A stretch of 64,000 nt of DNA from Pseudomonas frederiksbergensis (lineage in GTDB: Bacteria; Pseudomonadota; Gammaproteobacteria; Pseudomonadales; Pseudomonadaceae): positions 1,959,501-2,023,500 of the forward strand of contig NZ_FNTF01000002.1 in the NCBI RefSeq assembly GCF_900105495.1. The letters run 5' to 3'. Below are positions 1 to 64,000 of the stretch, piece by piece. The position numbers were made by a program, and so were the translations under genes. The notes beneath the pieces are model-generated. The model saw only the letters and a program-made list of their open reading frames with translations, ran no database searches and was not told the DNA's origin. Position 1 is the first letter of the stretch. The number at the start of each line of letters is the position of its first letter.

Positions 1-54
1 GGCAAACCCTGCGAACAGCAGGACGCAGCCTAGTATTAAGCTTGTTTTTTTCAT
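1..54 (-). CDS. Osmoprotectant ABC transporter substrate-binding protein, N-terminal fragment
   Basis: Only the first 18 codons lie in the window; the gene continues beyond base 1. The visible peptide begins MKKTSLILGC and continues as a hydrophobic stretch ending LLFAGFA, which is a typical export signal. It starts 20 bases after the stop of the upstream permease gene and has the same orientation, so it is probably its binding protein (OpuCC/OsmF type). The family is inferred mainly from the neighbour, because the mature domain is not visible. Confidence 0.6.
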   Translation of the reverse strand, partial: MKKTSLILGCVLLFAGFA

Positions 55-74
55 GTGGATTCCTTTGCCGAGGC

Positions 75-791
75 TTAAGACGGGCGCAAGCCGCGTTCGA
101 GCCAGAGGCGGCTGGCGAGTGTCACCAGGCCGTCGAGCAGCAAGGCCAGCAGGGCGGTGCAGGCCGCGCCGAGCAGCAGTTGCGGCTGATTATTCAGGGC
201 GATGCCAGGGAAAATCAGGCTGCCCAGACTGTTGGCGCCAATCAGGAACGCCAGCGGTGCGGTACCGACGTTGATCGCCAGCGCCACACGCACGCCACCG
301 ATGATGATCGGCACGGCGTTCGGCAGTTCGACCCGCCATAGCACCTGAGTCGGTGTCATGCCGATACCGACGGCTGCTTCCTTGAGCGAACCCTGAACGT
401 TTTTCAAGCCTTCATAGGTGTTGCGCACAATCGGCAACAGCGAGGCGAGGAACAGGGCGAAAATCGCAGGGCCGCTGCCGATGCCGAGAATGCCCAGGGC
501 GATGGCCAGTACGGCGAGAGGCGGCACGGTGTTGCCGATGTTGAAGATCTGCATGAAGCGTTCAGCGCGGCCCACCATGGTCGGGCGGCTGAGGAAGATG
601 CCAGCGGGTATGCCCACAACAAGGGCGGCCAGCATGGACGCGAGGACGAGAATCAAATGGGCTTGCAGGTAAAACAACAAATCGTCGCGGTACTGTTCGA
701 TCGTGTTGATGCCAATCCAGTGGACCAGCAGGGCCAGGAGGGCGACGACAACCGCACCTCCTATCAGCCCCTTGCCATAGCGAATAGCCAC
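75..791 (-). CDS. Osmoprotectant (glycine betaine/choline type) ABC transporter permease
   Basis: This 238-residue inner-membrane permease is of the OpuCB/YehY type and forms the channel of an ABC importer for compatible solutes. It has about six hydrophobic segments and the family-typical central stretch with NTVPPLAVLA, followed by the EAA-like loop (KEAAVGIGMTPTQVLWRVELP) that contacts the ATPase. The frame stays open upstream to about 998. The GTG at 791 is preferred because AGGAG lies 8 bases before it and the upstream translation (RLKKRSPP and earlier) does not look like the family. No ATPase gene lies upstream, so it must be beyond the window edge. A binding-protein gene follows directly. 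Confidence 0.82.
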   Translation of the reverse strand: MAIRYGKGLIGGAVVVALLALLVHWIGINTIEQYRDDLLFYLQAHLILVLASMLAALVVGIPAGIFLSRPTMVGRAERFMQIFNIGNTVPPLAVLAIALGILGIGSGPAIFALFLASLLPIVRNTYEGLKNVQGSLKEAAVGIGMTPTQVLWRVELPNAVPIIIGGVRVALAINVGTAPLAFLIGANSLGSLIFPGIALNNQPQLLLGAACTALLALLLDGLVTLASRLWLERGLRPS

Positions 792-1154
792 AGGCGGACT
801 CCTTTTTTTCAGTCGGCGGACGCAGTCCCGTGTGGCAATGCCATTCCTGGCTGCCGGGAAAACAACGTTCGCGAGAAGCAGCTCTTCATGCTGATAAAAC
901 CGCATGAGATCGAGCCATAAGCGCAGCCTCGTCAGGCCAACTTGCTGATTTTTCAGCCCCTGGTACGAGTGCCGTAACAGGGGAGTGGACGTCTGCACCT
1001 TTTAAAAGGTTCCATATTTAGCAGCAATTAGCCACCCATGATCTCCCTTCCGGCCCATCGCTCGCCATTGGCGACAGGGCGAACGGTGGTCCGTAGAGGT
1101 CGGTTTGCGCTATACTCGCCGCCCTTTTTTGAATCACCTGCCAGGCGATTTCCC
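792..1154. other. Intergenic region between divergent permease and prfC
   Basis: This is a 363-base gap without a convincing gene. It must hold the promoters of both divergent neighbours. On the plus strand TATACT at 1111-1116 is a good -10 candidate for prfC, about 40 bases before its start. No clear -35 hexamer was found at the right distance. Confidence 0.5.
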
Positions 1155-2738
<1,584 letters not shown>

Positions 2739-2756
2739 GCGCTGATGGTGATATCC

Positions 2757-2786
2757 AAAACCCCGTTGCGAAAGCTGCGGGGTTTT
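2757..2786 (+). terminator. Rho-independent terminator of prfC
   Basis: AAAACCCCG (2757-2765) pairs with CGGGGTTTT (2778-2786) around a 12-base loop and is followed by a T run. It lies 19 bases after the prfC stop codon. Confidence 0.85.
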
Positions 2787-2962
2787 TTATTGCCCCGATT
2801 TCGAGCTCGAACCCCAGATTAATCTGGCACTGATGACGGATGTTGGCTGGGCGTGAAACTCCTTGCGGTGCGTAAACATCACTCAGCGAAGAGATGTCAC
2901 CCGAAACTCACGGAGGGCCCGTTTTTATCTCTGGTCCGGCCCGAGACGACGCACGTGGGATG

Positions 2963-3100
2963 TTTCTGTAAGCGTTTTCGCTGAGGTTTGTAGCTTGGGT
3001 CTGCTTTTCAGTTATCAAGGTTTTGACCAGAGACAAGGGCATCCTTGACGTCTAGCGTTCGAGAGACATTCGCAAGTAGCGAATATCCACGAACAGGAGC
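2963..3100 (+). promoter_or_regulatory. Leader/promoter region of the island operon, copy 1
   Basis: This 138-base stretch ends at the ribosome-binding AGGAG of the first island gene. It is recognisably repeated at 6908-7045 with the same overall length. Shared blocks include TTTCTGTA at the 5' end, GTAGCTT, TGACGTCTA, and CCACGA-CAGGAGC at the 3' end. Because it precedes a first gene in both copies, it is best read as promoter plus untranslated leader. I could not place convincing -35/-10 boxes. Confidence 0.6.
3068..3084. promoter_or_regulatory. Inverted repeat upstream of island operon, possible operator
   Basis: ATTCGC-N5-GCGAAT is a perfect 6-bp inverted repeat 26 bases before the start codon of the first island gene. 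It could be an operator or a leader hairpin. The matching position in leader copy 2 (about 7012-7030) does not keep the symmetry. Confidence 0.35.
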
Positions 3101-3109
3101 GCTGGACAA

Positions 3110-4495
3110 ATGGATGTGATGAAAAGCGGTACAGGTGCACTGGTAACCCGGAGACCTCAGGAGCCCATTCCGGTTATCGAGCGCTACTACGATCTGATCG
3201 TCGCCAGTGCTCCCGGCTTCGAAGTCAGCAGCAGCGACGATGCTTTCGAACCCTCAATGAGGTTGCCTGAGCTGGATCCTCGTATGCAGGCCTTCCTGTC
3301 GGTCGCTACAGCGCAGTTTTTTGAAATGGGCCGCTACCGGGATGTGCCGTTGCGTCTGCTCGACCTGAGGCAGAACGCAAATACTCAAACAACAAAGACC
3401 TTTGCCTCGACACTAATCGTTGCACGTGCCATCCGGCATATTCAGGAAACCGGTGAAAGCATCCTGTTGTTTTCGCCATCCTCCGGTAACAAGGCGATTG
3501 CACTGCGTGATGCAGTTCTGCGTGCATTGAAGACCAAGTTGGCACATCCCGAGCAATTGCGGATTGTCACGCTGACGCCTGCCCAGACGACCGGGAAATT
3601 GCGTAGAACCGAACTTTATGACGACCCTCGGTTGCGTGCACTCAACCCTGTATTTGTGCTTGATACCGAGTCGCCGGAAGCGGTGAAGGTTGTCGGACAG
3701 CAATTCAAGGCTCTTTTCAATCGCCGTCCATTAGGTGATTCGAAGTTGTGGCATTTCCTGCGGCTTGAGAATTACCGGTTTTCTGACCAGGTCCGGGCGT
3801 TTTTTGACTGTGAATATGGCGACGCCTGGGACACCGATCGCAGGACCGTACATGTGCATGCGGTCTCTAGCGCATACGGTCTTTTGGGATATTGCTCAGG
3901 TGTGGAGGTATTGAAACGTCAAAGGACCCCAATTTCCATGCCTTCGTTTTTACTGGTTCAACATCTAGCTACCAGCGATATGGTGCTGCACTTACTTGAC
4001 GGAAACTTCGAGGGTGCTTCTGCACCCAGCTATACCCAAGCTCCAAACGGGTTGTGGGTGCAGACAGTGTCTGCGCATTTTCCTGCTGCGACCTGGAGTC
4101 CCGATGAGGTTCTAGAGCCCACTTTTTATACTCACTTGCCGCCTACTGCAGAAGAAATGACTGGGCACGTCAGGGCCAATGGCGGCTCAGGAATAATCGT
4201 TTCGCTTTATGAGTGCATGCAGCGTTACAGCGAATGCGTTCAGTTGCTCGCCGATACGCCAGTCAGTTTGCCAGCCGATCCACGGGACCTGAAAGAGTGG
4301 TCATTGGTTATGACGATGACAGGTTGCATGAATGCGATTGATCGACAGTTACTAGAGGGTATGGACGGTTGCACCATTCATGCTTCGGGCTCCTACTGTC
4401 GGGAGGACTACGAAGCGATTCCAGCCGAGGGATTGTCATTCATCAGCAGCGCTGAAGAGATGATGGAGATCCTCAGCAGGTGCTCTAAGTCATGA
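3110..4495 (+). CDS. Putative PLP-dependent enzyme (fold type II-like), unknown substrate
   Basis: This 461-residue soluble protein has no signal peptide. It carries what look like the landmarks of fold-type-II PLP enzymes (threonine synthase/cysteine synthase type). A lysine sits in TQTTKTFAS (K96) where the Schiff-base lysine would be, and a PSSGNKA motif (124-127 SSGN) follows about 30 residues later. Glycine-rich turns follow in SSAYGLLGYCSG (about 253-264) and GGSGIIVSLYE. The assignment is motif reading, not a database match. The start has AGGAG at 3095-3099. Its stop overlaps the next start (ATGA), so the two genes are translationally coupled. GC content and codon use look lower than in the flanking core genes, suggesting acquisition. 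The substrate is unknown; an amino-acid-derived metabolite is my inference. Confidence 0.5.
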   Translation: MDVMKSGTGALVTRRPQEPIPVIERYYDLIVASAPGFEVSSSDDAFEPSMRLPELDPRMQAFLSVATAQFFEMGRYRDVPLRLLDLRQNANTQTTKTFASTLIVARAIRHIQETGESILLFSPSSGNKAIALRDAVLRALKTKLAHPEQLRIVTLTPAQTTGKLRRTELYDDPRLRALNPVFVLDTESPEAVKVVGQQFKALFNRRPLGDSKLWHFLRLENYRFSDQVRAFFDCEYGDAWDTDRRTVHVHAVSSAYGLLGYCSGVEVLKRQRTPISMPSFLLVQHLATSDMVLHLLDGNFEGASAPSYTQAPNGLWVQTVSAHFPAATWSPDEVLEPTFYTHLPPTAEEMTGHVRANGGSGIIVSLYECMQRYSECVQLLADTPVSLPADPRDLKEWSLVMTMTGCMNAIDRQLLEGMDGCTIHASGSYCREDYEAIPAEGLSFISSAEEMMEILSRCSKS

Positions 4496-5544
4496 GTGCG
4501 AGACCTTCCATGCCTGGCGAAGCGCTCTGCCACTTCCGTGTTTACAGGGGACATTCCAGAGCTGGAAGACCTGCAAGTCTTGTTTATGTCGGAGTAGCAG
4601 AAGGGCTGCTCTACATCGCTCCTTTCGTGGATCAATGTTTTTTCGAGTCTTCCTCTGTAGAGCGGGAAGGGACTCTGGAGTGGAATCAACTTGAGATATT
4701 CATAAAGAGGAACCGAACCACTATGTGCGTGTTGATGGCTCCCGAAGAGGTTGTTCATCTATGCCAGCAGCAGGGCGATATTGTGGGCGTAAGCCGGATT
4801 CACCAGAAAGTCGACGTTTCTGCTGGTTGGGAGCATGTTCTGAGTCAGATCTCCCATCGAGAAAGCAAACGTCGTATTCAGGCTGTCAGGCAAGGGTTTG
4901 ATTTCGACGTATCGCTTGAAGATGAAGATTTTTTCGCCTTCTACCGCTCCATGCATATCCCGACAATGAGTGCTCGCTACGGTTCATTTGCTCGGAGTGT
5001 GCCGGAGGATGCGGCTTATCTGGATTTGTTCAAACGAGGAGTATTGTTTCGGGTTCATTTGAATGATGATTGGGTAGCGGGCAGTGTTTCCCAGATTGAT
5101 AAATCGGTGCGTACCTTGAATGCACGGTTGATCGGGGTAAAGGGTGGTGCCGCGGTTTGCCGGGAAAATGGGGCGCAGAACTTTGTTTATCACGCGATTC
5201 TGGAATGGGCATCCAATCAACCCTTCATTGATTCTGTCGACTTTCAGGGCTGTGAGCCATTTTTGAGTAAGGGAACATTCCAGTACAAAAAACGCTTTGG
5301 GGCTCAGGCCTTTGTTCCGGATAACGCGTTTGGCCAATGGCTGATATTGATTCGAACGCCAACGCTTTGTGCTTCAACCCGACAATTCCTGATCAACAAC
5401 CCCCTGATTGGTCTGGATGCTGAGGGTCGGCTCCAAGCGCAGTATTTTTACGATGCAAATCATAAGATTCGCTCGGACATTTCTTTCGTTTCAAAAGGCA
5501 TTCACAGCCATGTGAGTCTTAATCTGGACCAATGGCATGATTAG
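4492..5544 (+). CDS. FemAB/GNAT-like acyltransferase
   Basis: This 350-residue cytoplasmic protein resembles the FemAB/Acetyltransf_6 branch of the GNAT fold. A middle helix region RESKRRIQAVRQ is followed by FFAFYRSMH. The C-terminal DFQGCEPFLSKGTFQYKKRFGA is the pattern seen in FemAB-like proteins (xGxxPFxxxGxxxYKxxxGA). Family members transfer an amino acid from aminoacyl-tRNA or an acyl group to an amine. It overlaps the upstream PLP-like gene by 4 bases and the downstream exporter by 8 bases, which implies one coupled operon. The role of joining an amino acid or acyl group to a product of the first enzyme is inference from context. Codon use is atypical, like its neighbours. Confidence 0.55.
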   Translation: MSARPSMPGEALCHFRVYRGHSRAGRPASLVYVGVAEGLLYIAPFVDQCFFESSSVEREGTLEWNQLEIFIKRNRTTMCVLMAPEEVVHLCQQQGDIVGVSRIHQKVDVSAGWEHVLSQISHRESKRRIQAVRQGFDFDVSLEDEDFFAFYRSMHIPTMSARYGSFARSVPEDAAYLDLFKRGVLFRVHLNDDWVAGSVSQIDKSVRTLNARLIGVKGGAAVCRENGAQNFVYHAILEWASNQPFIDSVDFQGCEPFLSKGTFQYKKRFGAQAFVPDNAFGQWLILIRTPTLCASTRQFLINNPLIGLDAEGRLQAQYFYDANHKIRSDISFVSKGIHSHVSLNLDQWHD

Positions 5545-6772
5545 TCGGTTCACCCACATGACTCGGCTGGTTGGATACTTCTGTTCAATGGCCTGGGTCC
5601 TTGCCACGTTGATCTTTATCAATCGCTTGAGTGCCATGGTCAAACTGTTCATGGCGCTGTACCTGCGTCAGGAACTGGGGTTTTCGATTGAGACGGTTGG
5701 CTGGTTGTTATCCGGTTACGGGGCCGGCTTGCTGATAGGGTCAATGGTCGGCGGACTGCTCAGTGATCATTTCTCCACGACGCGGCTCACGGCCGCGTTG
5801 TTTTTTGTTTCTGCATGGATACTGGTCTTGTTGGGGCTGGTGACTGATGTGACTTTGCTTGGCGGATTGTTGCTACTCAGTGGTGCTCTCGACGGGGCGA
5901 TTCGTACGCTTCATCAACGTTTGCTTATGGAGCATTGCGAAGTTAAGCAACGCGCTCGCGCGCAGTCGTTGAGCCGCGTCGCGAGCAACCTGGGGATGGC
6001 GGTAGCCGGGGTGGCGGGTGGTGTCCTGGCGCAGACTGATTTTCGCTGGGTGTTTTTTGTCAGTGCGGCGATGACGGTGCTGGCCTTGGTCTGGTTTGTA
6101 CGGTCGACATTTCATCGCGAAGCTTTTTTGATGGAGGAGGGCACGGATACAGTTTCGGGATTATGCACACCGTATCGGGACAAGCCTTTCCTTTGGTTGT
6201 TGGCGGCTTCTGTGCTGCTGGGCCTGGCCTTTGAACCGGTCTACAGCATGTTGGGTAACTATCTACTTGATTACTATCGGTTGGGTACTGAGTTCATCGG
6301 GTGGCAATTCGCACTCAATGCGATGCTCGTTGTGACGCTGCAAATTCCGTTTTCTCACTGGGGGGAGCGATGGGGGGCTCGACGGCAACTGCTGGCTGGC
6401 AGTCTTTTGTTGGCTTGCGGACTTGGAATGCTGCCTCTGGGGACCGGAGTGTTGTTTGTCTGCCTGTCGACGGTGATTTGGACGCTTGGTGAAATTCTTT
6501 TCATGCCGACCCTCAATGTCCTGGTCATGCAGCGTGCACAGGCGGGAAAGAGCGGGCAGTACTTTGGGCTTTTTGCCATGTGCTGGAGCACGAGCGTGCT
6601 GCTTTCGCCGACGCTTGGAGGCCAGCTCTATGGTTATTTTGGCGGGCATAGTGTCTGGATCGCTAGCGCGGCTCTGGCGTTGCTGGCCTTACCGCTGATT
6701 TATCAGGCGACTCGTTTTATCGGGGCCTCGAAGGGTTCTTCCCTCAGCGCGCGGCGAGCCTGCTTCAATTAG
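5537..6772 (+). CDS. MFS transporter, probable product exporter (copy 1)
   Basis: This 411-residue major facilitator protein has about 12 hydrophobic segments. The motif-A-like loop GSMVGGLLSDHFSTTRL lies between TM2 and TM3, and a second half begins after the loop near residue 205 (TPYRDKPFLWLL). It is translationally coupled to the acyltransferase gene through an 8-base overlap, so it is probably the exporter or resistance protein for whatever the two enzymes make. A close paralogue, similar along its whole length, follows at 7062. The substrate cannot be read from sequence. Confidence 0.85.
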   Translation: MISRFTHMTRLVGYFCSMAWVLATLIFINRLSAMVKLFMALYLRQELGFSIETVGWLLSGYGAGLLIGSMVGGLLSDHFSTTRLTAALFFVSAWILVLLGLVTDVTLLGGLLLLSGALDGAIRTLHQRLLMEHCEVKQRARAQSLSRVASNLGMAVAGVAGGVLAQTDFRWVFFVSAAMTVLALVWFVRSTFHREAFLMEEGTDTVSGLCTPYRDKPFLWLLAASVLLGLAFEPVYSMLGNYLLDYYRLGTEFIGWQFALNAMLVVTLQIPFSHWGERWGARRQLLAGSLLLACGLGMLPLGTGVLFVCLSTVIWTLGEILFMPTLNVLVMQRAQAGKSGQYFGLFAMCWSTSVLLSPTLGGQLYGYFGGHSVWIASAALALLALPLIYQATRFIGASKGSSLSARRACFN

Positions 6773-6892
6773 CTGATCTGGTTATAGGCATTGTTCACAA
6801 CCCATCTCCCCACCAAGGAGCATTCCGTCCCTTCGTTAGCGTCCTATCTGGAGAACCGAATCAATCGGAACTGGATTTTATTCAGCGCCAGA
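6768..6892 (+). repeat. Post-exporter repeat, copy 1 (other copy 8296-8406)
   Basis: Sequence after the first MFS gene is repeated after the second. Shared blocks are TTAGCTGATCTGGTTATAGG, ATTCCGTCC, GAATCAATCGGAACT and TCAGCGCCAGA. Similarity stops just after TCAGCGCCAGA in both copies (6892 and 8406). This marks the 3' border of a tandemly duplicated unit. Confidence 0.75.
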
Positions 6893-6907
6893 TTGTCGAG
6901 TAAGGTT

Positions 6908-7045
6908 TTTCTGTAGGTCTTTTTTCCTGATTTCGTAGCTTGTCTCTGTTTTTCTGTTCTCGGTACTTTTACCCGCGACAACCAAATCGCTGACGTCTAA
7001 CGTACAGGGCACACTTCACAAGCAGCACTTTCCACGAGCAGGAGC
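6908..7045 (+). promoter_or_regulatory. Leader/promoter region of the island, copy 2
   Basis: This is the divergent copy of 2963-3100. It begins TTTCTGTA, keeps GTAGCTT, TGACGTCTA and CCACGAGCAGGAGC, and has the same 138-base length. Here it leads straight into an MFS gene instead of the PLP-like gene, so the exporter has its own copy of the operon's control region. Confidence 0.6.
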
Positions 7046-7056
7046 ACAAGGGATCA

Positions 7057-7065
7057 ATGGAATGA
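7057..7065 (+). other. Two-codon mini-ORF overlapping the start of the second MFS gene
   Basis: ATG GAA TGA sits 12 bases after AGGAG (7040-7044). Its stop overlaps the start codon of the MFS gene at 7062. Its ATG corresponds to the start codon of the first island gene in copy 1, and its downstream side corresponds to the 3' end of the acyltransferase gene. It looks like the scar of a deletion. It may also couple translation to the MFS gene, although AAGGGA at 7048-7053 could serve the MFS start directly. Confidence 0.45.
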
Positions 7066-8300
7066 CCAGTCGGCTTACTCACCTGCTGCGGCTGGACGGC
7101 TATTTCTGCGTAATGGCCTGGGTGCTGGCGGCGCTGTTGTTCATCAATCGCTTGAGCACCATGGTCAAGCTGTTCATGGCGTTGTACCTGCGCCAGGAAC
7201 TGGGGCTCGCGATTGAAACCGTTGGCTGGTTGTTGTCCGGGTACGGTGCCGGTTTGCTGATTGGGTCAATGGTCGGCGGACTACTGAGTGATCATTTCTC
7301 CACGGCGCGCCTCACTGCGGCGCTGTTTTTTGTCTCGGCATGGGTGTTGGTCTTGCTGGGGCTGGTTACTGACGTGCCTTTGCTGGCTGGGTTGCTGCTG
7401 TTCAGCGGTGTACTCGATGGGGCGATTCGGACCCTTCATCAGCGGTTGATCATGGAGTATTGCCAGGTTGCGCAGCGTGTTCGTGCGCAGTCATTGAGTC
7501 GCGTTGCCAGAAACCTGGGGATGGCTGTCGCCGGAGTGGTGGGTGGGATCCTGGCGCAGACTGACTTTCGCTGGGTGTTTTTTGTCAGTGCGGCCCTGAC
7601 GCTGGTGGCGTTTTTGTGGTTTGTCCGGACGACGTTTCATCGACCGGTCTTGATACCGGATGAGGTGCCTGAAATTGCTTCAGGTTCATGCGTACCGTAT
7701 CGAAACAAACCGTTCCTGTGGTTGTTGGCGGCTGCTGTCGTGCTTGGCCTGGCCTTTGACCCGGTCTACAGCATGTTGGGCAATTATTTACTCGAGTATT
7801 ACCGGTTGAGCACCGAGGTCATTGGGTGGCAATTTGCACTCAATGCGATGTTGGTGGTGCTGCTACAAATACCGTTATCACATTGGAGTGAGCAATGGGG
7901 CGTACGTCGGCAACTGGTGGCGGGGAGCCTGTTATTGGCCTGCGGGCTCGGGATGTTGCCCTTGGGTTCCGGGGTGCTTTATGTCTGCCTGTCGACGGTG
8001 ATCTGGACGCTGGGCGAAGCTCTTTTCATGCCGCCCCTGAACGTGCTGGTCATGCAGCATGCGCAAGGAGGGAAAAGCGGGCATTACTTTGGTCTTTTCT
8101 TCATGTGCTGGAGTGCGAGTGCACTGCTTTCGCCTGCGCTTGGAGGGCAGCTCTATGGTCACTTCGGTGGGCATAGCGTCTGGCTGGCCAGTGCGGCTCT
8201 GGCGGTCCTGTCCATACCGCTGATTTATCAAGCGACCCGCTTGTCAGGGGCGCCAAAGGTTCGTCCAGCATTACGCGGCGAGCCTGCTGCACTTAGCTGA
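7062..8300 (+). CDS. MFS transporter (copy 2, paralogue of 5537-6772)
   Basis: This 412-residue, 12-TM major facilitator protein is closely similar over its full length to the MFS protein encoded just upstream. The same motif-A loop (GSMVGGLLSDHFSTARL) and the same FFVSAWVLVLLGLVTDV and ALNAMLVV segments are present. Differences are mostly conservative and include the linker near residue 200. It is preceded by its own copy of the operon leader but by no enzyme genes. It is intact and presumably functional. It may have a shifted substrate range or simply increase export capacity. Confidence 0.85.
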   Translation: MTSRLTHLLRLDGYFCVMAWVLAALLFINRLSTMVKLFMALYLRQELGLAIETVGWLLSGYGAGLLIGSMVGGLLSDHFSTARLTAALFFVSAWVLVLLGLVTDVPLLAGLLLFSGVLDGAIRTLHQRLIMEYCQVAQRVRAQSLSRVARNLGMAVAGVVGGILAQTDFRWVFFVSAALTLVAFLWFVRTTFHRPVLIPDEVPEIASGSCVPYRNKPFLWLLAAAVVLGLAFDPVYSMLGNYLLEYYRLSTEVIGWQFALNAMLVVLLQIPLSHWSEQWGVRRQLVAGSLLLACGLGMLPLGSGVLYVCLSTVIWTLGEALFMPPLNVLVMQHAQGGKSGHYFGLFFMCWSASALLSPALGGQLYGHFGGHSVWLASAALAVLSIPLIYQATRLSGAPKVRPALRGEPAALS

Positions 8301-8406
8301 TCTGGTTATAGGCGTTATTCACAACCAATCTCCCCGGCAACGGGTATTCCGTCCATTAGTTAGCGTCCACGGAATCAATCGGAACTAGATTTGACTCAGC
8401 GCCAGA
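8296..8406 (+). repeat. Post-exporter repeat, copy 2
   Basis: This is the counterpart of 6768-6892. It runs from AGCTGATCTGGTTATAGGC to TCAGCGCCAGA and ends at the same point as copy 1. Beyond it the sequence is unique and leads to the small secreted protein gene. Confidence 0.75.
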
Positions 8407-8446
8407 GAGGCACCGCGGTTTCACCTGTAAATGGATGGATTCGGCT

Positions 8447-8692
8447 ATGAACAGATTGCTACGCGTTGTATTGATGTTGAAAGTATTGGTAATGCTGGCC
8501 CTCGGCAGTTCGGCGGTCTGGGCCGAGTGCGAGAAACACGACGCCCAGGCTTCGAGTGGGCAGGTCGGGCAGGGTGAGTTGATGCTCGCCAAGTCCGAAT
8601 CCGAGCCGGGGGATCAGGGGCAGGGCGGCAGCGCGGACGATGACGATTCGACCACTGACGAGCCGGACAGCGATGAGGCTGAAGGGGCTTGA
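8447..8692 (+). CDS. Small acidic secreted protein, unknown function
   Basis: This 81-residue product begins MNRLLRVVLMLKVLVMLALG and has a probable signal-peptidase site after AVWA. The mature part is short, starts ECEKHD, and is dominated by S, G, D and E, with a run DDDD and a tail PDSDEAEGA. An ATG four codons upstream (8435) is also possible. The charge could suit metal binding or an unstructured periplasmic linker, but no family is recognised. It lies just beyond the duplicated island and is followed by a hairpin terminator shared with the convergent dpp operon. Confidence 0.55.
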   Translation: MNRLLRVVLMLKVLVMLALGSSAVWAECEKHDAQASSGQVGQGELMLAKSESEPGDQGQGGSADDDDSTTDEPDSDEAEGA

Positions 8693-8707
8693 GTGACAGA
8701 CAAAAGA

Positions 8708-8753
8708 AAACCCCTGCTACCCGACTGACGCGCAGCCGAGGAAGAAGGGGTTT
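8708..8753. terminator. Hairpin between convergent genes
   Basis: AAACCCC (8708-8714) pairs with GGGGTTT (8747-8753). Inner CTGC/GCAG pairing inside the loop is also possible. It lies between the plus-strand small protein and the end of the minus-strand dpp operon and could serve both. Confidence 0.55.
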
Positions 8754-8802
8754 GTGAACAGCTCACCTATCCCGGTGGGAGCCGGCTCGCTCGTACAGTT
8801 TT

Positions 8803-9783
8803 TTATGCCGCGCCGTCGAGGAACTGCTCGGCGTAGTGGCAAGCCACCTGGCGGCCATCGAGCAGGCGCAGGGCCGGCTCTTCAGTGCTGCAACGCTCGG
8901 TCGCGTACGGGCAGCGCTTGTGGAAAGCGCAGCCGGACGGCGGGTTCAACGGATTAGGCAACTCGCCGACGATCTTGATTTTCGGCTTGTTCGGGTCCGG
9001 GTGAATGGTCGGGGTGGCCGACAGCAGCGCCTGGGTGTACGGGTGCAGAGGACGCTCGTAGATGTCGTTCTTCGGGCCCATTTCCACCGGGCGACCGAGG
9101 TACATCACCATCACGTCATCGGCGACGTGCTGCACCACCGCCAGGTTGTGGGAGATGAACACGTAGGCGGTGTTGAACTCTTGCTGCAAGTCCATGAACA
9201 GGTTCAGCACCTGTGCCTGAATGGACACGTCCAGCGCCGAGGTCGGTTCATCCGCGACCAGCACTTTGGGTTGCAGCATCATCGCGCGGGCCAGGGCGAT
9301 CCGCTGGCGCTGACCGCCGGAGAACATGTGCGGATAACGCTGGTAGTGCTCAGGTCGCAAGCCCACCTGCTTCATCATCGCCTGCACTTTCTCGCGACGT
9401 TCGGCGGCGCTCAGGTTGGTGTTGATAAGCAATGGCTCGGCCAGTTGGTCACCGACCTTTTGCCGTGGGTTCAGCGACGCGTACGGGCTCTGGAACACCA
9501 TCTGCACGTCTTTGCGCAGTTGTTTGCGTTGAGCCTTGTCAGCGCCGGCGACTTCCTGCCCGGCGATTTTCAAGGAGCCGGAGGATGGCTCTTCGATCAG
9601 CGTCAGGGCGCGGGCGAGAGTGGATTTGCCACAGCCCGATTCGCCGACGACAGCGAGGGTCTTGCCGGCTTCCAGCTCAAACGACACACCGTTCAAGGCG
9701 CGTACGGTTGCATGGCCTTTGAACAGGCCGCGGGACACTTCGTAGTGACGGGTCAGGTCGCGGGCGGTAAGTACGACGGCCAT
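8803..9783 (-). CDS. dppF: Dipeptide ABC transporter ATP-binding protein DppF
   Basis: This 326-residue cytoplasmic ATPase pairs with DppD to energise dipeptide import. It shows Walker A VGESGCGKST, signature SGGQRQRIALARA, Walker B VLVADEPTSALD, and the oligopeptide-transporter C-terminal domain with its cysteine cluster (SGCAFHKRCPYATERC). Its start codon overlaps the dppD stop by one base. It is the last gene of the dppBCDF operon. Confidence 0.93.
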   Translation of the reverse strand: MAVVLTARDLTRHYEVSRGLFKGHATVRALNGVSFELEAGKTLAVVGESGCGKSTLARALTLIEEPSSGSLKIAGQEVAGADKAQRKQLRKDVQMVFQSPYASLNPRQKVGDQLAEPLLINTNLSAAERREKVQAMMKQVGLRPEHYQRYPHMFSGGQRQRIALARAMMLQPKVLVADEPTSALDVSIQAQVLNLFMDLQQEFNTAYVFISHNLAVVQHVADDVMVMYLGRPVEMGPKNDIYERPLHPYTQALLSATPTIHPDPNKPKIKIVGELPNPLNPPSGCAFHKRCPYATERCSTEEPALRLLDGRQVACHYAEQFLDGAA

Positions 9784-10751
9784 TACGCCACCTCCTGATT
9801 CAGCGGGTAGAAGCAGCGGGCGAGGCTGTTGCTTTTCGGGTCAAGGGTTGGACGTTGCTGGCGGCAGTTGTCTTGCACGTACGGGCAACGAGGCGACAGC
9901 AGGCAACCTTGCGGGCGGTCGTAACGACCGGGAACGATGCCCGGCAACGTTGCCAGGCGGGTGGCGCCCAGGCTGTGTTCCGGAATCGCCTTGAGCAGTG
10001 CTTCGCTGTACGGGTGCGCCGGAATGTCGAACAGCTCAGGCACCTGACCCACTTCGACCGCTTGGCCGGCGTACATCACGCACACGCGCTGAGCGGTTTC
10101 GGCCACGACCGCGAGGTCGTGGGTGATCAGCACCAGGCCCATGTTCTGTTCTTTCTGCAACGCCAGCAGCAGGTCCATGATCTGCGCCTGAATCGTTACG
10201 TCCAGCGCGGTGGTCGGTTCGTCGGCGATCAGCAGTTTCGGTTCGCCGGCAATCGCCATGGCGATGGCAACACGTTGGCTCATACCACCGGACAGTTGAT
10301 GCGGGTAGGCGTCCATACGGCTGGCGGCGCCCGGGATCTCCACTTTTTCCAGCAGTTCGATGGCGCGCTTGCGGGCGTCCTTGCGGGACATTTTCAGGTG
10401 CAGGCGCAGCACTTCTTCGATCTGGAAACCGACGGTGTAGCTCGGATTCAGCGCGGTCATCGGGTCCTGGAAAACCATTGCCAGGTCTTTGCCGACGATT
10501 TGCCGACGCTGACGGTTGCTCAGCTTAAGCATGTTCTTGCCGTCGAAATTCAGGGCGTCGGCGGTGACGATCCCCGGATGTTCGATCAGGCCCATCAGCG
10601 CCATCATGGTCACGGACTTGCCGGAACCCGATTCGCCAACGATGGCCAGCACTTCGCCCTTGTCCACGGTGATGTCGAGGCCGTCGACCACCGGAACGGC
10701 GTTGGCGTCGCCGAAGCGAACGTTGAGATTCTTGATTTCTAACAGTGACAT
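9783..10751 (-). CDS. dppD: Dipeptide ABC transporter ATP-binding protein DppD
   Basis: This 322-residue ATPase subunit is the partner of DppF. Walker A (VGESGSGKS), signature [13 protein letters not shown], Walker B ([12 protein letters not shown]) and the C-terminal cysteine-containing OppD/F domain ([16 protein letters not shown]) are all present. The start [15 protein letters not shown] at 10751 is chosen over the in-frame upstream ATG because it has a GAGGAG ribosome site and matches family N-termini. It follows dppC with a 10-base gap. Confidence 0.93.
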
Positions 10752-10761
10752 TTGAATCTCC

Positions 10762-11673
10762 TCAGGCGGCGTTCTTGAGTTTCGGGTCCAGCGCATCGCG
10801 CAGGCCGTCGCCCATCAAGTTGATTGCCAGCACGCTGAGCAAAATGGTCAAACCAGGCAGACTGACGACCCACCAGGCGCGTTCAATGTAGTCGCGAGCC
10901 GAAGCCAGCATGGTGCCCCACTCAGGGGTTGGCGGTTGTACGCCAAGGCCGAGGAAGCCCAGTGCCGCGGCATCGAGAATTGCCGAAGAAAAACTCAAGG
11001 TAGCCTGAACGATCAGCGGCGCCATGCAGTTGGGCAGCACGGTGACGAACATCAGGCGTGGCAGACCGGCACCGGCCAGGCGCGCGGCGGTTACGTAGTC
11101 GCGGTTCAATTCGCCCATCACCGCGGCGCGGGTCAAGCGAACATAGGACGGCAACGAAACCACGGCGATGGCAATAATGGTGTTGATCAGGCCAGGGCCG
11201 AGGATGGCGACAATCGCCACGGCCAGCAGCAGGGACGGCAGGGCCAGCATGATGTCCATCAGACGCATGATGGTCGGGCCGAGCAAGCGCGGGAAGAACC
11301 CGGCGAACAGACCCAAGAGGATGCCCGGAATCAGCGACATCACCACCGACGACAAGCCGATCAGCAGGGACAGGCGCGAACCGTTGATCAGCCGCGACAG
11401 CAGGTCGCGACCCAGTTCGTCGGTGCCGAGCAGGAACTGGATTTGCCCGCCTTCCAGCCAGGACGGCGGGGTCAGCAGGAAGTCGCGGTATTGCTCGCTC
11501 GGGTCATGCGGTGCAACCCACGGCGCGAAGATCGCGCAGAAGATCACCAGCAGCATGAACATCAGGCCGGCGACGGCGCCTTTGTTCCTGGAGAACGCGT
11601 GCCAGAATTCTTTGTAGGGCGACGGATACAGCAGGCTTTGATCGACTGCTACCGGTGTAGTGAGAGTGGTCAT
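10762..11673 (-). CDS. dppC: Dipeptide ABC transporter permease DppC
   Basis: This 303-residue inner-membrane permease has an N-terminal OppC-type segment ([17 protein letters not shown]) and [17 protein letters not shown]. The ATPase-contact loop is [24 protein letters not shown], and the C-terminus ([16 protein letters not shown]) is typical of the family. The start [12 protein letters not shown] is preferred over the earlier in-frame ATG. It forms the channel together with DppB and lies 10 bases after the dppB stop. Confidence 0.92.
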
Positions 11674-11683
11674 GGTCTTGATC

Positions 11684-12694
11684 TCAGCGCTGATGACGGA
11701 TGCGTGGGTTGGCAAAGCCGTAGAGGATGTCCACCACGAAGTTGACCAGAATCACCAGGCAGGCGATTAACAGGATGCCGTTCTGCACCACGGGATAGTC
11801 CCGTGCGCCAATGGCTTCGATCAGCCATTTGCCGATGCCGGGCCAGGAGAAAATGGTTTCGGTCAGGACCGCACCGGCCAGCAATGTGCCGACTTGCAGG
11901 CCGACCACGGTCAGCACCGGAATCAGCGCGTTACGCAAACCGTGAACGAATACCACGCGCGATGGCGACAGGCCTTTGGCGCGGGCGGTACGGATGTAGT
12001 CTTCACGCAGCACTTCGAGCATCGAAGAACGGGTCATCCGCGCGATCACTGCCAGCGGGATGGTGCCGAGCACGATGGCCGGGAGGATCAGGTGATGCAG
12101 GGCATCGAAGAACGCCCCGACGTCATCGGCCAGCAGCGTATCGATCAGCATGAAACCGGTGCGCGGCTCGATGTCGTAGAGCAGGTCGATCCGCCCGGAA
12201 ACCGGGGTCCAGCCCAGGGACACCGAGAAGAACATGATCAGGATCAGGCCCCACCAGAAGATCGGCATCGAGTATCCCGCCAGGGAGATGCCCATCACCC
12301 CATGGTCGAACAGGGATCCTCGCTTGAGTGCCGCAATCACCCCGGCCAGAAGGCCCAGGATGCCGGCGAACAACAGCGCGGCCATGGACAGTTCCAGGGT
12401 CGCGGGGAATAGAGAGCTGAACTCGGTCCAGACGCTTTCGCGAGTACGCAGGGATTCGCCAAGGTCGCCGTGGGCCAACTTGCCGATGTAGTCCAGGTAT
12501 TGGGCATACAGCGGTTTGTTCAGACCAAGGCGTTCCATTGCCTGGGCATGCATTTCGGGGTCGACCCGACGTTCGCCCATCATCACTTCCACGGGGTCGC
12601 CTGGAATCATGCGAATCAACGCGAAAGTCAGCAAGGTGATGCCGAAGAACGTGGGGATCAATAACCCCAGTCGGCGGGCAATAAAACTAAACAT
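11684..12694 (-). CDS. dppB: Dipeptide ABC transporter permease DppB
   Basis: This 336-residue permease starts MFSFIARRLGLLIPTFFGITLLTF, the standard DppB beginning. It has six hydrophobic segments, and the EAA loop is DYIRTARAKGLSPSRVVFVHGLRNALIP. It is the first gene of dppBCDF and lies 74 bases downstream of a dppA-type gene, from which it is separated by a stable stem-loop. Confidence 0.93.
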   Translation of the reverse strand: MFSFIARRLGLLIPTFFGITLLTFALIRMIPGDPVEVMMGERRVDPEMHAQAMERLGLNKPLYAQYLDYIGKLAHGDLGESLRTRESVWTEFSSLFPATLELSMAALLFAGILGLLAGVIAALKRGSLFDHGVMGISLAGYSMPIFWWGLILIMFFSVSLGWTPVSGRIDLLYDIEPRTGFMLIDTLLADDVGAFFDALHHLILPAIVLGTIPLAVIARMTRSSMLEVLREDYIRTARAKGLSPSRVVFVHGLRNALIPVLTVVGLQVGTLLAGAVLTETIFSWPGIGKWLIEAIGARDYPVVQNGILLIACLVILVNFVVDILYGFANPRIRHQR

Positions 12695-12730
12695 CGTGTG
12701 GTGTACCTCATCAGCCGGTTAGGCGTGCCT

Positions 12731-12754
12731 GGCGCCCCTGGGATCAGGGGCGCC
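12731..12754 (-). other. Intercistronic stem-loop between dppA and dppB
   Basis: GGCGCCCCTG (12731-12740) and CAGGGGCGCC (12745-12754) form a perfect 10-bp stem with a 4-base loop. On the minus-strand transcript no U run follows, so it is unlikely to be a full terminator. In ABC importers such stems often stabilise the binding-protein message or limit read-through into the permease genes. Confidence 0.7.
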
Positions 12755-12768
12755 GGGAGTTTTCTTAT

Positions 12769-14364
12769 CTACTTCACCTGGGTGGTGGCGAAGTTATTAG
12801 TGGTGAGCGGGCTAATGTGATAGCCCTCTACGTTGTTACGCATTGCGGTGAACATACGGGTGTGCGCCATGCTGATCCATGGCTGGTCCTGATTGAAAAT
12901 CACCTGGGCTTGCTCATAGAGCGCTGCGCGTTCGGCCGGGTTTACTTTAGCCCTGGCTTCATCGATCAGCGCCTGGAACTTCTCGTTACACCAGCGTGCG
13001 TAGTTTTCGCCGTTTTTGGCGGCCTCGCAACTGAGCATAGGCGTCAGGAAGTTATCCGGGTCGCCGTTATCACCCGCCCATCCGGCAGACACCATGTCAT
13101 GTTCGCCATTTTTGGCGCGCTTGAGCATTTCGCCCCACTCCATGACGCGAATATCAATCTTGATCCCGACCTTGGCCAGGTCGGCCTGCATCATCTGCGC
13201 GCCGAGCATCGGGTTCGGGTTGGTTGGACCGCCGCCGTTACGGGTGAACAGGGTAAACGTAGTGCCATCCGGCACGCCGGCTTCCTTGAGCAAGGCGCGG
13301 GCCTTGTCCAGATCACGCGGTGGGTTCTTCAGGTCGTGGTTGTAGCCCAGCAGGGTGTCCGGGTACGGATTGACCGCCACGGTCGCATTGCCTTTGCCGA
13401 ATAGCGCGTTGACGTAGGCGGCCTTGTCGAAGGCGATGTCGATGGCTTTGCGTACGCGCACATCGCTCATGTATTTGTGCGAGGTGTTCATGGCGATGTA
13501 CGAGACGGTCATCGCGTTCAGTTCATCGACACTCAGTTTGGCGTCTTTCTTGATGCTCGGAATGTCATCTGGCTTGGGGTACAGCGCAATCTGGCATTCG
13601 TTGGCTTTCAGTTTTTGCAGGCGCACGTTGTTGTCGGTGGCGATGGCCAGGATCAGCGAATCAGCCGGTGGCTTGCCACGGAAGTAGTCCGCGTTGGCCT
13701 TGAAGCGGACTTGAGCGTCCTTGGCGTAACGCTGGAAAACGAACGGGCCGGTGCCGACAGGCTTGTTGTTCAGGTCGCCGGTCTTGTTGGCCTTGAGCAA
13801 CTGGTCGGCGTATTCGGCGGAGTAGATCGAGGAGAAGGCCATGGCGATGTCGGCCAGGAACGGCGCTTCGCGGCGGGTCAGGGTGAAGGTGACCGTGTTG
13901 TCGTCGATCTTCTCGACACTTTTGAGCAGTTCCTTGAAGCCCATGCTTTCAAAGTACGGGAAGCCCACGCTCGACAGTTTGTGCCACGGGTGATTCGGGT
14001 CCAGCTGACGCTGGAAGCTCCAGACCACGTCGTCGGCATTCATGTCACGGGTCGGCTTGAAGTAGTCGGTGGTGTGGAACTTGACGCCTTTGCGCAGGTG
14101 GAACGTGTAGGTCAGGCCGTCTTCACTGATGTCCCAGGAATCGGCCAGTGCCGGAATCACTTCTGTGGTGCCGGGCTTGAAGTCCGCCAGACGATTGAAG
14201 ATGGTTTCGGCCACCGCATCGGCGGTGACTGCAGTCGTGTACTGGACCATGTCGAAGCCTTCCGGACTGGCTTCGGTGCAGACCACCAGGGGTTTGGCCG
14301 AGACGCCGACGGCGACACTCAGCAACGCGGCTGCAATGGCCGCACGTAGGGGAAGCATTTTCAT
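12769..14364 (-). CDS. Periplasmic dipeptide-binding protein (DppA family), nearest to dppB
   Basis: This 531-residue solute-binding protein of the SBP_bac_5 family delivers di- and tripeptides to DppBCDF. It starts MKMLPLRAAIAAALL; cleavage is probably after VSA. The mature start is KPLVVCTEASPEGFD, the family motif. The domain core has GLTYTFHLRKGVKFH and GTGPFVFQRY, and the C-terminus has AGWAGDNGDPDNFL. It is one of three such proteins in this locus. By position it corresponds to the dppA copy directly upstream of dppBCDF in P. aeruginosa; exact orthology is inferred. Confidence 0.92.
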   Translation of the reverse strand: MKMLPLRAAIAAALLSVAVGVSAKPLVVCTEASPEGFDMVQYTTAVTADAVAETIFNRLADFKPGTTEVIPALADSWDISEDGLTYTFHLRKGVKFHTTDYFKPTRDMNADDVVWSFQRQLDPNHPWHKLSSVGFPYFESMGFKELLKSVEKIDDNTVTFTLTRREAPFLADIAMAFSSIYSAEYADQLLKANKTGDLNNKPVGTGPFVFQRYAKDAQVRFKANADYFRGKPPADSLILAIATDNNVRLQKLKANECQIALYPKPDDIPSIKKDAKLSVDELNAMTVSYIAMNTSHKYMSDVRVRKAIDIAFDKAAYVNALFGKGNATVAVNPYPDTLLGYNHDLKNPPRDLDKARALLKEAGVPDGTTFTLFTRNGGGPTNPNPMLGAQMMQADLAKVGIKIDIRVMEWGEMLKRAKNGEHDMVSAGWAGDNGDPDNFLTPMLSCEAAKNGENYARWCNEKFQALIDEARAKVNPAERAALYEQAQVIFNQDQPWISMAHTRMFTAMRNNVEGYHISPLTTNNFATTQVK

Positions 14365-14400
14365 CAAAGAACCCTCTGCAATCGGTTAAAAGGACAAAGC

Positions 14401-14434
14401 CAAACGGCCGATTCGTCACTGAATCAGCCGTTTG
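14401..14434 (-). terminator. Hairpin terminator after the OprD-family porin gene
   Basis: CAAACGGC-C-GATTC pairs with GAATC-A-GCCGTTTG across a 6-base loop, a 13-bp stem with one mismatch. It lies 11 bases downstream of the porin stop on the minus strand, between the porin and the next dppA gene. Confidence 0.65.
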
Positions 14435-14444
14435 GCAGGTGCAT

Positions 14445-15860
14445 TTACAGAATGTTGAACGGGATGGTGGTCACGAGACGGAACTCGTTGATGCTGCCAT
14501 CAGACTGGTTTTCGCTGGCGCGGTGAGCGGTGTAGGTCGCGCGCACAGTAGTGGCCTTGAGTGGGCCGCTTTGAATGGCGTACGAACTACCGATGCCGTA
14601 CTCGTAATGGTGTTCGCCATCCATCGTCTGCACGCTGGCGTAAGCGCCGCCTTTGTTGTGAGTGCCGTCGATGCCCCAGCCGCGAGCCTGGTAAATGTTG
14701 AATTTCAAGCCTGGTACGCCGTATTCAGCCATGTTCAGGCCGTAGGCGATCTGGAAGGACTTCTCGTTCGGGCCGTTGAAGTCCGACAGCAGGGAGTTGG
14801 CCAGGTAGATGCCGTTGGTTTCGTGCAGGTAGTCGAAGTACTCGTTACCGTTCACTTCCTGGTAGGAGAAGGTCAGGCTGTGGGCCTGGTGAGTCAGGCC
14901 GAGCGACAGGGAGTAGGTGTCGTTGTCGATCTCGCCCAGTACGGCTTTGCCTTCGTCGACGGTCTTGTAGTAGTTCAGGCCAGTGGTCAGGCTCAGAACC
15001 GAGCTGTCGCCCAGTACATGGCTGGCGCCGAAGTAGTACTGGTTCCACATGTCTTCGGCCTGGGTGCCCCACAGGCTGGTGGTCAGACTGGCGAATGGCT
15101 GGTAAGTGATACCAGCGGTGTTCACGTGATCGATTTCAATGATTTCGTCAGCGTATTCGGAGCGAAATTTACGCTGGCTTTGTTCAGTTCGTGGAGAGTT
15201 GCGGTCGAAGGTGGCCAAGTCAAAAGTCAGGTTTTCCAGCTCTTCGCTGTGCAGGGACACACCCTGGAAGCTCGAAGGCAGTGGACGGTTACCGATGACG
15301 TCCACTTGCGGGCTGCTGAAGTTCTGACGACCGGCGGTCAGGGTGGTGTTGGAGAAACGGGCCTTGACGTTGGCCAGGCCCAGTTTGCTCCACTGGCCAA
15401 CGGCGTCGCCACCTTCTTTAGTCAGAGTACGGTTATAGCCAGGCTTTGCACGGTCACCCGGTACACCACCGAAACGCGAGGCCAAGTCTTCGCGATCACG
15501 ATCCAGGGCGATGGCATTGTAAGCCGCGACTTCGGTGTTGAAACCGACAGTGCCTTGTGTAAAGCCCGAGTTGTACTTGACGATTGTGCCCTGGACCCAG
15601 TTGATGCGGCGGTCGGTGTCGACCAATGCACCGTTTTTGTTGTAGCTGAACTTGCTACCACGCTTCAGTTGCTCGTTCGCATACCAGTTACGCGTGCTCC
15701 CGGTGATCGATTGCCCTTCAACGAAGCCAGTGGCTTCACTCTGGGCACTTTTCTCTTTCACGGTAACCGGGGTGAACGCCTGGCTTTGGGTTTCTGCGTA
15801 CGCCGTGGCGGTTACGCTGCTGATGGCCAAGGCCAGTAACGCGGTGCTGCTCAGTTTCAT
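14445..15860 (-). CDS. opdP: OprD-family outer-membrane porin, probable dipeptide channel
   Basis: This 471-residue outer-membrane protein has a signal peptide MKLSSTALLALAISSVTATAYA. It then has the OprD pattern: an early FVEGQSITGSTRNWY segment, repeated amphipathic beta strands, FGGVPGDR near residue 130, and a terminal strand EFRLVTTIPFNIL. Set among three dipeptide-binding proteins and dppBCDF, it should bring peptides across the outer membrane, as proposed for P. aeruginosa OpdP. The gene symbol is by synteny; OprD paralogues are hard to separate by eye. Confidence 0.8.
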   Translation of the reverse strand: MKLSSTALLALAISSVTATAYAETQSQAFTPVTVKEKSAQSEATGFVEGQSITGSTRNWYANEQLKRGSKFSYNKNGALVDTDRRINWVQGTIVKYNSGFTQGTVGFNTEVAAYNAIALDRDREDLASRFGGVPGDRAKPGYNRTLTKEGGDAVGQWSKLGLANVKARFSNTTLTAGRQNFSSPQVDVIGNRPLPSSFQGVSLHSEELENLTFDLATFDRNSPRTEQSQRKFRSEYADEIIEIDHVNTAGITYQPFASLTTSLWGTQAEDMWNQYYFGASHVLGDSSVLSLTTGLNYYKTVDEGKAVLGEIDNDTYSLSLGLTHQAHSLTFSYQEVNGNEYFDYLHETNGIYLANSLLSDFNGPNEKSFQIAYGLNMAEYGVPGLKFNIYQARGWGIDGTHNKGGAYASVQTMDGEHHYEYGIGSSYAIQSGPLKATTVRATYTAHRASENQSDGSINEFRLVTTIPFNIL

Positions 15861-15941
15861 GGGTGAAGCTCCTTTTCTTTTTTTGATGCCGATCTTTTTT
15901 TGGTGATGCGGCTATTTGGTTTGGAACTCATTCAAGGCATC

Positions 15942-15953
15942 GCAAACGTTTGC
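15942..15953. promoter_or_regulatory. Perfect LacI-family-like palindrome upstream of the porin gene
   Basis: GCAAACGTTTGC is a perfect 12-bp palindrome with the central CG typical of LacI/PurR-family operators. It lies 82 bases upstream of the porin start codon and about 80 bases after the preceding dppA stop. The regulator is not encoded nearby. Confidence 0.4.
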
Positions 15954-16030
15954 TGTAGGCCGAATTGACGAATTACGGCAATGCGCTTGCGTGAGGGCGG
16001 AATCCGCCCCCAGCGTTTCTGGCTAATCGG

Positions 16031-17632
16031 TTACTTTTCTATGCTGACGCCCGAGAACACGTTACGACCGAACGGACTCACCTTGAATCCTTCGATTTTG
16101 GCGCTCAACGGCTGGTTGACCGTCGAGTGGGCGACTGGCGTAATCGGCACCTGCTGCTTGAGGTACTGCTGCGCTTGTTTGTAGAGCACGGTGCGCTGGT
16201 CGCGGTCGGTGACGACCTTGGCCTGCTTGATCAGCTTGTCGTAAGCCGGATCACACCACATGGAGTAGTTGTTGCCGCCAATGGCGTCGCAGCTGTAAAG
16301 CGTGCCGAGCCAGTTGTCCGGGTCCCCGTTGTCACCGGTCCAGCCGATCAGGCTGACGTCGTGCTCGCCATTCTTGGTGCGCTTGATGTACTCGCCCCAT
16401 TCGTAGCTGACGATCTTCACTTTGAGTCCGATCTTCGCCCAGTCAGCCTGGAGCATTTCGGCCATCAATTTGGCGTTCGGGTTGTAAGGGCGCTGAACGG
16501 GCATCGCCCATAAAGTGATTTCCGTGCCTTCCTTCACGCCGGCAGCCTTGAGCAGTTCCTTGGCTTTTTCCGGGTTGTAGGCGGCGTCTTTAATGGTCTC
16601 GTCGTAGGACCATTGGGTCGGTGGCATGGCGTTGACCGCCAGTTGACCGGCACCTTGATAGACGGCGTTGAGAATCCCTTGCTTGTTCACCGCCATGTCC
16701 AGCGCCTGGCGCACTTCGAGCTGGTCGAAAGGCTTGTGGCGCACGTTGTAGGCGATGTAACCGAGGTTGAAGCCGGGCTTCTCGATGAGCTTGAGTGCCG
16801 GGTCGTTCTTCAGCGCGGTCACGTCGGCAGGGCGCGGGTGCAGGGTGATCTGGCACTCGTTGGCCTTGAGCTTCTGCACCCGCACCGAGGCGTCGGTGTT
16901 GATGGCGAAAATCAGGTTCTCGAGTTTGACCCGACTCGGGTCCCAGTACTGCTTGTTGCCGGTGTAACGGATGTTGGAATCTTTCTGGTAGCTCTTGAAC
17001 ACGAACGGCCCGGTGCCGATCGGCTTCTGGTTGATGTCGCTCGGCTTGCCGTCGGCCAGCAGTTTGTCGGCGTATTCGGCGGACAGGATGGCGGCGAAGC
17101 TCATGGCGATGTTCTGGATGAACGCGGCGTCCACGCTGTTGAGCGTCATGACCACGGTCAGCGGCCCGGTCTTCTCGACCTTGGCGATGTTCTTGTTCAG
17201 GCTCATTCCGTTGAAATACGGGAACTCGGTCGGATAAGCCTTACGGAAAGGTTGCTGCGGATCGAGCATGCGATTGAACGTGAACAGCACGTCGTCGGCG
17301 TTGAAATCACGGGTCGGCGTGAAGTATTTGGTTGTATGAAACTTCACCCCTTCGCGCAGGTGAAAGGTGTACTTGAGGCCGTCCTCGGAAATATCCCAGC
17401 GGGTGGCCAGGCCAGGTACGACGTTGGTGGCGCCTTTTTCGAACTCTGCCAGTCGGTTGTACAACGGTTCGGCGGCGTCGTTATCGGTCGCGGTCGTGTA
17501 CTGCGCAGTGTCGAAGCCAGCGGGGCTGCCTTCGGAGCAGAACACCAGGCTGTTATTGGCGGCCTGGCTGATGGAAGTGACGGCCAGCAGGCCGGTGCCC
17601 AGCAATGCGGATAAAACCAAGGTATGGCGCAT
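16031..17632 (-). CDS. Periplasmic dipeptide-binding protein (DppA family), second paralogue
   Basis: This 533-residue SBP_bac_5 protein has a signal peptide ending SQAA and a mature start NNSLVFCSEGSPAGFD. The family core GLKYTFHLREGVKFH and IGTGPFVFKSYQKDSN is present, with C-terminal IGWTGDNGDPDNWL. It is closer to the protein encoded at 17941-19566 than to the one at 12769; they share long stretches such as ITLWAMPVQRPYNPNAKL. It lies upstream of the porin in the same direction. Confidence 0.92.
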   Translation of the reverse strand: MRHTLVLSALLGTGLLAVTSISQAANNSLVFCSEGSPAGFDTAQYTTATDNDAAEPLYNRLAEFEKGATNVVPGLATRWDISEDGLKYTFHLREGVKFHTTKYFTPTRDFNADDVLFTFNRMLDPQQPFRKAYPTEFPYFNGMSLNKNIAKVEKTGPLTVVMTLNSVDAAFIQNIAMSFAAILSAEYADKLLADGKPSDINQKPIGTGPFVFKSYQKDSNIRYTGNKQYWDPSRVKLENLIFAINTDASVRVQKLKANECQITLHPRPADVTALKNDPALKLIEKPGFNLGYIAYNVRHKPFDQLEVRQALDMAVNKQGILNAVYQGAGQLAVNAMPPTQWSYDETIKDAAYNPEKAKELLKAAGVKEGTEITLWAMPVQRPYNPNAKLMAEMLQADWAKIGLKVKIVSYEWGEYIKRTKNGEHDVSLIGWTGDNGDPDNWLGTLYSCDAIGGNNYSMWCDPAYDKLIKQAKVVTDRDQRTVLYKQAQQYLKQQVPITPVAHSTVNQPLSAKIEGFKVSPFGRNVFSGVSIEK

Positions 17633-17940
17633 GACGCTCCCTTTTCTCTTTCGCTAAGTGTTTTCAATGGTCCGCCGCCTCGTCCAGGGAGGTGGAGGTA
17701 TCACTGATCTCAAGCCATGACATCCAGCAATAACCGAGAGGCCACGCATGAACTGGTCAGAGCCCGACGGTATGAGCCGCGGGTCTGGCAGTAAATGCGT
17801 AGAGTCCTAAAGACTCGTAGGAAATGGCGACGCGTCCGACTCCGCTGCTGTAATACTCAGCGGAATTGGATGTAGGTTGTTTCCTACTTTCTCGGCAGAT
17901 AAAACAACGGCGACGTCAAAAACGTCGCCGTTGCAAATCC
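17633..17940. other. Intergenic region between two dppA paralogues
   Basis: This 308-base gap contains the terminator at 17906-17932 and otherwise no gene that I can support. It presumably carries the promoter of the dppA copy at 16031-17632, but no clear -35/-10 pair was recognised. Confidence 0.5.
17906..17932 (-). terminator. Rho-independent terminator after the third dppA paralogue
   Basis: AACGGCGACG (17906-17915) and CGTCGCCGTT (17923-17932) form a perfect 10-bp stem. On the minus strand a U-rich stretch (GTTTTATC) follows. It lies 9 bases after the stop codon of the gene at 17941-19566. Confidence 0.85.
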
Positions 17941-19566
17941 TTATTTGCTGATGCTGACGCCGTAGAAGGAGTTCAAGCCAAACGGGCTGATCTTGAAGTC
18001 CTGCACGTTGTCGCGCATGGGTTGGAACACCGTCGAGTGAGCGATAGGTGTCATTGGAACAGCATCTTTGAGGACGTGTTGCGCCTGTTTGTACAGTTCG
18101 GTGCGCTTGGACTGATCGGTCGTGCGCTTGGCTTCTTTAACGATGCCGTCGAACTTCTTGTCGCACCACTTGGAGAAGTTGTTGCCTTGCAGCGAATCGC
18201 AGCCGAACAGCACGTTCAGCCAGTTGTCCGGATCACCATTGTCACCGCTCCAGCCGATCAGCATCGCCTGGTTCTCACCGCCCTTGGAACGCTTGATGTA
18301 CTCGCCCCATTCGTAGCTGACGATGTTGACCTTGAGGCCGATCTTCGCCCAGTCGGATTGCAGCATTTCAGCCATCAATTTAGCGTTCGGGTTGTATGGA
18401 CGCTGAACCGGCATGGCCCACAGAGTGATCTGGGTACCTTCCTTGACGCCCGCTTCCTTGAGCAGCTCCTTGGCTTTCTCAGGATCGTACTTGGCGTCCT
18501 TGATGGTGGTGTCGTAGGACCACTGGGTCGGTGGCATGGCGTTGACCGCCAGTTGACCTGCACCCTGGTAAACCGAGTCGATGATCTGCTGCTTGTTCAC
18601 TGCCATGTCCAGCGCCTGACGAACCTTCAGCTCGGCCAGCGGGTTGGCGTCGGTGCGGCCCTTGAGCACTGGCATCACGTTGTAGGCGATGTAACCCAGG
18701 TTGAAACCAGCCTGGTTAGGCACTTTCAGAGTCTTGTCTTCCTGAAGAGCCTTCAGGTCGGCCGGACGTGGGAACAGAGTGATCTGGCACTCGTTCTTTT
18801 TCAGCTTCTGGATGCGTACCGACGGGTCGGTGGTGATGGCGAAGATCAGGTTGTCAATCTTGACGTCGTCAGGCAGCCAGTAGTCCTTGTTCCCGGTGTA
18901 GCGGATGTTGGAGTCTTTCTGGTAGCTCTTGAACACGAACGGACCCGTGCCGACCGGTTTCTGGTTGATGTCCGCGGCTTTGCCTTCTTTCAGCAGTTGG
19001 GCGGCATATTCGGCGGACTGGACGGACGCGAAACTCATGGCCATGTTCTGGATGAACGCGGCGTCGACTTCCTTCAGGGTGAACTTGACAGTTTTGTCGT
19101 CGACTTTATCGATCTTGGCGATGTTGGTGTCCATCCCCATGTCGGTGAAGTACGGGAATTCGGTTGGGTACGCCTTACGGAACGGGTCATCCTTGTTAAT
19201 CATGCGATTAAAGGTGAACAGCACGTCGTCGGCGTTGAACTCACGAGTCGGCTTGAAATACGGGGTGGTGTGGAACTTGACGCCTTCACGCAGGTGGAAG
19301 GTGTAAGTCAGGCCATCATCGGAGATGTCCCATTTGGTCGCCAGACCAGGAATAACGGCGGTGCCGCCGCGCTCGAACTGAGTCAGACGGTTGAACATGG
19401 TTTCTGCAGAGGCGTCGAAGTCGGTTCCGGTGGTGTACTGACCAGGATCAAAACCGGCCGGGCTCCCTTCGGAGCAAAACACCAGGTTAGTCGCCGCTTG
19501 GGCGAAAGGTGCGCTGGCTAATAAGCTTGCGCCGACTAAAAACGGAATGACCGCGTGTTTAAGCAT
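17941..19566 (-). CDS. Periplasmic dipeptide-binding protein (DppA family), third paralogue
   Basis: This 541-residue SBP_bac_5 protein starts MLKHAVIPFLVGASLLASAPFAQA, a clear signal peptide. The mature part begins ATNLVFCSEGSPAGFDPGQYTTG. The family core is GLTYTFHLREGVKFH, GTGPFVFKSYQKDSN and IGWSGDNGDPDNWL. The start at 19566 is chosen because GAGG precedes it and the signal peptide begins there; a frame extension upstream has no family resemblance. It is the promoter-proximal gene of the dpp locus and has its own strong terminator, so it is probably transcribed separately. Confidence 0.92.
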   Translation of the reverse strand: MLKHAVIPFLVGASLLASAPFAQAATNLVFCSEGSPAGFDPGQYTTGTDFDASAETMFNRLTQFERGGTAVIPGLATKWDISDDGLTYTFHLREGVKFHTTPYFKPTREFNADDVLFTFNRMINKDDPFRKAYPTEFPYFTDMGMDTNIAKIDKVDDKTVKFTLKEVDAAFIQNMAMSFASVQSAEYAAQLLKEGKAADINQKPVGTGPFVFKSYQKDSNIRYTGNKDYWLPDDVKIDNLIFAITTDPSVRIQKLKKNECQITLFPRPADLKALQEDKTLKVPNQAGFNLGYIAYNVMPVLKGRTDANPLAELKVRQALDMAVNKQQIIDSVYQGAGQLAVNAMPPTQWSYDTTIKDAKYDPEKAKELLKEAGVKEGTQITLWAMPVQRPYNPNAKLMAEMLQSDWAKIGLKVNIVSYEWGEYIKRSKGGENQAMLIGWSGDNGDPDNWLNVLFGCDSLQGNNFSKWCDKKFDGIVKEAKRTTDQSKRTELYKQAQHVLKDAVPMTPIAHSTVFQPMRDNVQDFKISPFGLNSFYGVSISK

Positions 19567-20053
19567 GGTGGCCTCATGATTTGTTGTCATTTTTGGAATT
19601 AGAGGACGACCTCGTGAGTCGTGCCTGCGGATACTTATGCAGGGGCCATACCCAATGCAAGATCCAGAGCGGCCACGGGCCTTAAACAGTGGCACGAACG
19701 TACCTTAATGTCGCATTTGTATAAATTCACGCGCATTTGACCGTTTGCGCAGGTTTTTTACGGTGCATATGGCGCACCTGGGCGGGGCGCCGTGGCTGTC
19801 TTGCGCACTCGATTGGAGCGCGGTGTTACTTATTTATACCCATTACGACGGGTGCGAATGACGCGAATGGGATTGAGTTCTTGTTTGGTGGCCAAGTGTT
19901 TGTTGTTTAAAGGAGTGTTGTGTCTGTGGGGGCAGATTGTTCCGTTACTGTTTGCCAGTGGACATCTGTGGGTGGTGCCCTGGCTTTTTGGTCCTGCATA
20001 AAAAAAGGCGATCACTTCGGTGATCGCCGTTTTTGTGTGCGGGGTTTAGCTGA
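19567..20053. other. Intergenic region upstream of dpp locus
   Basis: This 487-base gap holds the 5' region of the dppA gene at 17941-19566 on the minus strand and the terminator of the SIMPL gene at its far end. A 69-codon plus-strand frame inside (19792-20001) has no ribosome site or family signs and is not called. No operator or promoter could be fixed. Confidence 0.5.
20007..20028 (-). terminator. Rho-independent terminator after the SIMPL-domain gene
   Basis: GGCGATCAC-TTCG-GTGATCGCC is a perfect 9-bp stem. It has A runs on its left and T runs on its right, so it works in both directions. It lies 25 bases after the stop of the minus-strand SIMPL gene. Confidence 0.88.
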
Positions 20054-20770
20054 TCAAGGCATCAACACTTCAATCGAACCATCCGCCGTCATGCTGACCT
20101 GGCTGGTGCCCGCCTCAACCTCAGGCGTCACTGGTGCCGAATCCATGCTCGCCGCCTTCATCATCATCGGCCCACGCATGTACGGTTGTGGATAACCGTT
20201 GCTGTTCAGGTTCAGGTTGACGATTTTGTAACCGCTGCCGCCCAACGCGTCGGTCGCCAATTGAGCGCGGGCCTTGAAGGCTGTCACGGCTTCTTTAAGC
20301 AGCGCATCTTCGCTGGCTTTGCGGGTTGGGGTGGCGATGGCGAAGTCCATGCCACCCATTTTCAGGTCGGTGAGCAATTCGCCGGTCAGTTTCGACAGCG
20401 CAGCGAAGTCGGAGCTTTCCAGGCGCAGTTCGGCGCGTTCGCGCCAACCGGTGATTTTCTGGCCCTTGGTATCGTAGATCGGGTAGCTGTTGCGGCTGCC
20501 CTGGCGCAGGGTGATGTCTTTGACCTGCTTGGCCTGGGCCAGTGCTTTGTTCATGGTGGTGCTGACGTCAGCGGCGAGTTTGGCCGGGTCGGTGTTTTGT
20601 TCTTCGGTGTAGAGCGTCACGATCATCAGGTCGCGGGCCACTTCCTGGCTGACTTCGGCGCGCAGGGCGATCTGGTTGTAGTGCAGCTCGTCGGCGGCGA
20701 GGGCCGGCAGGCTGGCGAGAGTGCCAGCGCTAAGGGCAAGAAGGGCGGCGCTGCGGCGGAATGTGTGCAT
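20054..20770 (-). CDS. SIMPL domain (DUF541) periplasmic protein
   Basis: This 238-residue protein has a signal peptide MHTFRRSAALLALSAGTLASLPALA followed by one SIMPL/DUF541 domain (LHYNQIALRAEVSQEVARDLMIVTLYTEEQNTD and GWRERAELRLESSDF). Family members are periplasmic or outer-membrane proteins of poorly known function, sometimes linked to oxidative stress. It is monocistronic, with a strong terminator downstream and the IS110 element about 150 bases upstream of its start. Confidence 0.82.
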   Translation of the reverse strand: MHTFRRSAALLALSAGTLASLPALAADELHYNQIALRAEVSQEVARDLMIVTLYTEEQNTDPAKLAADVSTTMNKALAQAKQVKDITLRQGSRNSYPIYDTKGQKITGWRERAELRLESSDFAALSKLTGELLTDLKMGGMDFAIATPTRKASEDALLKEAVTAFKARAQLATDALGGSGYKIVNLNLNSNGYPQPYMRGPMMMKAASMDSAPVTPEVEAGTSQVSMTADGSIEVLMP

Positions 20771-20902
20771 GAAAGCTCCTTGGGCGATGCGCAGGGGTAA
20801 TGTCCGGGCCTGCGTGAAACCATCAGACTCTAGCTTTTATGATCCGGTTCGCACAGTTACAACTTCTATACAGATCGATCGCAGGGGACTGCTTCGCAGC
20901 CA

Positions 20903-20919
20903 ATCGCGAGCAGGCTCGC
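20903..20919. repeat. REPIN left arm, separated from its partner by the IS element
   Basis: ATCGCGAGCAGGCTCGC is the exact reverse complement of 22124-22140. Joined across the IS at the CT core, the two arms would form an ordinary Pseudomonas REP doublet with a loop of about 27 bases containing CTCCCACA and TGTGG. Confidence 0.85.
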
Positions 20920-20920
20920 T

Positions 20921-21105
20921 TGTATGGTAGGACTTGAAGGGAGGAGGAGGGACAAGGCTCGATTCTGACTGTTGACGCAGTACAGACCGTGGGAGATTTC
21001 GCCCCTCCTCCTTTCACCCAAGCGCCGATAAAGAATGCATCTGGCTAGACCGACGATAGGAACAAGCCTGCGCCTCTGGGTGAGCCCTTCAAGTGCTTAA
21101 AACCA
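20921..21105 (+). ncRNA. Putative IS110 bridge RNA
   Basis: The region has two consecutive long-range stems, each holding a large loop. Stem 1 pairs 20936-20947 with 21004-21015 (12 bp with one G-U pair). Stem 2 pairs 21015-21020 with 21077-21082 and extends with AGCGC/GCGCCT. Loop 1 contains AGGCTCG (20955-20961), identical to the left target, and GTGGGAG (20989-20995), the reverse complement of the right target CTCCCAC (22095-22101). Loop 2 contains AGAAT (21032-21036), identical to the right end of the IS (22090-22094), and ACAAG (21062-21066), the reverse complement of CT plus the first three bases of the IS (20919-20923). This is the target-loop and donor-loop layout described for IS621. 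Exact RNA ends are unknown. Confidence 0.75.
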
Positions 21106-21123
21106 TATCCCGGAGGAAATCCA

Positions 21124-22071
21124 ATGGCAATGCCGGTTTCTGTCACAAAGCCGATCGTAGGTGTGGATGTCGCCAAGAATGAACTGGTGATTTATCAGTC
21201 TGATGGGGATTTGCTTGAAGAGATTCCCAACACCAAAACATCCATCAAACAGTGGCTGAAGGCGTTGTCGGGGACGGTGGCTATTGCCATTGAGGCGACC
21301 AACATTTACCACCTGGACTTCGCTGATCTGGCCTATGAGGCCGGTTGCACGATTTACATGGTGGGAGGCTATGAGCTCAAACATTATCGCGAAGGCGTGA
21401 AGATCCGCGCCAAAACCGACGCACTGGATGCCAAGCTACTGGCTCGTTACCTGAAGAACGAAGCCGAGGAGTTGCGTCCTTGGACCCCGCCCTCACCGCT
21501 GTACCGCCAGCTCCTGAGCCTTTTCCGCCGCCGCGCAGCCTTGGTCCAGGCCAGGGTCGGCCTGGTGCAGAGCTGGTCGAATGAGCCGCTGCTTAAGGCG
21601 GCTTTTGCCGAGCAAGTGAAGTCCATGCAGCAGCTTGAGACGCTGATCGAAAAGACGATCAACGATCAGCTCAAAGAAGCCGGTTTGCTCGGTCAATTGA
21701 AGCGCTGCCTGAAAGTTGAGGGTATTGGATTTTTGACTGGGGCCCGCTTGATAACTGCATTTCAGCGAGGAGATTTTAGAAACGCGGATGCCTTTATCGC
21801 CTTCCTGGGCATGGATTTACGGGTGGCGAAATCAGGACAGAAGGACGCTCGCCGCAGTTTGACCAAGCGCGGCGACCCCGAGGCCCGCCGACTTCTGCAC
21901 AATGCAGCGATGTCGGCTAGCCGTACGAAAGCCTGGAAAGGGTATTACGAAGAACAAAGAACGCGGGGTTTCAGCACCACTCAGGCGCTGGTGATGCTGG
22001 CTCGCAAGCTTGCTCGGGTGGTATTCGCCTTGCTGAAAGGGCAAAGCGAATATCAGCCAAAAGCCAGTTGA
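21124..22071 (+). CDS. IS110-family transposase (DEDD recombinase)
   Basis: This 315-residue RNA-guided recombinase has the N-terminal RuvC-like DEDD set visible as D15 (VGVDVAKN), E57 (IEATN), and D99 and D102 (TDALDAK). The C-terminal Tnp20 domain has the VEGIGFLTGARLITAF helix-hairpin-like part and AKSGQKDARRSLTKRGDPEARRLL; S237 in the SG pair is the likely catalytic serine. GGAGG lies 8 bases before the ATG. The frame is intact, so the element may be active. The long 5' and short 3' non-coding ends suit the IS110 group rather than the IS1111 group. Confidence 0.95.
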   Translation: MAMPVSVTKPIVGVDVAKNELVIYQSDGDLLEEIPNTKTSIKQWLKALSGTVAIAIEATNIYHLDFADLAYEAGCTIYMVGGYELKHYREGVKIRAKTDALDAKLLARYLKNEAEELRPWTPPSPLYRQLLSLFRRRAALVQARVGLVQSWSNEPLLKAAFAEQVKSMQQLETLIEKTINDQLKEAGLLGQLKRCLKVEGIGFLTGARLITAFQRGDFRNADAFIAFLGMDLRVAKSGQKDARRSLTKRGDPEARRLLHNAAMSASRTKAWKGYYEEQRTRGFSTTQALVMLARKLARVVFALLKGQSEYQPKAS

Positions 22072-22123
22072 GGGCTTTCCCTCAACCATAGAATCTCCCA
22101 CAAGGGGACGCATTTCAATGTGG

Positions 22124-22140
22124 GCGAGCCTGCTCGCGAT
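22124..22140. repeat. REPIN right arm beside the IS element
   Basis: GCGAGCCTGCTCGCGAT is the inverted partner of 20903-20919 and lies 28 bases beyond the right IS border. It is the undisturbed half of the doublet. Confidence 0.85.
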
Positions 22141-22262
22141 AGCGGTCTTATAGACGCCACAACTCTTTCTGCCATGTGGCCGTTTGCCGCACTTTTGCCT
22201 GCCAGCCCCCGTGCTTGGTTATACTCCGTGCGATCCGCCTGGAGCGCTCATCAGGAGAGCTC

Positions 22263-23525
22263 ATGCTCGCCCCCGTTCAAATCACTTCCGCAACTCGCCA
22301 GAACCTTTGGCGGCTGACGTTCATCCGCACATTGGTATTGGCCGCTCAGGCCGGTTCCGTGGGCCTGGCCTACTGGCTCGACTTGCTGCCGCTGCCCTGG
22401 TTCCAACTGGCTGCGACCCTCGGCTGTTCGATGCTGCTGTGTGCATTCACGGCCATTCGCCTGCGCACCTCATGGCCGGTTACCGAACTCGAATACGCCG
22501 TGCAACTGGCCTGCGACCTGTTTATCCACAGTGCCTTGCTGTACTTCTCCGGCGGCTCGACCAACCCCTTCGTCTCTTATTACCTGGTGCCGCTGACCAT
22601 TGCCGCGGTGACGTTGCCGTGGCGTTATTCGGTGATTCTGTCCGGCATCGCGTTGACGATGTACACCCTGCTGCTGGCGCGCTTCTATCCGCTGCAAACC
22701 TTCCCGATCGCTCGGGAAAACCTGCAGGTTTACGGGATGTGGCTGAGTTTCGCCCTGGCCGCGGCGGTCATCACTTTCTTCGCCGCACGCATGGCTGAAG
22801 AGCTGCGTCGTCAGGAAGAATTGCGCGCCATCCGTCGCGAGGAAGGCCTGCGCGATCAGCAATTGCTGGCCGTCGCGACCCAGGCTGCGGGTGCCGCCCA
22901 TGAATTGGGCACGCCGTTGGCGACCATGAGTGTATTGCTCAAGGAAATGCGCCAGGACCATCACGACCCGATGTTGCAGGAGGACCTGAGCGTGCTCCAG
23001 GATCAGGTCAAACTCTGCAAGGAAACCTTGCAGCAATTGGTGCGCGCCGCCGAAGCCAATCGTCGATTGGCCGTGGAGATGCAGGACGTCACCGATTGGC
23101 TCGACGAAGCCCTGAACCGCTGGCACCTGATGCGCCCGGAAGCCAGTTATCGCTTCCAGCGCCTGGGCCAAGGCCCCGTGCCGCGCATGGCGCCGCCGCC
23201 GGACCTGACCCAGGCGCTGCTGAATTTGCTCAACAATGCCGCCGACGCTTGCCCCGAAGGGCTGCAAGTGACGCTGGACTGGAATGCCGAAGACCTGACC
23301 ATCAGCATCCGCGACCACGGTGCCGGTGTGCCGCTGGCTATCGCCGAGCAGATCGGCAAGCCGTTTTTTACCACCAAGGGCAAAGGTTTCGGCCTGGGCC
23401 TGTTTTTGAGCAAGGCCAGCGTGACACGCGCCGGCGGCTCAGTGAAACTCTACAGTCATGAGGAAGGCGGCACGCTCACCGAGCTGCGCCTGCCCCGTGT
23501 CGCCCGAGGAGACGAACATGAGTGA
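22263..23525 (+). CDS. roxS: Redox sensor histidine kinase RoxS/RegB/PrrB type
   Basis: This 420-residue inner-membrane kinase has six hydrophobic segments in residues 1-180, including the quinone-site motif GGSTNPF. A coiled linker follows, then the H-box AAHELGTPLATM (phosphorylated His) and a HATPase domain with N-box (LLNLLNNAADA) and GKGFGLGLFLSKA. In Pseudomonas, RoxSR controls terminal oxidases and the cyanide/redox response. The start at 22263 follows an AGGAG; the frame extends upstream, but that part lacks family features. It overlaps the regulator gene by 8 bases. Confidence 0.92.
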   Translation: MLAPVQITSATRQNLWRLTFIRTLVLAAQAGSVGLAYWLDLLPLPWFQLAATLGCSMLLCAFTAIRLRTSWPVTELEYAVQLACDLFIHSALLYFSGGSTNPFVSYYLVPLTIAAVTLPWRYSVILSGIALTMYTLLLARFYPLQTFPIARENLQVYGMWLSFALAAAVITFFAARMAEELRRQEELRAIRREEGLRDQQLLAVATQAAGAAHELGTPLATMSVLLKEMRQDHHDPMLQEDLSVLQDQVKLCKETLQQLVRAAEANRRLAVEMQDVTDWLDEALNRWHLMRPEASYRFQRLGQGPVPRMAPPPDLTQALLNLLNNAADACPEGLQVTLDWNAEDLTISIRDHGAGVPLAIAEQIGKPFFTTKGKGFGLGLFLSKASVTRAGGSVKLYSHEEGGTLTELRLPRVARGDEHE

Positions 23526-24084
23526 CGAGATCCAAGTCGAAGGCGAAGGCGAAGAACTGCCGCATTTGCTGCTGGTAGACGACGACGCAACTTTTACCCG
23601 GGTGATGGCCCGTGCCATGGCCCGCCGCGGCTTTCGCGTCAGCACCGCCGGTTCCGCCGAAGAAGGCCTGACCATCGCTCAGGCCGACCTGCCGGACTAC
23701 GCCGCGCTGGACCTGAAAATGGACGGCGATTCTGGCCTGGTGCTGTTGCCCAAGCTGCTTGAGCTGGACCCGGAAATGCGCGTGGTGATCCTCACCGGTT
23801 ACTCGAGCATCGCCACCGCCGTCGAGGCGATCAAGCGCGGCGCCTGCAATTACCTGTGCAAACCGGCGGACGCCGATGACGTGCTGGCCGCGCTGCTTTC
23901 CGAACATGCCGACCTCGACACGCTGGTGCCGGAAAACCCGATGTCGGTGGATCGCCTGCAGTGGGAACACATCCAGCGCGTGCTGACCGAACACGAAGGC
24001 AATATCTCCGCCACTGCCCGGGCCCTGGGCATGCACCGCCGCACGCTGCAGCGCAAACTGCAGAAGCGTCCCGTTCGTCGCTGA
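23518..24084 (+). CDS. roxR: Response regulator RoxR/RegA/PrrA type
   Basis: This 188-residue two-domain regulator has a receiver domain with the acidic pocket LLVDDDAT, phosphoacceptor LDLKMDGDSG and a conserved CKPAD lysine. A short linker leads to a Fis-type helix-turn-helix NISATARALGMHRRTLQRKLQK, nearly invariant in the RegA/PrrA/ActR family. It is the cognate partner of the upstream kinase, to which it is translationally coupled. A perfect hairpin terminator ends the operon. Confidence 0.93.
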   Translation: MSDEIQVEGEGEELPHLLLVDDDATFTRVMARAMARRGFRVSTAGSAEEGLTIAQADLPDYAALDLKMDGDSGLVLLPKLLELDPEMRVVILTGYSSIATAVEAIKRGACNYLCKPADADDVLAALLSEHADLDTLVPENPMSVDRLQWEHIQRVLTEHEGNISATARALGMHRRTLQRKLQKRPVRR

Positions 24085-24124
24085 ACCTGCGCTGAACGAA
24101 TGCGGGCCGCACCTCGCGACAAAC

Positions 24125-24150
24125 CGAACCGATCCTCTATGATCGGTTCG
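24125..24150 (+). terminator. Terminator of roxSR
   Basis: CGAACCGATC-CTCTAT-GATCGGTTCG is a perfect 10-bp stem followed by a T-rich stretch (TGTGTGTTCTTTTC). It lies 40 bases after the roxR stop. Confidence 0.8.
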
Positions 24151-24181
24151 TGTGTGTTCTTTTCTTTATCGAGCCTTATCC

Positions 24182-25909
24182 ATGAATCAGAACGCTGAAT
24201 ATTCCGCGGTCAATGATGCTGTGCGCGGGCAGTTTTTTCGCAAAGTCTGGGCAATGACTACGCCTTACTGGCGCAGCGAAGAGAAGGGCAAGGCCTGGAC
24301 GTTGCTGATCGCGGTGATCGCGCTGTCGTTGTTCAGCGTGGCGATTTCGGTGTGGGTCAACAGTTGGTACAAGGATTTTTACAATGCCCTGCAAAGGAAG
24401 GATGAGGCCGCGTTCTGGCAGTTGATCCTGTATTTCTGCGGCATTGCGGCGGTGGCGATTCTCGGCGCGGTGTATCGGCTCTACCTGACCCAGATGCTGA
24501 CCATCCGCTGGCGGGCCTGGCTCACCGAGAAGCACTTCACCCGCTGGCTCGACAACAAGAATTACTACCAGCTGGAGCAGGGTGGTTACACCGATAACCC
24601 GGACCAGCGCATTTCCGAAGACCTCAATAAATTCACCACCAACACCTTGCTCCTGGGCCTTGGTTTGATCCGCAACATTGTCAGCCTCGTCTCGTTCTCG
24701 ATCATTTTGTGGGGCGTGTCCGGCAGTATCGAAGTATTTGGTTTCACGATTCCCGGTTACATGTTCTGGTGCGCGCTGGTCTACGCCGCCGTCGCCAGTT
24801 GGCTGACGCATTTGATTGGCCGTCGCCTGATCGGCCTCAACAACAACCAGCAACGCTTCGAAGCCGACCTGCGTTTCTCCATGGTGCGGGTTCGCGAGAA
24901 TGCCGAAAGCATTGCGCTGTACAACGGCGAGCCGAATGAAAATCGTCGCTTGAGCAGCCGTTTTGGAATGGTCTGGCACAACTACTGGGACATCATGAAG
25001 GTGTCCAAGCGCCTGACCTTCTTTACATCCGGTTATGAGCAGATCGCCGTCATCTTCCCGTTCATGGTCGCCTCGCCGCGATACTTCGCTGGCAAGATCG
25101 AGCTGGGTGAGCTGATGCAAATCAACTCGGCGTTCGCTAACGTCCAGGACAACTTCAGCTGGTTCATTACGGCGTACCAGGACCTCGCCGAATGGCGGGC
25201 TACCTGTGATCGTCTGCTGAGTTTCCGCCAGGCCATGACTGACAACGAAAATCGTGCACCGACGATTGATGTGCAGAATTCGGGCTCGGCTTTGAAGGTG
25301 CACAACCTCGGCCTCGATCTGGCGGATGGTCGTCACCTGCTGACCAACGCCGAGATGACCGTGGAGGAGGGCGAGCGGGTCATGCTCAGTGGCCGTTCCG
25401 GCAGCGGCAAGTCGACCTTGCTGCGGGCGATGGGGCATCTGTGGCCGGCTGGCCATGGCAGCATTCGTCTGCCGACGGGGCGTTATCTGTTCCTGCCGCA
25501 AAAACCGTATCTGCCGATTGGCACGCTGCGCGAGGCGTTGAGTTATCCACAGGCTGGCGATACGTATCCGCAGGAACGCTACGTTCATGTGCTGGAGGCC
25601 TGCCGTTTGCCGCACCTCGTTGCCCGTCTGGACGAAGCCAATCACTGGCAGCGCATGTTGTCGCCGGGTGAGCAGCAACGTCTGGCCTTCGCTCGTGCGC
25701 TGCTTTACGCGCCGCAATGGCTGTACATGGACGAAGCGACCTCGGCGATGGACGAGGAGGACGAAGCGTCGCTGTATCAGACCTTGATCGATGAGATTCC
25801 GGGATTGAGCATCGTCAGCGTCGGGCACCGCAGCAGCCTGAAGCGGTTCCATCCACGTCATGTGCGTATCGAGAATGGCCATCTGGTGGACCAGACCGTG
25901 ACCGCATAA
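24182..25909 (+). CDS. ABC transporter, fused permease/ATPase of YddA (SbmA-related) type
   Basis: This 575-residue half-transporter has an N-terminal ABC_membrane_2 domain with about six TM segments and the SbmA-like patch SWYKDFYNALQRKDEAAFW and NPDQRISEDL. The C-terminal ATPase domain has Walker [11 protein letters not shown], signature LSPGEQQRLAFARAL and Walker B WLYMDEATSAMDEED. It probably works as a homodimer. Family members are linked to vitamin B12 or peptide-type substrates, but the substrate here is unknown. The start MNQNAEYSAVND is preferred over an upstream in-frame start because it follows a run of T and fits family length. Confidence 0.85.
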   Translation: MNQNAEYSAVNDAVRGQFFRKVWAMTTPYWRSEEKGKAWTLLIAVIALSLFSVAISVWVNSWYKDFYNALQRKDEAAFWQLILYFCGIAAVAILGAVYRLYLTQMLTIRWRAWLTEKHFTRWLDNKNYYQLEQGGYTDNPDQRISEDLNKFTTNTLLLGLGLIRNIVSLVSFSIILWGVSGSIEVFGFTIPGYMFWCALVYAAVASWLTHLIGRRLIGLNNNQQRFEADLRFSMVRVRENAESIALYNGEPNENRRLSSRFGMVWHNYWDIMKVSKRLTFFTSGYEQIAVIFPFMVASPRYFAGKIELGELMQINSAFANVQDNFSWFITAYQDLAEWRATCDRLLSFRQAMTDNENRAPTIDVQNSGSALKVHNLGLDLADGRHLLTNAEMTVEEGERVMLSGRSGSGKSTLLRAMGHLWPAGHGSIRLPTGRYLFLPQKPYLPIGTLREALSYPQAGDTYPQERYVHVLEACRLPHLVARLDEANHWQRMLSPGEQQRLAFARALLYAPQWLYMDEATSAMDEEDEASLYQTLIDEIPGLSIVSVGHRSSLKRFHPRHVRIENGHLVDQTVTA

Positions 25910-25938
25910 ACCACCGCCTTCCTTTTGGATGGAGCCTT

Positions 25939-26050
25939 TGTGGCGAGGGGGCTTGCCCCCGTTGGGTCGCGAAGCAGCCCCAAAATCTCGCATGCTTACA
26001 AGATTTTGCCAGTGCTGCGCACTGGAACGGGGGCAAGCCCCCTCGCCACA
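25939..26050. repeat. REPIN, GTGGCGAGGGGGCTTGCCCCC family
   Basis: 25939-25963 and 26026-26050 are exact 25-bp inverted repeats. Two smaller perfect hairpins lie within the loop: AAAATCT/AGATTTT and CCAGTGC-TGC-GCACTGG. It sits between the ABC gene and the GntR regulator gene and may act as a transcript end structure. Confidence 0.9.
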
Positions 26051-26150
26051 GAAGCCCACTCCCACAGGGATAGTGTTTGCCGACGGTGATCGTACAACCG
26101 CGTTGAGCTATGATGCGGTTTCAGCCGCAACTTCGAGAAAGACGTTCACC

Positions 26151-26900
26151 ATGGAAAACCCGATCGACGCACCCCGCCTCCCTCGCAAGCGCCGCAGCCT
26201 CGCTCAGGAGCTGGTGACGGTGCTGTCCGAGCAGATCCGCGACGGTCACCTCAAGCGTGGCGACAAGTTGCCCACCGAGTCGGCGATCATGGATGCCCAT
26301 GGCGTCAGCCGCACCGTGGTGCGCGAAGCGATTTCCCGTTTGCAGGCGGCCGGCCAGGTTGAAACCCGCCACGGCATCGGCACTTTCGTGCTCGATACCC
26401 CAAGCCCGAGCGGTTTCCGTATCGACCCGGCGACCGTGGTCACGCTACGGGATGTACTGGCGATTCTGGAACTGCGCATCAGCCTTGAAGTGGAATCCGC
26501 CGGCCTCGCCGCACAACGCCGCAGCCCCGAGCAGCTGGCCTTGATGCGTGCTGCGCTGGATGCATTGAATGAAAGTGTTTCCCATGCCAGCGATGCCGTG
26601 GCGTCCGACTTCCAGTTCCACCTGCAAATCGCCCTGGCGACGGGCAACCGCTATTTCACCGACATCATGACCCACCTGGGCACCAGCATCATTCCGCGTA
26701 CACGCCTGAACTCGGCGCGCCTGGCCCATGACGATCAGCAGCACTACATGAATCGCCTGAGTCGTGAGCACGAAGAGATTTACGACGCGATTGCGCGTCA
26801 GGATTCGGATGCGGCGCGGGCGGCGATGCGGTTGCACCTGACGAACAGTCGCGAGCGGCTGCGCCATGCGCATGAAGAGGCAGAAGCTCAGCGCGGGTAG
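26151..26900 (+). CDS. GntR/FadR-family regulator of sugar-diacid catabolism
   Basis: This 249-residue repressor-type regulator has an N-terminal winged helix (LPTESAIMDAHGVSRTVVREAISRLQAAGQVETRHGIGTFV) and an FCD ligand domain with helix pattern EVESAGLAAQRRS and DFQFHLQIALATGNRYF. It lies upstream of kdgD, the semialdehyde dehydrogenase gene, an MFS gene and garD, so it probably senses galactarate, glucarate or a breakdown product. A 24-base palindrome before kdgD is a candidate operator. The start at 26151 gives normal family length; the frame is open upstream through the REPIN and is ignored. Confidence 0.88.
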   Translation: MENPIDAPRLPRKRRSLAQELVTVLSEQIRDGHLKRGDKLPTESAIMDAHGVSRTVVREAISRLQAAGQVETRHGIGTFVLDTPSPSGFRIDPATVVTLRDVLAILELRISLEVESAGLAAQRRSPEQLALMRAALDALNESVSHASDAVASDFQFHLQIALATGNRYFTDIMTHLGTSIIPRTRLNSARLAHDDQQHYMNRLSREHEEIYDAIARQDSDAARAAMRLHLTNSRERLRHAHEEAEAQRG

Positions 26901-26913
26901 GAAGTTATAGATC

Positions 26914-26936
26914 GTTCCCACGCAGAGCGTGGGAAC
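26914..26936. repeat. Single REP-like hairpin, GTTCCCACGC family
   Basis: GTTCCCACGC-AGA-GCGTGGGAAC is a perfect 10-bp stem, 13 bases after the GntR stop. The same unit occurs twice at 34249-34348. It may serve as terminator between the regulator and the convergent small gene. Confidence 0.85.
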
Positions 26937-26952
26937 AATCAGGTACGGGGAA

Positions 26953-27147
26953 TCAGTCGGTCCTGAGAATTGAGCGATCCACCCTCACGGCCCACTCAGA
27001 AACCCCAGCCTTGGCATCGAACGCCACATGGCCATGCTCATCCACCACCGCCCGAGCAATCGGCACTCCCATTGCCAACAACTCCAACGGCGCCCCCTTC
27101 AGCGATTGCCCCGAAGCCAGTTCCAGTTTCAATTTGATAGTCATCAT
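26953..27147 (-). CDS. Small hypothetical protein downstream of the phospholipase-like gene
   Basis: This 64-residue protein starts MMTIKLKLELASGQSL and is probably all beta (VPIARAVVDEHGHVAFDAKAG resembles a small beta-sandwich repeat). AAGGAGATCG precedes the ATG pair at 27147. It begins 11 bases after the stop of the 438-residue phospholipase-like gene, so both are probably on one SOS-controlled transcript. No family is recognised. A partner or immunity role for the upstream protein is possible but unproven. Confidence 0.65.
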   Translation of the reverse strand: MMTIKLKLELASGQSLKGAPLELLAMGVPIARAVVDEHGHVAFDAKAGVSEWAVRVDRSILRTD

Positions 27148-27158
27148 CGATCTCCTTA

Positions 27159-28475
27159 TCAGGCAACGTTGCCAGTGGGTTGGTAATCCTTGAGCAGCAA
27201 ATAAGTGCTCCAGCCCCACCAGTCATCCACGGTGGCGGTGTCGTTCAGGTTGTTGACGTCCTTGCGTCGCAGCACCTTGTTGCCCTCGACCCTGAACAGC
27301 GGCGAGAAGTTGGACGCCAGGTTCAGGACGGCTTGCAGATCAGGCAGCTTTTTCAAGGCGCCGAAATTGGCGGCCGACGGAGCGATTCCACTGATATACG
27401 CCGCGAACACTTCATCCGCAGACACCTGAACTGCCTGATTCACCTGGACGCGATTGACGCTGTCGATCGCGTCGAAGTAGCGCTTGTCCCCATACGCGTG
27501 CCATTGATCGCCGTTGCCATTGCGCACGTTGAGGCCGAATTTGCTGTCTTCGTCGTGCATGAATCGCGTGATCAACGAACCCAGATCGCTCGGTGTGACC
27601 ACCGCCGCCAATTGTTTGCGCGGCACGCGCAGGTGGCCGGCGGAAAACAGGTCGGTCAGGTAGTGATCGGCAAAAGCGTTCATCGCATAGGCCAGTTCCA
27701 GCTGCTTTTCATCGCCGTTGGCGTGGGCCCGCACCGCTTGTTGCACCGCTGCGGTGTGCCCGGCGATGTAGGCCAGCAACGCCCATTCGGCAAAGTGGTC
27801 AGCATTGTTGGCGGCCAGTTTCAGATAACGCCCCAACGGGAATAGCGCCGAGACGAAACTGCCGCCGCCGGTAATCTTGTTCCACTCTTCCGACAACGTA
27901 TCACCGAGGGCGTCATAGGCCTCGTGGGGTTGTTTCCCGTCCTTGATCGCCTGCTGGATCGCGGCGATTTCCTTTTGCATCACGCCGAGGATCAGTTTGG
28001 CCTCGGCGTTAGAAGCAGGCAGCACTGCCAGCGACTCAAAGGCGTTGGTAAATCGCTGGATTCGGTCGGCGGCCATCGCGCCTTCGCTGATCGGTTGATC
28101 GGGAATGCCATAGAAATCGCCCCCCAGCGCAATGACCTGGCCATAGGTCAGCGCCAGCCCATTGGGTAGATGCAGCTCCACCTGCGAAGCGGGAATCGCC
28201 GGTGCGTCCTTGATGAAACGCAGCAGCGTACTGTCGCCGATGGCGGTGTGTTCGCCACCCTCGAACCTCAGCTGTGGCCTGCCTTTCAGGGCATTGCCGG
28301 AGGCTGTGGGCAGAGGTGCGGGAAGGGCAGGCGCAGAGTTGTGATGATCAGCAATCTGCAAGACCAGGTGCTGGTTATCCCCGATGAGAGAGATGCCATG
28401 CTCGGTAAAAAGATCATCCAGTTCGGCAATGACCTGTTTCGGTTTTTCTTTCTGTTGTGCGTGTAGACCTGACAT
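27159..28475 (-). CDS. Zinc-dependent phospholipase C-like protein, SOS-box promoter
   Basis: This 438-residue protein has no signal peptide. Residues 271-281 read HYLTDLFSAGH, matching the zinc phospholipase C spacing H-x3-D-x5-H. Other possible metal ligands are D120 in GGDFYG, H227 (DHFAEW), H240 (AGH), and H307/E309 in RFMHDEDS. The N-terminal 60 residues are variable and A/P-rich. AAGGAGATAGAA precedes the ATG. A CTGT-N8-ACAG LexA-type box lies 42 bases upstream of the start. The absence of an export signal argues against a simple secreted lipase. A DNA-damage-induced toxin, lysis factor or bacteriocin is an inference. Confidence 0.6.
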   Translation of the reverse strand: MSGLHAQQKEKPKQVIAELDDLFTEHGISLIGDNQHLVLQIADHHNSAPALPAPLPTASGNALKGRPQLRFEGGEHTAIGDSTLLRFIKDAPAIPASQVELHLPNGLALTYGQVIALGGDFYGIPDQPISEGAMAADRIQRFTNAFESLAVLPASNAEAKLILGVMQKEIAAIQQAIKDGKQPHEAYDALGDTLSEEWNKITGGGSFVSALFPLGRYLKLAANNADHFAEWALLAYIAGHTAAVQQAVRAHANGDEKQLELAYAMNAFADHYLTDLFSAGHLRVPRKQLAAVVTPSDLGSLITRFMHDEDSKFGLNVRNGNGDQWHAYGDKRYFDAIDSVNRVQVNQAVQVSADEVFAAYISGIAPSAANFGALKKLPDLQAVLNLASNFSPLFRVEGNKVLRRKDVNNLNDTATVDDWWGWSTYLLLKDYQPTGNVA

Positions 28476-28512
28476 TTCTATCTCCTTGATATGTCGTCGG
28501 TACGATCAAAAA

Positions 28513-28536
28513 ATGACTGTATGCATATACAGTCAT
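28513..28536 (-). promoter_or_regulatory. lexA_box: LexA-type SOS box
   Basis: ATGACTGTAT-GCAT-ATACAGTCAT is a perfect 24-bp palindrome. Its centre CTGT-N8-ACAG is the gammaproteobacterial LexA operator, and the flanking A and T also fit the extended consensus. It lies 42 bases upstream of the phospholipase-like start and over 170 bases from kdgD, so it should control the minus-strand gene. Confidence 0.75.
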
Positions 28537-28615
28537 CTGGATCATAGGTGAGAAATTTCCTACGTCAAGAAAATACCTTTCCGACTCAAATTTTGTGGTT
28601 GGCGATGAAATGCAG

Positions 28616-28643
28616 TTGACGGTAATTATTTAAGTTGTACGAT
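28616..28643 (+). promoter_or_regulatory. Putative kdgD promoter
   Basis: TTGACG (28616-28621) and TACGAT (28638-28643) are separated by 16 bases, about 70 bases before the kdgD start. The -10 overlaps the inverted repeat at 28632-28655, as expected for a repressor-controlled promoter. Confidence 0.5.
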
Positions 28644-28655
28644 GACCTACAACTT
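28632..28655. promoter_or_regulatory. Candidate operator for the GntR-family regulator
   Basis: AAGTTGTA-N8-TACAACTT is a perfect inverted repeat with TTGT/ACAA cores typical of FadR-type GntR sites. It overlaps the putative -10 of the kdgD promoter and ends 56 bases before the kdgD start. Confidence 0.5.
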
Positions 28656-28711
28656 CGGCGAAGGCTGAACGATTTTCTCACACATACGTCGCTATCCAGG
28701 GTGTTCGAATA

Positions 28712-29623
28712 ATGAATCCACAAGAACTGAAGTCCATCCTCTCTTCCGGTCTGCTGTCTTTCCCGGTTACCGATTTCAATGCTCAGGGCGACTTCCATCG
28801 CGCGGGCTACATCAAACGTCTCGAATGGCTGGCCCCATACGGCGCCTCGGCATTGTTCGCCGCGGGCGGCACCGGTGAGTTCTTCTCTCTGGCGGCCAGC
28901 GAATATTCGGAAATCATCAAGACCGCCGTCGACACCTGCGAAACCAGCGTGCCGATTCTGGCCGGCGTTGGCGGTTCGACTCGTCAAGCCATCGAATACG
29001 CACAGGAAGCCGAGCGTCTGGGCGCCAAAGGCCTGCTGCTGCTGCCGCACTACCTGACCGAAGCAAGCCAGGACGGCGTTGCCGCCCACGTTGAAGCCGT
29101 GTGCAAATCGGTGAAAATCGGCGTGGTGGTTTACAACCGTAACGTCTGCCGCCTGACCGCGCCGTTGCTGGAACGTCTGGCCGAGCGCTGCCCGAACCTG
29201 ATCGGCTACAAGGATGGCCTGGGCGATATCGAGTTGATGGTGTCGATCCGTCGTCGCCTCGGTGATCGCTTCAGCTACCTGGGCGGTTTGCCGACCGCCG
29301 AAGTCTACGCCGCCGCCTACAAGGCATTGGGCGTACCGGTTTACTCCTCGGCGGTGTTCAACTTCATCCCGAAAACCGCGATGGATTTCTACCACGCCAT
29401 CGCCCGCGAAGATCACGCCACCGTCGGCAAGATCATCGACGACTTCTTCCTGCCTTACCTGGACATCCGTAACCGCAAAGCTGGCTACGCGGTGAGCATC
29501 GTCAAGGCCGGGGCAAAAATTGCCGGCTATGACGCAGGTCCTGTGCGTGCGCCGCTGACCGATCTGCTGCCAGACGAGTACGAAGCTCTGGCTGCGCTGA
29601 TCGACAAGCAAGGTGCGCAGTAA
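28712..29623 (+). CDS. kdgD: 5-dehydro-4-deoxyglucarate dehydratase
   Basis: This 303-residue enzyme belongs to the DapA/NAL aldolase superfamily. It converts 5-keto-4-deoxyglucarate to 2-oxoglutarate semialdehyde with loss of CO2 and water. The substrate-loop motif GGTGEFFSL and Schiff-base lysine in [10 protein letters not shown] are visible, with VVYNRN carrying the conserved tyrosine. It is the second step after garD/gudD-type dehydratases and is followed by the semialdehyde dehydrogenase gene. Confidence 0.93.
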
Positions 29624-29640
29624 CACATCCGATTAAACAA

Positions 29641-29666
29641 GGCCGCTGAGTGATCAGCGGCCTTTT
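29641..29666 (+). terminator. Hairpin with T run between kdgD and the dehydrogenase gene
   Basis: GGCCGCTGA-GTGA-TCAGCGGCC is a perfect 9-bp stem followed by TTTT. It lies between two genes of the same pathway, just before the next ribosome site (GAGGAG). It may attenuate read-through or process the transcript. Confidence 0.75.
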
Positions 29667-29683
29667 GCGTGAGGAGATTCTCT

Positions 29684-31129
29684 GTGGCTGATTCAAAGCG
29701 TTTTGATAACTACATCAACGGTGAATGGGTTGCGGGTAGCGAATACTGCAACAACATCAACCCGTCCGAATTGACCGACACCATCGGCGAATACGCCAAG
29801 GCTGATCTGGCTCAGGTTCACGCTGCCATCGACGCCGCTCGCGCCGCGTTCCCGGCGTGGTCGACTTCCGGAATTCAGGCACGTCACGATTCCCTGGATA
29901 AAGTCGGCAGCGAAATCCTCGCCCGCCGCGAAGAGCTCGGCACCTTGCTGGCTCGGGAAGAGGGCAAAACCCTGCCCGAAGCCATCGGCGAAGTGACTCG
30001 CGCCGGCAACATCTTCAAGTTCTTCGCCGGCGAATGCCTGCGCCTGTCCGGCGACTATCTGCCATCGGTGCGTCCGGGCGTGAACGTTGAAGTGACTCGC
30101 GAAGCGCTGGGCGTGGTCGGTCTGATCACGCCATGGAACTTCCCGATCGCGATCCCTGCGTGGAAAATCGCCCCGGCCCTGGCCTACGGCAACTGCGTCG
30201 TGCTGAAACCGGCGGATCTGGTGCCGGGTTGCGCCTGGGCGCTGGCCGAAATCATCTCCCGCGCAGGCTTCCCGGCCGGCGTGTTCAACCTGGTGATGGG
30301 CAGCGGTCGTGTGGTGGGCGATGCGCTGGTGCAGAGCCCGAAAGTCGACGGCATCAGCTTCACCGGTTCCGTGGGCGTTGGTCGTCAGATTGCGGTCAGC
30401 TGCGTGTCGCGCCAGGCCAAGGTTCAGTTGGAAATGGGCGGCAAGAACCCGCAGATCATTCTCGACGACGCCGATCTCAAGCAAGCGGTCGAGCTGTCGG
30501 TACAGAGCGCGTTCTACTCCACCGGCCAGCGTTGCACTGCTTCGAGCCGCTTCATCGTCACCGCCGGGATTCACGACAAGTTCGTTGAAGCTGTGGCCGA
30601 GCGTATGAAGTCGATCAAGGTCGGTCACGCGTTGAAGTCCGGCACCGACATTGGTCCGGTGGTCTCGCAAGCGCAGCTTGAACAAGACATGAAGTACATC
30701 GACATCGGCCAGTCCGAGGGTGCGCGTCTGGTCAGCGGCGGTGGTCTGGTGACCTGCGACACCGAAGGCTACTACCTTGCGCCAACCCTGTTTGCCGACA
30801 GCACAGCGGCGATGCGTATCAGCCGCGAAGAGATCTTCGGCCCGGTGGCCAACGTGGTTCGCGTAGCGGATTACGAGGCCGCGCTGGCCATGGCCAACGA
30901 CACCGAGTTCGGTCTGTCGGCGGGCATCGCCACCACGTCGTTGAAGTACGCCAACCACTTCAAGCGCCACTCCCAGGCCGGGATGGTGATGGTCAACCTG
31001 CCGACCGCGGGCGTGGATTACCACGTTCCATTCGGTGGGCGTAAAGGTTCATCCTATGGATCACGTGAGCAAGGTCGCTATGCGCAAGAGTTCTACACCG
31101 TGGTGAAGACCTCTTATATCGGTTCCTGA
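29684..31129 (+). CDS. 2,5-dioxovalerate (alpha-ketoglutaric semialdehyde) dehydrogenase
   Basis: This 481-residue NAD(P)-dependent aldehyde dehydrogenase oxidises 2-oxoglutarate semialdehyde to 2-oxoglutarate, feeding the TCA cycle. It shows the Rossmann GSVGVG region, catalytic Glu in LEMGGKNP, catalytic Cys in GQRCTASSRF, and the C-terminal PFGGRKGSSYG. The start is a GTG at 29684 (MADSKRFDNYINGEW), with GAGGAG 8 bases upstream. Function follows from its position after kdgD, since the superfamily fold alone does not fix the substrate. Confidence 0.88.
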   Translation: MADSKRFDNYINGEWVAGSEYCNNINPSELTDTIGEYAKADLAQVHAAIDAARAAFPAWSTSGIQARHDSLDKVGSEILARREELGTLLAREEGKTLPEAIGEVTRAGNIFKFFAGECLRLSGDYLPSVRPGVNVEVTREALGVVGLITPWNFPIAIPAWKIAPALAYGNCVVLKPADLVPGCAWALAEIISRAGFPAGVFNLVMGSGRVVGDALVQSPKVDGISFTGSVGVGRQIAVSCVSRQAKVQLEMGGKNPQIILDDADLKQAVELSVQSAFYSTGQRCTASSRFIVTAGIHDKFVEAVAERMKSIKVGHALKSGTDIGPVVSQAQLEQDMKYIDIGQSEGARLVSGGGLVTCDTEGYYLAPTLFADSTAAMRISREEIFGPVANVVRVADYEAALAMANDTEFGLSAGIATTSLKYANHFKRHSQAGMVMVNLPTAGVDYHVPFGGRKGSSYGSREQGRYAQEFYTVVKTSYIGS

Positions 31130-31166
31130 TCCACCGTGGTGTCCGGCTCAACCGAACACCGCAACT

Positions 31167-31260
31167 CCCTGTAGCAGCTGTCGAGTGAAACGAGGCTGCG
31201 AGCTTTTGATCTTTAAAAGCAAAGATCACAGCCTCGTTTCACTCGACAGCTGCTACAGGG
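31167..31260. repeat. Long perfect inverted repeat (CCCTGTAGCAGCTGTCGAGTG family)
   Basis: 31167-31198 and 31229-31260 are exact 32-bp inverted repeats around a 30-base loop that contains TGATCTTT/AAAGATCA. It lies 51 bases before the MFS start, between two genes of one pathway, and could limit transcription between them. Confidence 0.92.
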
Positions 31261-31310
31261 ATCAACAGTTTCACCCGCGCATAAAAATAATCAGTGGGAG
31301 TACATCTACA

Positions 31311-32678
31311 ATGCAATCGACCAAGCCGACTCACGTCCGCTATTTGATCCTGCTCATGCTGTTTCTGGTGACCACGATCAACTACGCCGACCGGGCTACC
31401 ATCGCCATCGCAGGCTCCAGCCTGCAAAAAGACCTCGGCATCGACGCGGTCACCCTCGGTTACATCTTCTCCGCATTCGGTTGGGCCTACGTGGCCGGGC
31501 AAATTCCCGGTGGCTGGCTGCTGGACCGTTTCGGCTCGAAAAAAATCTACGCGCTCAGCATCTTCACCTGGTCGCTGTTCACTGTGCTGCAGGGTTATGT
31601 CGGTGAGTTCGGCATGTCCACCGCGGTGGTTGCGCTGTTCATGCTGCGCTTCCTGGTGGGCCTGGCCGAAGCGCCATCCTTCCCCGGTAACGCACGCATC
31701 GTGGCTGCCTGGTTTCCAACCGCTGAACGCGGTACGGCGTCGGCGATTTTCAACTCGGCGCAATACTTCGCCACCGTGTTGTTTGCGCCGTTGATGGGCT
31801 GGATCGTCTACAGCTTCGGCTGGCAGCACGTGTTTATCGTCATGGGCGTGATCGGCATTATCTTCTCGGGGATCTGGCTGAAGGTGATCTACAGCCCGCG
31901 TCAGCACCCGATGATCAACGACGCCGAGTTCAAGCACATCGCCGACAACGGCGGCATGGTTGACATGGACCAGGACAAAGGCAAAGGCAAAAAAGGCGAC
32001 GGTCCGAAGTGGGACTATATCCGCCAGTTGCTGACCAACCGCATGATGCTCGGCGTCTATCTGGGCCAGTACTGCATCAACGGCATCACCTACTTCTTCC
32101 TGACCTGGTTCCCGGTGTACCTGGTGCAGGAACGCGGCATGACCATCCTCAAGGCCGGTTTCATTGCCTCGTTGCCGGCGATCTGCGGCTTCATCGGTGG
32201 TGTGCTTGGCGGGGTGATTTCCGATTACCTGCTGCGCAAAGGTCACTCGCTGACGTTTGCCCGCAAGGCGCCGATCATTGCTGGCTTGCTGGTCTCCAGC
32301 AGCATCGTGGCCTGTAACTACGTTGACGTGGAATGGATGGTCGTCGGCTTCATGGCCCTGGCGTTCTTCGGCAAAGGTGTGGGCGCGCTGGGTTGGGCCG
32401 TGGTCTCCGACACCTCGCCAAAACAGATCGCCGGTCTCAGCGGTGGCTTGTTCAACACCTTCGGCAACATCGCGTCGATCACCACCCCGATCGTCATCGG
32501 CTACATCATCAGCTCCACCGGTTCGTTCAAATGGGCGCTGGTGTTTGTCGGTTGCAACGCCCTGGTCGCGGTGTTCAGTTACCTGGTGATCGTTGGTCCA
32601 ATCAAACGTGTGGTGTTGAAAGAACCGCCCGTCAGCGGTCCTGAAACCAGCAACAAATTATCTGAAGCGCATTCCTGA
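31311..32678 (+). CDS. MFS sugar-diacid (galactarate/glucarate) transporter, GudP-like
   Basis: This 455-residue, 12-TM anion:cation symporter-family MFS protein has the ACS signature [20 protein letters not shown] in TM1 and the loop [41 protein letters not shown] sequence lies around TM4-5, and a charged central loop has [13 protein letters not shown]. The family includes GudP, GarP and ExuT. Position before garD indicates uptake of galactarate or glucarate. The start at 31311 follows GTGGGAG; the frame upstream runs through the inverted repeat and is ignored. Confidence 0.88.
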
Positions 32679-32689
32679 GGAGCGGCGTC

Positions 32690-34243
32690 ATGCAGTTGAT
32701 TGAACATTCCGACTCGCCGCGCTACATCCGCCTGCACGAGCGGGACAACGTCGTGATCGTGGTCAATGACCAAGGCGTGCCGGCCGGCACCGAATTTCCG
32801 GACGGCCTGGTCACCGTGGATTTCGTGCCACAGAGCCACAAGGTCACCCTGGAAGATATTCCCGAGGGCGGCCAGGTGATTCGTTACGGGCAAACCATCG
32901 GTTACGCCTTGCAGCCGATTCCGCGCGGCAGCTGGGTCAAGGAAGATCAACTGCGCATGCCCACCGCGCCACCGCTGGACAGCTTGCCGCTGTCCACCGA
33001 AGTGCCGGCGGCGCAGGCACCGCTGGAAGGCTTCACGTTCGAGGGTTACCGCAACGCCGACGGCACGGTCGGCACGCGCAATATTCTCGGGATCACCACC
33101 ACGGTTCAGTGCGTCACCGGCGTGCTGGACCATGCGGTCAAGCGCATCAAGGACGAGTTGCTGCCCAAGTATCCGCACGTCGATGACGTGGTCGCGCTGA
33201 CCCACAGTTACGGTTGTGGCGTGGCGATTACCGCGACTGACGCGTACATCCCGATCCGTACCGTGCGCAACCTGGCGCGCAACCCGAACCTGGGTGGCGA
33301 AGCCTTGGTCATCAGCCTGGGCTGCGAGAAATTGCAGGCCGGGCAGGTGATGCACGAGAACGACAGCTCAGTGGATTTGAGTGATCCGTGGTTGTACCGC
33401 TTGCAGGATTCAAGTCACGGTTTCACCGAGATGATCGAGCAGATCATGGCGCTGGCCGAAACCCGTTTGAAGAAGCTCGATCAGCGTCGCCGGGAAACCG
33501 TGCCGGCGTCCGAACTGATCCTCGGCATGCAGTGTGGCGGCAGCGATGCGTTTTCCGGGATCACCGCCAACCCGGCGTTGGGTTATGCCTCGGACCTGTT
33601 GTTGCGGGCCGGTGCGACGGTGATGTTTTCCGAAGTCACCGAGGTTCGCGACGCGATTTACTTGCTGACGTCCCGCGCCGAAACCGAGGAAGTCGCCAAG
33701 GAGCTGGTGCGCGAGATGGACTGGTACGACCGTTACCTGGCCAAGGGCGAAGCGGACCGCAGCGCCAACACCACGCCGGGGAACAAGAAGGGCGGGTTGT
33801 CGAACATTGTCGAGAAGTCGTTGGGCTCGATCGTCAAATCCGGCAGCAGCGCGATCAACGGGGTGCTGGGCCCTGGCGAGCGGTTCAAGCGCAAAGGGCT
33901 GATTTTCTGCGCGACCCCGGCCAGTGATTTTGTCTGCGGGACGTTGCAATTGGCGGCGGGGATGAACCTGCATGTGTTCACCACCGGGCGTGGCACGCCG
34001 TATGGTTTGGCGATGGCGCCGGTGGTGAAGGTGTCGACCCGCACGGAACTGGCGCAGCGTTGGCCAGACCTGATCGACATCGATGCCGGGCGGATTGCCA
34101 CCGGGCGGGCCTCGATTGAGGACCTGGGCTGGGAGTTGTTCCACTACTACCTGGATGTGGCCAGCGGCAAGAAACAGACGTGGGCGGAGCAGCATAAGCT
34201 GCACAACGACATCACCTTGTTCAACCCTGCGCCGATCACGTAA
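32690..34243 (+). CDS. garD: Galactarate dehydratase
   Basis: This 517-residue UxaA/GarD-family metal-dependent dehydratase converts galactarate to 5-keto-4-deoxygalactarate. It has an N-terminal SAF-like domain (residues 1-100) and the conserved [40 protein letters not shown] and [20 protein letters not shown] blocks. It begins 11 bases after the transporter gene with GAGG upstream. Together with kdgD and the semialdehyde dehydrogenase it completes a galactarate-to-2-oxoglutarate route. Confidence 0.93.
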
Positions 34244-34245
34244 TG

Positions 34246-34351
34246 ATCGTTCCCACGCTCTGCGTGGGAATGCAGCCCGGGACGCTCTGCGTCCCAAAAG
34301 CGTGACGCAGAGCGTCACAAGAGGCGTTCCCACGCAGAGCGTGGGAACGAT
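34246..34351. repeat. Cluster of four nested REP-like hairpins
   Basis: Four perfect stem-loops stand in a row: GTTCCCACGC-TCT (34249-34270), GGGACGC-TCT-GCGTCCC (34279-34295), GTGACGC-AGA-GCGTCAC (34302-34318) and GTTCCCACGC-AGA-GCGTGGGAAC (34326-34348). The first two have TCT loops and the last two AGA loops, so the whole block is itself an inverted repeat. It begins just after the garD stop and probably ends that transcript. Confidence 0.92.
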
Positions 34352-34411
34352 CCGGGTGAAAGTGGCTTATCATTAGCCCCCTAACGACGCTCACCCAAGG
34401 TTATCCCCGGC

Positions 34412-35353
34412 ATGCTGGCTATCTTCCTCGAAACCCTGAACATCACCGCGCCGGTGTTTGCCATGCTGTTTCTGGGGGTGTTGCTCAAGCGCATCGACTG
34501 GATCAACGACAACTTCATCCACACTGCGTCGGCCCTGGTGTTCAACGTCACCATGCCGGCGTTGCTGTTTCTGGGCATCCTGCATGCCGACCTGCACGCC
34601 GCGCTGCAACCGGCGCTGCTGATCTATTTCTCGCTCGCCACTCTGGCGTGTTTCGCCATCGCCTGGGGCTGGGCGATCTGGAAGTGCCCGCGCGAAGACC
34701 GAGGCATCTACACCCAAGGCGCGTTTCGCGGTAACAACGGGGTCATCGGGCTCGCGTTGGCCGCGAGCATGTACGGCGACTACGGGATTTCCCTCGGGGC
34801 GATTCTCGCGGCGTTGGTGATCCTGTTTTACAACACGCTCTCGACCATTGTGCTGGCGGTGTACAGCCCGGTGATCAAGTCCGACCCCTGGAGCATCTGC
34901 AAAAGCGTGATGGTCAACCCGCTGATCATCAGCGTGTTTGCCGCGGCGCCGTTTGCCTATTTCGAAATCGGTTTGCCGGGATGGCTGGAAAAGTCCGGCC
35001 AGTACCTGGCGCAAACCACCTTGCCGTTGGCGTTGATCTGCATCGGCGGCACGCTGTCGCTGGCAGCGCTGCGCAAAAGCGGCAACATGGCGCTGAGCTC
35101 AAGCTTGGTGAAGATGATCGGCCTGCCGATTCTGGCGACGCTGGGGGCGTGGCTGTGGGGCTTTCGGGGGGCGGAGCTGGGGATTCTGTTCTTGTACTTC
35201 GGCAGCCCGACCGCCGCGGCCAGTTTTGTCATGGCCCGTCAGGCCAATGGCAATCATGAACTGGCGGCAGCGATCATCGTGATCACCACGTTGATGGCGG
35301 CGGTCACCACCAACGTCGGGATCTTTTTGTTGCAGTGGGGTGGGTGGATTTAA
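34412..35353 (+). CDS. AEC-family (auxin efflux carrier-type) transporter
   Basis: This 313-residue inner-membrane protein has about ten hydrophobic segments. The start MLAIFLETLNITAPVFAMLFLG, the unwound-helix motif FRGNNGVIGLALA and C-terminal FGSPTAAASFVMARQ are typical of bacterial AEC permeases, which move small carboxylates or amino acids. The substrate is not readable. It is a monocistronic gene between two repeat clusters. Confidence 0.85.
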   Translation: MLAIFLETLNITAPVFAMLFLGVLLKRIDWINDNFIHTASALVFNVTMPALLFLGILHADLHAALQPALLIYFSLATLACFAIAWGWAIWKCPREDRGIYTQGAFRGNNGVIGLALAASMYGDYGISLGAILAALVILFYNTLSTIVLAVYSPVIKSDPWSICKSVMVNPLIISVFAAAPFAYFEIGLPGWLEKSGQYLAQTTLPLALICIGGTLSLAALRKSGNMALSSSLVKMIGLPILATLGAWLWGFRGAELGILFLYFGSPTAAASFVMARQANGNHELAAAIIVITTLMAAVTTNVGIFLLQWGGWI

Positions 35354-35383
35354 CCGACGGTTTTGCGGTGTTCTTCAGGGCCT

Positions 35384-35478
35384 CATCGCGGGCAAGCCCG
35401 CTCCCACAGTGATCTTTGGTGTTCACACAATTTGTGCAACAAAGGAGATCCCCTGTGGGAGCGGGCTTGCCCGCGATG
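35384..35478. repeat. REPIN, GCGGGCAAGCCCGCTCCCACAG family
   Basis: 35384-35409 and 35453-35478 are exact 26-bp inverted repeats separated by 43 bases. The same REP family occurs at 37396-37466 and, as a close variant, at 54448-54536. It lies between convergent genes. Confidence 0.92.
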
Positions 35479-35510
35479 GCGATAGTCCTGCCAGCACAAA
35501 TGTCTGCTTG

Positions 35511-35891
35511 TTACTCCGGCTTCTGGTAGCTATCAATTACTTCCTGCGCCGCGCGAAACGCATCGATCGCCGCCGGCACACCGGCATACACCGCGCAATG
35601 CAGCAGCGCTTCACGAATCTCTTCCACGGTGCAGCCATTGTTCAGCGCACCGCGCACGTGGCCTTTCAATTCCTGCGGGCACTTCAGCGCGGTCAGCGCG
35701 GCGAGGGTGATCAGGCTGCGGGTTTTCAACGGCAGACCTTCACGGTTCCAGACCCCGCCCCAAGCGTGCTCGTTGACGAAATCCTGCAGCGGCTGGGTGA
35801 ACTCGGTGGCGTTGCCCAAGGCGCGGTCGACGAAGGCGTCGCCCATCACTTGGCGTCGGACTTCAATCCCAGGCTTTTTATCAGTGCTCAT
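35511..35891 (-). CDS. Carboxymuconolactone decarboxylase-family protein, PcaC-like
   Basis: This 126-residue all-alpha protein of the CMD family matches PcaC in length and in blocks such as FVNEHAWGGVWNREGLPLKTRSLITLAAL and GHVRGALNNGCTVEEIREALLHCAVYAGVPAA. PcaC decarboxylates 4-carboxymuconolactone in the protocatechuate pathway. No other pca genes are nearby, so the exact reaction is less certain. Its start overlaps the stop of the upstream antiporter gene (ATGA), so the two are cotranscribed. Confidence 0.82.
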   Translation of the reverse strand: MSTDKKPGIEVRRQVMGDAFVDRALGNATEFTQPLQDFVNEHAWGGVWNREGLPLKTRSLITLAALTALKCPQELKGHVRGALNNGCTVEEIREALLHCAVYAGVPAAIDAFRAAQEVIDSYQKPE

Positions 35892-36949
35892 GGCAATTCC
35901 CTCTTGTGGTGTTGGCGACGCCAGGCGCGCAGCGAGGTGAACAGCAAAAACGCCCCCAGCGCCGGCAGGACGAAAAACAGCATCAGGTGTTCAAGCTTGC
36001 CGGCCAGCGGCATGCCGGTGGTGAACGACACCACGTGCAGCCCATAGGCCAGGTACAAACCCAAAAACAGCAGACCTTCGGCGCGAGTCACCCGATAACC
36101 GGAATAGAACACCGGCAGGCACAGCACCGCGACGCCAAGCATCACCGGCAAGTCGAAATCCAGGGCGTTGGGCGATACCGACAGCGGCGACGGCGCGATC
36201 AACGCGGTAAGCCCGAGCACGCCCAAGAGATTGAACAGGTTGCTGCCGATCACGTTGCCCACGGCGATGTCGCGCTCACCACGCAAGGCGGCGATCAACG
36301 AGGTCGCCAGTTCCGGCAGGGAGGTGCTGACGGCGACGATGGTCAGGCCGATGATCCGCTCCGACAACCCCAGATCAGTCGCAACCGAAACCGCTGCGCC
36401 CAACAGCAAGTGCCCGGCATAGACCAGCATCGCCAATCCCGCGACGATCATCAGCAGACTGCTGATCCATGGTGCTTGCGGGACTTCGTGGCGGGTCGAT
36501 TGCGGACGGGTCGAATGCCGCGACTGGCGCAACAACAGGCCTAGATACAGCGCCATCGCCGCCAGCAGCATCACGCCATCGGCGCGGGTCAGTTCTTCGT
36601 TCCACGCCAATACGAACACCAAAAGACTGGCGCCGATCATCAGCGGAATATCCAGGCGCACCAGCTGCCGTGAAACCCGTAGCGGGATGATCAGCGCCGA
36701 GAGCCCGAGTGTGACGAGGATGTTGAAGATGCTACTGCCGATCACGCTGCCGACGGCGATGTCAGCGTTCTGCGCCAGGGTCGCTTGCAGGCTGACAGCC
36801 ATTTGCGGCGCGCTGCTGCCGAGGGCGACGATGGTCAGGCCGATAATCAGCGGTCGTACATGCAAACGTGCGGCGAGGCGCACAGCGGCGCGCACCATCA
36901 GCTCGGCGCCGGCGATCAGCAACAGCAAGCCGCTGAGCAATTCAATCAC
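35888..36949 (-). CDS. Calcium/cation antiporter of the CaCA family (YrbG-like)
   Basis: This 353-residue inner-membrane exchanger has two inverted half-repeats. Each carries the alpha-repeat signature: GSSAPQMAVSLQA with GSVIGSSIFNILVTLG in the first half, and STSLPELATSLIAALRG with GNVIGSNLFNLLGVLG in the second. About ten TM segments are visible. It is 4 bases overlapped by the PcaC-like gene; a functional link between the two is not obvious. Confidence 0.88.
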   Translation of the reverse strand: MIELLSGLLLLIAGAELMVRAAVRLAARLHVRPLIIGLTIVALGSSAPQMAVSLQATLAQNADIAVGSVIGSSIFNILVTLGLSALIIPLRVSRQLVRLDIPLMIGASLLVFVLAWNEELTRADGVMLLAAMALYLGLLLRQSRHSTRPQSTRHEVPQAPWISSLLMIVAGLAMLVYAGHLLLGAAVSVATDLGLSERIIGLTIVAVSTSLPELATSLIAALRGERDIAVGNVIGSNLFNLLGVLGLTALIAPSPLSVSPNALDFDLPVMLGVAVLCLPVFYSGYRVTRAEGLLFLGLYLAYGLHVVSFTTGMPLAGKLEHLMLFFVLPALGAFLLFTSLRAWRRQHHKRELP

Positions 36950-36999
36950 GCTGATCAGGGGTATATCGGCAAGTCCGAAAATGGTCAGCGCTCCGTCTA

Positions 37000-37374
37000 T
37001 CAGTCGTCGAGGGCTTGCACGCGAACCTTCGCGGTGCCACTGCGCAACATGCCCAACTGTTCGGCCGCTTCGCGTGAAACATCGATCAGGCGCCCACGTG
37101 AGTATGGCCCGCGGTCGTTGACGCGCACCACGCAGGATCTGTCGTTATTGAGGTTGGTAATCTTCACCCGGGTGCCGAACGGCAACTGGCGATGAGCGGC
37201 GGTCAGGCCGTGCTGGTTGAAACGCTCGCCGCTGGCGGTGCGTTTGCCATGGTGTTTGGCGCCGTAATACGAAGCTACGCCGGTCTTGTCGTAGCCGTGT
37301 GGATCAACAATATCCGTGCTGGCGCAACCGGCCAGCAGAGAGAGCAGGGCGCAGGCACTGAGCAGACGCTTCAT
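37000..37374 (-). CDS. RlpA-like double-psi beta-barrel lipoprotein (short form)
   Basis: This 124-residue lipoprotein has signal sequence MKRLLSACALLSLLAGC with lipobox LAGC. One DPBB domain follows with the RlpA hallmarks GVASYYGAKHHGKRTASGERFN, LPFGTRVKITNL and VRVNDRGPYSRGRLIDVSREAAEQLGM. Full-length RlpA (septal lytic transglycosylase) also has a C-terminal SPOR domain, which is absent here. It is therefore an RlpA-like paralogue, probably in the envelope. It lies 50 bases upstream of the antiporter gene. Confidence 0.85.
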   Translation of the reverse strand: MKRLLSACALLSLLAGCASTDIVDPHGYDKTGVASYYGAKHHGKRTASGERFNQHGLTAAHRQLPFGTRVKITNLNNDRSCVVRVNDRGPYSRGRLIDVSREAAEQLGMLRSGTAKVRVQALDD

Positions 37375-37395
37375 AAACTGTATCCCAGAAACAAA

Positions 37396-37466
37396 TGTGG
37401 GAGCGGGCTTGCCCGCGATGGCAATGTATCTGATACACCGCCATCGCGGGCAAGCCCGCTCCCACA
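37396..37466. repeat. REPIN with nearly continuous stem
   Basis: 37396-37422 and 37440-37466 are exact 27-bp inverted repeats. The short loop itself pairs (TGTATC/GATACA), giving an almost uninterrupted hairpin of about 33 bp. It lies between gatB and the RlpA-like gene, both on the minus strand. Confidence 0.92.
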
Positions 37467-37511
37467 GGGTTTGAGTCGGACACAACATCCCACCCGCACC
37501 ATTGATAGCAA

Positions 37512-38957
37512 TCAGCCTTCGAGCTTGCTTTTCAGCAGTTCGTTGACCTGTTGCGGGTTGGCCTTGCCTTTGGACGCTTTCATGGCCTGGCCGACGAAGA
37601 AGCCGAACATCTTGCCGCGTTTGGCTTCGTCTGCCGCGCGGTATTGTTCAACCTGTTCGGCGTTGGCCGCGAGCATTTCGTCCAACACTGCCGAGATCGC
37701 GCCGGTGTCGGTCACTTGCTTCAGGCCGCGCTTGTCGATGATCTCGTCCGCGCTGCCTTCGCCGTTGGCCATGGCTTCAAACACCACTTTGGCGATTTTG
37801 CCGGAGATGGTGTTGTCGGTGATGCGCAACAGCATGCCGCCCAGTTGCTCGGCCGAGACCGGCGACTGGTCGATGTCCAGGCCCTGTTTGTTCAACAGGC
37901 TGCCCAGTTCAACCATCACCCAGTTGGCCGCCAGTTTGGCGTCGCCGCCGATGCTCGCGACTTTCTCGAAGTAATCGGCTTGCTCGCGGCTGGTGGCCAG
38001 GACGCTGGCGTCGTAGACCGACAGACCGAACTGCGCCTGGAAGCGCTCGCGTTTCTGTGGTGGCAATTCCGGCAGGGTGGCGCGCACGTCGTCGAGGAAC
38101 GAGTTCTCGATGACCACAGGCAGCAGGTCCGGATCGGGGAAGTAACGGTAGTCGTTGGCTTCCTCTTTGCTACGCATCGGACGGGTTTCGTCCTTGTTCG
38201 GATCGTACAGACGGGTCTGCTGGATCACCCGGCCGCCGTCTTCGATCAGCTCGATCTGACGTTGCACTTCGGTGTTGATCGCCTTCTCGATGAAGCGGAA
38301 CGAGTTGACGTTCTTGATCTCGCAGCGCGTGCCGAACTCAACCTGGCCTTTCGGGCGGATCGACACGTTGCAGTCGCAGCGCAGCGAGCCTTCGGCCATG
38401 TTTCCGTCGCAGATGCCCAGGTAACGGACCAGCGCGTGGACCGCCTTGACGTAAGCCACGGCTTCCTTGGCGCTGCGCATGTCCGGCTCGGAGACGATTT
38501 CCAGCAGCGGTGTGCCGGCACGGTTCAGGTCGATGCCAGTGGCACCGTTGAACTCTTCGTGCAGGCTTTTACCGGCGTCTTCTTCCAGGTGCGCGCGGGT
38601 GATGCCGACGCGCTTGACCGTGCCGTCTTCCAGCGCGATGTCCAGGTGGCCTTTGCCAACGATCGGCAATTCCATCTGGCTGATCTGGTAGCCCTTGGGC
38701 AGGTCCGGGTAGAAATAGTTTTTACGGGCGAACACGTTGTGCTGGCCGATCTCGGCATCGATCGCCAGACCGAACATCACCGCCATGCGCACCGCTTCCT
38801 GGTTCAGCACCGGCAATACGCCGGGCATGCCGAGGTCAACCAGGCTGGCCTGGGTGTTCGGCTCGGAACCGAAGGTGGTGGAGCTACCGGAAAAGATTTT
38901 CGACCGGGTAGTGAGCTGGGTATGAATCTCCAGCCCGATCACGACTTCCCATTGCAT
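37512..38957 (-). CDS. gatB: Asp-tRNA(Asn)/Glu-tRNA(Gln) amidotransferase subunit B
   Basis: GatB (481 residues) phosphorylates the mischarged aminoacyl-tRNA and is the tRNA-binding subunit of GatCAB. Typical N-terminal [39 protein letters not shown] and the C-terminal YqeY-like tail ([13 protein letters not shown]) are present. It lies 10 bases after gatA in the gatC-gatA-gatB operon. Confidence 0.96.
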
Positions 38958-38967
38958 GTGTTTCTCC

Positions 38968-40419
38968 TCAGAAGCCGGTTGGGGTGCGGGTGTGCCAGTC
39001 AGTGTTCAACTGATACTGGTGCGCAACATTGAGCAAACGGCCTTCCTGGAAGTACGGGGCGAGCAATTGCACGCCGACCGGCAGACCATCGACAAAACCG
39101 GCTGGCATGGACAAGCCCGGCAGGCCGGCGAGGTTGGCGGTGATGGTGTAGACGTCTTCCAGGTACGCAGCAACCGGGTCGCTGCTTTTGGCGCCAAGCT
39201 TCCAGGCCGGGTTTGGCGTGGTTGGGCCGAGGATGATGTCGACCTCATTGAAGGCCGCCATGAAGTCGTTCTTCACCAGGCGGCGAATCTTCTGCGCCTT
39301 CAGGTAGTAAGCGTCGTAGTAACCAGCGGACAACGCGTAGGCGCCGACCATGATCCGGCGCTGCACTTCCGGGCCGAAACCTTCGCCACGGGAACGCTTG
39401 TACAGGTCTTCCAGGTTTTTCGGGTCTTCGCAGCGATAGCCGAAACGCACACCGTCGAAACGTGACAGGTTGGAAGACGCTTCTGCCGGAGCGATCACGT
39501 AGTACGCAGGGATCGCGTGTTGCATGTTCGGCAGGCTGATTTCCTTGACCACGGCACCGAGCTTTTTCAGCTCTTCGACACTGGCCATGACCAGGTCGGC
39601 GATGCGCGGGTCGAGACCGGCGCTGAAATACTCTTTAGGCACGCCGATGCGCAGGCCTTGCAGCGAACCGTTGAGGCCGGCGCTGTAATCCGGCACGGGC
39701 TCGTCGATGCTGGTGGAGTCTTGCGGGTCGAAACCGGCCATGCCTTGCAGCAGGATCGCGCAGTCTTCGGCGGTGCGGGCCAATGGGCCGCCCTGATCGA
39801 GACTGGACGCGTAGGCGATCATGCCCCAGCGCGAAACGCGACCGTATGTCGGTTTCAGACCGGTCAGGTTGGTAAACGCGGCGGGCTGGCGGATCGAGCC
39901 GCCGGTGTCGGTCGCCGTGGCGGCCGGCAACAGGCGAGCGGCCACGGCCGCGGCCGAACCACCGGACGAACCGCCGGGCACGTGTTCCAGGTTCCACGGG
40001 TTTTTCACTGCGCCGTAGTAGCTCGACTCGTTGGCCGAACCCATGGCGAATTCGTCCATGTTGGTCTTGCCCAAGGTCACGGCACCCGCGGCGGCCAACT
40101 TGGCAACGACAGTGGCGTCGTACGGTGCTTTGAAGTTGTCGAGCATCTTCGAGCCGCAGCTGGTGCGGATGCCCTGGGTGCAGAACAGGTCTTTGTGGGC
40201 AATCGGCGCACCGAGCAGGGCGCCGCTCTCACCATTGGCCCGGCGTGCATCAGCGGCTTTCGCCTGCTGGAGCGCGAGGTCTTCGGTGAGGCTGATGAAA
40301 CTGTTGAGCTGCGGATCGAGCTGGGCGATACGCGCCAGCAGGGTTTTGGTCAGCTCTTCGGAAGAAAACTTTTTATCGGCGAGACCGCGGGCGATCTCGG
40401 CCAGAGTCAATTGATGCAT
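38968..40419 (-). CDS. gatA: Asp-tRNA(Asn)/Glu-tRNA(Gln) amidotransferase subunit A
   Basis: GatA (483 residues) is the amidase that releases ammonia from glutamine for the GatCAB reaction. The amidase-signature Ser-cisSer-Lys triad is visible in [10 protein letters not shown] (Lys), [13 protein letters not shown] (cis-Ser) and [12 protein letters not shown] (nucleophile Ser). The start [23 protein letters not shown] is family-typical. It follows gatC after 16 bases. Confidence 0.96.
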
Positions 40420-40435
40420 TGCAGGCTCTTTCCCT

Positions 40436-40723
40436 TTAGTCGATGACTTTCGGAACCAGGTACAGGCCGTTTTCGACCGCTGGTGCGATGGACTGATAAG
40501 CCTCGCGATGATTGGTCTCGGTCACGACGTCCGCACGCAGGCGCTGGCTGGCTTCCAGTGGGTGGGCGAGCGGCTCGATACCGTCGGTATTGACCGCTTG
40601 CATTTCGTCGACCAGCCCCAGAATGCTGTTCAGGGCCGAAGTGATGTGTGGAAGATCGGCATCATCAAGGCCAAGACAGGCCAAATGAGCGATTTTTTCC
40701 ACGTCGGAGCGTTCAAGCGTCAT
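40436..40723 (-). CDS. gatC: Asp-tRNA(Asn)/Glu-tRNA(Gln) amidotransferase subunit C
   Basis: GatC (95 residues) is the small belt subunit that stabilises GatA-GatB. The pattern [14 protein letters not shown], the middle helix [26 protein letters not shown], and the C-terminal [13 protein letters not shown] are standard. It is the first gene of the operon and is divergent from mreB; the 214-base gap between them must hold both promoters. Confidence 0.95.
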
Positions 40724-40925
40724 GGGATTCTCCAGTGGAAGGAAAACAGAACGGATGCTATCCGTGTGTTAGATTGTCGGAACACTACCGCATTTCTACG
40801 GTCATAAGGCCGCGATTGTGGGGGTTGGTGCACAGAAAAGCGGCCAATTTAACATATTGGCGCCTTGCCCAAAATCCCTGTCGTTGTTAGAGTTTGCCGC
40901 ACTTTTTTACCCACGCGTTGCCTAG

Positions 40926-41975
<1,050 letters not shown>

Positions 41976-42117
41976 GTCGCCGGATCGCCTCTATGCTGTT
42001 GGCGCGCAGGCAGCACTTTGCAGTGCTGCCTGTTGGCGTTTATCTTCTGTCAGTCTGCATCCAGGCCGGTTTGATGCCGTATGAATAAAGAGAACATTTG
42101 CCTGGGAGGAGCGGCTT

Positions 42118-43275
42118 ATTAAACCGCTTTTCACCAAAGGGCCTTCACTGGGCGTGCGCTTGTTGGTGCTGGTCGTGCTATCGGTCGCACTGATGGTGGT
42201 CGATGCCCGCTTCACACTGCTCAAGCCAGTGCGTAGCCAAATGTCGCTGGCACTGATGCAGTCTTACTGGATCACTGACCTGCCGCAGCGGCTATGGCAG
42301 GGTGTGGCCAGCCAATTTGGCAGCCGGACCGAGCTCGTCGCCGAAAACGAAAAACTCAAAACCGAAAACCTGCTGTTGCAGGGCCGCATGCAAAAGCTTG
42401 CCGCCCTCACCGAGCAGAACGTTCGGCTGCGCGAGTTGCTCAACTCCTCCGCGCTGGTCAACGAGAAGGTCGAAGTGGCCGAACTGATCGGCATGGACCC
42501 CAACCCCTTCACCCACCGCATCATCATCAACAAAGGTGAGCGCGACGGTGTGGTCCTCGGTCAGCCGGTGCTCGATGCCCGTGGCCTGATGGGCCAGGTG
42601 GTCGAGTTGATGCCGTACACCTCTCGTGTGCTGTTGCTGACTGACACCACTCACAGCATTCCGGTGCAGGTGAACCGCAACGGTCTGCGGGCGATTGCCA
42701 GCGGCACCGGCAACCCGGAACGCCTGGAGCTGCGTCACGTGGCCGATACCGCCGATATCAAGGAAGGCGATCTGCTGGTCAGCTCCGGTCTGGGTCAGCG
42801 GTTTCCGGCGGGTTACCCGGTGGCGACGGTCAAGGAAGTGATTCACGATTCCGGTCAGCCGTTCGCAATCGTGCGCGCCGTGCCGACCGCCGCCTTGAAC
42901 CGCAGCCGTTATCTGTTGCTGGTGTTCACCGACGGCCGCACAGCCGAAGAGCGCGCCAACGAAGCTGCCCAGGCTCAAGAAGCCTTGGACCAGCACGGTG
43001 GTGGCCCGATCATTCCAGCGACAGTACCGAAACCTGCCATCGTCCCGGCTGCTGTTGCTGCGCCCGTGACCCCGGTGGCGCCCACCGCTACCCCGGCTGC
43101 CGCAACCCCGCCCAAACCTGCGGCAACTCATCCTGTCGCTGTGAAACCTGCCGCCAGCAAGCCGCCCGCGGCGCAACCTGCGGCGGCTAAACCGCCGGCC
43201 ACGCCAGCCGCTGCTGTGAGGCCTGCTGCCAAACCGCCTGTTTCTGCGCCGGCTACCACTGGGGGACGAGAATAA
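42118..43275 (+). CDS. mreC: Rod shape-determining protein MreC, possible ATT start
   Basis: MreC (385 residues from 42118) is a single-pass periplasmic scaffold linking MreB to cell-wall synthases. A TM segment ([14 protein letters not shown]), a coiled coil ([19 protein letters not shown]) and two beta domains are visible. They are followed by an unusually long Ala/Pro-rich tail of about 90 residues. The family N-terminus [17 protein letters not shown] lies upstream of the first standard start (GTG at 42154). It is preceded by GGAGGAG and begins at an ATT codon, 6 bases after that site. ATT is therefore the better start; if not used, the protein begins at 42154. The stop overlaps the mreD start. 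Confidence 0.88.
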
Positions 43276-43766
43276 TGGTTGGTGCTACTGCCTCCCGAAA
43301 TGGCTGGATAGTCTGGCTGACATTCGCCATAGGCCTGCTGCTCAGCGTTTCGCCGCTGCCGCAATTTATGGAGATCCTCCGTCCACTGTGGCTGGCCTTG
43401 CTGCTGGCATTCTGGGCGTTGGCCATGCCGCAGAAAGTCGGGATGGTCACCGCGTGGTGCCTGGGCCTGGCCGAAGACGTGCTTTATGGCACGCTGCTGG
43501 GCCAGAACGCGTTGATCCTGACGCTGATCACGTACCTGGTGCTGGCGCTGCAACAGCGCCTGCGCATGTTCCCGATGTGGCAACAGAGCCTGGTGATCCT
43601 GGTGATCTTCGGCCTCGCGCAGCTTGTTCAACTGTGGCTCAGCGCCCTGACCGGCAATCGTCAGCCGACGCTGGCGCTGGTCTTGCCGGCACTGGTCAGC
43701 GCATTGCTCTGGCCCTGGATCAGCTACGGTTTGCGCGGCTTGCTTCGACGCTACAAAATCAATTAA
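43275..43766 (+). CDS. mreD: Rod shape-determining protein MreD
   Basis: This 163-residue, highly hydrophobic inner-membrane protein has about five TM segments and is the third component of the MreBCD complex. Its ATG overlaps the mreC stop (TAATG), giving coupled translation. The family pattern [21 protein letters not shown] is present. Confidence 0.93.
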
Positions 43767-43810
43767 TTCGGTCAGGCATTTGCCCGCACCTCGACAAGGG
43801 AGATGTCTTG

Positions 43811-44407
43811 ATGAAACAGCTTTACCTTGCCTCAGGCTCACCGCGTCGACGTGAGCTGCTCACGCAGATCGGCGTGCCGTTCTCCGCCGTCAGTGCGGAC
43901 ATCGATGAAACCCCTATGGAAAATGAGACCCCGTCGGCCTATGTCGAGCGCCTGGCGCGCGGCAAGGCCGAGGCCGGACGCGGCGCGCTCGTGTCCGACG
44001 CAGATTCTTGCGTGCTGGGCGCCGATACCGCTGTGGTGCTGGACGGGAAAATTCTCGGCAAGCCGGTGGACGAAGCCGAAGCGTGCGCCATGCTTATGAT
44101 GTTGTCCGGGTGTGAGCATGAAGTCCTGACGGCGATCGCGGTACTCGACGGTGAGCGTTGCGAGTCTCGGGTGGTGCGCAGTCTGGTGCGCTTTCGCCAC
44201 ATCAGTCGCGCCGAAGCGGTGGCCTACTGGGCCAGCGGCGAGCCGCAGGACAAGGCTGGCAGCTACGGCATTCAAGGGCTCGGCGCGGTGTTTGTCGCCG
44301 GCCTCAATGGCAGTTACTCGGCGGTGGTCGGGTTACCGCTGTGCGAAACCGCTGAGCTGCTCGGCCATTTCGGCATACCCTGTTGGCAAACCCTTAACGC
44401 GCGTTGA
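43811..44407 (+). CDS. maf: Maf-family nucleotide pyrophosphatase
   Basis: This 198-residue Maf/YhdE-type enzyme cleaves dTTP/UTP or modified nucleotides to monophosphates. The signature [14 protein letters not shown] at the N-terminus, [16 protein letters not shown] and [16 protein letters not shown] are conserved. In this order (mreBCD-maf-rng) it corresponds to E. coli yhdE. The start at 43811 is preferred to upstream in-frame starts because of the signature and AGGGAGATG nearby. Confidence 0.93.
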
Positions 44408-44464
44408 GCGTCGTACTGACAAGATGCGGCCATTATCGTGAACATGCCTGAACGAGACCCTGCC

Positions 44465-45922
44465 ATGAGTGAAGAGATCCTGATCAACATCACGCCGATG
44501 GAATCGCGCGTGGCGGTGGTTGAAAACGGTGTTCTGCAAGAGGTCCACGTCGAGCGCACGCAAAAGCGCGGGATCGTCGGCAACATCTATAAAGGCAAGG
44601 TCGTGCGGGTATTGCCGGGCATGCAGGCGGCCTTCGTCGACATCGGCCTGGACCGCGCCGCTTTCATTCATGCCTCGGAAATCTCCCTGCGCGAAGGCCC
44701 GGCGGTCGAGAGCATCAGCGCTCTGGTCCACGAAGGCCAGAGTCTGGTGGTGCAAGTCACCAAGGACCCGATCGGCTCAAAAGGCGCACGCCTGACGACT
44801 CAGTTGTCGATTCCATCGCGTTATCTGGTGTACATGCCGCGCACCGCACACGTTGGCATTTCGTTGAAGATCGAAGACGAAGCCGAGCGCGAACGTCTCA
44901 AACAAGTGGTCACCGATTGCGTGGCCAAAGAAGGTATTCAAGAAGTCGGTGGTTTCATCCTGCGTACCGCTGCCGAAGGAGCTGGTGCCGATGAAATCCT
45001 CATGGACATTCGCTACCTGCGTCGTCTCTGGGATCAGATCAACGAGCAGATCAAAACCATCAGCGCGCCAAGCGTGATCTACGAAGACCTTGGCCTGGCG
45101 CTGCGCACCCTGCGTGACCTGGTGAGCCCGAAGATCGAGAAGATCCGGATCGACTCCCGGGAAACCTTCCAGAAAACCACACAGTTCGTCGCCGAGCTGA
45201 TGCCGGAAATCGCCGATCGTCTTGAGCATTACCCTGGCGAACGGCCGATTTTCGACCTGTACGGCGTCGAAGACGAAATCCAGAAAGCCCTGGAACGCAA
45301 AGTCCCGCTGAAGTCCGGCGGTTACCTGGTGGTCGATCCGGCGGAGGCCATGAGCACCATCGACGTCAACACCGGGGCGTTCGTCGGTCATCGCAATCTC
45401 GAAGAAACCATTTTCAAGACCAACCTCGAAGCCGCGACCGCCATTGCTCGCCAGCTGCGCCTGCGCAACCTGGGCGGGATCATCATCATCGACTTCATCG
45501 ACATGGAAGATGAAGAACACCAGCGTCAGGTGCTGCGCACCCTCGAGAAGCAACTGGAGCGCGATCACGCCAAGACCAACATCATCGGCATTACCGAGTT
45601 GGGCCTGGTGCAGATGACTCGCAAGCGCACCCGCGAAAGTCTTGAACAAGTACTGTGCGAACCGTGCAGCAGCTGTCAGGGACGCGGCAAGCTGAAGACG
45701 CCGGAAACCGTTTGCTACGAGATTTTCCGCGAAATCCTCCGAGAAGCTCGCGCCTATCAGGCCGAAGGCTATCGTGTATTGGCAAACCAGAAAGTGGTCG
45801 ACCGTTTGCTCGATGAAGAATCGGGCAATGTCGCCGAACTCGAAGGTTTTATCGGACGCACCATCCGGTTCCAGGTGGAAACCATGTATTCCCAGGAACA
45901 ATACGACGTGGTGCTGCTCTGA
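44465..45922 (+). CDS. rng: Ribonuclease G
   Basis: This 485-residue endoribonuclease processes 16S rRNA 5' ends and turns over mRNA. It has the RNase E/G catalytic core: an N-terminal S1 domain (IYKGKVVRVLPGMQAAFVDIG), catalytic aspartates in STIDVNTG and IDFIDM, and the zinc-link cysteines CEPCSSC. The C-terminal degradosome scaffold of RNase E is absent, which defines RNase G. The start MSEEILINITPMESRVAVVE is typical. Confidence 0.96.
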   Translation: MSEEILINITPMESRVAVVENGVLQEVHVERTQKRGIVGNIYKGKVVRVLPGMQAAFVDIGLDRAAFIHASEISLREGPAVESISALVHEGQSLVVQVTKDPIGSKGARLTTQLSIPSRYLVYMPRTAHVGISLKIEDEAERERLKQVVTDCVAKEGIQEVGGFILRTAAEGAGADEILMDIRYLRRLWDQINEQIKTISAPSVIYEDLGLALRTLRDLVSPKIEKIRIDSRETFQKTTQFVAELMPEIADRLEHYPGERPIFDLYGVEDEIQKALERKVPLKSGGYLVVDPAEAMSTIDVNTGAFVGHRNLEETIFKTNLEAATAIARQLRLRNLGGIIIIDFIDMEDEEHQRQVLRTLEKQLERDHAKTNIIGITELGLVQMTRKRTRESLEQVLCEPCSSCQGRGKLKTPETVCYEIFREILREARAYQAEGYRVLANQKVVDRLLDEESGNVAELEGFIGRTIRFQVETMYSQEQYDVVLL

Positions 45923-45997
45923 ATCGCTGTCTTTCAACCCGGACAGAACGGCTGGCCTCAGCTTTTTGCAGTTTTTTTGCCATGGGAGCCAACTGAC

Positions 45998-48900
45998 ATG
46001 GAGCGTCTGACACGCATTTTAGCCGCACTGACCCGCTGGGGGCTGGGGCTGTGTGCGTTGGTGTTGGTGTCGTTGGCGTTATACGTCAGCCTCGGCCGAG
46101 AGCTGACCCCGCTGGTGGCCGAGTACCGTGCCGAAGTAGAAGCCAAAGCCAGCGCGGCCTTGGGCATGCCGCTGAACATCGGCGAGCTGGAAGGTAGCTG
46201 GAGCGGTTTTGCTCCGATCATGCTGGCTCACGACGTGATGGTCGGTGAGGGCGCCAATGCCCTGCGTCTGGATCAGGTGCGCGTGGTGCCGGATCTGTGG
46301 GCCAGTCTGATGGCTCGTGAAGTGCGCGTCGCTCATCTGGAACTCAGCGGCCTGAAGATCAGCCTCAAGGAAGGCGAGGACGGCCATTGGGCGCTGGAAG
46401 GTTTACCGGTGCAGCAGGATCAGCCGCTGGATCCTGAGCAATTGCTCAATCGCATGCAGATGGTTCAGCAACTGTCGGTACTCGATAGCCAAGTCACTTT
46501 GCAGCCACTGCAAGAGCAACCGCTGACCCTGACTTACGTCGGACTGAGTCTGAAAACCGGCGTCTCCCGCCAGCGACTCGACGCCCGTTTGACCCTGCCT
46601 GACGGGCAACCGGTGGCCATCAGCCTGCGTACCCGTCTGCGCGCCAGCGAATGGAAAGACGGCGAGGCTGAAGCTTATTTGAGCCTGCCGCAAAGCGACT
46701 GGTCGAAATGGTTGCCTGAGCGCCTGACCCAACAATGGAATTTTTCCGAGTTCAAGGCCGGCGGCGAGCTTTGGGTGAACTGGAACAAGGGCGCCCTGCA
46801 GAGTGCGGCGATTCGCTTGAACGCGCCGCAACTCAAGGGCGCGTACGCCGAACGCAAGCCGATCCAGATCAACAACCTGGCGCTCAACGGCTATTTCCAG
46901 CGCAGTTCCGAAGGCGCACTGATCACCCTGGATTCGCTGGCCATGAACCTTGGCGAGACCCGTTGGGAATCGCATCTGCAACTCAAACAGACCAAGGCCA
47001 CAGAAAAGTCTGAAGAGCTTTGGCACCTGCAAGCCGACCGCCTCGACCTCACCCCGATCACCCCGATATTGAATGCCTTGGGACCGCTGCCCGAAGGCGT
47101 TGCTACGGCCGTCGAGCGACTCAAAGTGACCGGTGGCCTGCGTAATGTGCTGATCGACTTCCGACCCAATGCCACCGACGACAGCAAATTCAGCTTTGCC
47201 GCCAACCTGGATCGGGTCGGCTTCGATGCCTACCACGGCGCTCCGGCGGCGCGAAATGTCAGTGGCAGCATCAGCGGTGATCTGGGCAGTGGTGAACTGC
47301 GTATGGACAGCAAGGACTTTTCCCTGCACCTGGACCCGATTTTTGCCAAACCATGGCAGTACATTCAGGCCAATGCCCGTCTGACCTGGAAACTCGACAA
47401 ACAAGCTTTCACCTTGATCGCGCCGTATCTGAAGGTGCTGGGCGAGGAGGGCAAGATTGCTGGCGACTTCCTGATCCGCCTGCATTTCGACCACACCCAG
47501 GAAGACTACATGGACCTACGGGTCGGTCTGGTGGACGGCGACGGTCGTTACACCGCCAAGTACTTGCCGACGATGCTCAGCCCCGGGCTGGACGAATGGC
47601 TGCGTACGGCGATTCTCAAAGGTGCGGTGGACGAAGGCTTCTTCCAGTACCAGGGTTCGCTGAACCATGGGGCCGCCGACACAGCCCGCAGCATCAGCCT
47701 GTTCTTCAAGGTTCACGATGCCGAACTGGCCTTCCAGCCAGGCTGGCCACATGTCAGTAATGTCACGGGTGACGTATTTGTTGAAGACAGCGGTGTGCGG
47801 ATCCTGGCCAGCAAGGGCCAACTGCTCAATACCCAGGTCAATGACATTTACGTCAATATTCCCCGTGCGCCAGCGGGGCAAAGCGTCCATCTTTTCCTCG
47901 ATGGCGGATTTGCCGGCGGGTTGGGCGATGGCCTGAAGATTCTCCAGGAAGCGCCGATCGGCACCGCCGCCACCTTTGCCGGCTGGGAAGGCGAGGGCGA
48001 TCTGCGAGGCAAACTGAAACTGGACATTCCATTGGTCAAAGGCGAACAGCCAAAGATCCTCGTCGACTTCAAGACCGCCAAGGCTCGCCTGAAACTGGCT
48101 GAGCCAACCCTGGAGCTGACTCAGCTCAAGGGCGATTTCCGTTTCGACAGCACCAAGGGTTTGAGCGGGCAAAACATCACCGCGCGAGCCTTTGATAAAC
48201 CGGTTAGCGCACAGATTTTCGCCGAGGGCAGCCCCGGCAACCTTAAGACTCGCGTCGTCGGCTCGGGGCAGGTCGAGGTCAAGAAACTGACTGAGTGGCT
48301 GAGTGTTACTCAGCCGTTGCCAGTGTCCGGTGTGATTCCTTATCAGCTGCAACTGAACCTTGACGGGGCCGACAGTCAATTGATGGTCAGCTCCAACCTG
48401 AAGGGCGTAGCAGTCGATTTGCCGGCGCCTTTCGGCATGACGGCCGATGTCGGCCGCGACACCACGTTCCGCATGACCCTGCAGGGGGCGGAGCGGCGCT
48501 ACTGGGTCAACTACGGTGAGCTGGCTAACTTTACGTTTGCGGCACCGCCCGGCAATTTTGCCGATGGGCGCGGCGAGTTGTTCCTGGGGGGCGGCAATGC
48601 CGTGCTACCTGGCGCTAAAGGCTTGCGAGTGCGCGGTGTGCTGTCGGAACTGGATGTCCGCCCCTGGAAGGACCTGGTCGACAAATACGCCGGCCAGGAT
48701 CCGGGCGGCAACGCCAAGCAGTTGCTGAGCAGCGCGGACTTCAAGGTCGGCAAACTCAGCGGTGTCGGCACCACGCTCGATCAGGCGTCGGTGCAGTTGA
48801 ACCGCAAACCTGCCGCGTGGGCTTTGCAACTCGACAGTCAGCAGGTCAAGGGCAGTGCCGGCATCCCCGACGCGAAAGGCGCGCCCATTGCGATCAATCT

Positions 48901-49801
48901 GCAATACGTGCGTTTGCCGGCACCAGACCCCACGGTCCTGGCTGACGAAAACTCGCCGGATCCACTGGCCTCGGTGGATCCGACGAAGATCCCGGCACTG
49001 GATATCACCATCAATCAGCTGTTCCAGGGCAAGGACCTCGTCGGAGCGTGGTATCTGAAAGTCCGTCCGACCGCCAAGGGCATTGCGCTTAACACGCTGG
49101 ATCTGGGCCTCAAGGGCATTCTCCTGCAGGGCAGCGGCGGTTGGGAAGGTGTGCCCGGTTCCAGCATCAGTTGGTACAAGGGCCGGATCAGCGGCAAGAA
49201 TCTCGCCGATGTGTTGAAGGGCTGGGGTTATGCGCCAAGTGTCACCAGTGAAGAGTTTCATATGGATGTCGATGGTCGCTGGCCGGGTTCTCCGGCCTGG
49301 CTGGCCAGCAAGCGGTTCTCCGGCACCCTTGATGCATCGCTCAAAAAAGGCCAGTTCGTTGAAGTCGAGGGCAGCGCCCAGGCCTTGCGGGTATTTGGCC
49401 TGCTGAACTTCAACTCCATTGGTCGTCGGCTGCGACTGGACTTCTCCGATCTGTTCGGCAAAGGCTTGAGTTATGACCGGGTCAAAGGCCTGCTCGTCGC
49501 GACCAACGGCGTTTACGTGACCAAGGAGCCGATCCAGATGACCGGTCCGTCGAGTAATGTTGAACTCAACGGCACTTTGAACCTGGTGGGTGACCAGATC
49601 GATGCCAAGTTGCTGGTGACGTTGCCTGTGACCAACAACCTGCCGATTGCCGCCCTGATCGTCGGCGCACCGGCTATTGGTGGTGCGCTGTTCCTGATCG
49701 ATAAGCTGATCGGTGACCGTGTGGCGCGTTTCGCCAGCGTCCAATACACGGTCAAGGGGCCGTGGAAAGAGCCGAAGATCACCTTCGACAAGCCTTTTTG
49801 A
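45998..49801 (+). CDS. yhdP: YhdP/AsmA-like envelope protein (TIGR02099 family)
   Basis: This 1267-residue AsmA-superfamily protein is anchored by one N-terminal TM helix (residues about 10-27). It has a long periplasmic repeating-beta-groove body ending in the DUF3971/AsmA-like C-terminal region (TGPSSNVELNGTLNLVGDQIDAKLLVTLPV). E. coli YhdP helps carry phospholipid to the outer membrane. The gene follows rng, the usual gammaproteobacterial order. The C-terminal hydrophobic patch NLPIAALIVGAPAIGGALFLID is conserved in the family. Confidence 0.93.
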   Translation: MERLTRILAALTRWGLGLCALVLVSLALYVSLGRELTPLVAEYRAEVEAKASAALGMPLNIGELEGSWSGFAPIMLAHDVMVGEGANALRLDQVRVVPDLWASLMAREVRVAHLELSGLKISLKEGEDGHWALEGLPVQQDQPLDPEQLLNRMQMVQQLSVLDSQVTLQPLQEQPLTLTYVGLSLKTGVSRQRLDARLTLPDGQPVAISLRTRLRASEWKDGEAEAYLSLPQSDWSKWLPERLTQQWNFSEFKAGGELWVNWNKGALQSAAIRLNAPQLKGAYAERKPIQINNLALNGYFQRSSEGALITLDSLAMNLGETRWESHLQLKQTKATEKSEELWHLQADRLDLTPITPILNALGPLPEGVATAVERLKVTGGLRNVLIDFRPNATDDSKFSFAANLDRVGFDAYHGAPAARNVSGSISGDLGSGELRMDSKDFSLHLDPIFAKPWQYIQANARLTWKLDKQAFTLIAPYLKVLGEEGKIAGDFLIRLHFDHTQEDYMDLRVGLVDGDGRYTAKYLPTMLSPGLDEWLRTAILKGAVDEGFFQYQGSLNHGAADTARSISLFFKVHDAELAFQPGWPHVSNVTGDVFVEDSGVRILASKGQLLNTQVNDIYVNIPRAPAGQSVHLFLDGGFAGGLGDGLKILQEAPIGTAATFAGWEGEGDLRGKLKLDIPLVKGEQPKILVDFKTAKARLKLAEPTLELTQLKGDFRFDSTKGLSGQNITARAFDKPVSAQIFAEGSPGNLKTRVVGSGQVEVKKLTEWLSVTQPLPVSGVIPYQLQLNLDGADSQLMVSSNLKGVAVDLPAPFGMTADVGRDTTFRMTLQGAERRYWVNYGELANFTFAAPPGNFADGRGELFLGGGNAVLPGAKGLRVRGVLSELDVRPWKDLVDKYAGQDPGGNAKQLLSSADFKVGKLSGVGTTLDQASVQLNRKPAAWALQLDSQQVKGSAGIPDAKGAPIAINLQYVRLPAPDPTVLADENSPDPLASVDPTKIPALDITINQLFQGKDLVGAWYLKVRPTAKGIALNTLDLGLKGILLQGSGGWEGVPGSSISWYKGRISGKNLADVLKGWGYAPSVTSEEFHMDVDGRWPGSPAWLASKRFSGTLDASLKKGQFVEVEGSAQALRVFGLLNFNSIGRRLRLDFSDLFGKGLSYDRVKGLLVATNGVYVTKEPIQMTGPSSNVELNGTLNLVGDQIDAKLLVTLPVTNNLPIAALIVGAPAIGGALFLIDKLIGDRVARFASVQYTVKGPWKEPKITFDKPF

Positions 49802-49868
49802 CTGTCTTTTTGAAAAGCCATGCACGGGGCCGATGGAGTAGCATGACCACACAGAGCGGCGCAGATCT

Positions 49869-50005
49869 CCTGTAGCAGCTGGCGAAGCCTGCGTTCGGCT
49901 GCGCAGCAGTCGTAAAATCAGACACCGCGGTCTTTCAGATAAACCGTGCATCCCGGATTTACGACTGCTGCGCAGCCGAACGCAGGCTTCGCCAGCTGCT
50001 ACAGG
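49869..50005. repeat. Very long perfect inverted repeat (CTGTAGCAGCTGGCGAAGCC family)
   Basis: 49869-49916 and 49958-50005 are exact 48-bp inverted repeats around a 41-base loop. This is the longest palindrome in the window. It shares CTGTAGCAGCTG with the repeat at 31167-31260 and, in reduced form, with 58381-58411. It lies between yhdP and the nitrilase gene. Confidence 0.93.
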
Positions 50006-50035
50006 GCGGTGTACAGATTTCAAGAAGGAAAGGCC

Positions 50036-50884
50036 ATGTCTGTAGCGGTGATTCAAATGGTCAGCCAGAGCGATGTGCTGGCCAATCTGGCCAAGGCCCG
50101 TCGGCTGCTCGAGCAAGCGGCAGCCGGTGGTGCGCAACTGGCTGTGCTTCCGGAAAATTTCGCCGCCATGGGCCGTCGCGACATTGCCGACATCGGCCGC
50201 GCCGAGGCGTTGGGCGAAGGCCCGATCCTGCCATGGTTGAAACAGGCCGCCCGTGACCTCAAGTTATGGATCGTGGCCGGCACATTGCCGTTGCCGCCGG
50301 TGGATCAACCGACGGCCAAAGTGCATGCCTGCTCGCTGCTGGTGGATGATCACGGCGAAACCGTTGCACGGTATGACAAAGTGCACCTTTTCGATGTCGA
50401 TGTGGCGGACAATCGCGGGCGTTATCGCGAATCCGATGACTATGCTTATGGCAGCGGGGTAGTCGTGGCGGACACGCCCGTCGGTCGAGTCGGGCTGACG
50501 GTGTGTTACGACCTGCGCTTCCCGGAGCTGTACAGCGAATTACGCGCCGCCGGTGCAGAGTTGATTACCGCGCCGTCGGCCTTTACCGCGGTGACCGGCG
50601 CAGCGCATTGGGAAATACTGATTCGCGCGCGGGCCATCGAAACCCAATGTTATGTGCTCGCGGCCGCCCAGGGTGGGACGCATCCGGGGCCACGAGAAAC
50701 CTTTGGTCATGCCGCGATTATCGACCCGTGGGGACGTGTGCTGGCGCAACAGGATCAAGGCGAGGCCGTGCTGCTGGCCGAACGCGATAGCAGCGAACAG
50801 GCGTCCATCAGGGCGCGGATGCCGGTGTCCAGTCACCGGCGCTTTTTCTCGCAGGGCGCCCGGCGACCTGCCTCAGAACGATGA
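50036..50884 (+). CDS. Nitrilase-superfamily amidase (deaminated-glutathione amidase type)
   Basis: This 282-residue carbon-nitrogen hydrolase shows the Glu-Lys-Cys triad in VLPENFAAM (E), YDKVHLFDVDV (K) and VCYDLRFPELY (C). The Nit1-like block RYRESDDYAYG suggests deaminated glutathione repair, as in YbeM/Nit1. It sits between yhdP and tldD, the usual Pseudomonas order. The start at 50036 has AAGGAAAGG upstream; the in-frame upstream part lies in the inverted repeat. Confidence 0.9.
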   Translation: MSVAVIQMVSQSDVLANLAKARRLLEQAAAGGAQLAVLPENFAAMGRRDIADIGRAEALGEGPILPWLKQAARDLKLWIVAGTLPLPPVDQPTAKVHACSLLVDDHGETVARYDKVHLFDVDVADNRGRYRESDDYAYGSGVVVADTPVGRVGLTVCYDLRFPELYSELRAAGAELITAPSAFTAVTGAAHWEILIRARAIETQCYVLAAAQGGTHPGPRETFGHAAIIDPWGRVLAQQDQGEAVLLAERDSSEQASIRARMPVSSHRRFFSQGARRPASER

Positions 50885-50902
50885 ATTTAAGGCGTAAAGC
50901 AT

Positions 50903-52345
50903 ATGAGCGAGTTGTTGTCCTCAGTCAGTGAACACCTCCTGGCGCCCGGCGGCGTAACCATCGAGAGCCTGCAAGGTGTGCTTGGCGATCTGGCCGGCCC
51001 GGGCATCGATGCGGCCGACCTGTATTTCCAGGGGCAGATTTCCGAGTCGTGGGCGCTGGAAGACGGGATCGTCAAGGAAGGCAGCTTCAATCTCGACCAA
51101 GGTGTCGGTGTGCGTGCGCAATCGGGTGAGAAAACCGGTTTTGCCTACAGCAATGCCATTACCCTCGAAGCCCTCGGCGCCGCGGCCCGTGCTGCACGTT
51201 CGATCTCCCGCGCCGGTCAGAACGGCGCGGTGCAAGCCTTCACCACTCAGGATGTCGCCCAGTTGTACGGGCCGGATAATCCACTGGAAGTGATGAGCCG
51301 TGCCGAGAAGGTCGAACTGCTCAAGCGTATCGACGTCGCGACTCGCGCCCTCGACCCGCGTATCCAGCAAGTCACCGTAAGCATGGCCGGCGTCTGGGAA
51401 CGAATCCTCGTGGCCTCGACCGACGGCGGCCTGGCTACCGATGTACGGCCGCTGGTACGTTTTAACGTCAGCGTGATCGTCGAGCAGAACGGTCGCCGTG
51501 AGCGCGGCGGTCATGGCGGTGGCGGTCGTACCGATTACCGTTATTTCCTCAGCGATGACCGCGCCATGAGCTATGCCCGTGAAGCGCTGCGTCAGGCGTT
51601 GGTGAATCTGGAAGCCATCCCTGCGCCGGCCGGCACGTTGCCGGTGGTATTGGGTTCGGGCTGGTCCGGCGTGCTGCTGCACGAAGCGGTCGGCCATGGT
51701 CTGGAAGGCGATTTCAACCGCAAGGGCAGTTCGGCCTACAGCGGGCGCATGGGCGAAATGGTTGCGTCCAAGCTCTGCACCATCGTCGATGATGGCACGC
51801 TGGCCGGTCGTCGCGGCTCCCTGAGCGTCGATGATGAAGGCACGCCGACCGAGTGCACGACGTTGATCGAAAACGGCGTACTCAAAGGCTATATGCAGGA
51901 CAAACTCAACGCCCGCCTGATGGGCGTGGCCCGTACTGGCAACGGTCGTCGCGAATCCTACGCGCATCTGCCAATGCCGCGCATGACCAACACCTACATG
52001 CTGGCGGGCGAAAGCGACCCGGCAGAAATCATCGCCTCGGTGAAACGCGGCATCTACTGCGCCAACCTCGGCGGCGGGCAGGTGGACATCACCAGCGGCA
52101 AATTCGTGTTCTCCACCAGCGAGGCGTACCTAATCGAAGACGGCAAGATCACGGCCCCGGTCAAGGGCGCGACATTGATCGGTAACGGTCCGGAAGCGAT
52201 GAGCAAGGTGTCGATGGTCGGTAACGATCTGGCGCTGGACAGCGGCGTAGGGACGTGTGGCAAGGATGGGCAGTCGGTGCCGGTGGGTGTCGGCCAGCCA
52301 ACGCTGAAAATCGATGCGATCACTGTGGGTGGCACAGGATCTTGA
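50903..52345 (+). CDS. tldD: Metalloprotease subunit TldD
   Basis: This 480-residue catalytic subunit of the TldD/TldE heterodimer degrades unstructured peptides and matures some modified peptides. The zinc site [11 protein letters not shown] (HExxxH) is intact, as is the characteristic [15 protein letters not shown] context and [14 protein letters not shown]. The start [17 protein letters not shown] is 18 bases after the nitrilase stop. The partner gene tldE (pmbA) lies just beyond yjgA. Confidence 0.96.
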
Positions 52346-52393
52346 GGGATGGAGCTTCGGGTGAACCGCTTGGCGGCTCACCCGAGAAGGGAC

Positions 52394-52918
52394 TTAACGC
52401 AGACCGCGTTGAGTCTCGTCCAGCTCACGGATGTACTTGAAGATTTTACGGCTCGATGCCGGTGGCTTGTTGGTCGCCAGTTCGTGCTGGGCCTGACGGA
52501 TCAGGGAGCGCAATTGTTGACGATCAGCCTCCGGGAAGTCGACCACGAACTTCTCCAGGACCGCATCGTCGCCCGCGATCAAGCGATCGCGCCAGCGTTC
52601 CAGGCCATGGAAACGTTCGTTGTACTGCCGAGTGGAGGCATCGAGTTGATCGAGCAGCGTCAGAATGGCGTCAGTGTCCTGATCGCGCATCAGTTTGCCG
52701 ATGAACATAAGGTGCCGTTTACGCGCGATATTCGCGGTGTGCTTGGGCGCATCAGCCAGTGCCCGGCGCATAGCGTCGGTCAACGGCAGTTTTGCCAGCA
52801 AGTCAGGCTTGAGCGTTGTAAGGCGCTCGCCGAGGTCAACCAGAGCATGAAGCTCGCGTTTAACCTGGGATTTGCTTTTTTCTCCCGTATCGAGGGAGTC
52901 GTCGTAAGAATCAACCAT
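52394..52918 (-). CDS. yjgA: Ribosome-associated protein YjgA (DarP)
   Basis: This 174-residue, highly charged all-alpha DUF615 protein is involved in late 50S subunit assembly. [20 protein letters not shown] and the C-terminal [16 protein letters not shown] are diagnostic. The start [14 protein letters not shown] is preferred over an ATG five codons upstream. It is encoded opposite to its neighbours tldD and pmbA, as is usual in Pseudomonas. Confidence 0.93.
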
Positions 52919-53026
52919 GGTGGCCGTCCGCAAAGAAACGCCGCCATGATAACCAGTCGGGGGCCGCTTGTCCGGCCCGGTCGCTCGAAGGCCCTAGCCG
53001 AAAGCAGAATTTGAGTGGAGAACAGC

Positions 53027-54373
53027 ATGAGTGCAGTTGAAAGCGTCGGCCCACAAGCGTTGCCGGCACTGCAAGAACAAGTCGAGCAGATCATCGCTGA
53101 AGCCAAGCGCCAGGGCGCCAGTGCCTGTGAAGTGGCGGTGTCCCTGGAGCAGGGCCTTTCCACCTCCGTGCGTCAGCGTGAAGTCGAAACCGTCGAATTC
53201 AACCGCGATCAGGGCTTTGGCATCACCTTGTATGTCGGTCAGCGAAAAGGTTCGGCCAGCACGTCCGCCAGCGGTCCGGAGGCGATTCGCGAAACCGTCG
53301 CCGCCGCCCTGGCCATCGCCAAGCACACGTCGGAAGACGAAGCTTCGGGCCTGGCAGACGCCGCCCTGATGGCCAAGGATCTGCAGGATTTCGACCTGTT
53401 CCACCAATGGGACATCACCCCGGAGCAAGCCATCGAGCAGGCCCTGGCCTGTGAAGCGGCGGCGTTCGCCACGGACAGCCGGATCAAGAACGCCGACGGC
53501 ACCACCCTCAGCACCCATCAGGGCTGCCGTGTCTACGGCAACAGCCACGGTTTTATTGGCGGTTACGCGTCGACCCGGCACAGCCTGAGCTGCGTAATGA
53601 TCGCCGAGGCCGACGGCCAGATGCAGCGCGATTACTGGTACGACGTGAACCGTCAGGGCAATTTGCTGGCCTCTCCGGAGAGCATCGGCCAGCGTGCCGC
53701 GCAACGGGCGGCGAGCCGTCTGGGCGCACGTCCGGTTCCGACCTGCGAAGTGCCGGTGCTGTTTTCCGCGGAGTTGGCCGGTGGCTTGTTCGGCAGTTTC
53801 CTCTCGGCGATTTCCGGCGGCAGTCTGTATCGCAAATCCTCGTTCCTGGAAGGGACGCTGGGGCAGAAACTGTTCCCGGAATGGCTGACCATCGATGAGC
53901 GTCCGCACCTGATGCGAGCCATGGGCAGTTCTGCATTCGATGGTGATGGGCTGGCCACTTACGCCAAGCCGTTCGTCGAAAAAGGCGAGTTGGTTTCCTA
54001 CATTCTCGGCACGTACTCCGGCCGTAAGCTTGGAATGCCGAGTACCGCCAACGCTGGCGGCGTGCACAACCTGTTCGTCACCCATGGCGACGAAGACCAG
54101 GCAGCCTTGCTGCGCCGCATGGGACGCGGCCTGCTGGTGACTGAATTGATGGGCCAGGGCCTGAACATGGTCACTGGCGATTACTCCCGTGGGGCGGCGG
54201 GTTACTGGGTCGAGAACGGCGAAATCCAGTTTGCGGTCCAGGAAGTGACCATCGCCGGCAACATGCGTGACATGTTCAAGCAGATCGTTGCGGTTGGTAA
54301 TGACCTGGAACTGCGCAGCAACATTCGTACAGGTTCGGTGCTGATCGAGCGGATGACGGTGGCGGGTAGCTAA
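53027..54373 (+). CDS. pmbA: Metalloprotease-like subunit PmbA/TldE
   Basis: This 448-residue homologue of TldD forms the TldD/E protease heterodimer but lacks the zinc-binding HExxxH. The matching region reads EVPVLFSAELAGGLFGSFLSAISGG. The C-terminal GDYSRGAAGYWVENGEIQFAVQEVTIAGN is family-diagnostic. The start at 53027 has GGAG upstream. It is followed by a strong terminator. Confidence 0.95.
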   Translation: MSAVESVGPQALPALQEQVEQIIAEAKRQGASACEVAVSLEQGLSTSVRQREVETVEFNRDQGFGITLYVGQRKGSASTSASGPEAIRETVAAALAIAKHTSEDEASGLADAALMAKDLQDFDLFHQWDITPEQAIEQALACEAAAFATDSRIKNADGTTLSTHQGCRVYGNSHGFIGGYASTRHSLSCVMIAEADGQMQRDYWYDVNRQGNLLASPESIGQRAAQRAASRLGARPVPTCEVPVLFSAELAGGLFGSFLSAISGGSLYRKSSFLEGTLGQKLFPEWLTIDERPHLMRAMGSSAFDGDGLATYAKPFVEKGELVSYILGTYSGRKLGMPSTANAGGVHNLFVTHGDEDQAALLRRMGRGLLVTELMGQGLNMVTGDYSRGAAGYWVENGEIQFAVQEVTIAGNMRDMFKQIVAVGNDLELRSNIRTGSVLIERMTVAGS

Positions 54374-54393
54374 CCCGTACCGACACACAAAAA

Positions 54394-54428
54394 GGCGTGC
54401 CACCCATTGGGTGGCGCGCCTTTTTTTA
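54394..54428 (+). terminator. Rho-independent terminator of pmbA
   Basis: GGCG-T-GCCACCC pairs with GGGTGGC-G-CGCC around an ATT loop, followed by eight T. It lies 21 bases after the pmbA stop. Confidence 0.92.
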
Positions 54429-54447
54429 TTGTTGCTGCACGATCCCC

Positions 54448-54536
54448 TGTGGGAGCGGGCTTGCTCGCGAAGGGGACTTCACATCCAAAATTTTGTTGGC
54501 TGGTAAACCGCCTTCGCGAGCAAGCCCGCTCCCACA
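54448..54536. repeat. REPIN, GTGGGAGCGGGCTTGCTCGCGAAGG variant
   Basis: 54448-54473 and 54511-54536 are exact 26-bp inverted repeats with a 37-base loop. Its core differs from the 35384 and 37396 repeats by carrying TTGCTCGCGAAGG instead of TTGCCCGCGATGG. It lies between the pmbA terminator and the Fur box. Confidence 0.92.
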
Positions 54537-54570
54537 ATAAGCACTGAGCGTTTTGCTACTCTTGTGTTGG

Positions 54571-54593
54571 TTCTCATTATCATCTAATAATAA
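54571..54593 (+). promoter_or_regulatory. Fur box upstream of fagA
   Basis: TTCTCATTATCATC-TAATAATAA is a good match to repeated ATWATN hexamers of the Fur consensus. It lies 26 bases before the fagA start, where it would overlap the promoter. The fagA operon is a known Fur target in P. aeruginosa. Confidence 0.7.
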
Positions 54594-54619
54594 ATCTCAT
54601 TACCGAATGAGCCCGGATC

Positions 54620-55027
54620 ATGAGTTCTGCCTTGCACGAGCAGCCTTACCTCGAAAGCTGGCGCTGGATGAGTCGCCAGATCCGTTGCGCGATGGACCCT
54701 GATGAACCTCGCCTGATCGAACATTACCTGGCTGAAGGCCGGTATCTCGCCTGCTGCACGGCAACCTCGCCCTGGACAATCGCCGAAACTTCTTTCCGTC
54801 TGTTGCTCGACACCGCCGCCGATGTCGCGCTGCCCTGGCACTGGCGAACCTACTGCCTGGATCAGGCCTGGCGGCCGTTGCGCGATCTGGAACGCCTCTC
54901 ATTGTGCAAGTGTCGCCTCAAGCGCTGGCAGAGCTACACCTGGCAACTGGCGACCTGCGAGTTGCAGCCCTCGATTCCTCTCATAGAACTGGTGCAAGGA
55001 TTTACAGATGACCAAGACTCGTATTGA
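54620..55027 (+). CDS. fagA: Fur-associated protein FagA
   Basis: This 135-residue protein of unknown biochemistry is the first gene of the iron-starvation operon fagA-fumC-orfX-sodA. It is recognised by position and by length. Tryptophan-rich stretches (LESWRWMSRQIRC, ALPWHWRTYCLDQAWRPL) and several cysteines are visible. It overlaps fumC by 20 bases. It has no signal peptide. Confidence 0.85.
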   Translation: MSSALHEQPYLESWRWMSRQIRCAMDPDEPRLIEHYLAEGRYLACCTATSPWTIAETSFRLLLDTAADVALPWHWRTYCLDQAWRPLRDLERLSLCKCRLKRWQSYTWQLATCELQPSIPLIELVQGFTDDQDSY

Positions 55028-56384
55028 GCGCGACAGCATGGGCGAGCTCCAGGTCCCGGTGGACGCCCTTTATGGCGCGCAGACCCAGCGTGCGGTGGAT
55101 AACTTCCCCATCAGCGGCAAACCGATGCCCGTGCAGTTCATTCGTGCGCTGATCCTGGCGAAAGCCGCCGCTGCCCGAGCCAACGTCGAGCTCAAGCAAA
55201 TCAGCGAGTCCCAGGGCAAAGCCATCGTCGATGCGGCACTGGGCCTGCTTCAGGACGACTTCATGCAGCACTTCCCGGTGGATATTTTCCAGACCGGTTC
55301 CGGCACCAGTTCGAACATGAACGCCAACGAAGTGATCGCCACCCTGGCCAGCCGCCTGCTCGGTGAGCCGGTGAACCCCAACGATCACGTGAATTGCGGC
55401 CAAAGCAGCAACGACATCATCCCGACCACCATCCATGTCAGTGCTGCGTTGGCGTTGCATGAGCAATTGTTGCCGGCACTGGTGGGTCTGGTTCAGGTGA
55501 TCGAGCGCAAGGCCGATGAGGTTCATCACCACGTCAAAACCGGCCGCACTCACCTGATGGACGCCATGCCGGTGCGCATGAGCCAGGTGCTCAACGGTTG
55601 GGCGCAGCAGCTCAAGGCCAACATCGGTCATCTGAACGATTTGCTGCCGAGTCTGCAATCCCTGGCTCAGGGCGGCACGGCGGTGGGCACAGGGATCAAC
55701 GCTCACCCACAATTCGCAGCGCGTTTCAGTGAGCAACTGAGCAAGCTGACCCAGGTGCAATTCAAACCGGGTGAGGATCTGTTTGCGCTGATCGGCTCTC
55801 AGGACACGGCGGTCAGTGTTTCCGGTCAGCTCAAGGCCACGGCCGTTTCGCTGATGAAAATCGCCAACGACCTGCGCTGGATGAACTCCGGCCCGTTGGC
55901 CGGTCTTGGTGAAATCGAGCTCGAAGCCTTGCAGCCGGGTTCTTCGATCATGCCTGGCAAGGTCAACCCGGTGATCCCGGAAGCGACCGCCATGGTCGCC
56001 GCACAGGTCATCGGTAACGACACGGTTATCACCATCGCCGGTCAATCGGGCAATTTCGAGCTGAACGTGATGCTGCCGATCATCGCCCAGAACCTGCTGA
56101 GCAGCATCGAGTTGCTGGCCAACTCCAGCCATTTGCTGGGTGAAAAAGCCATCGCCAGCTTCAAGGTCAACGAAGCCAGGCTCAAGGAAGCGTTGTCGCG
56201 TAACCCGATTTTGGTCACCGCACTCAACCCGATCATTGGTTACCAAAAAGCCGCGGAGATCGCCAAGAAGGCCTATCAACAAGGCCGGCCGGTGATCGAT
56301 GTCGCTCTGGAACACACCGACCTGACGCGCAGCCAACTGGAAGAGTTACTCAATCCAGAGAAGCTCACCGCAGGCGGCGTGTAA
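55008..56384 (+). CDS. fumC: Iron-independent class II fumarase
   Basis: FumC (458 residues) interconverts fumarate and malate without an iron-sulfur cluster. The superfamily signature GSSIMPGKVNP and substrate motifs GSGTSSNMNANEV, NCGQSSNDIIPT and TGRTHLMDAMPV are present. Expression with fagA and sodA under Fur lets the TCA cycle run when iron is scarce. The start overlaps the fagA end. Confidence 0.96.
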   Translation: MTKTRIERDSMGELQVPVDALYGAQTQRAVDNFPISGKPMPVQFIRALILAKAAAARANVELKQISESQGKAIVDAALGLLQDDFMQHFPVDIFQTGSGTSSNMNANEVIATLASRLLGEPVNPNDHVNCGQSSNDIIPTTIHVSAALALHEQLLPALVGLVQVIERKADEVHHHVKTGRTHLMDAMPVRMSQVLNGWAQQLKANIGHLNDLLPSLQSLAQGGTAVGTGINAHPQFAARFSEQLSKLTQVQFKPGEDLFALIGSQDTAVSVSGQLKATAVSLMKIANDLRWMNSGPLAGLGEIELEALQPGSSIMPGKVNPVIPEATAMVAAQVIGNDTVITIAGQSGNFELNVMLPIIAQNLLSSIELLANSSHLLGEKAIASFKVNEARLKEALSRNPILVTALNPIIGYQKAAEIAKKAYQQGRPVIDVALEHTDLTRSQLEELLNPEKLTAGGV

Positions 56385-56411
56385 TCACCGCTACCGCTTT
56401 GGAGGCTCACC

Positions 56412-56840
56412 ATGGAGCACTGGAAACGCACGATCGAAAGGGCTAATCGTTGTTTCATGCTGGGCGAACTGGTCGATGCCCGCGAGGCTTACTTGCAGGC
56501 ATTGGCCCTGGCCCAGGTGTTATTCGAGCGCTGGGCGGATGCCGACGAAGCGGTGGCGGCCTGCGTGATTTCCCACCACAACCTGGCAGACCTGCATTTG
56601 CGTCTGAACCAGCCGGAGGAGAGCGCCGAGTACCTGTGCGCCATCCATCAGCGATTGTTGCAGACCATGCAGGACCCACGACTGGCGCCCGCCCTGCGTG
56701 AAGCAGCGTTGCGCCAGAGCAGCAAAACCTACGTCGAGCTGCTGAATTTCATCAGCGAACACGGCGAATACCCGCGTACGCATCGACTGCTGCACATCGA
56801 TGCCGCCTCACCTGTGCCCCTACATCACGGAGTTCATTGA
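56412..56840 (+). CDS. OrfX of the fagA operon, hypothetical
   Basis: This 142-residue, mostly alpha-helical protein has a TPR-like feel ([32 protein letters not shown] and [22 protein letters not shown]). It is the conserved gene between fumC and sodA in Pseudomonas. Its function is unknown. It is spaced 27 bases from fumC and ends one base before the sodA start, implying coupled translation. Confidence 0.85.
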
Positions 56841-56841
56841 A

Positions 56842-57453
56842 ATGGCTTTTACCTTGCCTGCCTTGCCCTACGCCTACGATGCCCTGGAACCGCACATCGA
56901 TGCGCAGACCATGGAAATCCACTACACCAGGCACCACCAGACCTACATCAACAACCTCAACGCTGCGGTTGAAGGCACCGAGTTTGCCGAATGGCCGGTG
57001 GAGAAACTGGTGTCTGCGGTCCAGCAGCTGCCGGAGAAGCTGCGCGCGGCGGTGATTAATCAGGGCGGCGGGCACGCGAACCATTCGCTGTTCTGGAAAG
57101 TAATGGCGCCCAACGGCGGCGGCGAGCCCGAAGGCTCACTGGCGGCGGCGATCGACGAGCAACTGGGCGGCTTGAGCAGCTTCAAGGAAGCCTTCACCAA
57201 AGCCGCGCTGACTCGTTTCGGCAGCGGCTGGGCGTGGCTCAGTGTGACGCCGCAAAAGACGCTGGTCGTTGAAAGCAGCGGCAATCAGGACAGTCCATTA
57301 ATGAACGGCAATACGCCCATCCTCGGCCTGGATGTCTGGGAGCACGCGTATTACCTGCAATACCAGAACCGTCGCCCGGAATACATCAACGCGTTCTACA
57401 ACGTGATCAATTGGCCTGAAGTCGCTACGCGCTATCAGGCTGCACTGGTTTAA
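56842..57453 (+). CDS. sodA: Manganese superoxide dismutase
   Basis: SodA (203 residues) removes superoxide in the cytoplasm. Metal ligands are visible in the family contexts [14 protein letters not shown] (His), [11 protein letters not shown] (His) and [15 protein letters not shown] (Asp, His). Features such as SSGNQDSPL suit the Mn type. It is induced by iron starvation through the upstream Fur site and replaces the iron enzyme. Confidence 0.95.
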
Positions 57454-57483
57454 GACTTCTGCAAAAGCAATCCAGGGCTGGCT

Positions 57484-58377
57484 ATGAGCACTGAAACACT
57501 GGCGATCGGTAGTGGACGAATGTTTCGTTACGCGTTCGGATCGCTGTTACTGCTGGCAGGCATGACGTTGTTGGTGGCTCAAGGCCTGGCGTGGCTGGAC
57601 CTTGAGCCGAAACTGCTGCGCGCGTTGCAAGGCGGGGCGATCTGCGCCTTGGGCACAGCCTTGGGCGCGGTGCCCGTGCTGGTCATTCGACGGATGCCTC
57701 AAGTGCTCAGCGATACGCTGCTCGGCTTTGGGGCCGGGGTGATGCTCGCAGCGACAGCGTTTTCGTTGATCGTTCCGGGGATCACTGCCGCTGAAAGCTT
57801 GGGGCTGACGCCTTGGGCGGCCAGCGGACTGATCAGTTTCGGCATCATGCTGGGGGCGTTTGGATTGTTCCTGGTGGATCGCAAGGTGTCGGGTGCATCG
57901 CCGGAAATGCTCGTAGGCACGCTGGAACGACCGGTCATCCCGCCGCGAATCTGGTTGTTTGTGTTTGCGATCATTGCCCACAACATCCCCGAAGGCATGG
58001 CGGTCGGTGTGTCGGCGGGAGGGGGCATGCCCGATGCCGATAGCCTGGCCATGGGCATCGCCTTGCAGGATGTACCGGAAGGTCTGGTGATCGCGTTGGT
58101 ACTGGCCGGGGCAGGGATGTCGCGGGTCAAGGCGTTCCTGATCGGAGCTGCGTCAGGTCTGGTCGAGCCGGTCTTTGCGTTGTTGTGCGCCTGGCTGGTG
58201 AGCCTGGCCGAATTGTTGTTGCCCTTGGGGTTGGCGCTGGCGGCCGGGGCAATGTTGCTGGTGGTCACCCATGAAGTCATTCCCGAGTCGCGCCGCAATG
58301 GTCACGACAAGCTTGCAAGTCTCGGGTTGCTGATCGGGTTTTGCTTGATGATGGTGATGGATACGGCGTTGACTTAA
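57484..58377 (+). CDS. ZIP-family divalent metal transporter
   Basis: This 297-residue inner-membrane protein has eight predicted TM segments. TM4 carries the metal-site motif HNIPEGMAVGVS and TM5 carries QDVPEGLVIAL. It follows sodA in the same operon by 30 bases, so manganese (or zinc/iron) uptake to supply SodA is the simplest reading; the metal is not fixed by sequence. Confidence 0.88.
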   Translation: MSTETLAIGSGRMFRYAFGSLLLLAGMTLLVAQGLAWLDLEPKLLRALQGGAICALGTALGAVPVLVIRRMPQVLSDTLLGFGAGVMLAATAFSLIVPGITAAESLGLTPWAASGLISFGIMLGAFGLFLVDRKVSGASPEMLVGTLERPVIPPRIWLFVFAIIAHNIPEGMAVGVSAGGGMPDADSLAMGIALQDVPEGLVIALVLAGAGMSRVKAFLIGAASGLVEPVFALLCAWLVSLAELLLPLGLALAAGAMLLVVTHEVIPESRRNGHDKLASLGLLIGFCLMMVMDTALT

Positions 58378-58380
58378 CGG

Positions 58381-58411
58381 CTGTAGCAACTGGCGAGGCC
58401 TGCTGCTACAG
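58381..58411. repeat. Reduced REP-like hairpin after the ZIP gene
   Basis: CTGTAGCA (58381-58388) pairs with TGCTACAG (58404-58411) around CTGGCGAGGCC-type sequence. It looks like a shrunken member of the CTGTAGCAGCTGGCGAAGCC repeat family seen at 49869. It sits between convergent genes. Confidence 0.7.
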
Positions 58412-58419
58412 GGCGAGCG

Positions 58420-58695
58420 TTACTCGCCTTCGCCGAAGTAGTCGTTGATCAAATCCACCAGGGCCTGCAGCGCCTCATCAGCCTGCTCACCTTCGGTGCT
58501 GAGGTGGATTTTGGTGCCCTTGCCCGCAGCGAGCATCATCATTGCCATGATGCTTTTTCCGTCGACCGTGGATTCCGGCGTGCGTCCTACCCTGATCGTG
58601 CAATTCTTGAACTCACCGGCGACGCCAACGAATTTCGCAGAAGCGCGGGCATGCAGGCCCAGCTTGTTGATGATTTCAATTTCCAGAGCAGGCAT
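58420..58695 (-). CDS. ptsO: Nitrogen-PTS phosphocarrier NPr
   Basis: This 91-residue HPr-fold protein accepts phosphate from PtsP and passes it to PtsN. The active histidine is in LGLHARASAKF (H15), and the regulatory-face helix GKSIMAMMMLAAGKG is typical. It is the last gene of the rpoN cluster and starts 15 bases after rapZ. Confidence 0.94.
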   Translation of the reverse strand: MPALEIEIINKLGLHARASAKFVGVAGEFKNCTIRVGRTPESTVDGKSIMAMMMLAAGKGTKIHLSTEGEQADEALQALVDLINDYFGEGE

Positions 58696-58710
58696 CGCGG
58701 TGTGAATCCT

Positions 58711-59568
58711 TTAGCTGAGGTCGCGGTGGCGAACCTGGACGTTCTTCAGGGATTTTTGCAGGGCCTGGCCCAGACGTTCGGTCAGGTAGACGGAGCGGTG
58801 ATGGCCGCCGGTGCAGCCAATGGCAATGGTGACATAAGCGCGGTTGCTGGCAGCAAAGCGGGGTAGCCACTTTAGCAGGTAGGAGGAAATGTCCTGGAAC
58901 ATCTCTTCGACGTCCGGCTGTGCCGCCAGGTACTCGGCAACCGGTTGGTCGAGACCCGATTGATCGCGCAACTCTGCCTTCCAGTAAGGGTTCGGCAGGC
59001 AGCGCACGTCGAACACCAGATCAGCATCCACCGGCATTCCACGCTTGAAGCCGAAAGATTCCACCAGGAACGCCGTACCGGATTCCGGCTGGTTCAACAG
59101 GCGCAGCTTGATGGTATCTCGCAGCTGATACAGGTTCAGGTTGGTGGTGTTTACCTTGAGATCGGCGAGATCGGCAATCGGCCCGAGCAGGGCGGTCTCA
59201 TCGTTGATGGCCTCGGCCAGCGAGCGATTGGAATTGCTCAGCGGGTGACGACGGCGGGTTTCCGAGAAACGCTTGAGCAAGGTTTCTTCGTCGGCGTCCA
59301 GATAAAGCACATCACACTGGATATGCCGGCTGCGCACTTCTTCCAGCAGTTCGGGAAAACGCGACAAGTGACTCGGCAAGTTGCGCGCATCGATCGATAC
59401 GGCCACCAGCGGTTGCGCGAGCTCGGTATGGATCAGCGCACGTTCGGCCAGCTCCGGCAGCAGGCCGGCGGGCAGGTTGTCGATGCAGTAGAAGCCGTTG
59501 TCCTCGAGAACATCGAGTGCAGTACTTTTACCTGAGCCGGAGCGGCCACTGACGATGATCAAGCGCAT
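58711..59568 (-). CDS. rapZ: RNase adapter protein RapZ
   Basis: This 285-residue nucleotide-binding protein presents small RNAs to RNase E in E. coli to control glucosamine-6-phosphate synthesis. N-terminal Walker A is [10 protein letters not shown], followed by [24 protein letters not shown] Walker B. The C-terminal domain carries FGFKRGMP and [16 protein letters not shown]. It lies 2 bases after ptsN in the rpoN cluster. Confidence 0.95.
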
Positions 59569-59570
59569 GA

Positions 59571-60035
59571 TTAATGACCGTTTTGCTCGTCCAGGACAAC
59601 CTGATACAAGGCTTCATTGCTCGGGGCGCTGCGCAGCTTTTCGCGCACTTCCTTGCGGTCGAGCATGCTGGCGATCTGGCGCAACAACTCCAGGTGCGCA
59701 TCGGTAGCGGCTTCCGGGACCAGCAGAACGAACAGCAGGTCAACCGGTGCGCCGTCGATGGCGTCGAAATCGATGGGTGCATCAAGGTGCATCAGGGCGC
59801 TGATGGGCGAGGTGCAGCCCTTCAGGCGGCAGTGGGGAATGGCAATGCCGTTGCCAAAGCCGGTTGAGCCGAGTTTTTCACGGGCAATCAGAGCCTCGAA
59901 GACATCTTGCATCTCCAGATCCGGTACTTCTTTATGGATAAGGTTGGCAATTTGCTCGAGGGCTTTCTTTTTACTGCCGCCCGGCACGTTCACGAGGGAA
60001 CGGCCGGGGGTCAGGATGCTTTCAAGTCGGATCAT
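59571..60035 (-). CDS. ptsN: Nitrogen-PTS EIIA component
   Basis: PtsN (154 residues) is the output protein of the nitrogen-related PTS. It regulates potassium transport and other targets rather than sugar uptake. The active histidine sits in AIPHCRLKG, and the fold signature [26 protein letters not shown] is present. The preceding hpf gene ends 13 bases before it. Confidence 0.95.
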
Positions 60036-60047
60036 GGGTAGGGAGTG

Positions 60048-60356
60048 TTAACGACCGGTCGCGCCCTGGAGGAGGCTTTGGGTCTTTTCCTTATGCTTTT
60101 TGAGTTGTTTATCCAGCTTGTCGGTCAGCGCGTCGATCGCCGCGTACATATCGGTATGCTCCGCGTTTGCGACCACTTCATTGCCGGGAATATGCAGCGT
60201 GGCTTCGATTTTCTGCTTGAGCTTTTCGACCGTCATCGTGACCTGCACGTTGGTGATCTTGTCGAAATGCCTCTCTAATCGTTCGAGTTTTTCGCCGATG
60301 TAGGTGCGAAGAGGTTCGGTCACTTCCAGTTGGTGTCCACTGATGTTGACTTGCAT
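60048..60356 (-). CDS. hpf: Ribosome hibernation promoting factor, short form
   Basis: HPF (102 residues) binds 30S subunits and drives 100S dimer formation in stationary phase. MQVNISGHQLEVTEPLRTYIGEKLERLERHF and DMYAAIDALTDKLDKQL are diagnostic. The short length, without the C-terminal dimerisation domain, is normal for gammaproteobacteria. The start at 60356 is chosen by family alignment and GAGAAG upstream. Confidence 0.94.
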   Translation of the reverse strand: MQVNISGHQLEVTEPLRTYIGEKLERLERHFDKITNVQVTMTVEKLKQKIEATLHIPGNEVVANAEHTDMYAAIDALTDKLDKQLKKHKEKTQSLLQGATGR

Positions 60357-60430
60357 ACAGCTTCTCCTTCGTTGCCAGTGCATAAAGCGGCAGGCAGAAA
60401 TACCTGCCACTGGAACGCTGTGGCGTGGCT

Positions 60431-61924
60431 CTACATCAACCGCTTGCGTTCGCTCGAAGGCGCGATCCCTAGGGATTCGCGGTACTTGGCGACGGTGCGG
60501 CGAGCCACCTGAATGCCTTGTGCCTCCAGTAAACCAGCGATCTTGCTGTCACTCAACGGCTTTTTCTGATTTTCCGCGGCAACCAGTTTTTTGATGATCG
60601 CGCGGATTGCCGTGGACGAGCATTCACCGCCCTCGGAGGTGCTGACGTGGCTGGAAAAAAAGTATTTCAGTTCATATATGCCCCGAGGGGTATGCATGAA
60701 CTTTTGCGTGGTTACCCGTGAAATCGTCGACTCGTGCATCCCTACCGCTTCGGCGATGTCATGCAGGACCAGCGGTTTCATGGCTTCGTCGCCGTATTCA
60801 AGAAAACCGCGCTGATGCTCGACGATTTGCGTGGCCACTTTCATCAGGGTTTCGTTGCGGCTTTGCAGGCTCTTGATGAACCAGCGGGCTTCTTGCAACT
60901 GATTGCGCATGAAGGTGTTGTCGGCGCTGGTGTCGGCGCGGCGCACGAAGCCGGCGTATTGAGCGTTGACCCGCAGTCGTGGCACGGATTCCTGGTTCAG
61001 CTCCACCAGCCAGCGCTCGTTGTCCTTGCGTACGATCACGTCGGGAACGACGTATTCGGCTTCGCTGGACTCGATTTGCGAGCCTGGGCGCGGGTTGAGG
61101 CTCTGCACCAGTTCAATCACCTGGCGCAGTTCGTCTTCCTTGAGCTTCATGCGACGCATCAGCTGGCTGTAATCGCGACTGCCGAGCAGGTCGATGTACT
61201 CGGTGACCAGGCGTTTGGCCTCGACCAGCCAAGGTGTCTTGGCGGGCAATTGGCGCAATTGCAGCAGCAGGCATTCGCCCAGGTTACGGGCGCCGATACC
61301 GGCAGGTTCGAATTGCTGGATACGGTGCAGGACGGCTTCGATTTCGTCCAGTTCGATGTCCAGTTCCGGGTCGAAGGCTTCGAGAATCTCCTCGAGGGTC
61401 TCGTCCAGGTAGCCCTGATTGTTGATGCAATCGATCAGGGTCACGGCGATCAGGCGATCGGTGTCGGACATCGGCGCCAGGTTCAGTTGCCACAGCAGGT
61501 GGCTTTGCAGGCTTTCGCCGGCCGATGTCCGGGTGGTGAAGTCCCACTCGTCGTCATCGTTGCTCGGCAGGCTGCTGGCGCTGGTCTGGTAGACGTCTTC
61601 CCATGCGGTATCGACGGGCAGTTCGTTGGGGATGCGCTCGTTCCAGTCACCTTCATCGAGGTTATCAACCGTCGGGGCGGTTTCCTGGTAGGAGGGTTCC
61701 GAAACATCGGCGTTGGGTAGCTGTTCGGCTTTGTCGGCCAAGGGGTCGGCGTTATCGAAGTCGTCGCCTTCTTCCTGGCGTTCGAGCATCGGATTGGACT
61801 CCAGGGCCTCCTGGATTTCCTGTTGCAGGTCCAGGGTCGACAATTGGAGCAGGCGGATGGCCTGTTGCAGCTGCGGTGTCATCGTCAGCTGCTGGCCCAT
61901 TCTCAAGACTAGCGATGGTTTCAT
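60431..61924 (-). CDS. rpoN: RNA polymerase sigma-54 factor
   Basis: RpoN (497 residues) directs polymerase to -24/-12 promoters with enhancer-binding proteins. The N-terminal glutamine-rich region I ([31 protein letters not shown]), an acidic region II, and the C-terminal HTH and RpoN box [22 protein letters not shown] are all present. It sits downstream of lptB as in other Pseudomonas and heads the hpf-ptsN-rapZ-ptsO genes. Confidence 0.97.
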
Positions 61925-62001
61925 GGCAGGGGCTTAACACCTTATTCGCCGGCGCACATGCGCCATCCACTACAGGGCGCCGGAGCGCCAAACATAAGCA
62001 A

Positions 62002-62007
62002 ATTATA
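62002..62007 (-). promoter_or_regulatory. Putative -10 box of an rpoN promoter
   Basis: On the minus strand the 184-base gap between lptB and rpoN contains TATAAT at 62007-62002, about 78 bases before the rpoN start. No strong -35 hexamer is seen at 16-18 bases, so this is a partial match. Confidence 0.4.
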
Positions 62008-62108
62008 TGCCCGAAACTGCAGCGTTTGCCTAGAGCGCTGTAACAATAAAAAAATGTTGATTTTTTATCGAGACAAGCGCCCGGGCAACCAGCCAGACAC
62101 CTGAGTGC

Positions 62109-62834
62109 TTACAGGCGGAACTCATGGCCCAGATACACTTCCTTGACCAGGTCGTTGGCCAGGATGGTGGCAGAGTCACCTTCGGCGATCAGCTGGCCAT
62201 CGTTGACGATGTAGGCGGTTTCGCAGATATCCAGGGTTTCACGGACGTTGTGGTCAGTGATCAGCACACCAATGCCCTTGGCCTTGAGGTGATAGATGAT
62301 CTGCTTGATGTCGCCCACCGAAATCGGGTCCACGCCGGCGAATGGTTCGTCGAGCAGGATGAATTTCGGGTTGGTAGCCAGTGCCCGGGCGATCTCCACG
62401 CGGCGGCGTTCACCACCGGACAGGCTCATCCCGAGGTTGTCGCGGATGTGGCTGATGTGGAATTCCTGCAGCAGGCTTTCCAGCTCCTGGCGACGACCGG
62501 CCTTGTCGAGTTCCTTGCGGGTCTCGAGGATCGCCATGATGTTGTCGGCTACCGAGAGTTTGCGGAAGATCGATGCTTCTTGCGGAAGATAGCCGATGCC
62601 GGCCTTCGCACGACCGTGCATAGGCTGGTGACTGACATCCAGGTCGTCAATCAGTACGCGGCCCTGATCGGCCTGTACCAGGCCGACAATCATGTAAAAG
62701 CAGGTGGTCTTGCCGGCGCCGTTGGGACCCAGCAGGCCGACGATCTGACCGCTGTCGATCGACAGGCTGACGTCACGCACGACCTGGCGGCTCTTGTAGC
62801 TCTTGGCCAGATGCTGAGCTTTCAGAGTTGCCAT
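62109..62834 (-). CDS. lptB: LPS export ABC transporter ATPase LptB
   Basis: LptB (241 residues) powers LptFG extraction of lipopolysaccharide from the inner membrane. Walker A is [11 protein letters not shown], the signature is [15 protein letters not shown], and Walker B is [13 protein letters not shown]. The LptB-specific C-terminus [13 protein letters not shown] is present. It overlaps the lptA stop by one base. Confidence 0.95.
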
Positions 62835-63382
62835 TACTGGGCCTTTTGCTCGTCGGTTTTCTTCTTCGGCTGGATCACCATGTCGATGCGCGGACGCGAC
62901 TCGGTAACCTTGTTGCCCGTCGCACGACCGGCGCTGGCAAGCTTTTTCACCGTGTCGTAGACGATTTTCTCGCCTTGGGTGACGTTGTTGTCCTTGTCGA
63001 TGACTTTGGCGCGATCGATCAGTACGACGCGGTTTTGCGAGGCGTGGTACTGGATGGTCACTCCGTAGCCCTGAACCGGCTTGGTGTCGCCAGCCGTCTG
63101 CATCTGCTCGAAGTAGGCCAGATTGCCCACCGATGTCACCACGTCGATGTCGCCGGCCGGCGTGCGGGTGATGGTCACAGTATTGCCTTTAACGATCATC
63201 GAGCCCTGGGTAATGATCACGTCACCTTTATAGGTGGCAACACCATTCTTGTCGTCCAGTTGGGCATCGTCGGCCTGGATGCGGATAGGCTGCTCTTGAT
63301 CGTTCGGCAGAGCCCAGGCGCTCACGCTTCCCAGTGCTGCGCTCAGACCGAGCAAAATAGGGAGGGTTTTAACGAGCCTCAT
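62834..63382 (-). CDS. lptA: LPS transport periplasmic protein LptA
   Basis: LptA (182 residues) forms the periplasmic bridge for LPS. It has a signal peptide [24 protein letters not shown] and an OstA-type beta-jellyroll ([30 protein letters not shown]). It overlaps lptC by 14 bases and lptB by one base. Confidence 0.94.
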
Positions 63383-63941
63383 ACTGTCCTCTTACGTTCG
63401 ATAGCAGGTGTATCCTGCTTTCTTTCAAATACGCTTTCATTCCCTTGCCAGTCGACACACCACCAGCGCCGTCGATTCTAACGGGTTGCTCGGTCTGCGC
63501 ATATTGCTGCTGCGGGAACACTGTCATGCGGGTGGTGGTAATCAGGGTCTTGCGGTTTTTCTCGTCGAAGCGCGTGATGCGCACCGAGTCAATCAGTTCG
63601 ACCTGGGTGCCGTCGGGGTTCACTTCGCCGTGCTCGCTCTGGACGTGCCATGGGAACTCGGTGCCGCGGAACATGTTCAGGTCGGGGTTGGTCAACAGCG
63701 TCACTTCGGTGGCTTTCAGGTGTTCAACCTTGTCGGACGTCATTTCGTATTGCAGTTTGCCGTCCGGCAGATATTGCACGCTGTGGGCGTTGATCGCGTA
63801 ATAGTCGATCGCCGTTTCATCGATCTTTGCCACCGGCTTGTCGAGGAAGCGTTCCGGACTGATGTTCCAGTAGCCGACCGCGGCGAATATCGCTGCGATG
63901 CAACCGAACACCAGGAATTTGCGAATCTTTTTGCTCAGCAT
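63369..63941 (-). CDS. lptC: LPS export protein LptC
   Basis: LptC (190 residues) is a bitopic inner-membrane protein that passes LPS from LptBFG to LptA. It has an N-terminal TM helix (FLVFGCIAAIFAAVGYW) and a periplasmic jellyroll. The start MLSKKIRKFL at 63941 is preferred over an upstream in-frame ATG that would overlap kdsC. It begins 7 bases after the kdsC stop. Confidence 0.92.
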   Translation of the reverse strand: MLSKKIRKFLVFGCIAAIFAAVGYWNISPERFLDKPVAKIDETAIDYYAINAHSVQYLPDGKLQYEMTSDKVEHLKATEVTLLTNPDLNMFRGTEFPWHVQSEHGEVNPDGTQVELIDSVRITRFDEKNRKTLITTTRMTVFPQQQYAQTEQPVRIDGAGGVSTGKGMKAYLKESRIHLLSNVRGQYEAR

Positions 63942-63948
63942 AGTTGGC

Positions 63949-64000
63949 TCACAGGTACGCGGCGTTTGCCGCATCGAGGCGGCCCTGCGCGCGCAGGATC
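63949..64000 (-). CDS. kdsC: 3-deoxy-D-manno-octulosonate 8-phosphate phosphatase, C-terminal end
   Basis: Only the last 16 codons are inside the window. They read ILRAQGRLDAANAAYL then stop, which matches the usual KdsC C-terminus, and kdsC precedes lptC in Pseudomonas. The rest lies beyond base 64000. Confidence 0.8.
   Translation of the reverse strand, partial: ILRAQGRLDAANAAYL

Follow-up and report, generated by a model that had tools for sequence, protein, structure and literature searches.

Bridge RNAs of IS110-group elements have been described for IS621 of E. coli, together with a co-variation analysis over 5,511 target pairs (PMC11208160), and the structural account of IS621 includes a so-called handshake, in which the base that follows the right target guide meets donor position 7 and the base that follows the right donor guide meets target position 7 (PMC11208158). 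In Pseudomonas, ISPpu9 and ISPpu10 are described as inserted in REPs (PMC1525189), and a predicted bridge RNA of ISPpu10 is drawn as one of six examples in Extended Data Fig. 10 of PMC11208160. Natural reprogramming between related elements has been described as well (PMC11187229). The kind of element treated here, its mechanism and the targeting of REPs by IS110 elements in Pseudomonas are already known.

The window, i.e. the whole stretch of 64,000 nucleotides from Pseudomonas frederiksbergensis that was analysed, holds an insertion sequence (IS) that is very probably an IS110-group element moving by bridge-RNA-guided recombination, with an RNA and an activity that are predicted. Its position and geometry, the co-variation of guides with targets, the preference for guide-matching sites within genomes and the guide differences between and within genomes are direct observations.

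The insertion sequence and its locus

The element and its immediate surroundings comprise the following features.

20921..22094, + strand: IS110-group insertion sequence, 1174 bp (boundaries from the REP halves and the CT core)
20904..20920, + strand: left half of the interrupted REP, with the left target AGGCTCG at 20912-20918 and the core CT at 20919-20920
21124..22071, + strand: transposase/recombinase gene, 315 aa (DEDD_Tnp_IS110 and Transposase_20, Pfam)
22072..22094, + strand: non-coding right end, final bases TAGAAT
22095..22101, + strand: core CT and right target CCCAC (read directly from the sequence)
22120..22139, - strand: inverted second REP arm of the same REP doublet (sequence)

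Assignment to the IS110 group follows from the Pfam domains of the 315-aa protein, PF01548 and PF02371, and the group's layout is seen in the non-coding ends, which measure 203 nt to the left of the gene versus 23 nt to its right. The nearest solved relatives of the recombinase are IS621 (8wt6, E 3e-19) and ISCro4 (9t56, E 7e-19), and its residues D15, E57, D99, D102 and S237 align with the five catalytic residues of IS621 named in PMC11208158 (mapped by eye, with an offset of two residues in chain numbering).

The host genome contains five full-length copies, all of which interrupt a REP at the same place, with AGGCTCG-CT to the left of the IS and CT-CCCAC to its right. Intact AGGCTCGCTCCCAC 14-mer sites occur 284 times in this genome, and the same pattern read backwards does not occur in it. 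At least five IS matches were found in a genome of the same species (G349); for P. frederiksbergensis AS1, apparently the same genome to judge by identical match positions alone, six copies are listed. The orthologous intergenic region of another Pseudomonas genome (L216 in G005) is continuous and free of the IS; it has another REP doublet and shares 80% identity with the joined IS flanks over 340 of 344 bases. A plasmid search yielded 1332 records, all of them below 60% identity.

Three intact REP doublets are present elsewhere in the window (35394-35468, 37397-37465 and 54449-54535), all of AAGCCCG type with at most two mismatches to the target, unlike the AGGCTCG-type REP in which the IS sits. 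Divergent genes flank the IS on its two sides; the neighbours at 20054-20770 and 22263-25909 encode a SIMPL-domain protein, a sensor kinase with a PilS-like membrane domain, a response regulator with a Fis-type HTH and an SbmA/BacA-like ABC transporter. The genome also encodes two Y1_Tnp (PF01797) proteins (G000:C2:4032353-4032676 and 2848882-2849121), which we take to be candidate REP-associated transposases that would spread the REPs used by the IS.

The predicted bridge RNA

The segments of the predicted RNA at the left end of the IS are as follows.

20921..21100, + strand: predicted bridge RNA region, ends approximate (fold z -4.1 on 20921-21123; 24 diverse homologues aligned)
20932..20941, + strand: 5' arm of the closing helix, partner 21085-21094 (minimum free energy (MFE) fold)
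20942..20951, + strand: 5' arm of the target-loop stem, partner 21003-21012 (MFE fold; arm-pairing reshuffles)
20955..20961, + strand: left target guide AGGCTCG (sequence; guide-flank co-variation; held-out copies)
20964-20972/20977-20986, + strand: inner helix, bulged (MFE fold)
20989..20995, + strand: right target guide GTGGGAG, including the core complement (sequence; co-variation)
20996..20998, + strand: putative target-loop handshake bases AUU, complementary to AAT at 22092-22094 (sequence; IS621 scheme, PMC11208158)
21013..21020, + strand: 5' arm of the donor-loop stem, partner 21077-21084, continued by 21022-21025/21070-21073 (MFE fold; arm pairing)
21032..21036, + strand: left donor guide AGAAT, equal to the right end at 22090-22094 (sequence)
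21062..21066, + strand: right donor guide ACAAG, which would pair with CTTGT at 20919-20923 (sequence)
21067..21067, + strand: putative donor-loop handshake base C, complementary to target G20918 (C in 131 of 135 parsed insertions)

The four guide words had been proposed in an earlier note on this DNA, and every one of them proved exact: AGGCTCG (20955-20961) equals 20912-20918, GTGGGAG (20989-20995) is the reverse complement of CTCCCAC at 22095-22101, AGAAT (21032-21036) equals 22090-22094 and ACAAG (21062-21066) is the reverse complement of CTTGT at 20919-20923. Chance is a poor explanation for these words, since dinucleotide shuffling of the 5' end, repeated 20,000 times, never gave all four in order; both 7-mers occurred in five of the shuffles. 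The same note had placed the words in the IS621 scheme, of which the strand rules and the CT-core geometry hold, but the left guides are not carried through the whole core: AU follows the left target guide and GC the left donor guide, the core being CU. Both right guides include the core, so that it does not take part in all four pairings. A discontiguous AU at 21056-21057 may possibly extend the right donor guide, by analogy with the text on the IS621 structure.

Folding of the 203-nt 5' end gives an MFE of -81.3 kcal/mol versus a mean of -61.5 kcal/mol for shuffled sequences (z -4.1; 0 of 200 shuffles as good), and the MFE fold contains two stem-loops that hold the guides. Of the two stems with large loops described in the earlier note, the stem-loops with the guides inside thus stand, but the loops are partly paired: a 3-bp pair joins the left and right target guides (20958-20960/20993-20995), and short pairs reach into the donor guides (21032-21034/21040-21042 and 21043-21046/21065-21068). 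Hence, the MFE fold of the isolated RNA leaves the loops only partly open.

The structural conservation implied by the two-stem proposal is seen as pairing that is kept through sequence change. Across 24 diverse sequences, the own arms of the target-loop stem pair with -22.2 versus -18.7 kcal/mol for reassigned arms and those of the donor-loop stem with -14.8 versus -13.2 kcal/mol, each better than all 20,000 reassignments, which ignore relatedness. The sequences belong to a few groups and do not count as 24 independent events. Single sequences, e.g. L052 and L156 for the donor stem, go in the opposite direction. RNAalifold returns a weak consensus for the 24 sequences, with only 19 pairs and -12.8 kcal/mol, which misalignment of the G-rich arms probably explains. 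At gathering score, Rfam yielded no family in the window, and relaxing the threshold to an E of up to 1 gave a weak isrK hit inside tnp only.

Beside the right guides, the handshake scheme of IS621 fits the IS and its relatives. An A that faces the donor T comes directly behind the right target guide in all 194 contexts with the guide motif when this base was not required (3 of 197 lack the motif), and the base behind the right donor guide is a C, mostly facing the target G, in 131 of the 135 insertions parsed for it (of 141). Three insertions with target base C have U at the donor-loop handshake position, too few to use. At the circle junction, TTGAGG lies just upstream of TAGAAT (TTGAGG-15-TAGAAT; consensus scoring only, with no chance control), and the two motifs could possibly be the -35 and -10 boxes of a promoter formed in the circle.

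Guide-target co-variation across insertions

Relatives came from two sources: 79 loci in named genomes, after 89 relatives had been cut to the best 80, and further matches in 77 of 398 Pseudomonas genomes, with at most two scored per genome; 98 regions were then fetched. To be read by the parser, an element needed GTATG at its left end and an A behind the right target guide, and the right end was located via ATAGAAT; this parser replaced an earlier strict regular expression that read only 43 elements. Its output of 184 elements, which included many copies that had been fetched twice, left 31 of 212 loci unread and came down to 141 distinct insertions with 75 distinct bridge RNAs and 21 guide 7-mers after removal of duplicates. 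Among the protein-selected loci, 67 of 79 were read; 11 of the 12 missed are fragments or have no upstream region, and one (L013) is rearranged. Full-length copies that do not fit the parser pattern include L158, L159, L164, L165, L168, L169, L173, L174, L195 and L196. A looser pattern served for the copies of G301, G383 and G128, those of G080 were read separately, and 23 distinct left guide 7-mers were read in all.

The left CT core is present in all 141 distinct insertions. Left guide and target agree at 7 of 7 positions in 75 of them, or in 89 if G-T/U-G wobble is allowed. Mean agreement is 6.05 of 7, compared with a mean of 4.92 and a maximum of 5.33 when guides are reassigned among the 75 distinct bridge RNAs, so that the observed value was never reached in 20,000 trials. 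Loop 1 is thus not an unchanged sequence that recurs in unrelated targets, a finding that would have spoken against the earlier note: guides vary, and their agreement with the target beats every reassignment. Pooling with a second set gives 198 insertions, of which 102 have a left guide equal to the flank, 159 differ at one position at most and 39 show at least two differences between parsed guide and flank. Register shifts explain some of these misfits (G301, G383 and G128), and real misfits include L037, L041, L061 and L062. Non-wobble mismatches are commonest at the outer end of the guide (21 of 141 at position 1, 3 of 141 at position 7).

The right guide is GTGGGAG in most copies. The GTGGGAG copies have the flank CTCCCAC in 163 cases and CTCCTAC in four, the GTAGGAG copies in none and seven, respectively (Fisher P 4e-10, with cells that are not independent, the seven GTAGGAG copies coming from few lineages). 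Of the 198 insertions, 176 have a right flank and enter this table, two rows with other flanks lying outside the 2x2. A third allele, GTGAGAG, occurs in G080 (L168 and L169), where the left guide AAGCCGCC fits the flank AAGCCGCC-CT and the right guide is one base off from CTCCCAC; on checking, this allele had no compensating flank. A fixed non-wobble mismatch at position 3 marks the lineage with guide AGACTCG (L054-L058, L063, L193 and L194), whose eight insertions all lie in AGGCTCG. In L275-L283 (G301, G383 and G128), an extra base lies inside the guide or between the guide and the inner stem, which suggests from the sequences that the left-guide register is flexible.

The ends of the IS hardly vary (TGTATG in 140 of 141, ATAGAAT in 119 of 119), tallies that arise partly by construction, as the parser required GTATG and used ATAGAAT. 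The claim that loop 2 matches the IS ends is accordingly upheld as a sequence match, the ends being too invariant for co-variation.

Single loci deviate from the common arrangement. In L013, the right end is lost and the left end has given way to REP-like sequence as far as the inner stem of loop 1. The left end of L012 starts with C and not T (CT-C-GTATGG), possibly through conversion by the target or a point mutation; its guide is AGGCTCG and its target AAGCCCG. L037 (G186) has CCCACATTTGGTAGCT on both sides, and its left flank repeats the start of the right flank with no REP half, which looks like a rearrangement or an off-target event.

Choice among REP variants and guide evolution

Five REP 14-mers that represent variants of the left half were counted in 52 genomes, and duplicates were removed by genome and 42-base flank; an earlier version with a 25-base flank, which could merge insertions in identical REPs, was not used. 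The REP of guide type is hit by 41 of 53 usable insertions, whereas 27.4 are expected from abundance, a value of 41 not being reached in 10^6 simulations. From a total of 86, 33 insertions had been dropped with a guide or target outside the five types; if the four with a five-type guide and another target are counted as misses, the ratio becomes 41/57. In hosts whose commonest REP is of another type than the guide, 12 of 22 insertions still hit the guide type, versus 4.7 expected.

The preference recurs in held-out copies, for which predictions were written before fetching and of which none of the parsed ones had been read earlier, as judged by the 42-base flank. Of 36 copies, 35 were parsed and 31 usable, with 27 hits on the guide type compared with 15.7 expected (27/35 if the four dropped copies with other targets are counted as misses), and the subset with minority guides gave 10 hits in 13, versus 2.7 expected. 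All four unread copies of G094, with the right guide GTAGGAG, had the predicted flank CTCCTAC, and new copies from genomes that had been marked as possibly contrary hit the guide type in G367 (3/3) and G100 (1/1). One held-out copy of G290 again lay in a wobble target; the other carried a different guide, which had not been predicted. A choice model puts the per-site preference, relative to 1 for a match, at 0.23 for a wobble (bootstrap 0.07-0.66) and 0.10 for a mismatch (bootstrap 0.0003-0.34), the latter two not being separable from each other (chi-square 1.09).

Across genomes, the guide matches whichever of the five REP variants is most frequent in the host in 18 of 31, compared with 8.3 for shuffled guides (1 in 20,000 as high), in a test that ignores host relatedness. 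On the IS tree of 85 elements, at least 24 guide changes are required, versus at least 48 in 200 label shuffles; guides are therefore inherited, yet switching. Two guides within one genome were seen in 1 of 55 genomes, from most of which two copies were read. In this genome, G290, three copies carry AGGCTCG and one carries AAGCTCG, with IS sequences that are 98-99% identical, the odd copy differing from the other three at 8, 19 and 22 of 1174 bases. The differences are clustered, which suggests recombination between the copies. All four are inserted in AAGCTCG, which accounts for 78% of the counted REPs there, and the AGGCTCG guides would thus face this target with a G-T wobble at position 2. 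We lean slightly towards a scenario in which the left guide is selected to equal the commonest REP, an old guide can serve a new variant less frequently through a G-T wobble, and the switch is then completed by single guide mutations, with G290 caught half-way.

Proposed mechanism and alternative explanations

The following model takes the circle, its promoter, RNA production, strand exchange, the extragenic position of REPs and guide selection from published work on IS621 and REPs. The IS would be excised as a circle in which right end, CT and left end are joined, and the junction promoter may then drive a bridge RNA of ~175 nt that is bound by the recombinase. Loop 1 would pair with both strands of the REP (AGGCTCG-CT-CCCAC) and loop 2 likewise with those of the circle junction (AGAAT-CT-TGT), whereupon the top strands could be cut after CT and exchanged, assisted by the handshake bases next to the right guides. 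Since the guide copies a repeat that is present hundreds of times and mostly extragenic, the IS would find many landing sites at little cost to the host. On an evolutionary time scale, the left guide would mutate and be kept when it fits a REP variant that is common in the host.

Nearly all copies sit at the same position of a REP, as would also be expected if the transposase itself read the REP, for which protein recognition was proposed in older work (PMC1525189), and if the words in the 5' end were a by-product of a conserved or REP-derived leader. Such protein-only targeting seems highly improbable, given that two guides exist among four copies of one genome that are 98-99% identical, that the guide-matching REP is chosen against abundance and that a sense left guide and an antisense right guide with a stem between them make no simple copy of a REP. 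Just as improbable is a 5' structure that serves mainly as control region of tnp, with guide matches left by ancestry: the structured segment is indeed the tnp leader, and ISPpu9 has two small RNAs, Asr9 and Ssr9, that regulate tnp (PMC8450116), yet the segments co-vary with the flanks, which tnp control would not need. A regulatory role in addition to guiding may nevertheless exist.

Guide-flank agreement could also reflect shared ancestry only, with one guide per lineage and mostly one REP type per host, in line with the clustering of guides on the IS tree (24 changes versus at least 48 in 200 shuffles) and with the neglect of host relatedness in the 18/31 test. This is the least probable of the three readings, as sites were compared inside one genome and the preference holds for minority guides (12/22 versus 4.7 and 10/13 versus 2.7). 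Bridge-RNA-guided recombination hence remains the preferred reading of the locus.

Comparison with known systems

The IS resembles IS621 (PMC11208160, PMC11208158) in the DEDD catalytic residues, the bridge RNA predicted at the left end, four guides, the strand rules, the CT core and the REP target, and further in the right donor side CTTGTAT and the first handshake base A facing a donor T. In contrast, the proteins are distant (phmmer E 3e-19), the right target guide has 7 nt here versus 4 bp as described for IS621, and the left guides lack the continuation through the core that is described for all four pairings of IS621 (PMC11208160). A weak further difference concerns the best -10-like box, located in the right end here but in the left end of IS621.

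Among Pseudomonas elements, ISPpu10 of P. putida matches by description as an IS110-family element with REP insertion and a 2-bp direct repeat (PMC1525189). ISPpu9 of P. putida shares family, REP target and a structured leader; described for it in addition are A/B boxes and small RNAs that flank tnp on either side (PMC8450116). ISPa11 of the IS1111 group likewise shows RNA-guided insertion into Pseudomonas REPs, but differs in a guide RNA downstream of tnp, a reversed order of strand matches and subterminal inverted repeats (PMC11187229).

Guide matching to the REP composition of the host and guide polymorphism within a genome were not found in the titles and abstract openings of open-licence papers among the matches listed, a weak form of absence. 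On this footing, the tendency of the guide to equal the commonest REP variant of the host and the two guide alleles in one genome are apparently unpublished. Near-identical targets that compete in one genome amount to a natural experiment on bridge-RNA specificity, from which a per-site preference can be estimated without an assay. REP-targeting elements also suggest a route by which an RNA-guided transposon may change its target and keep its protein, and the mechanism known from IS621 is seen evolving here, as the guide changes with the repeat across related genomes.
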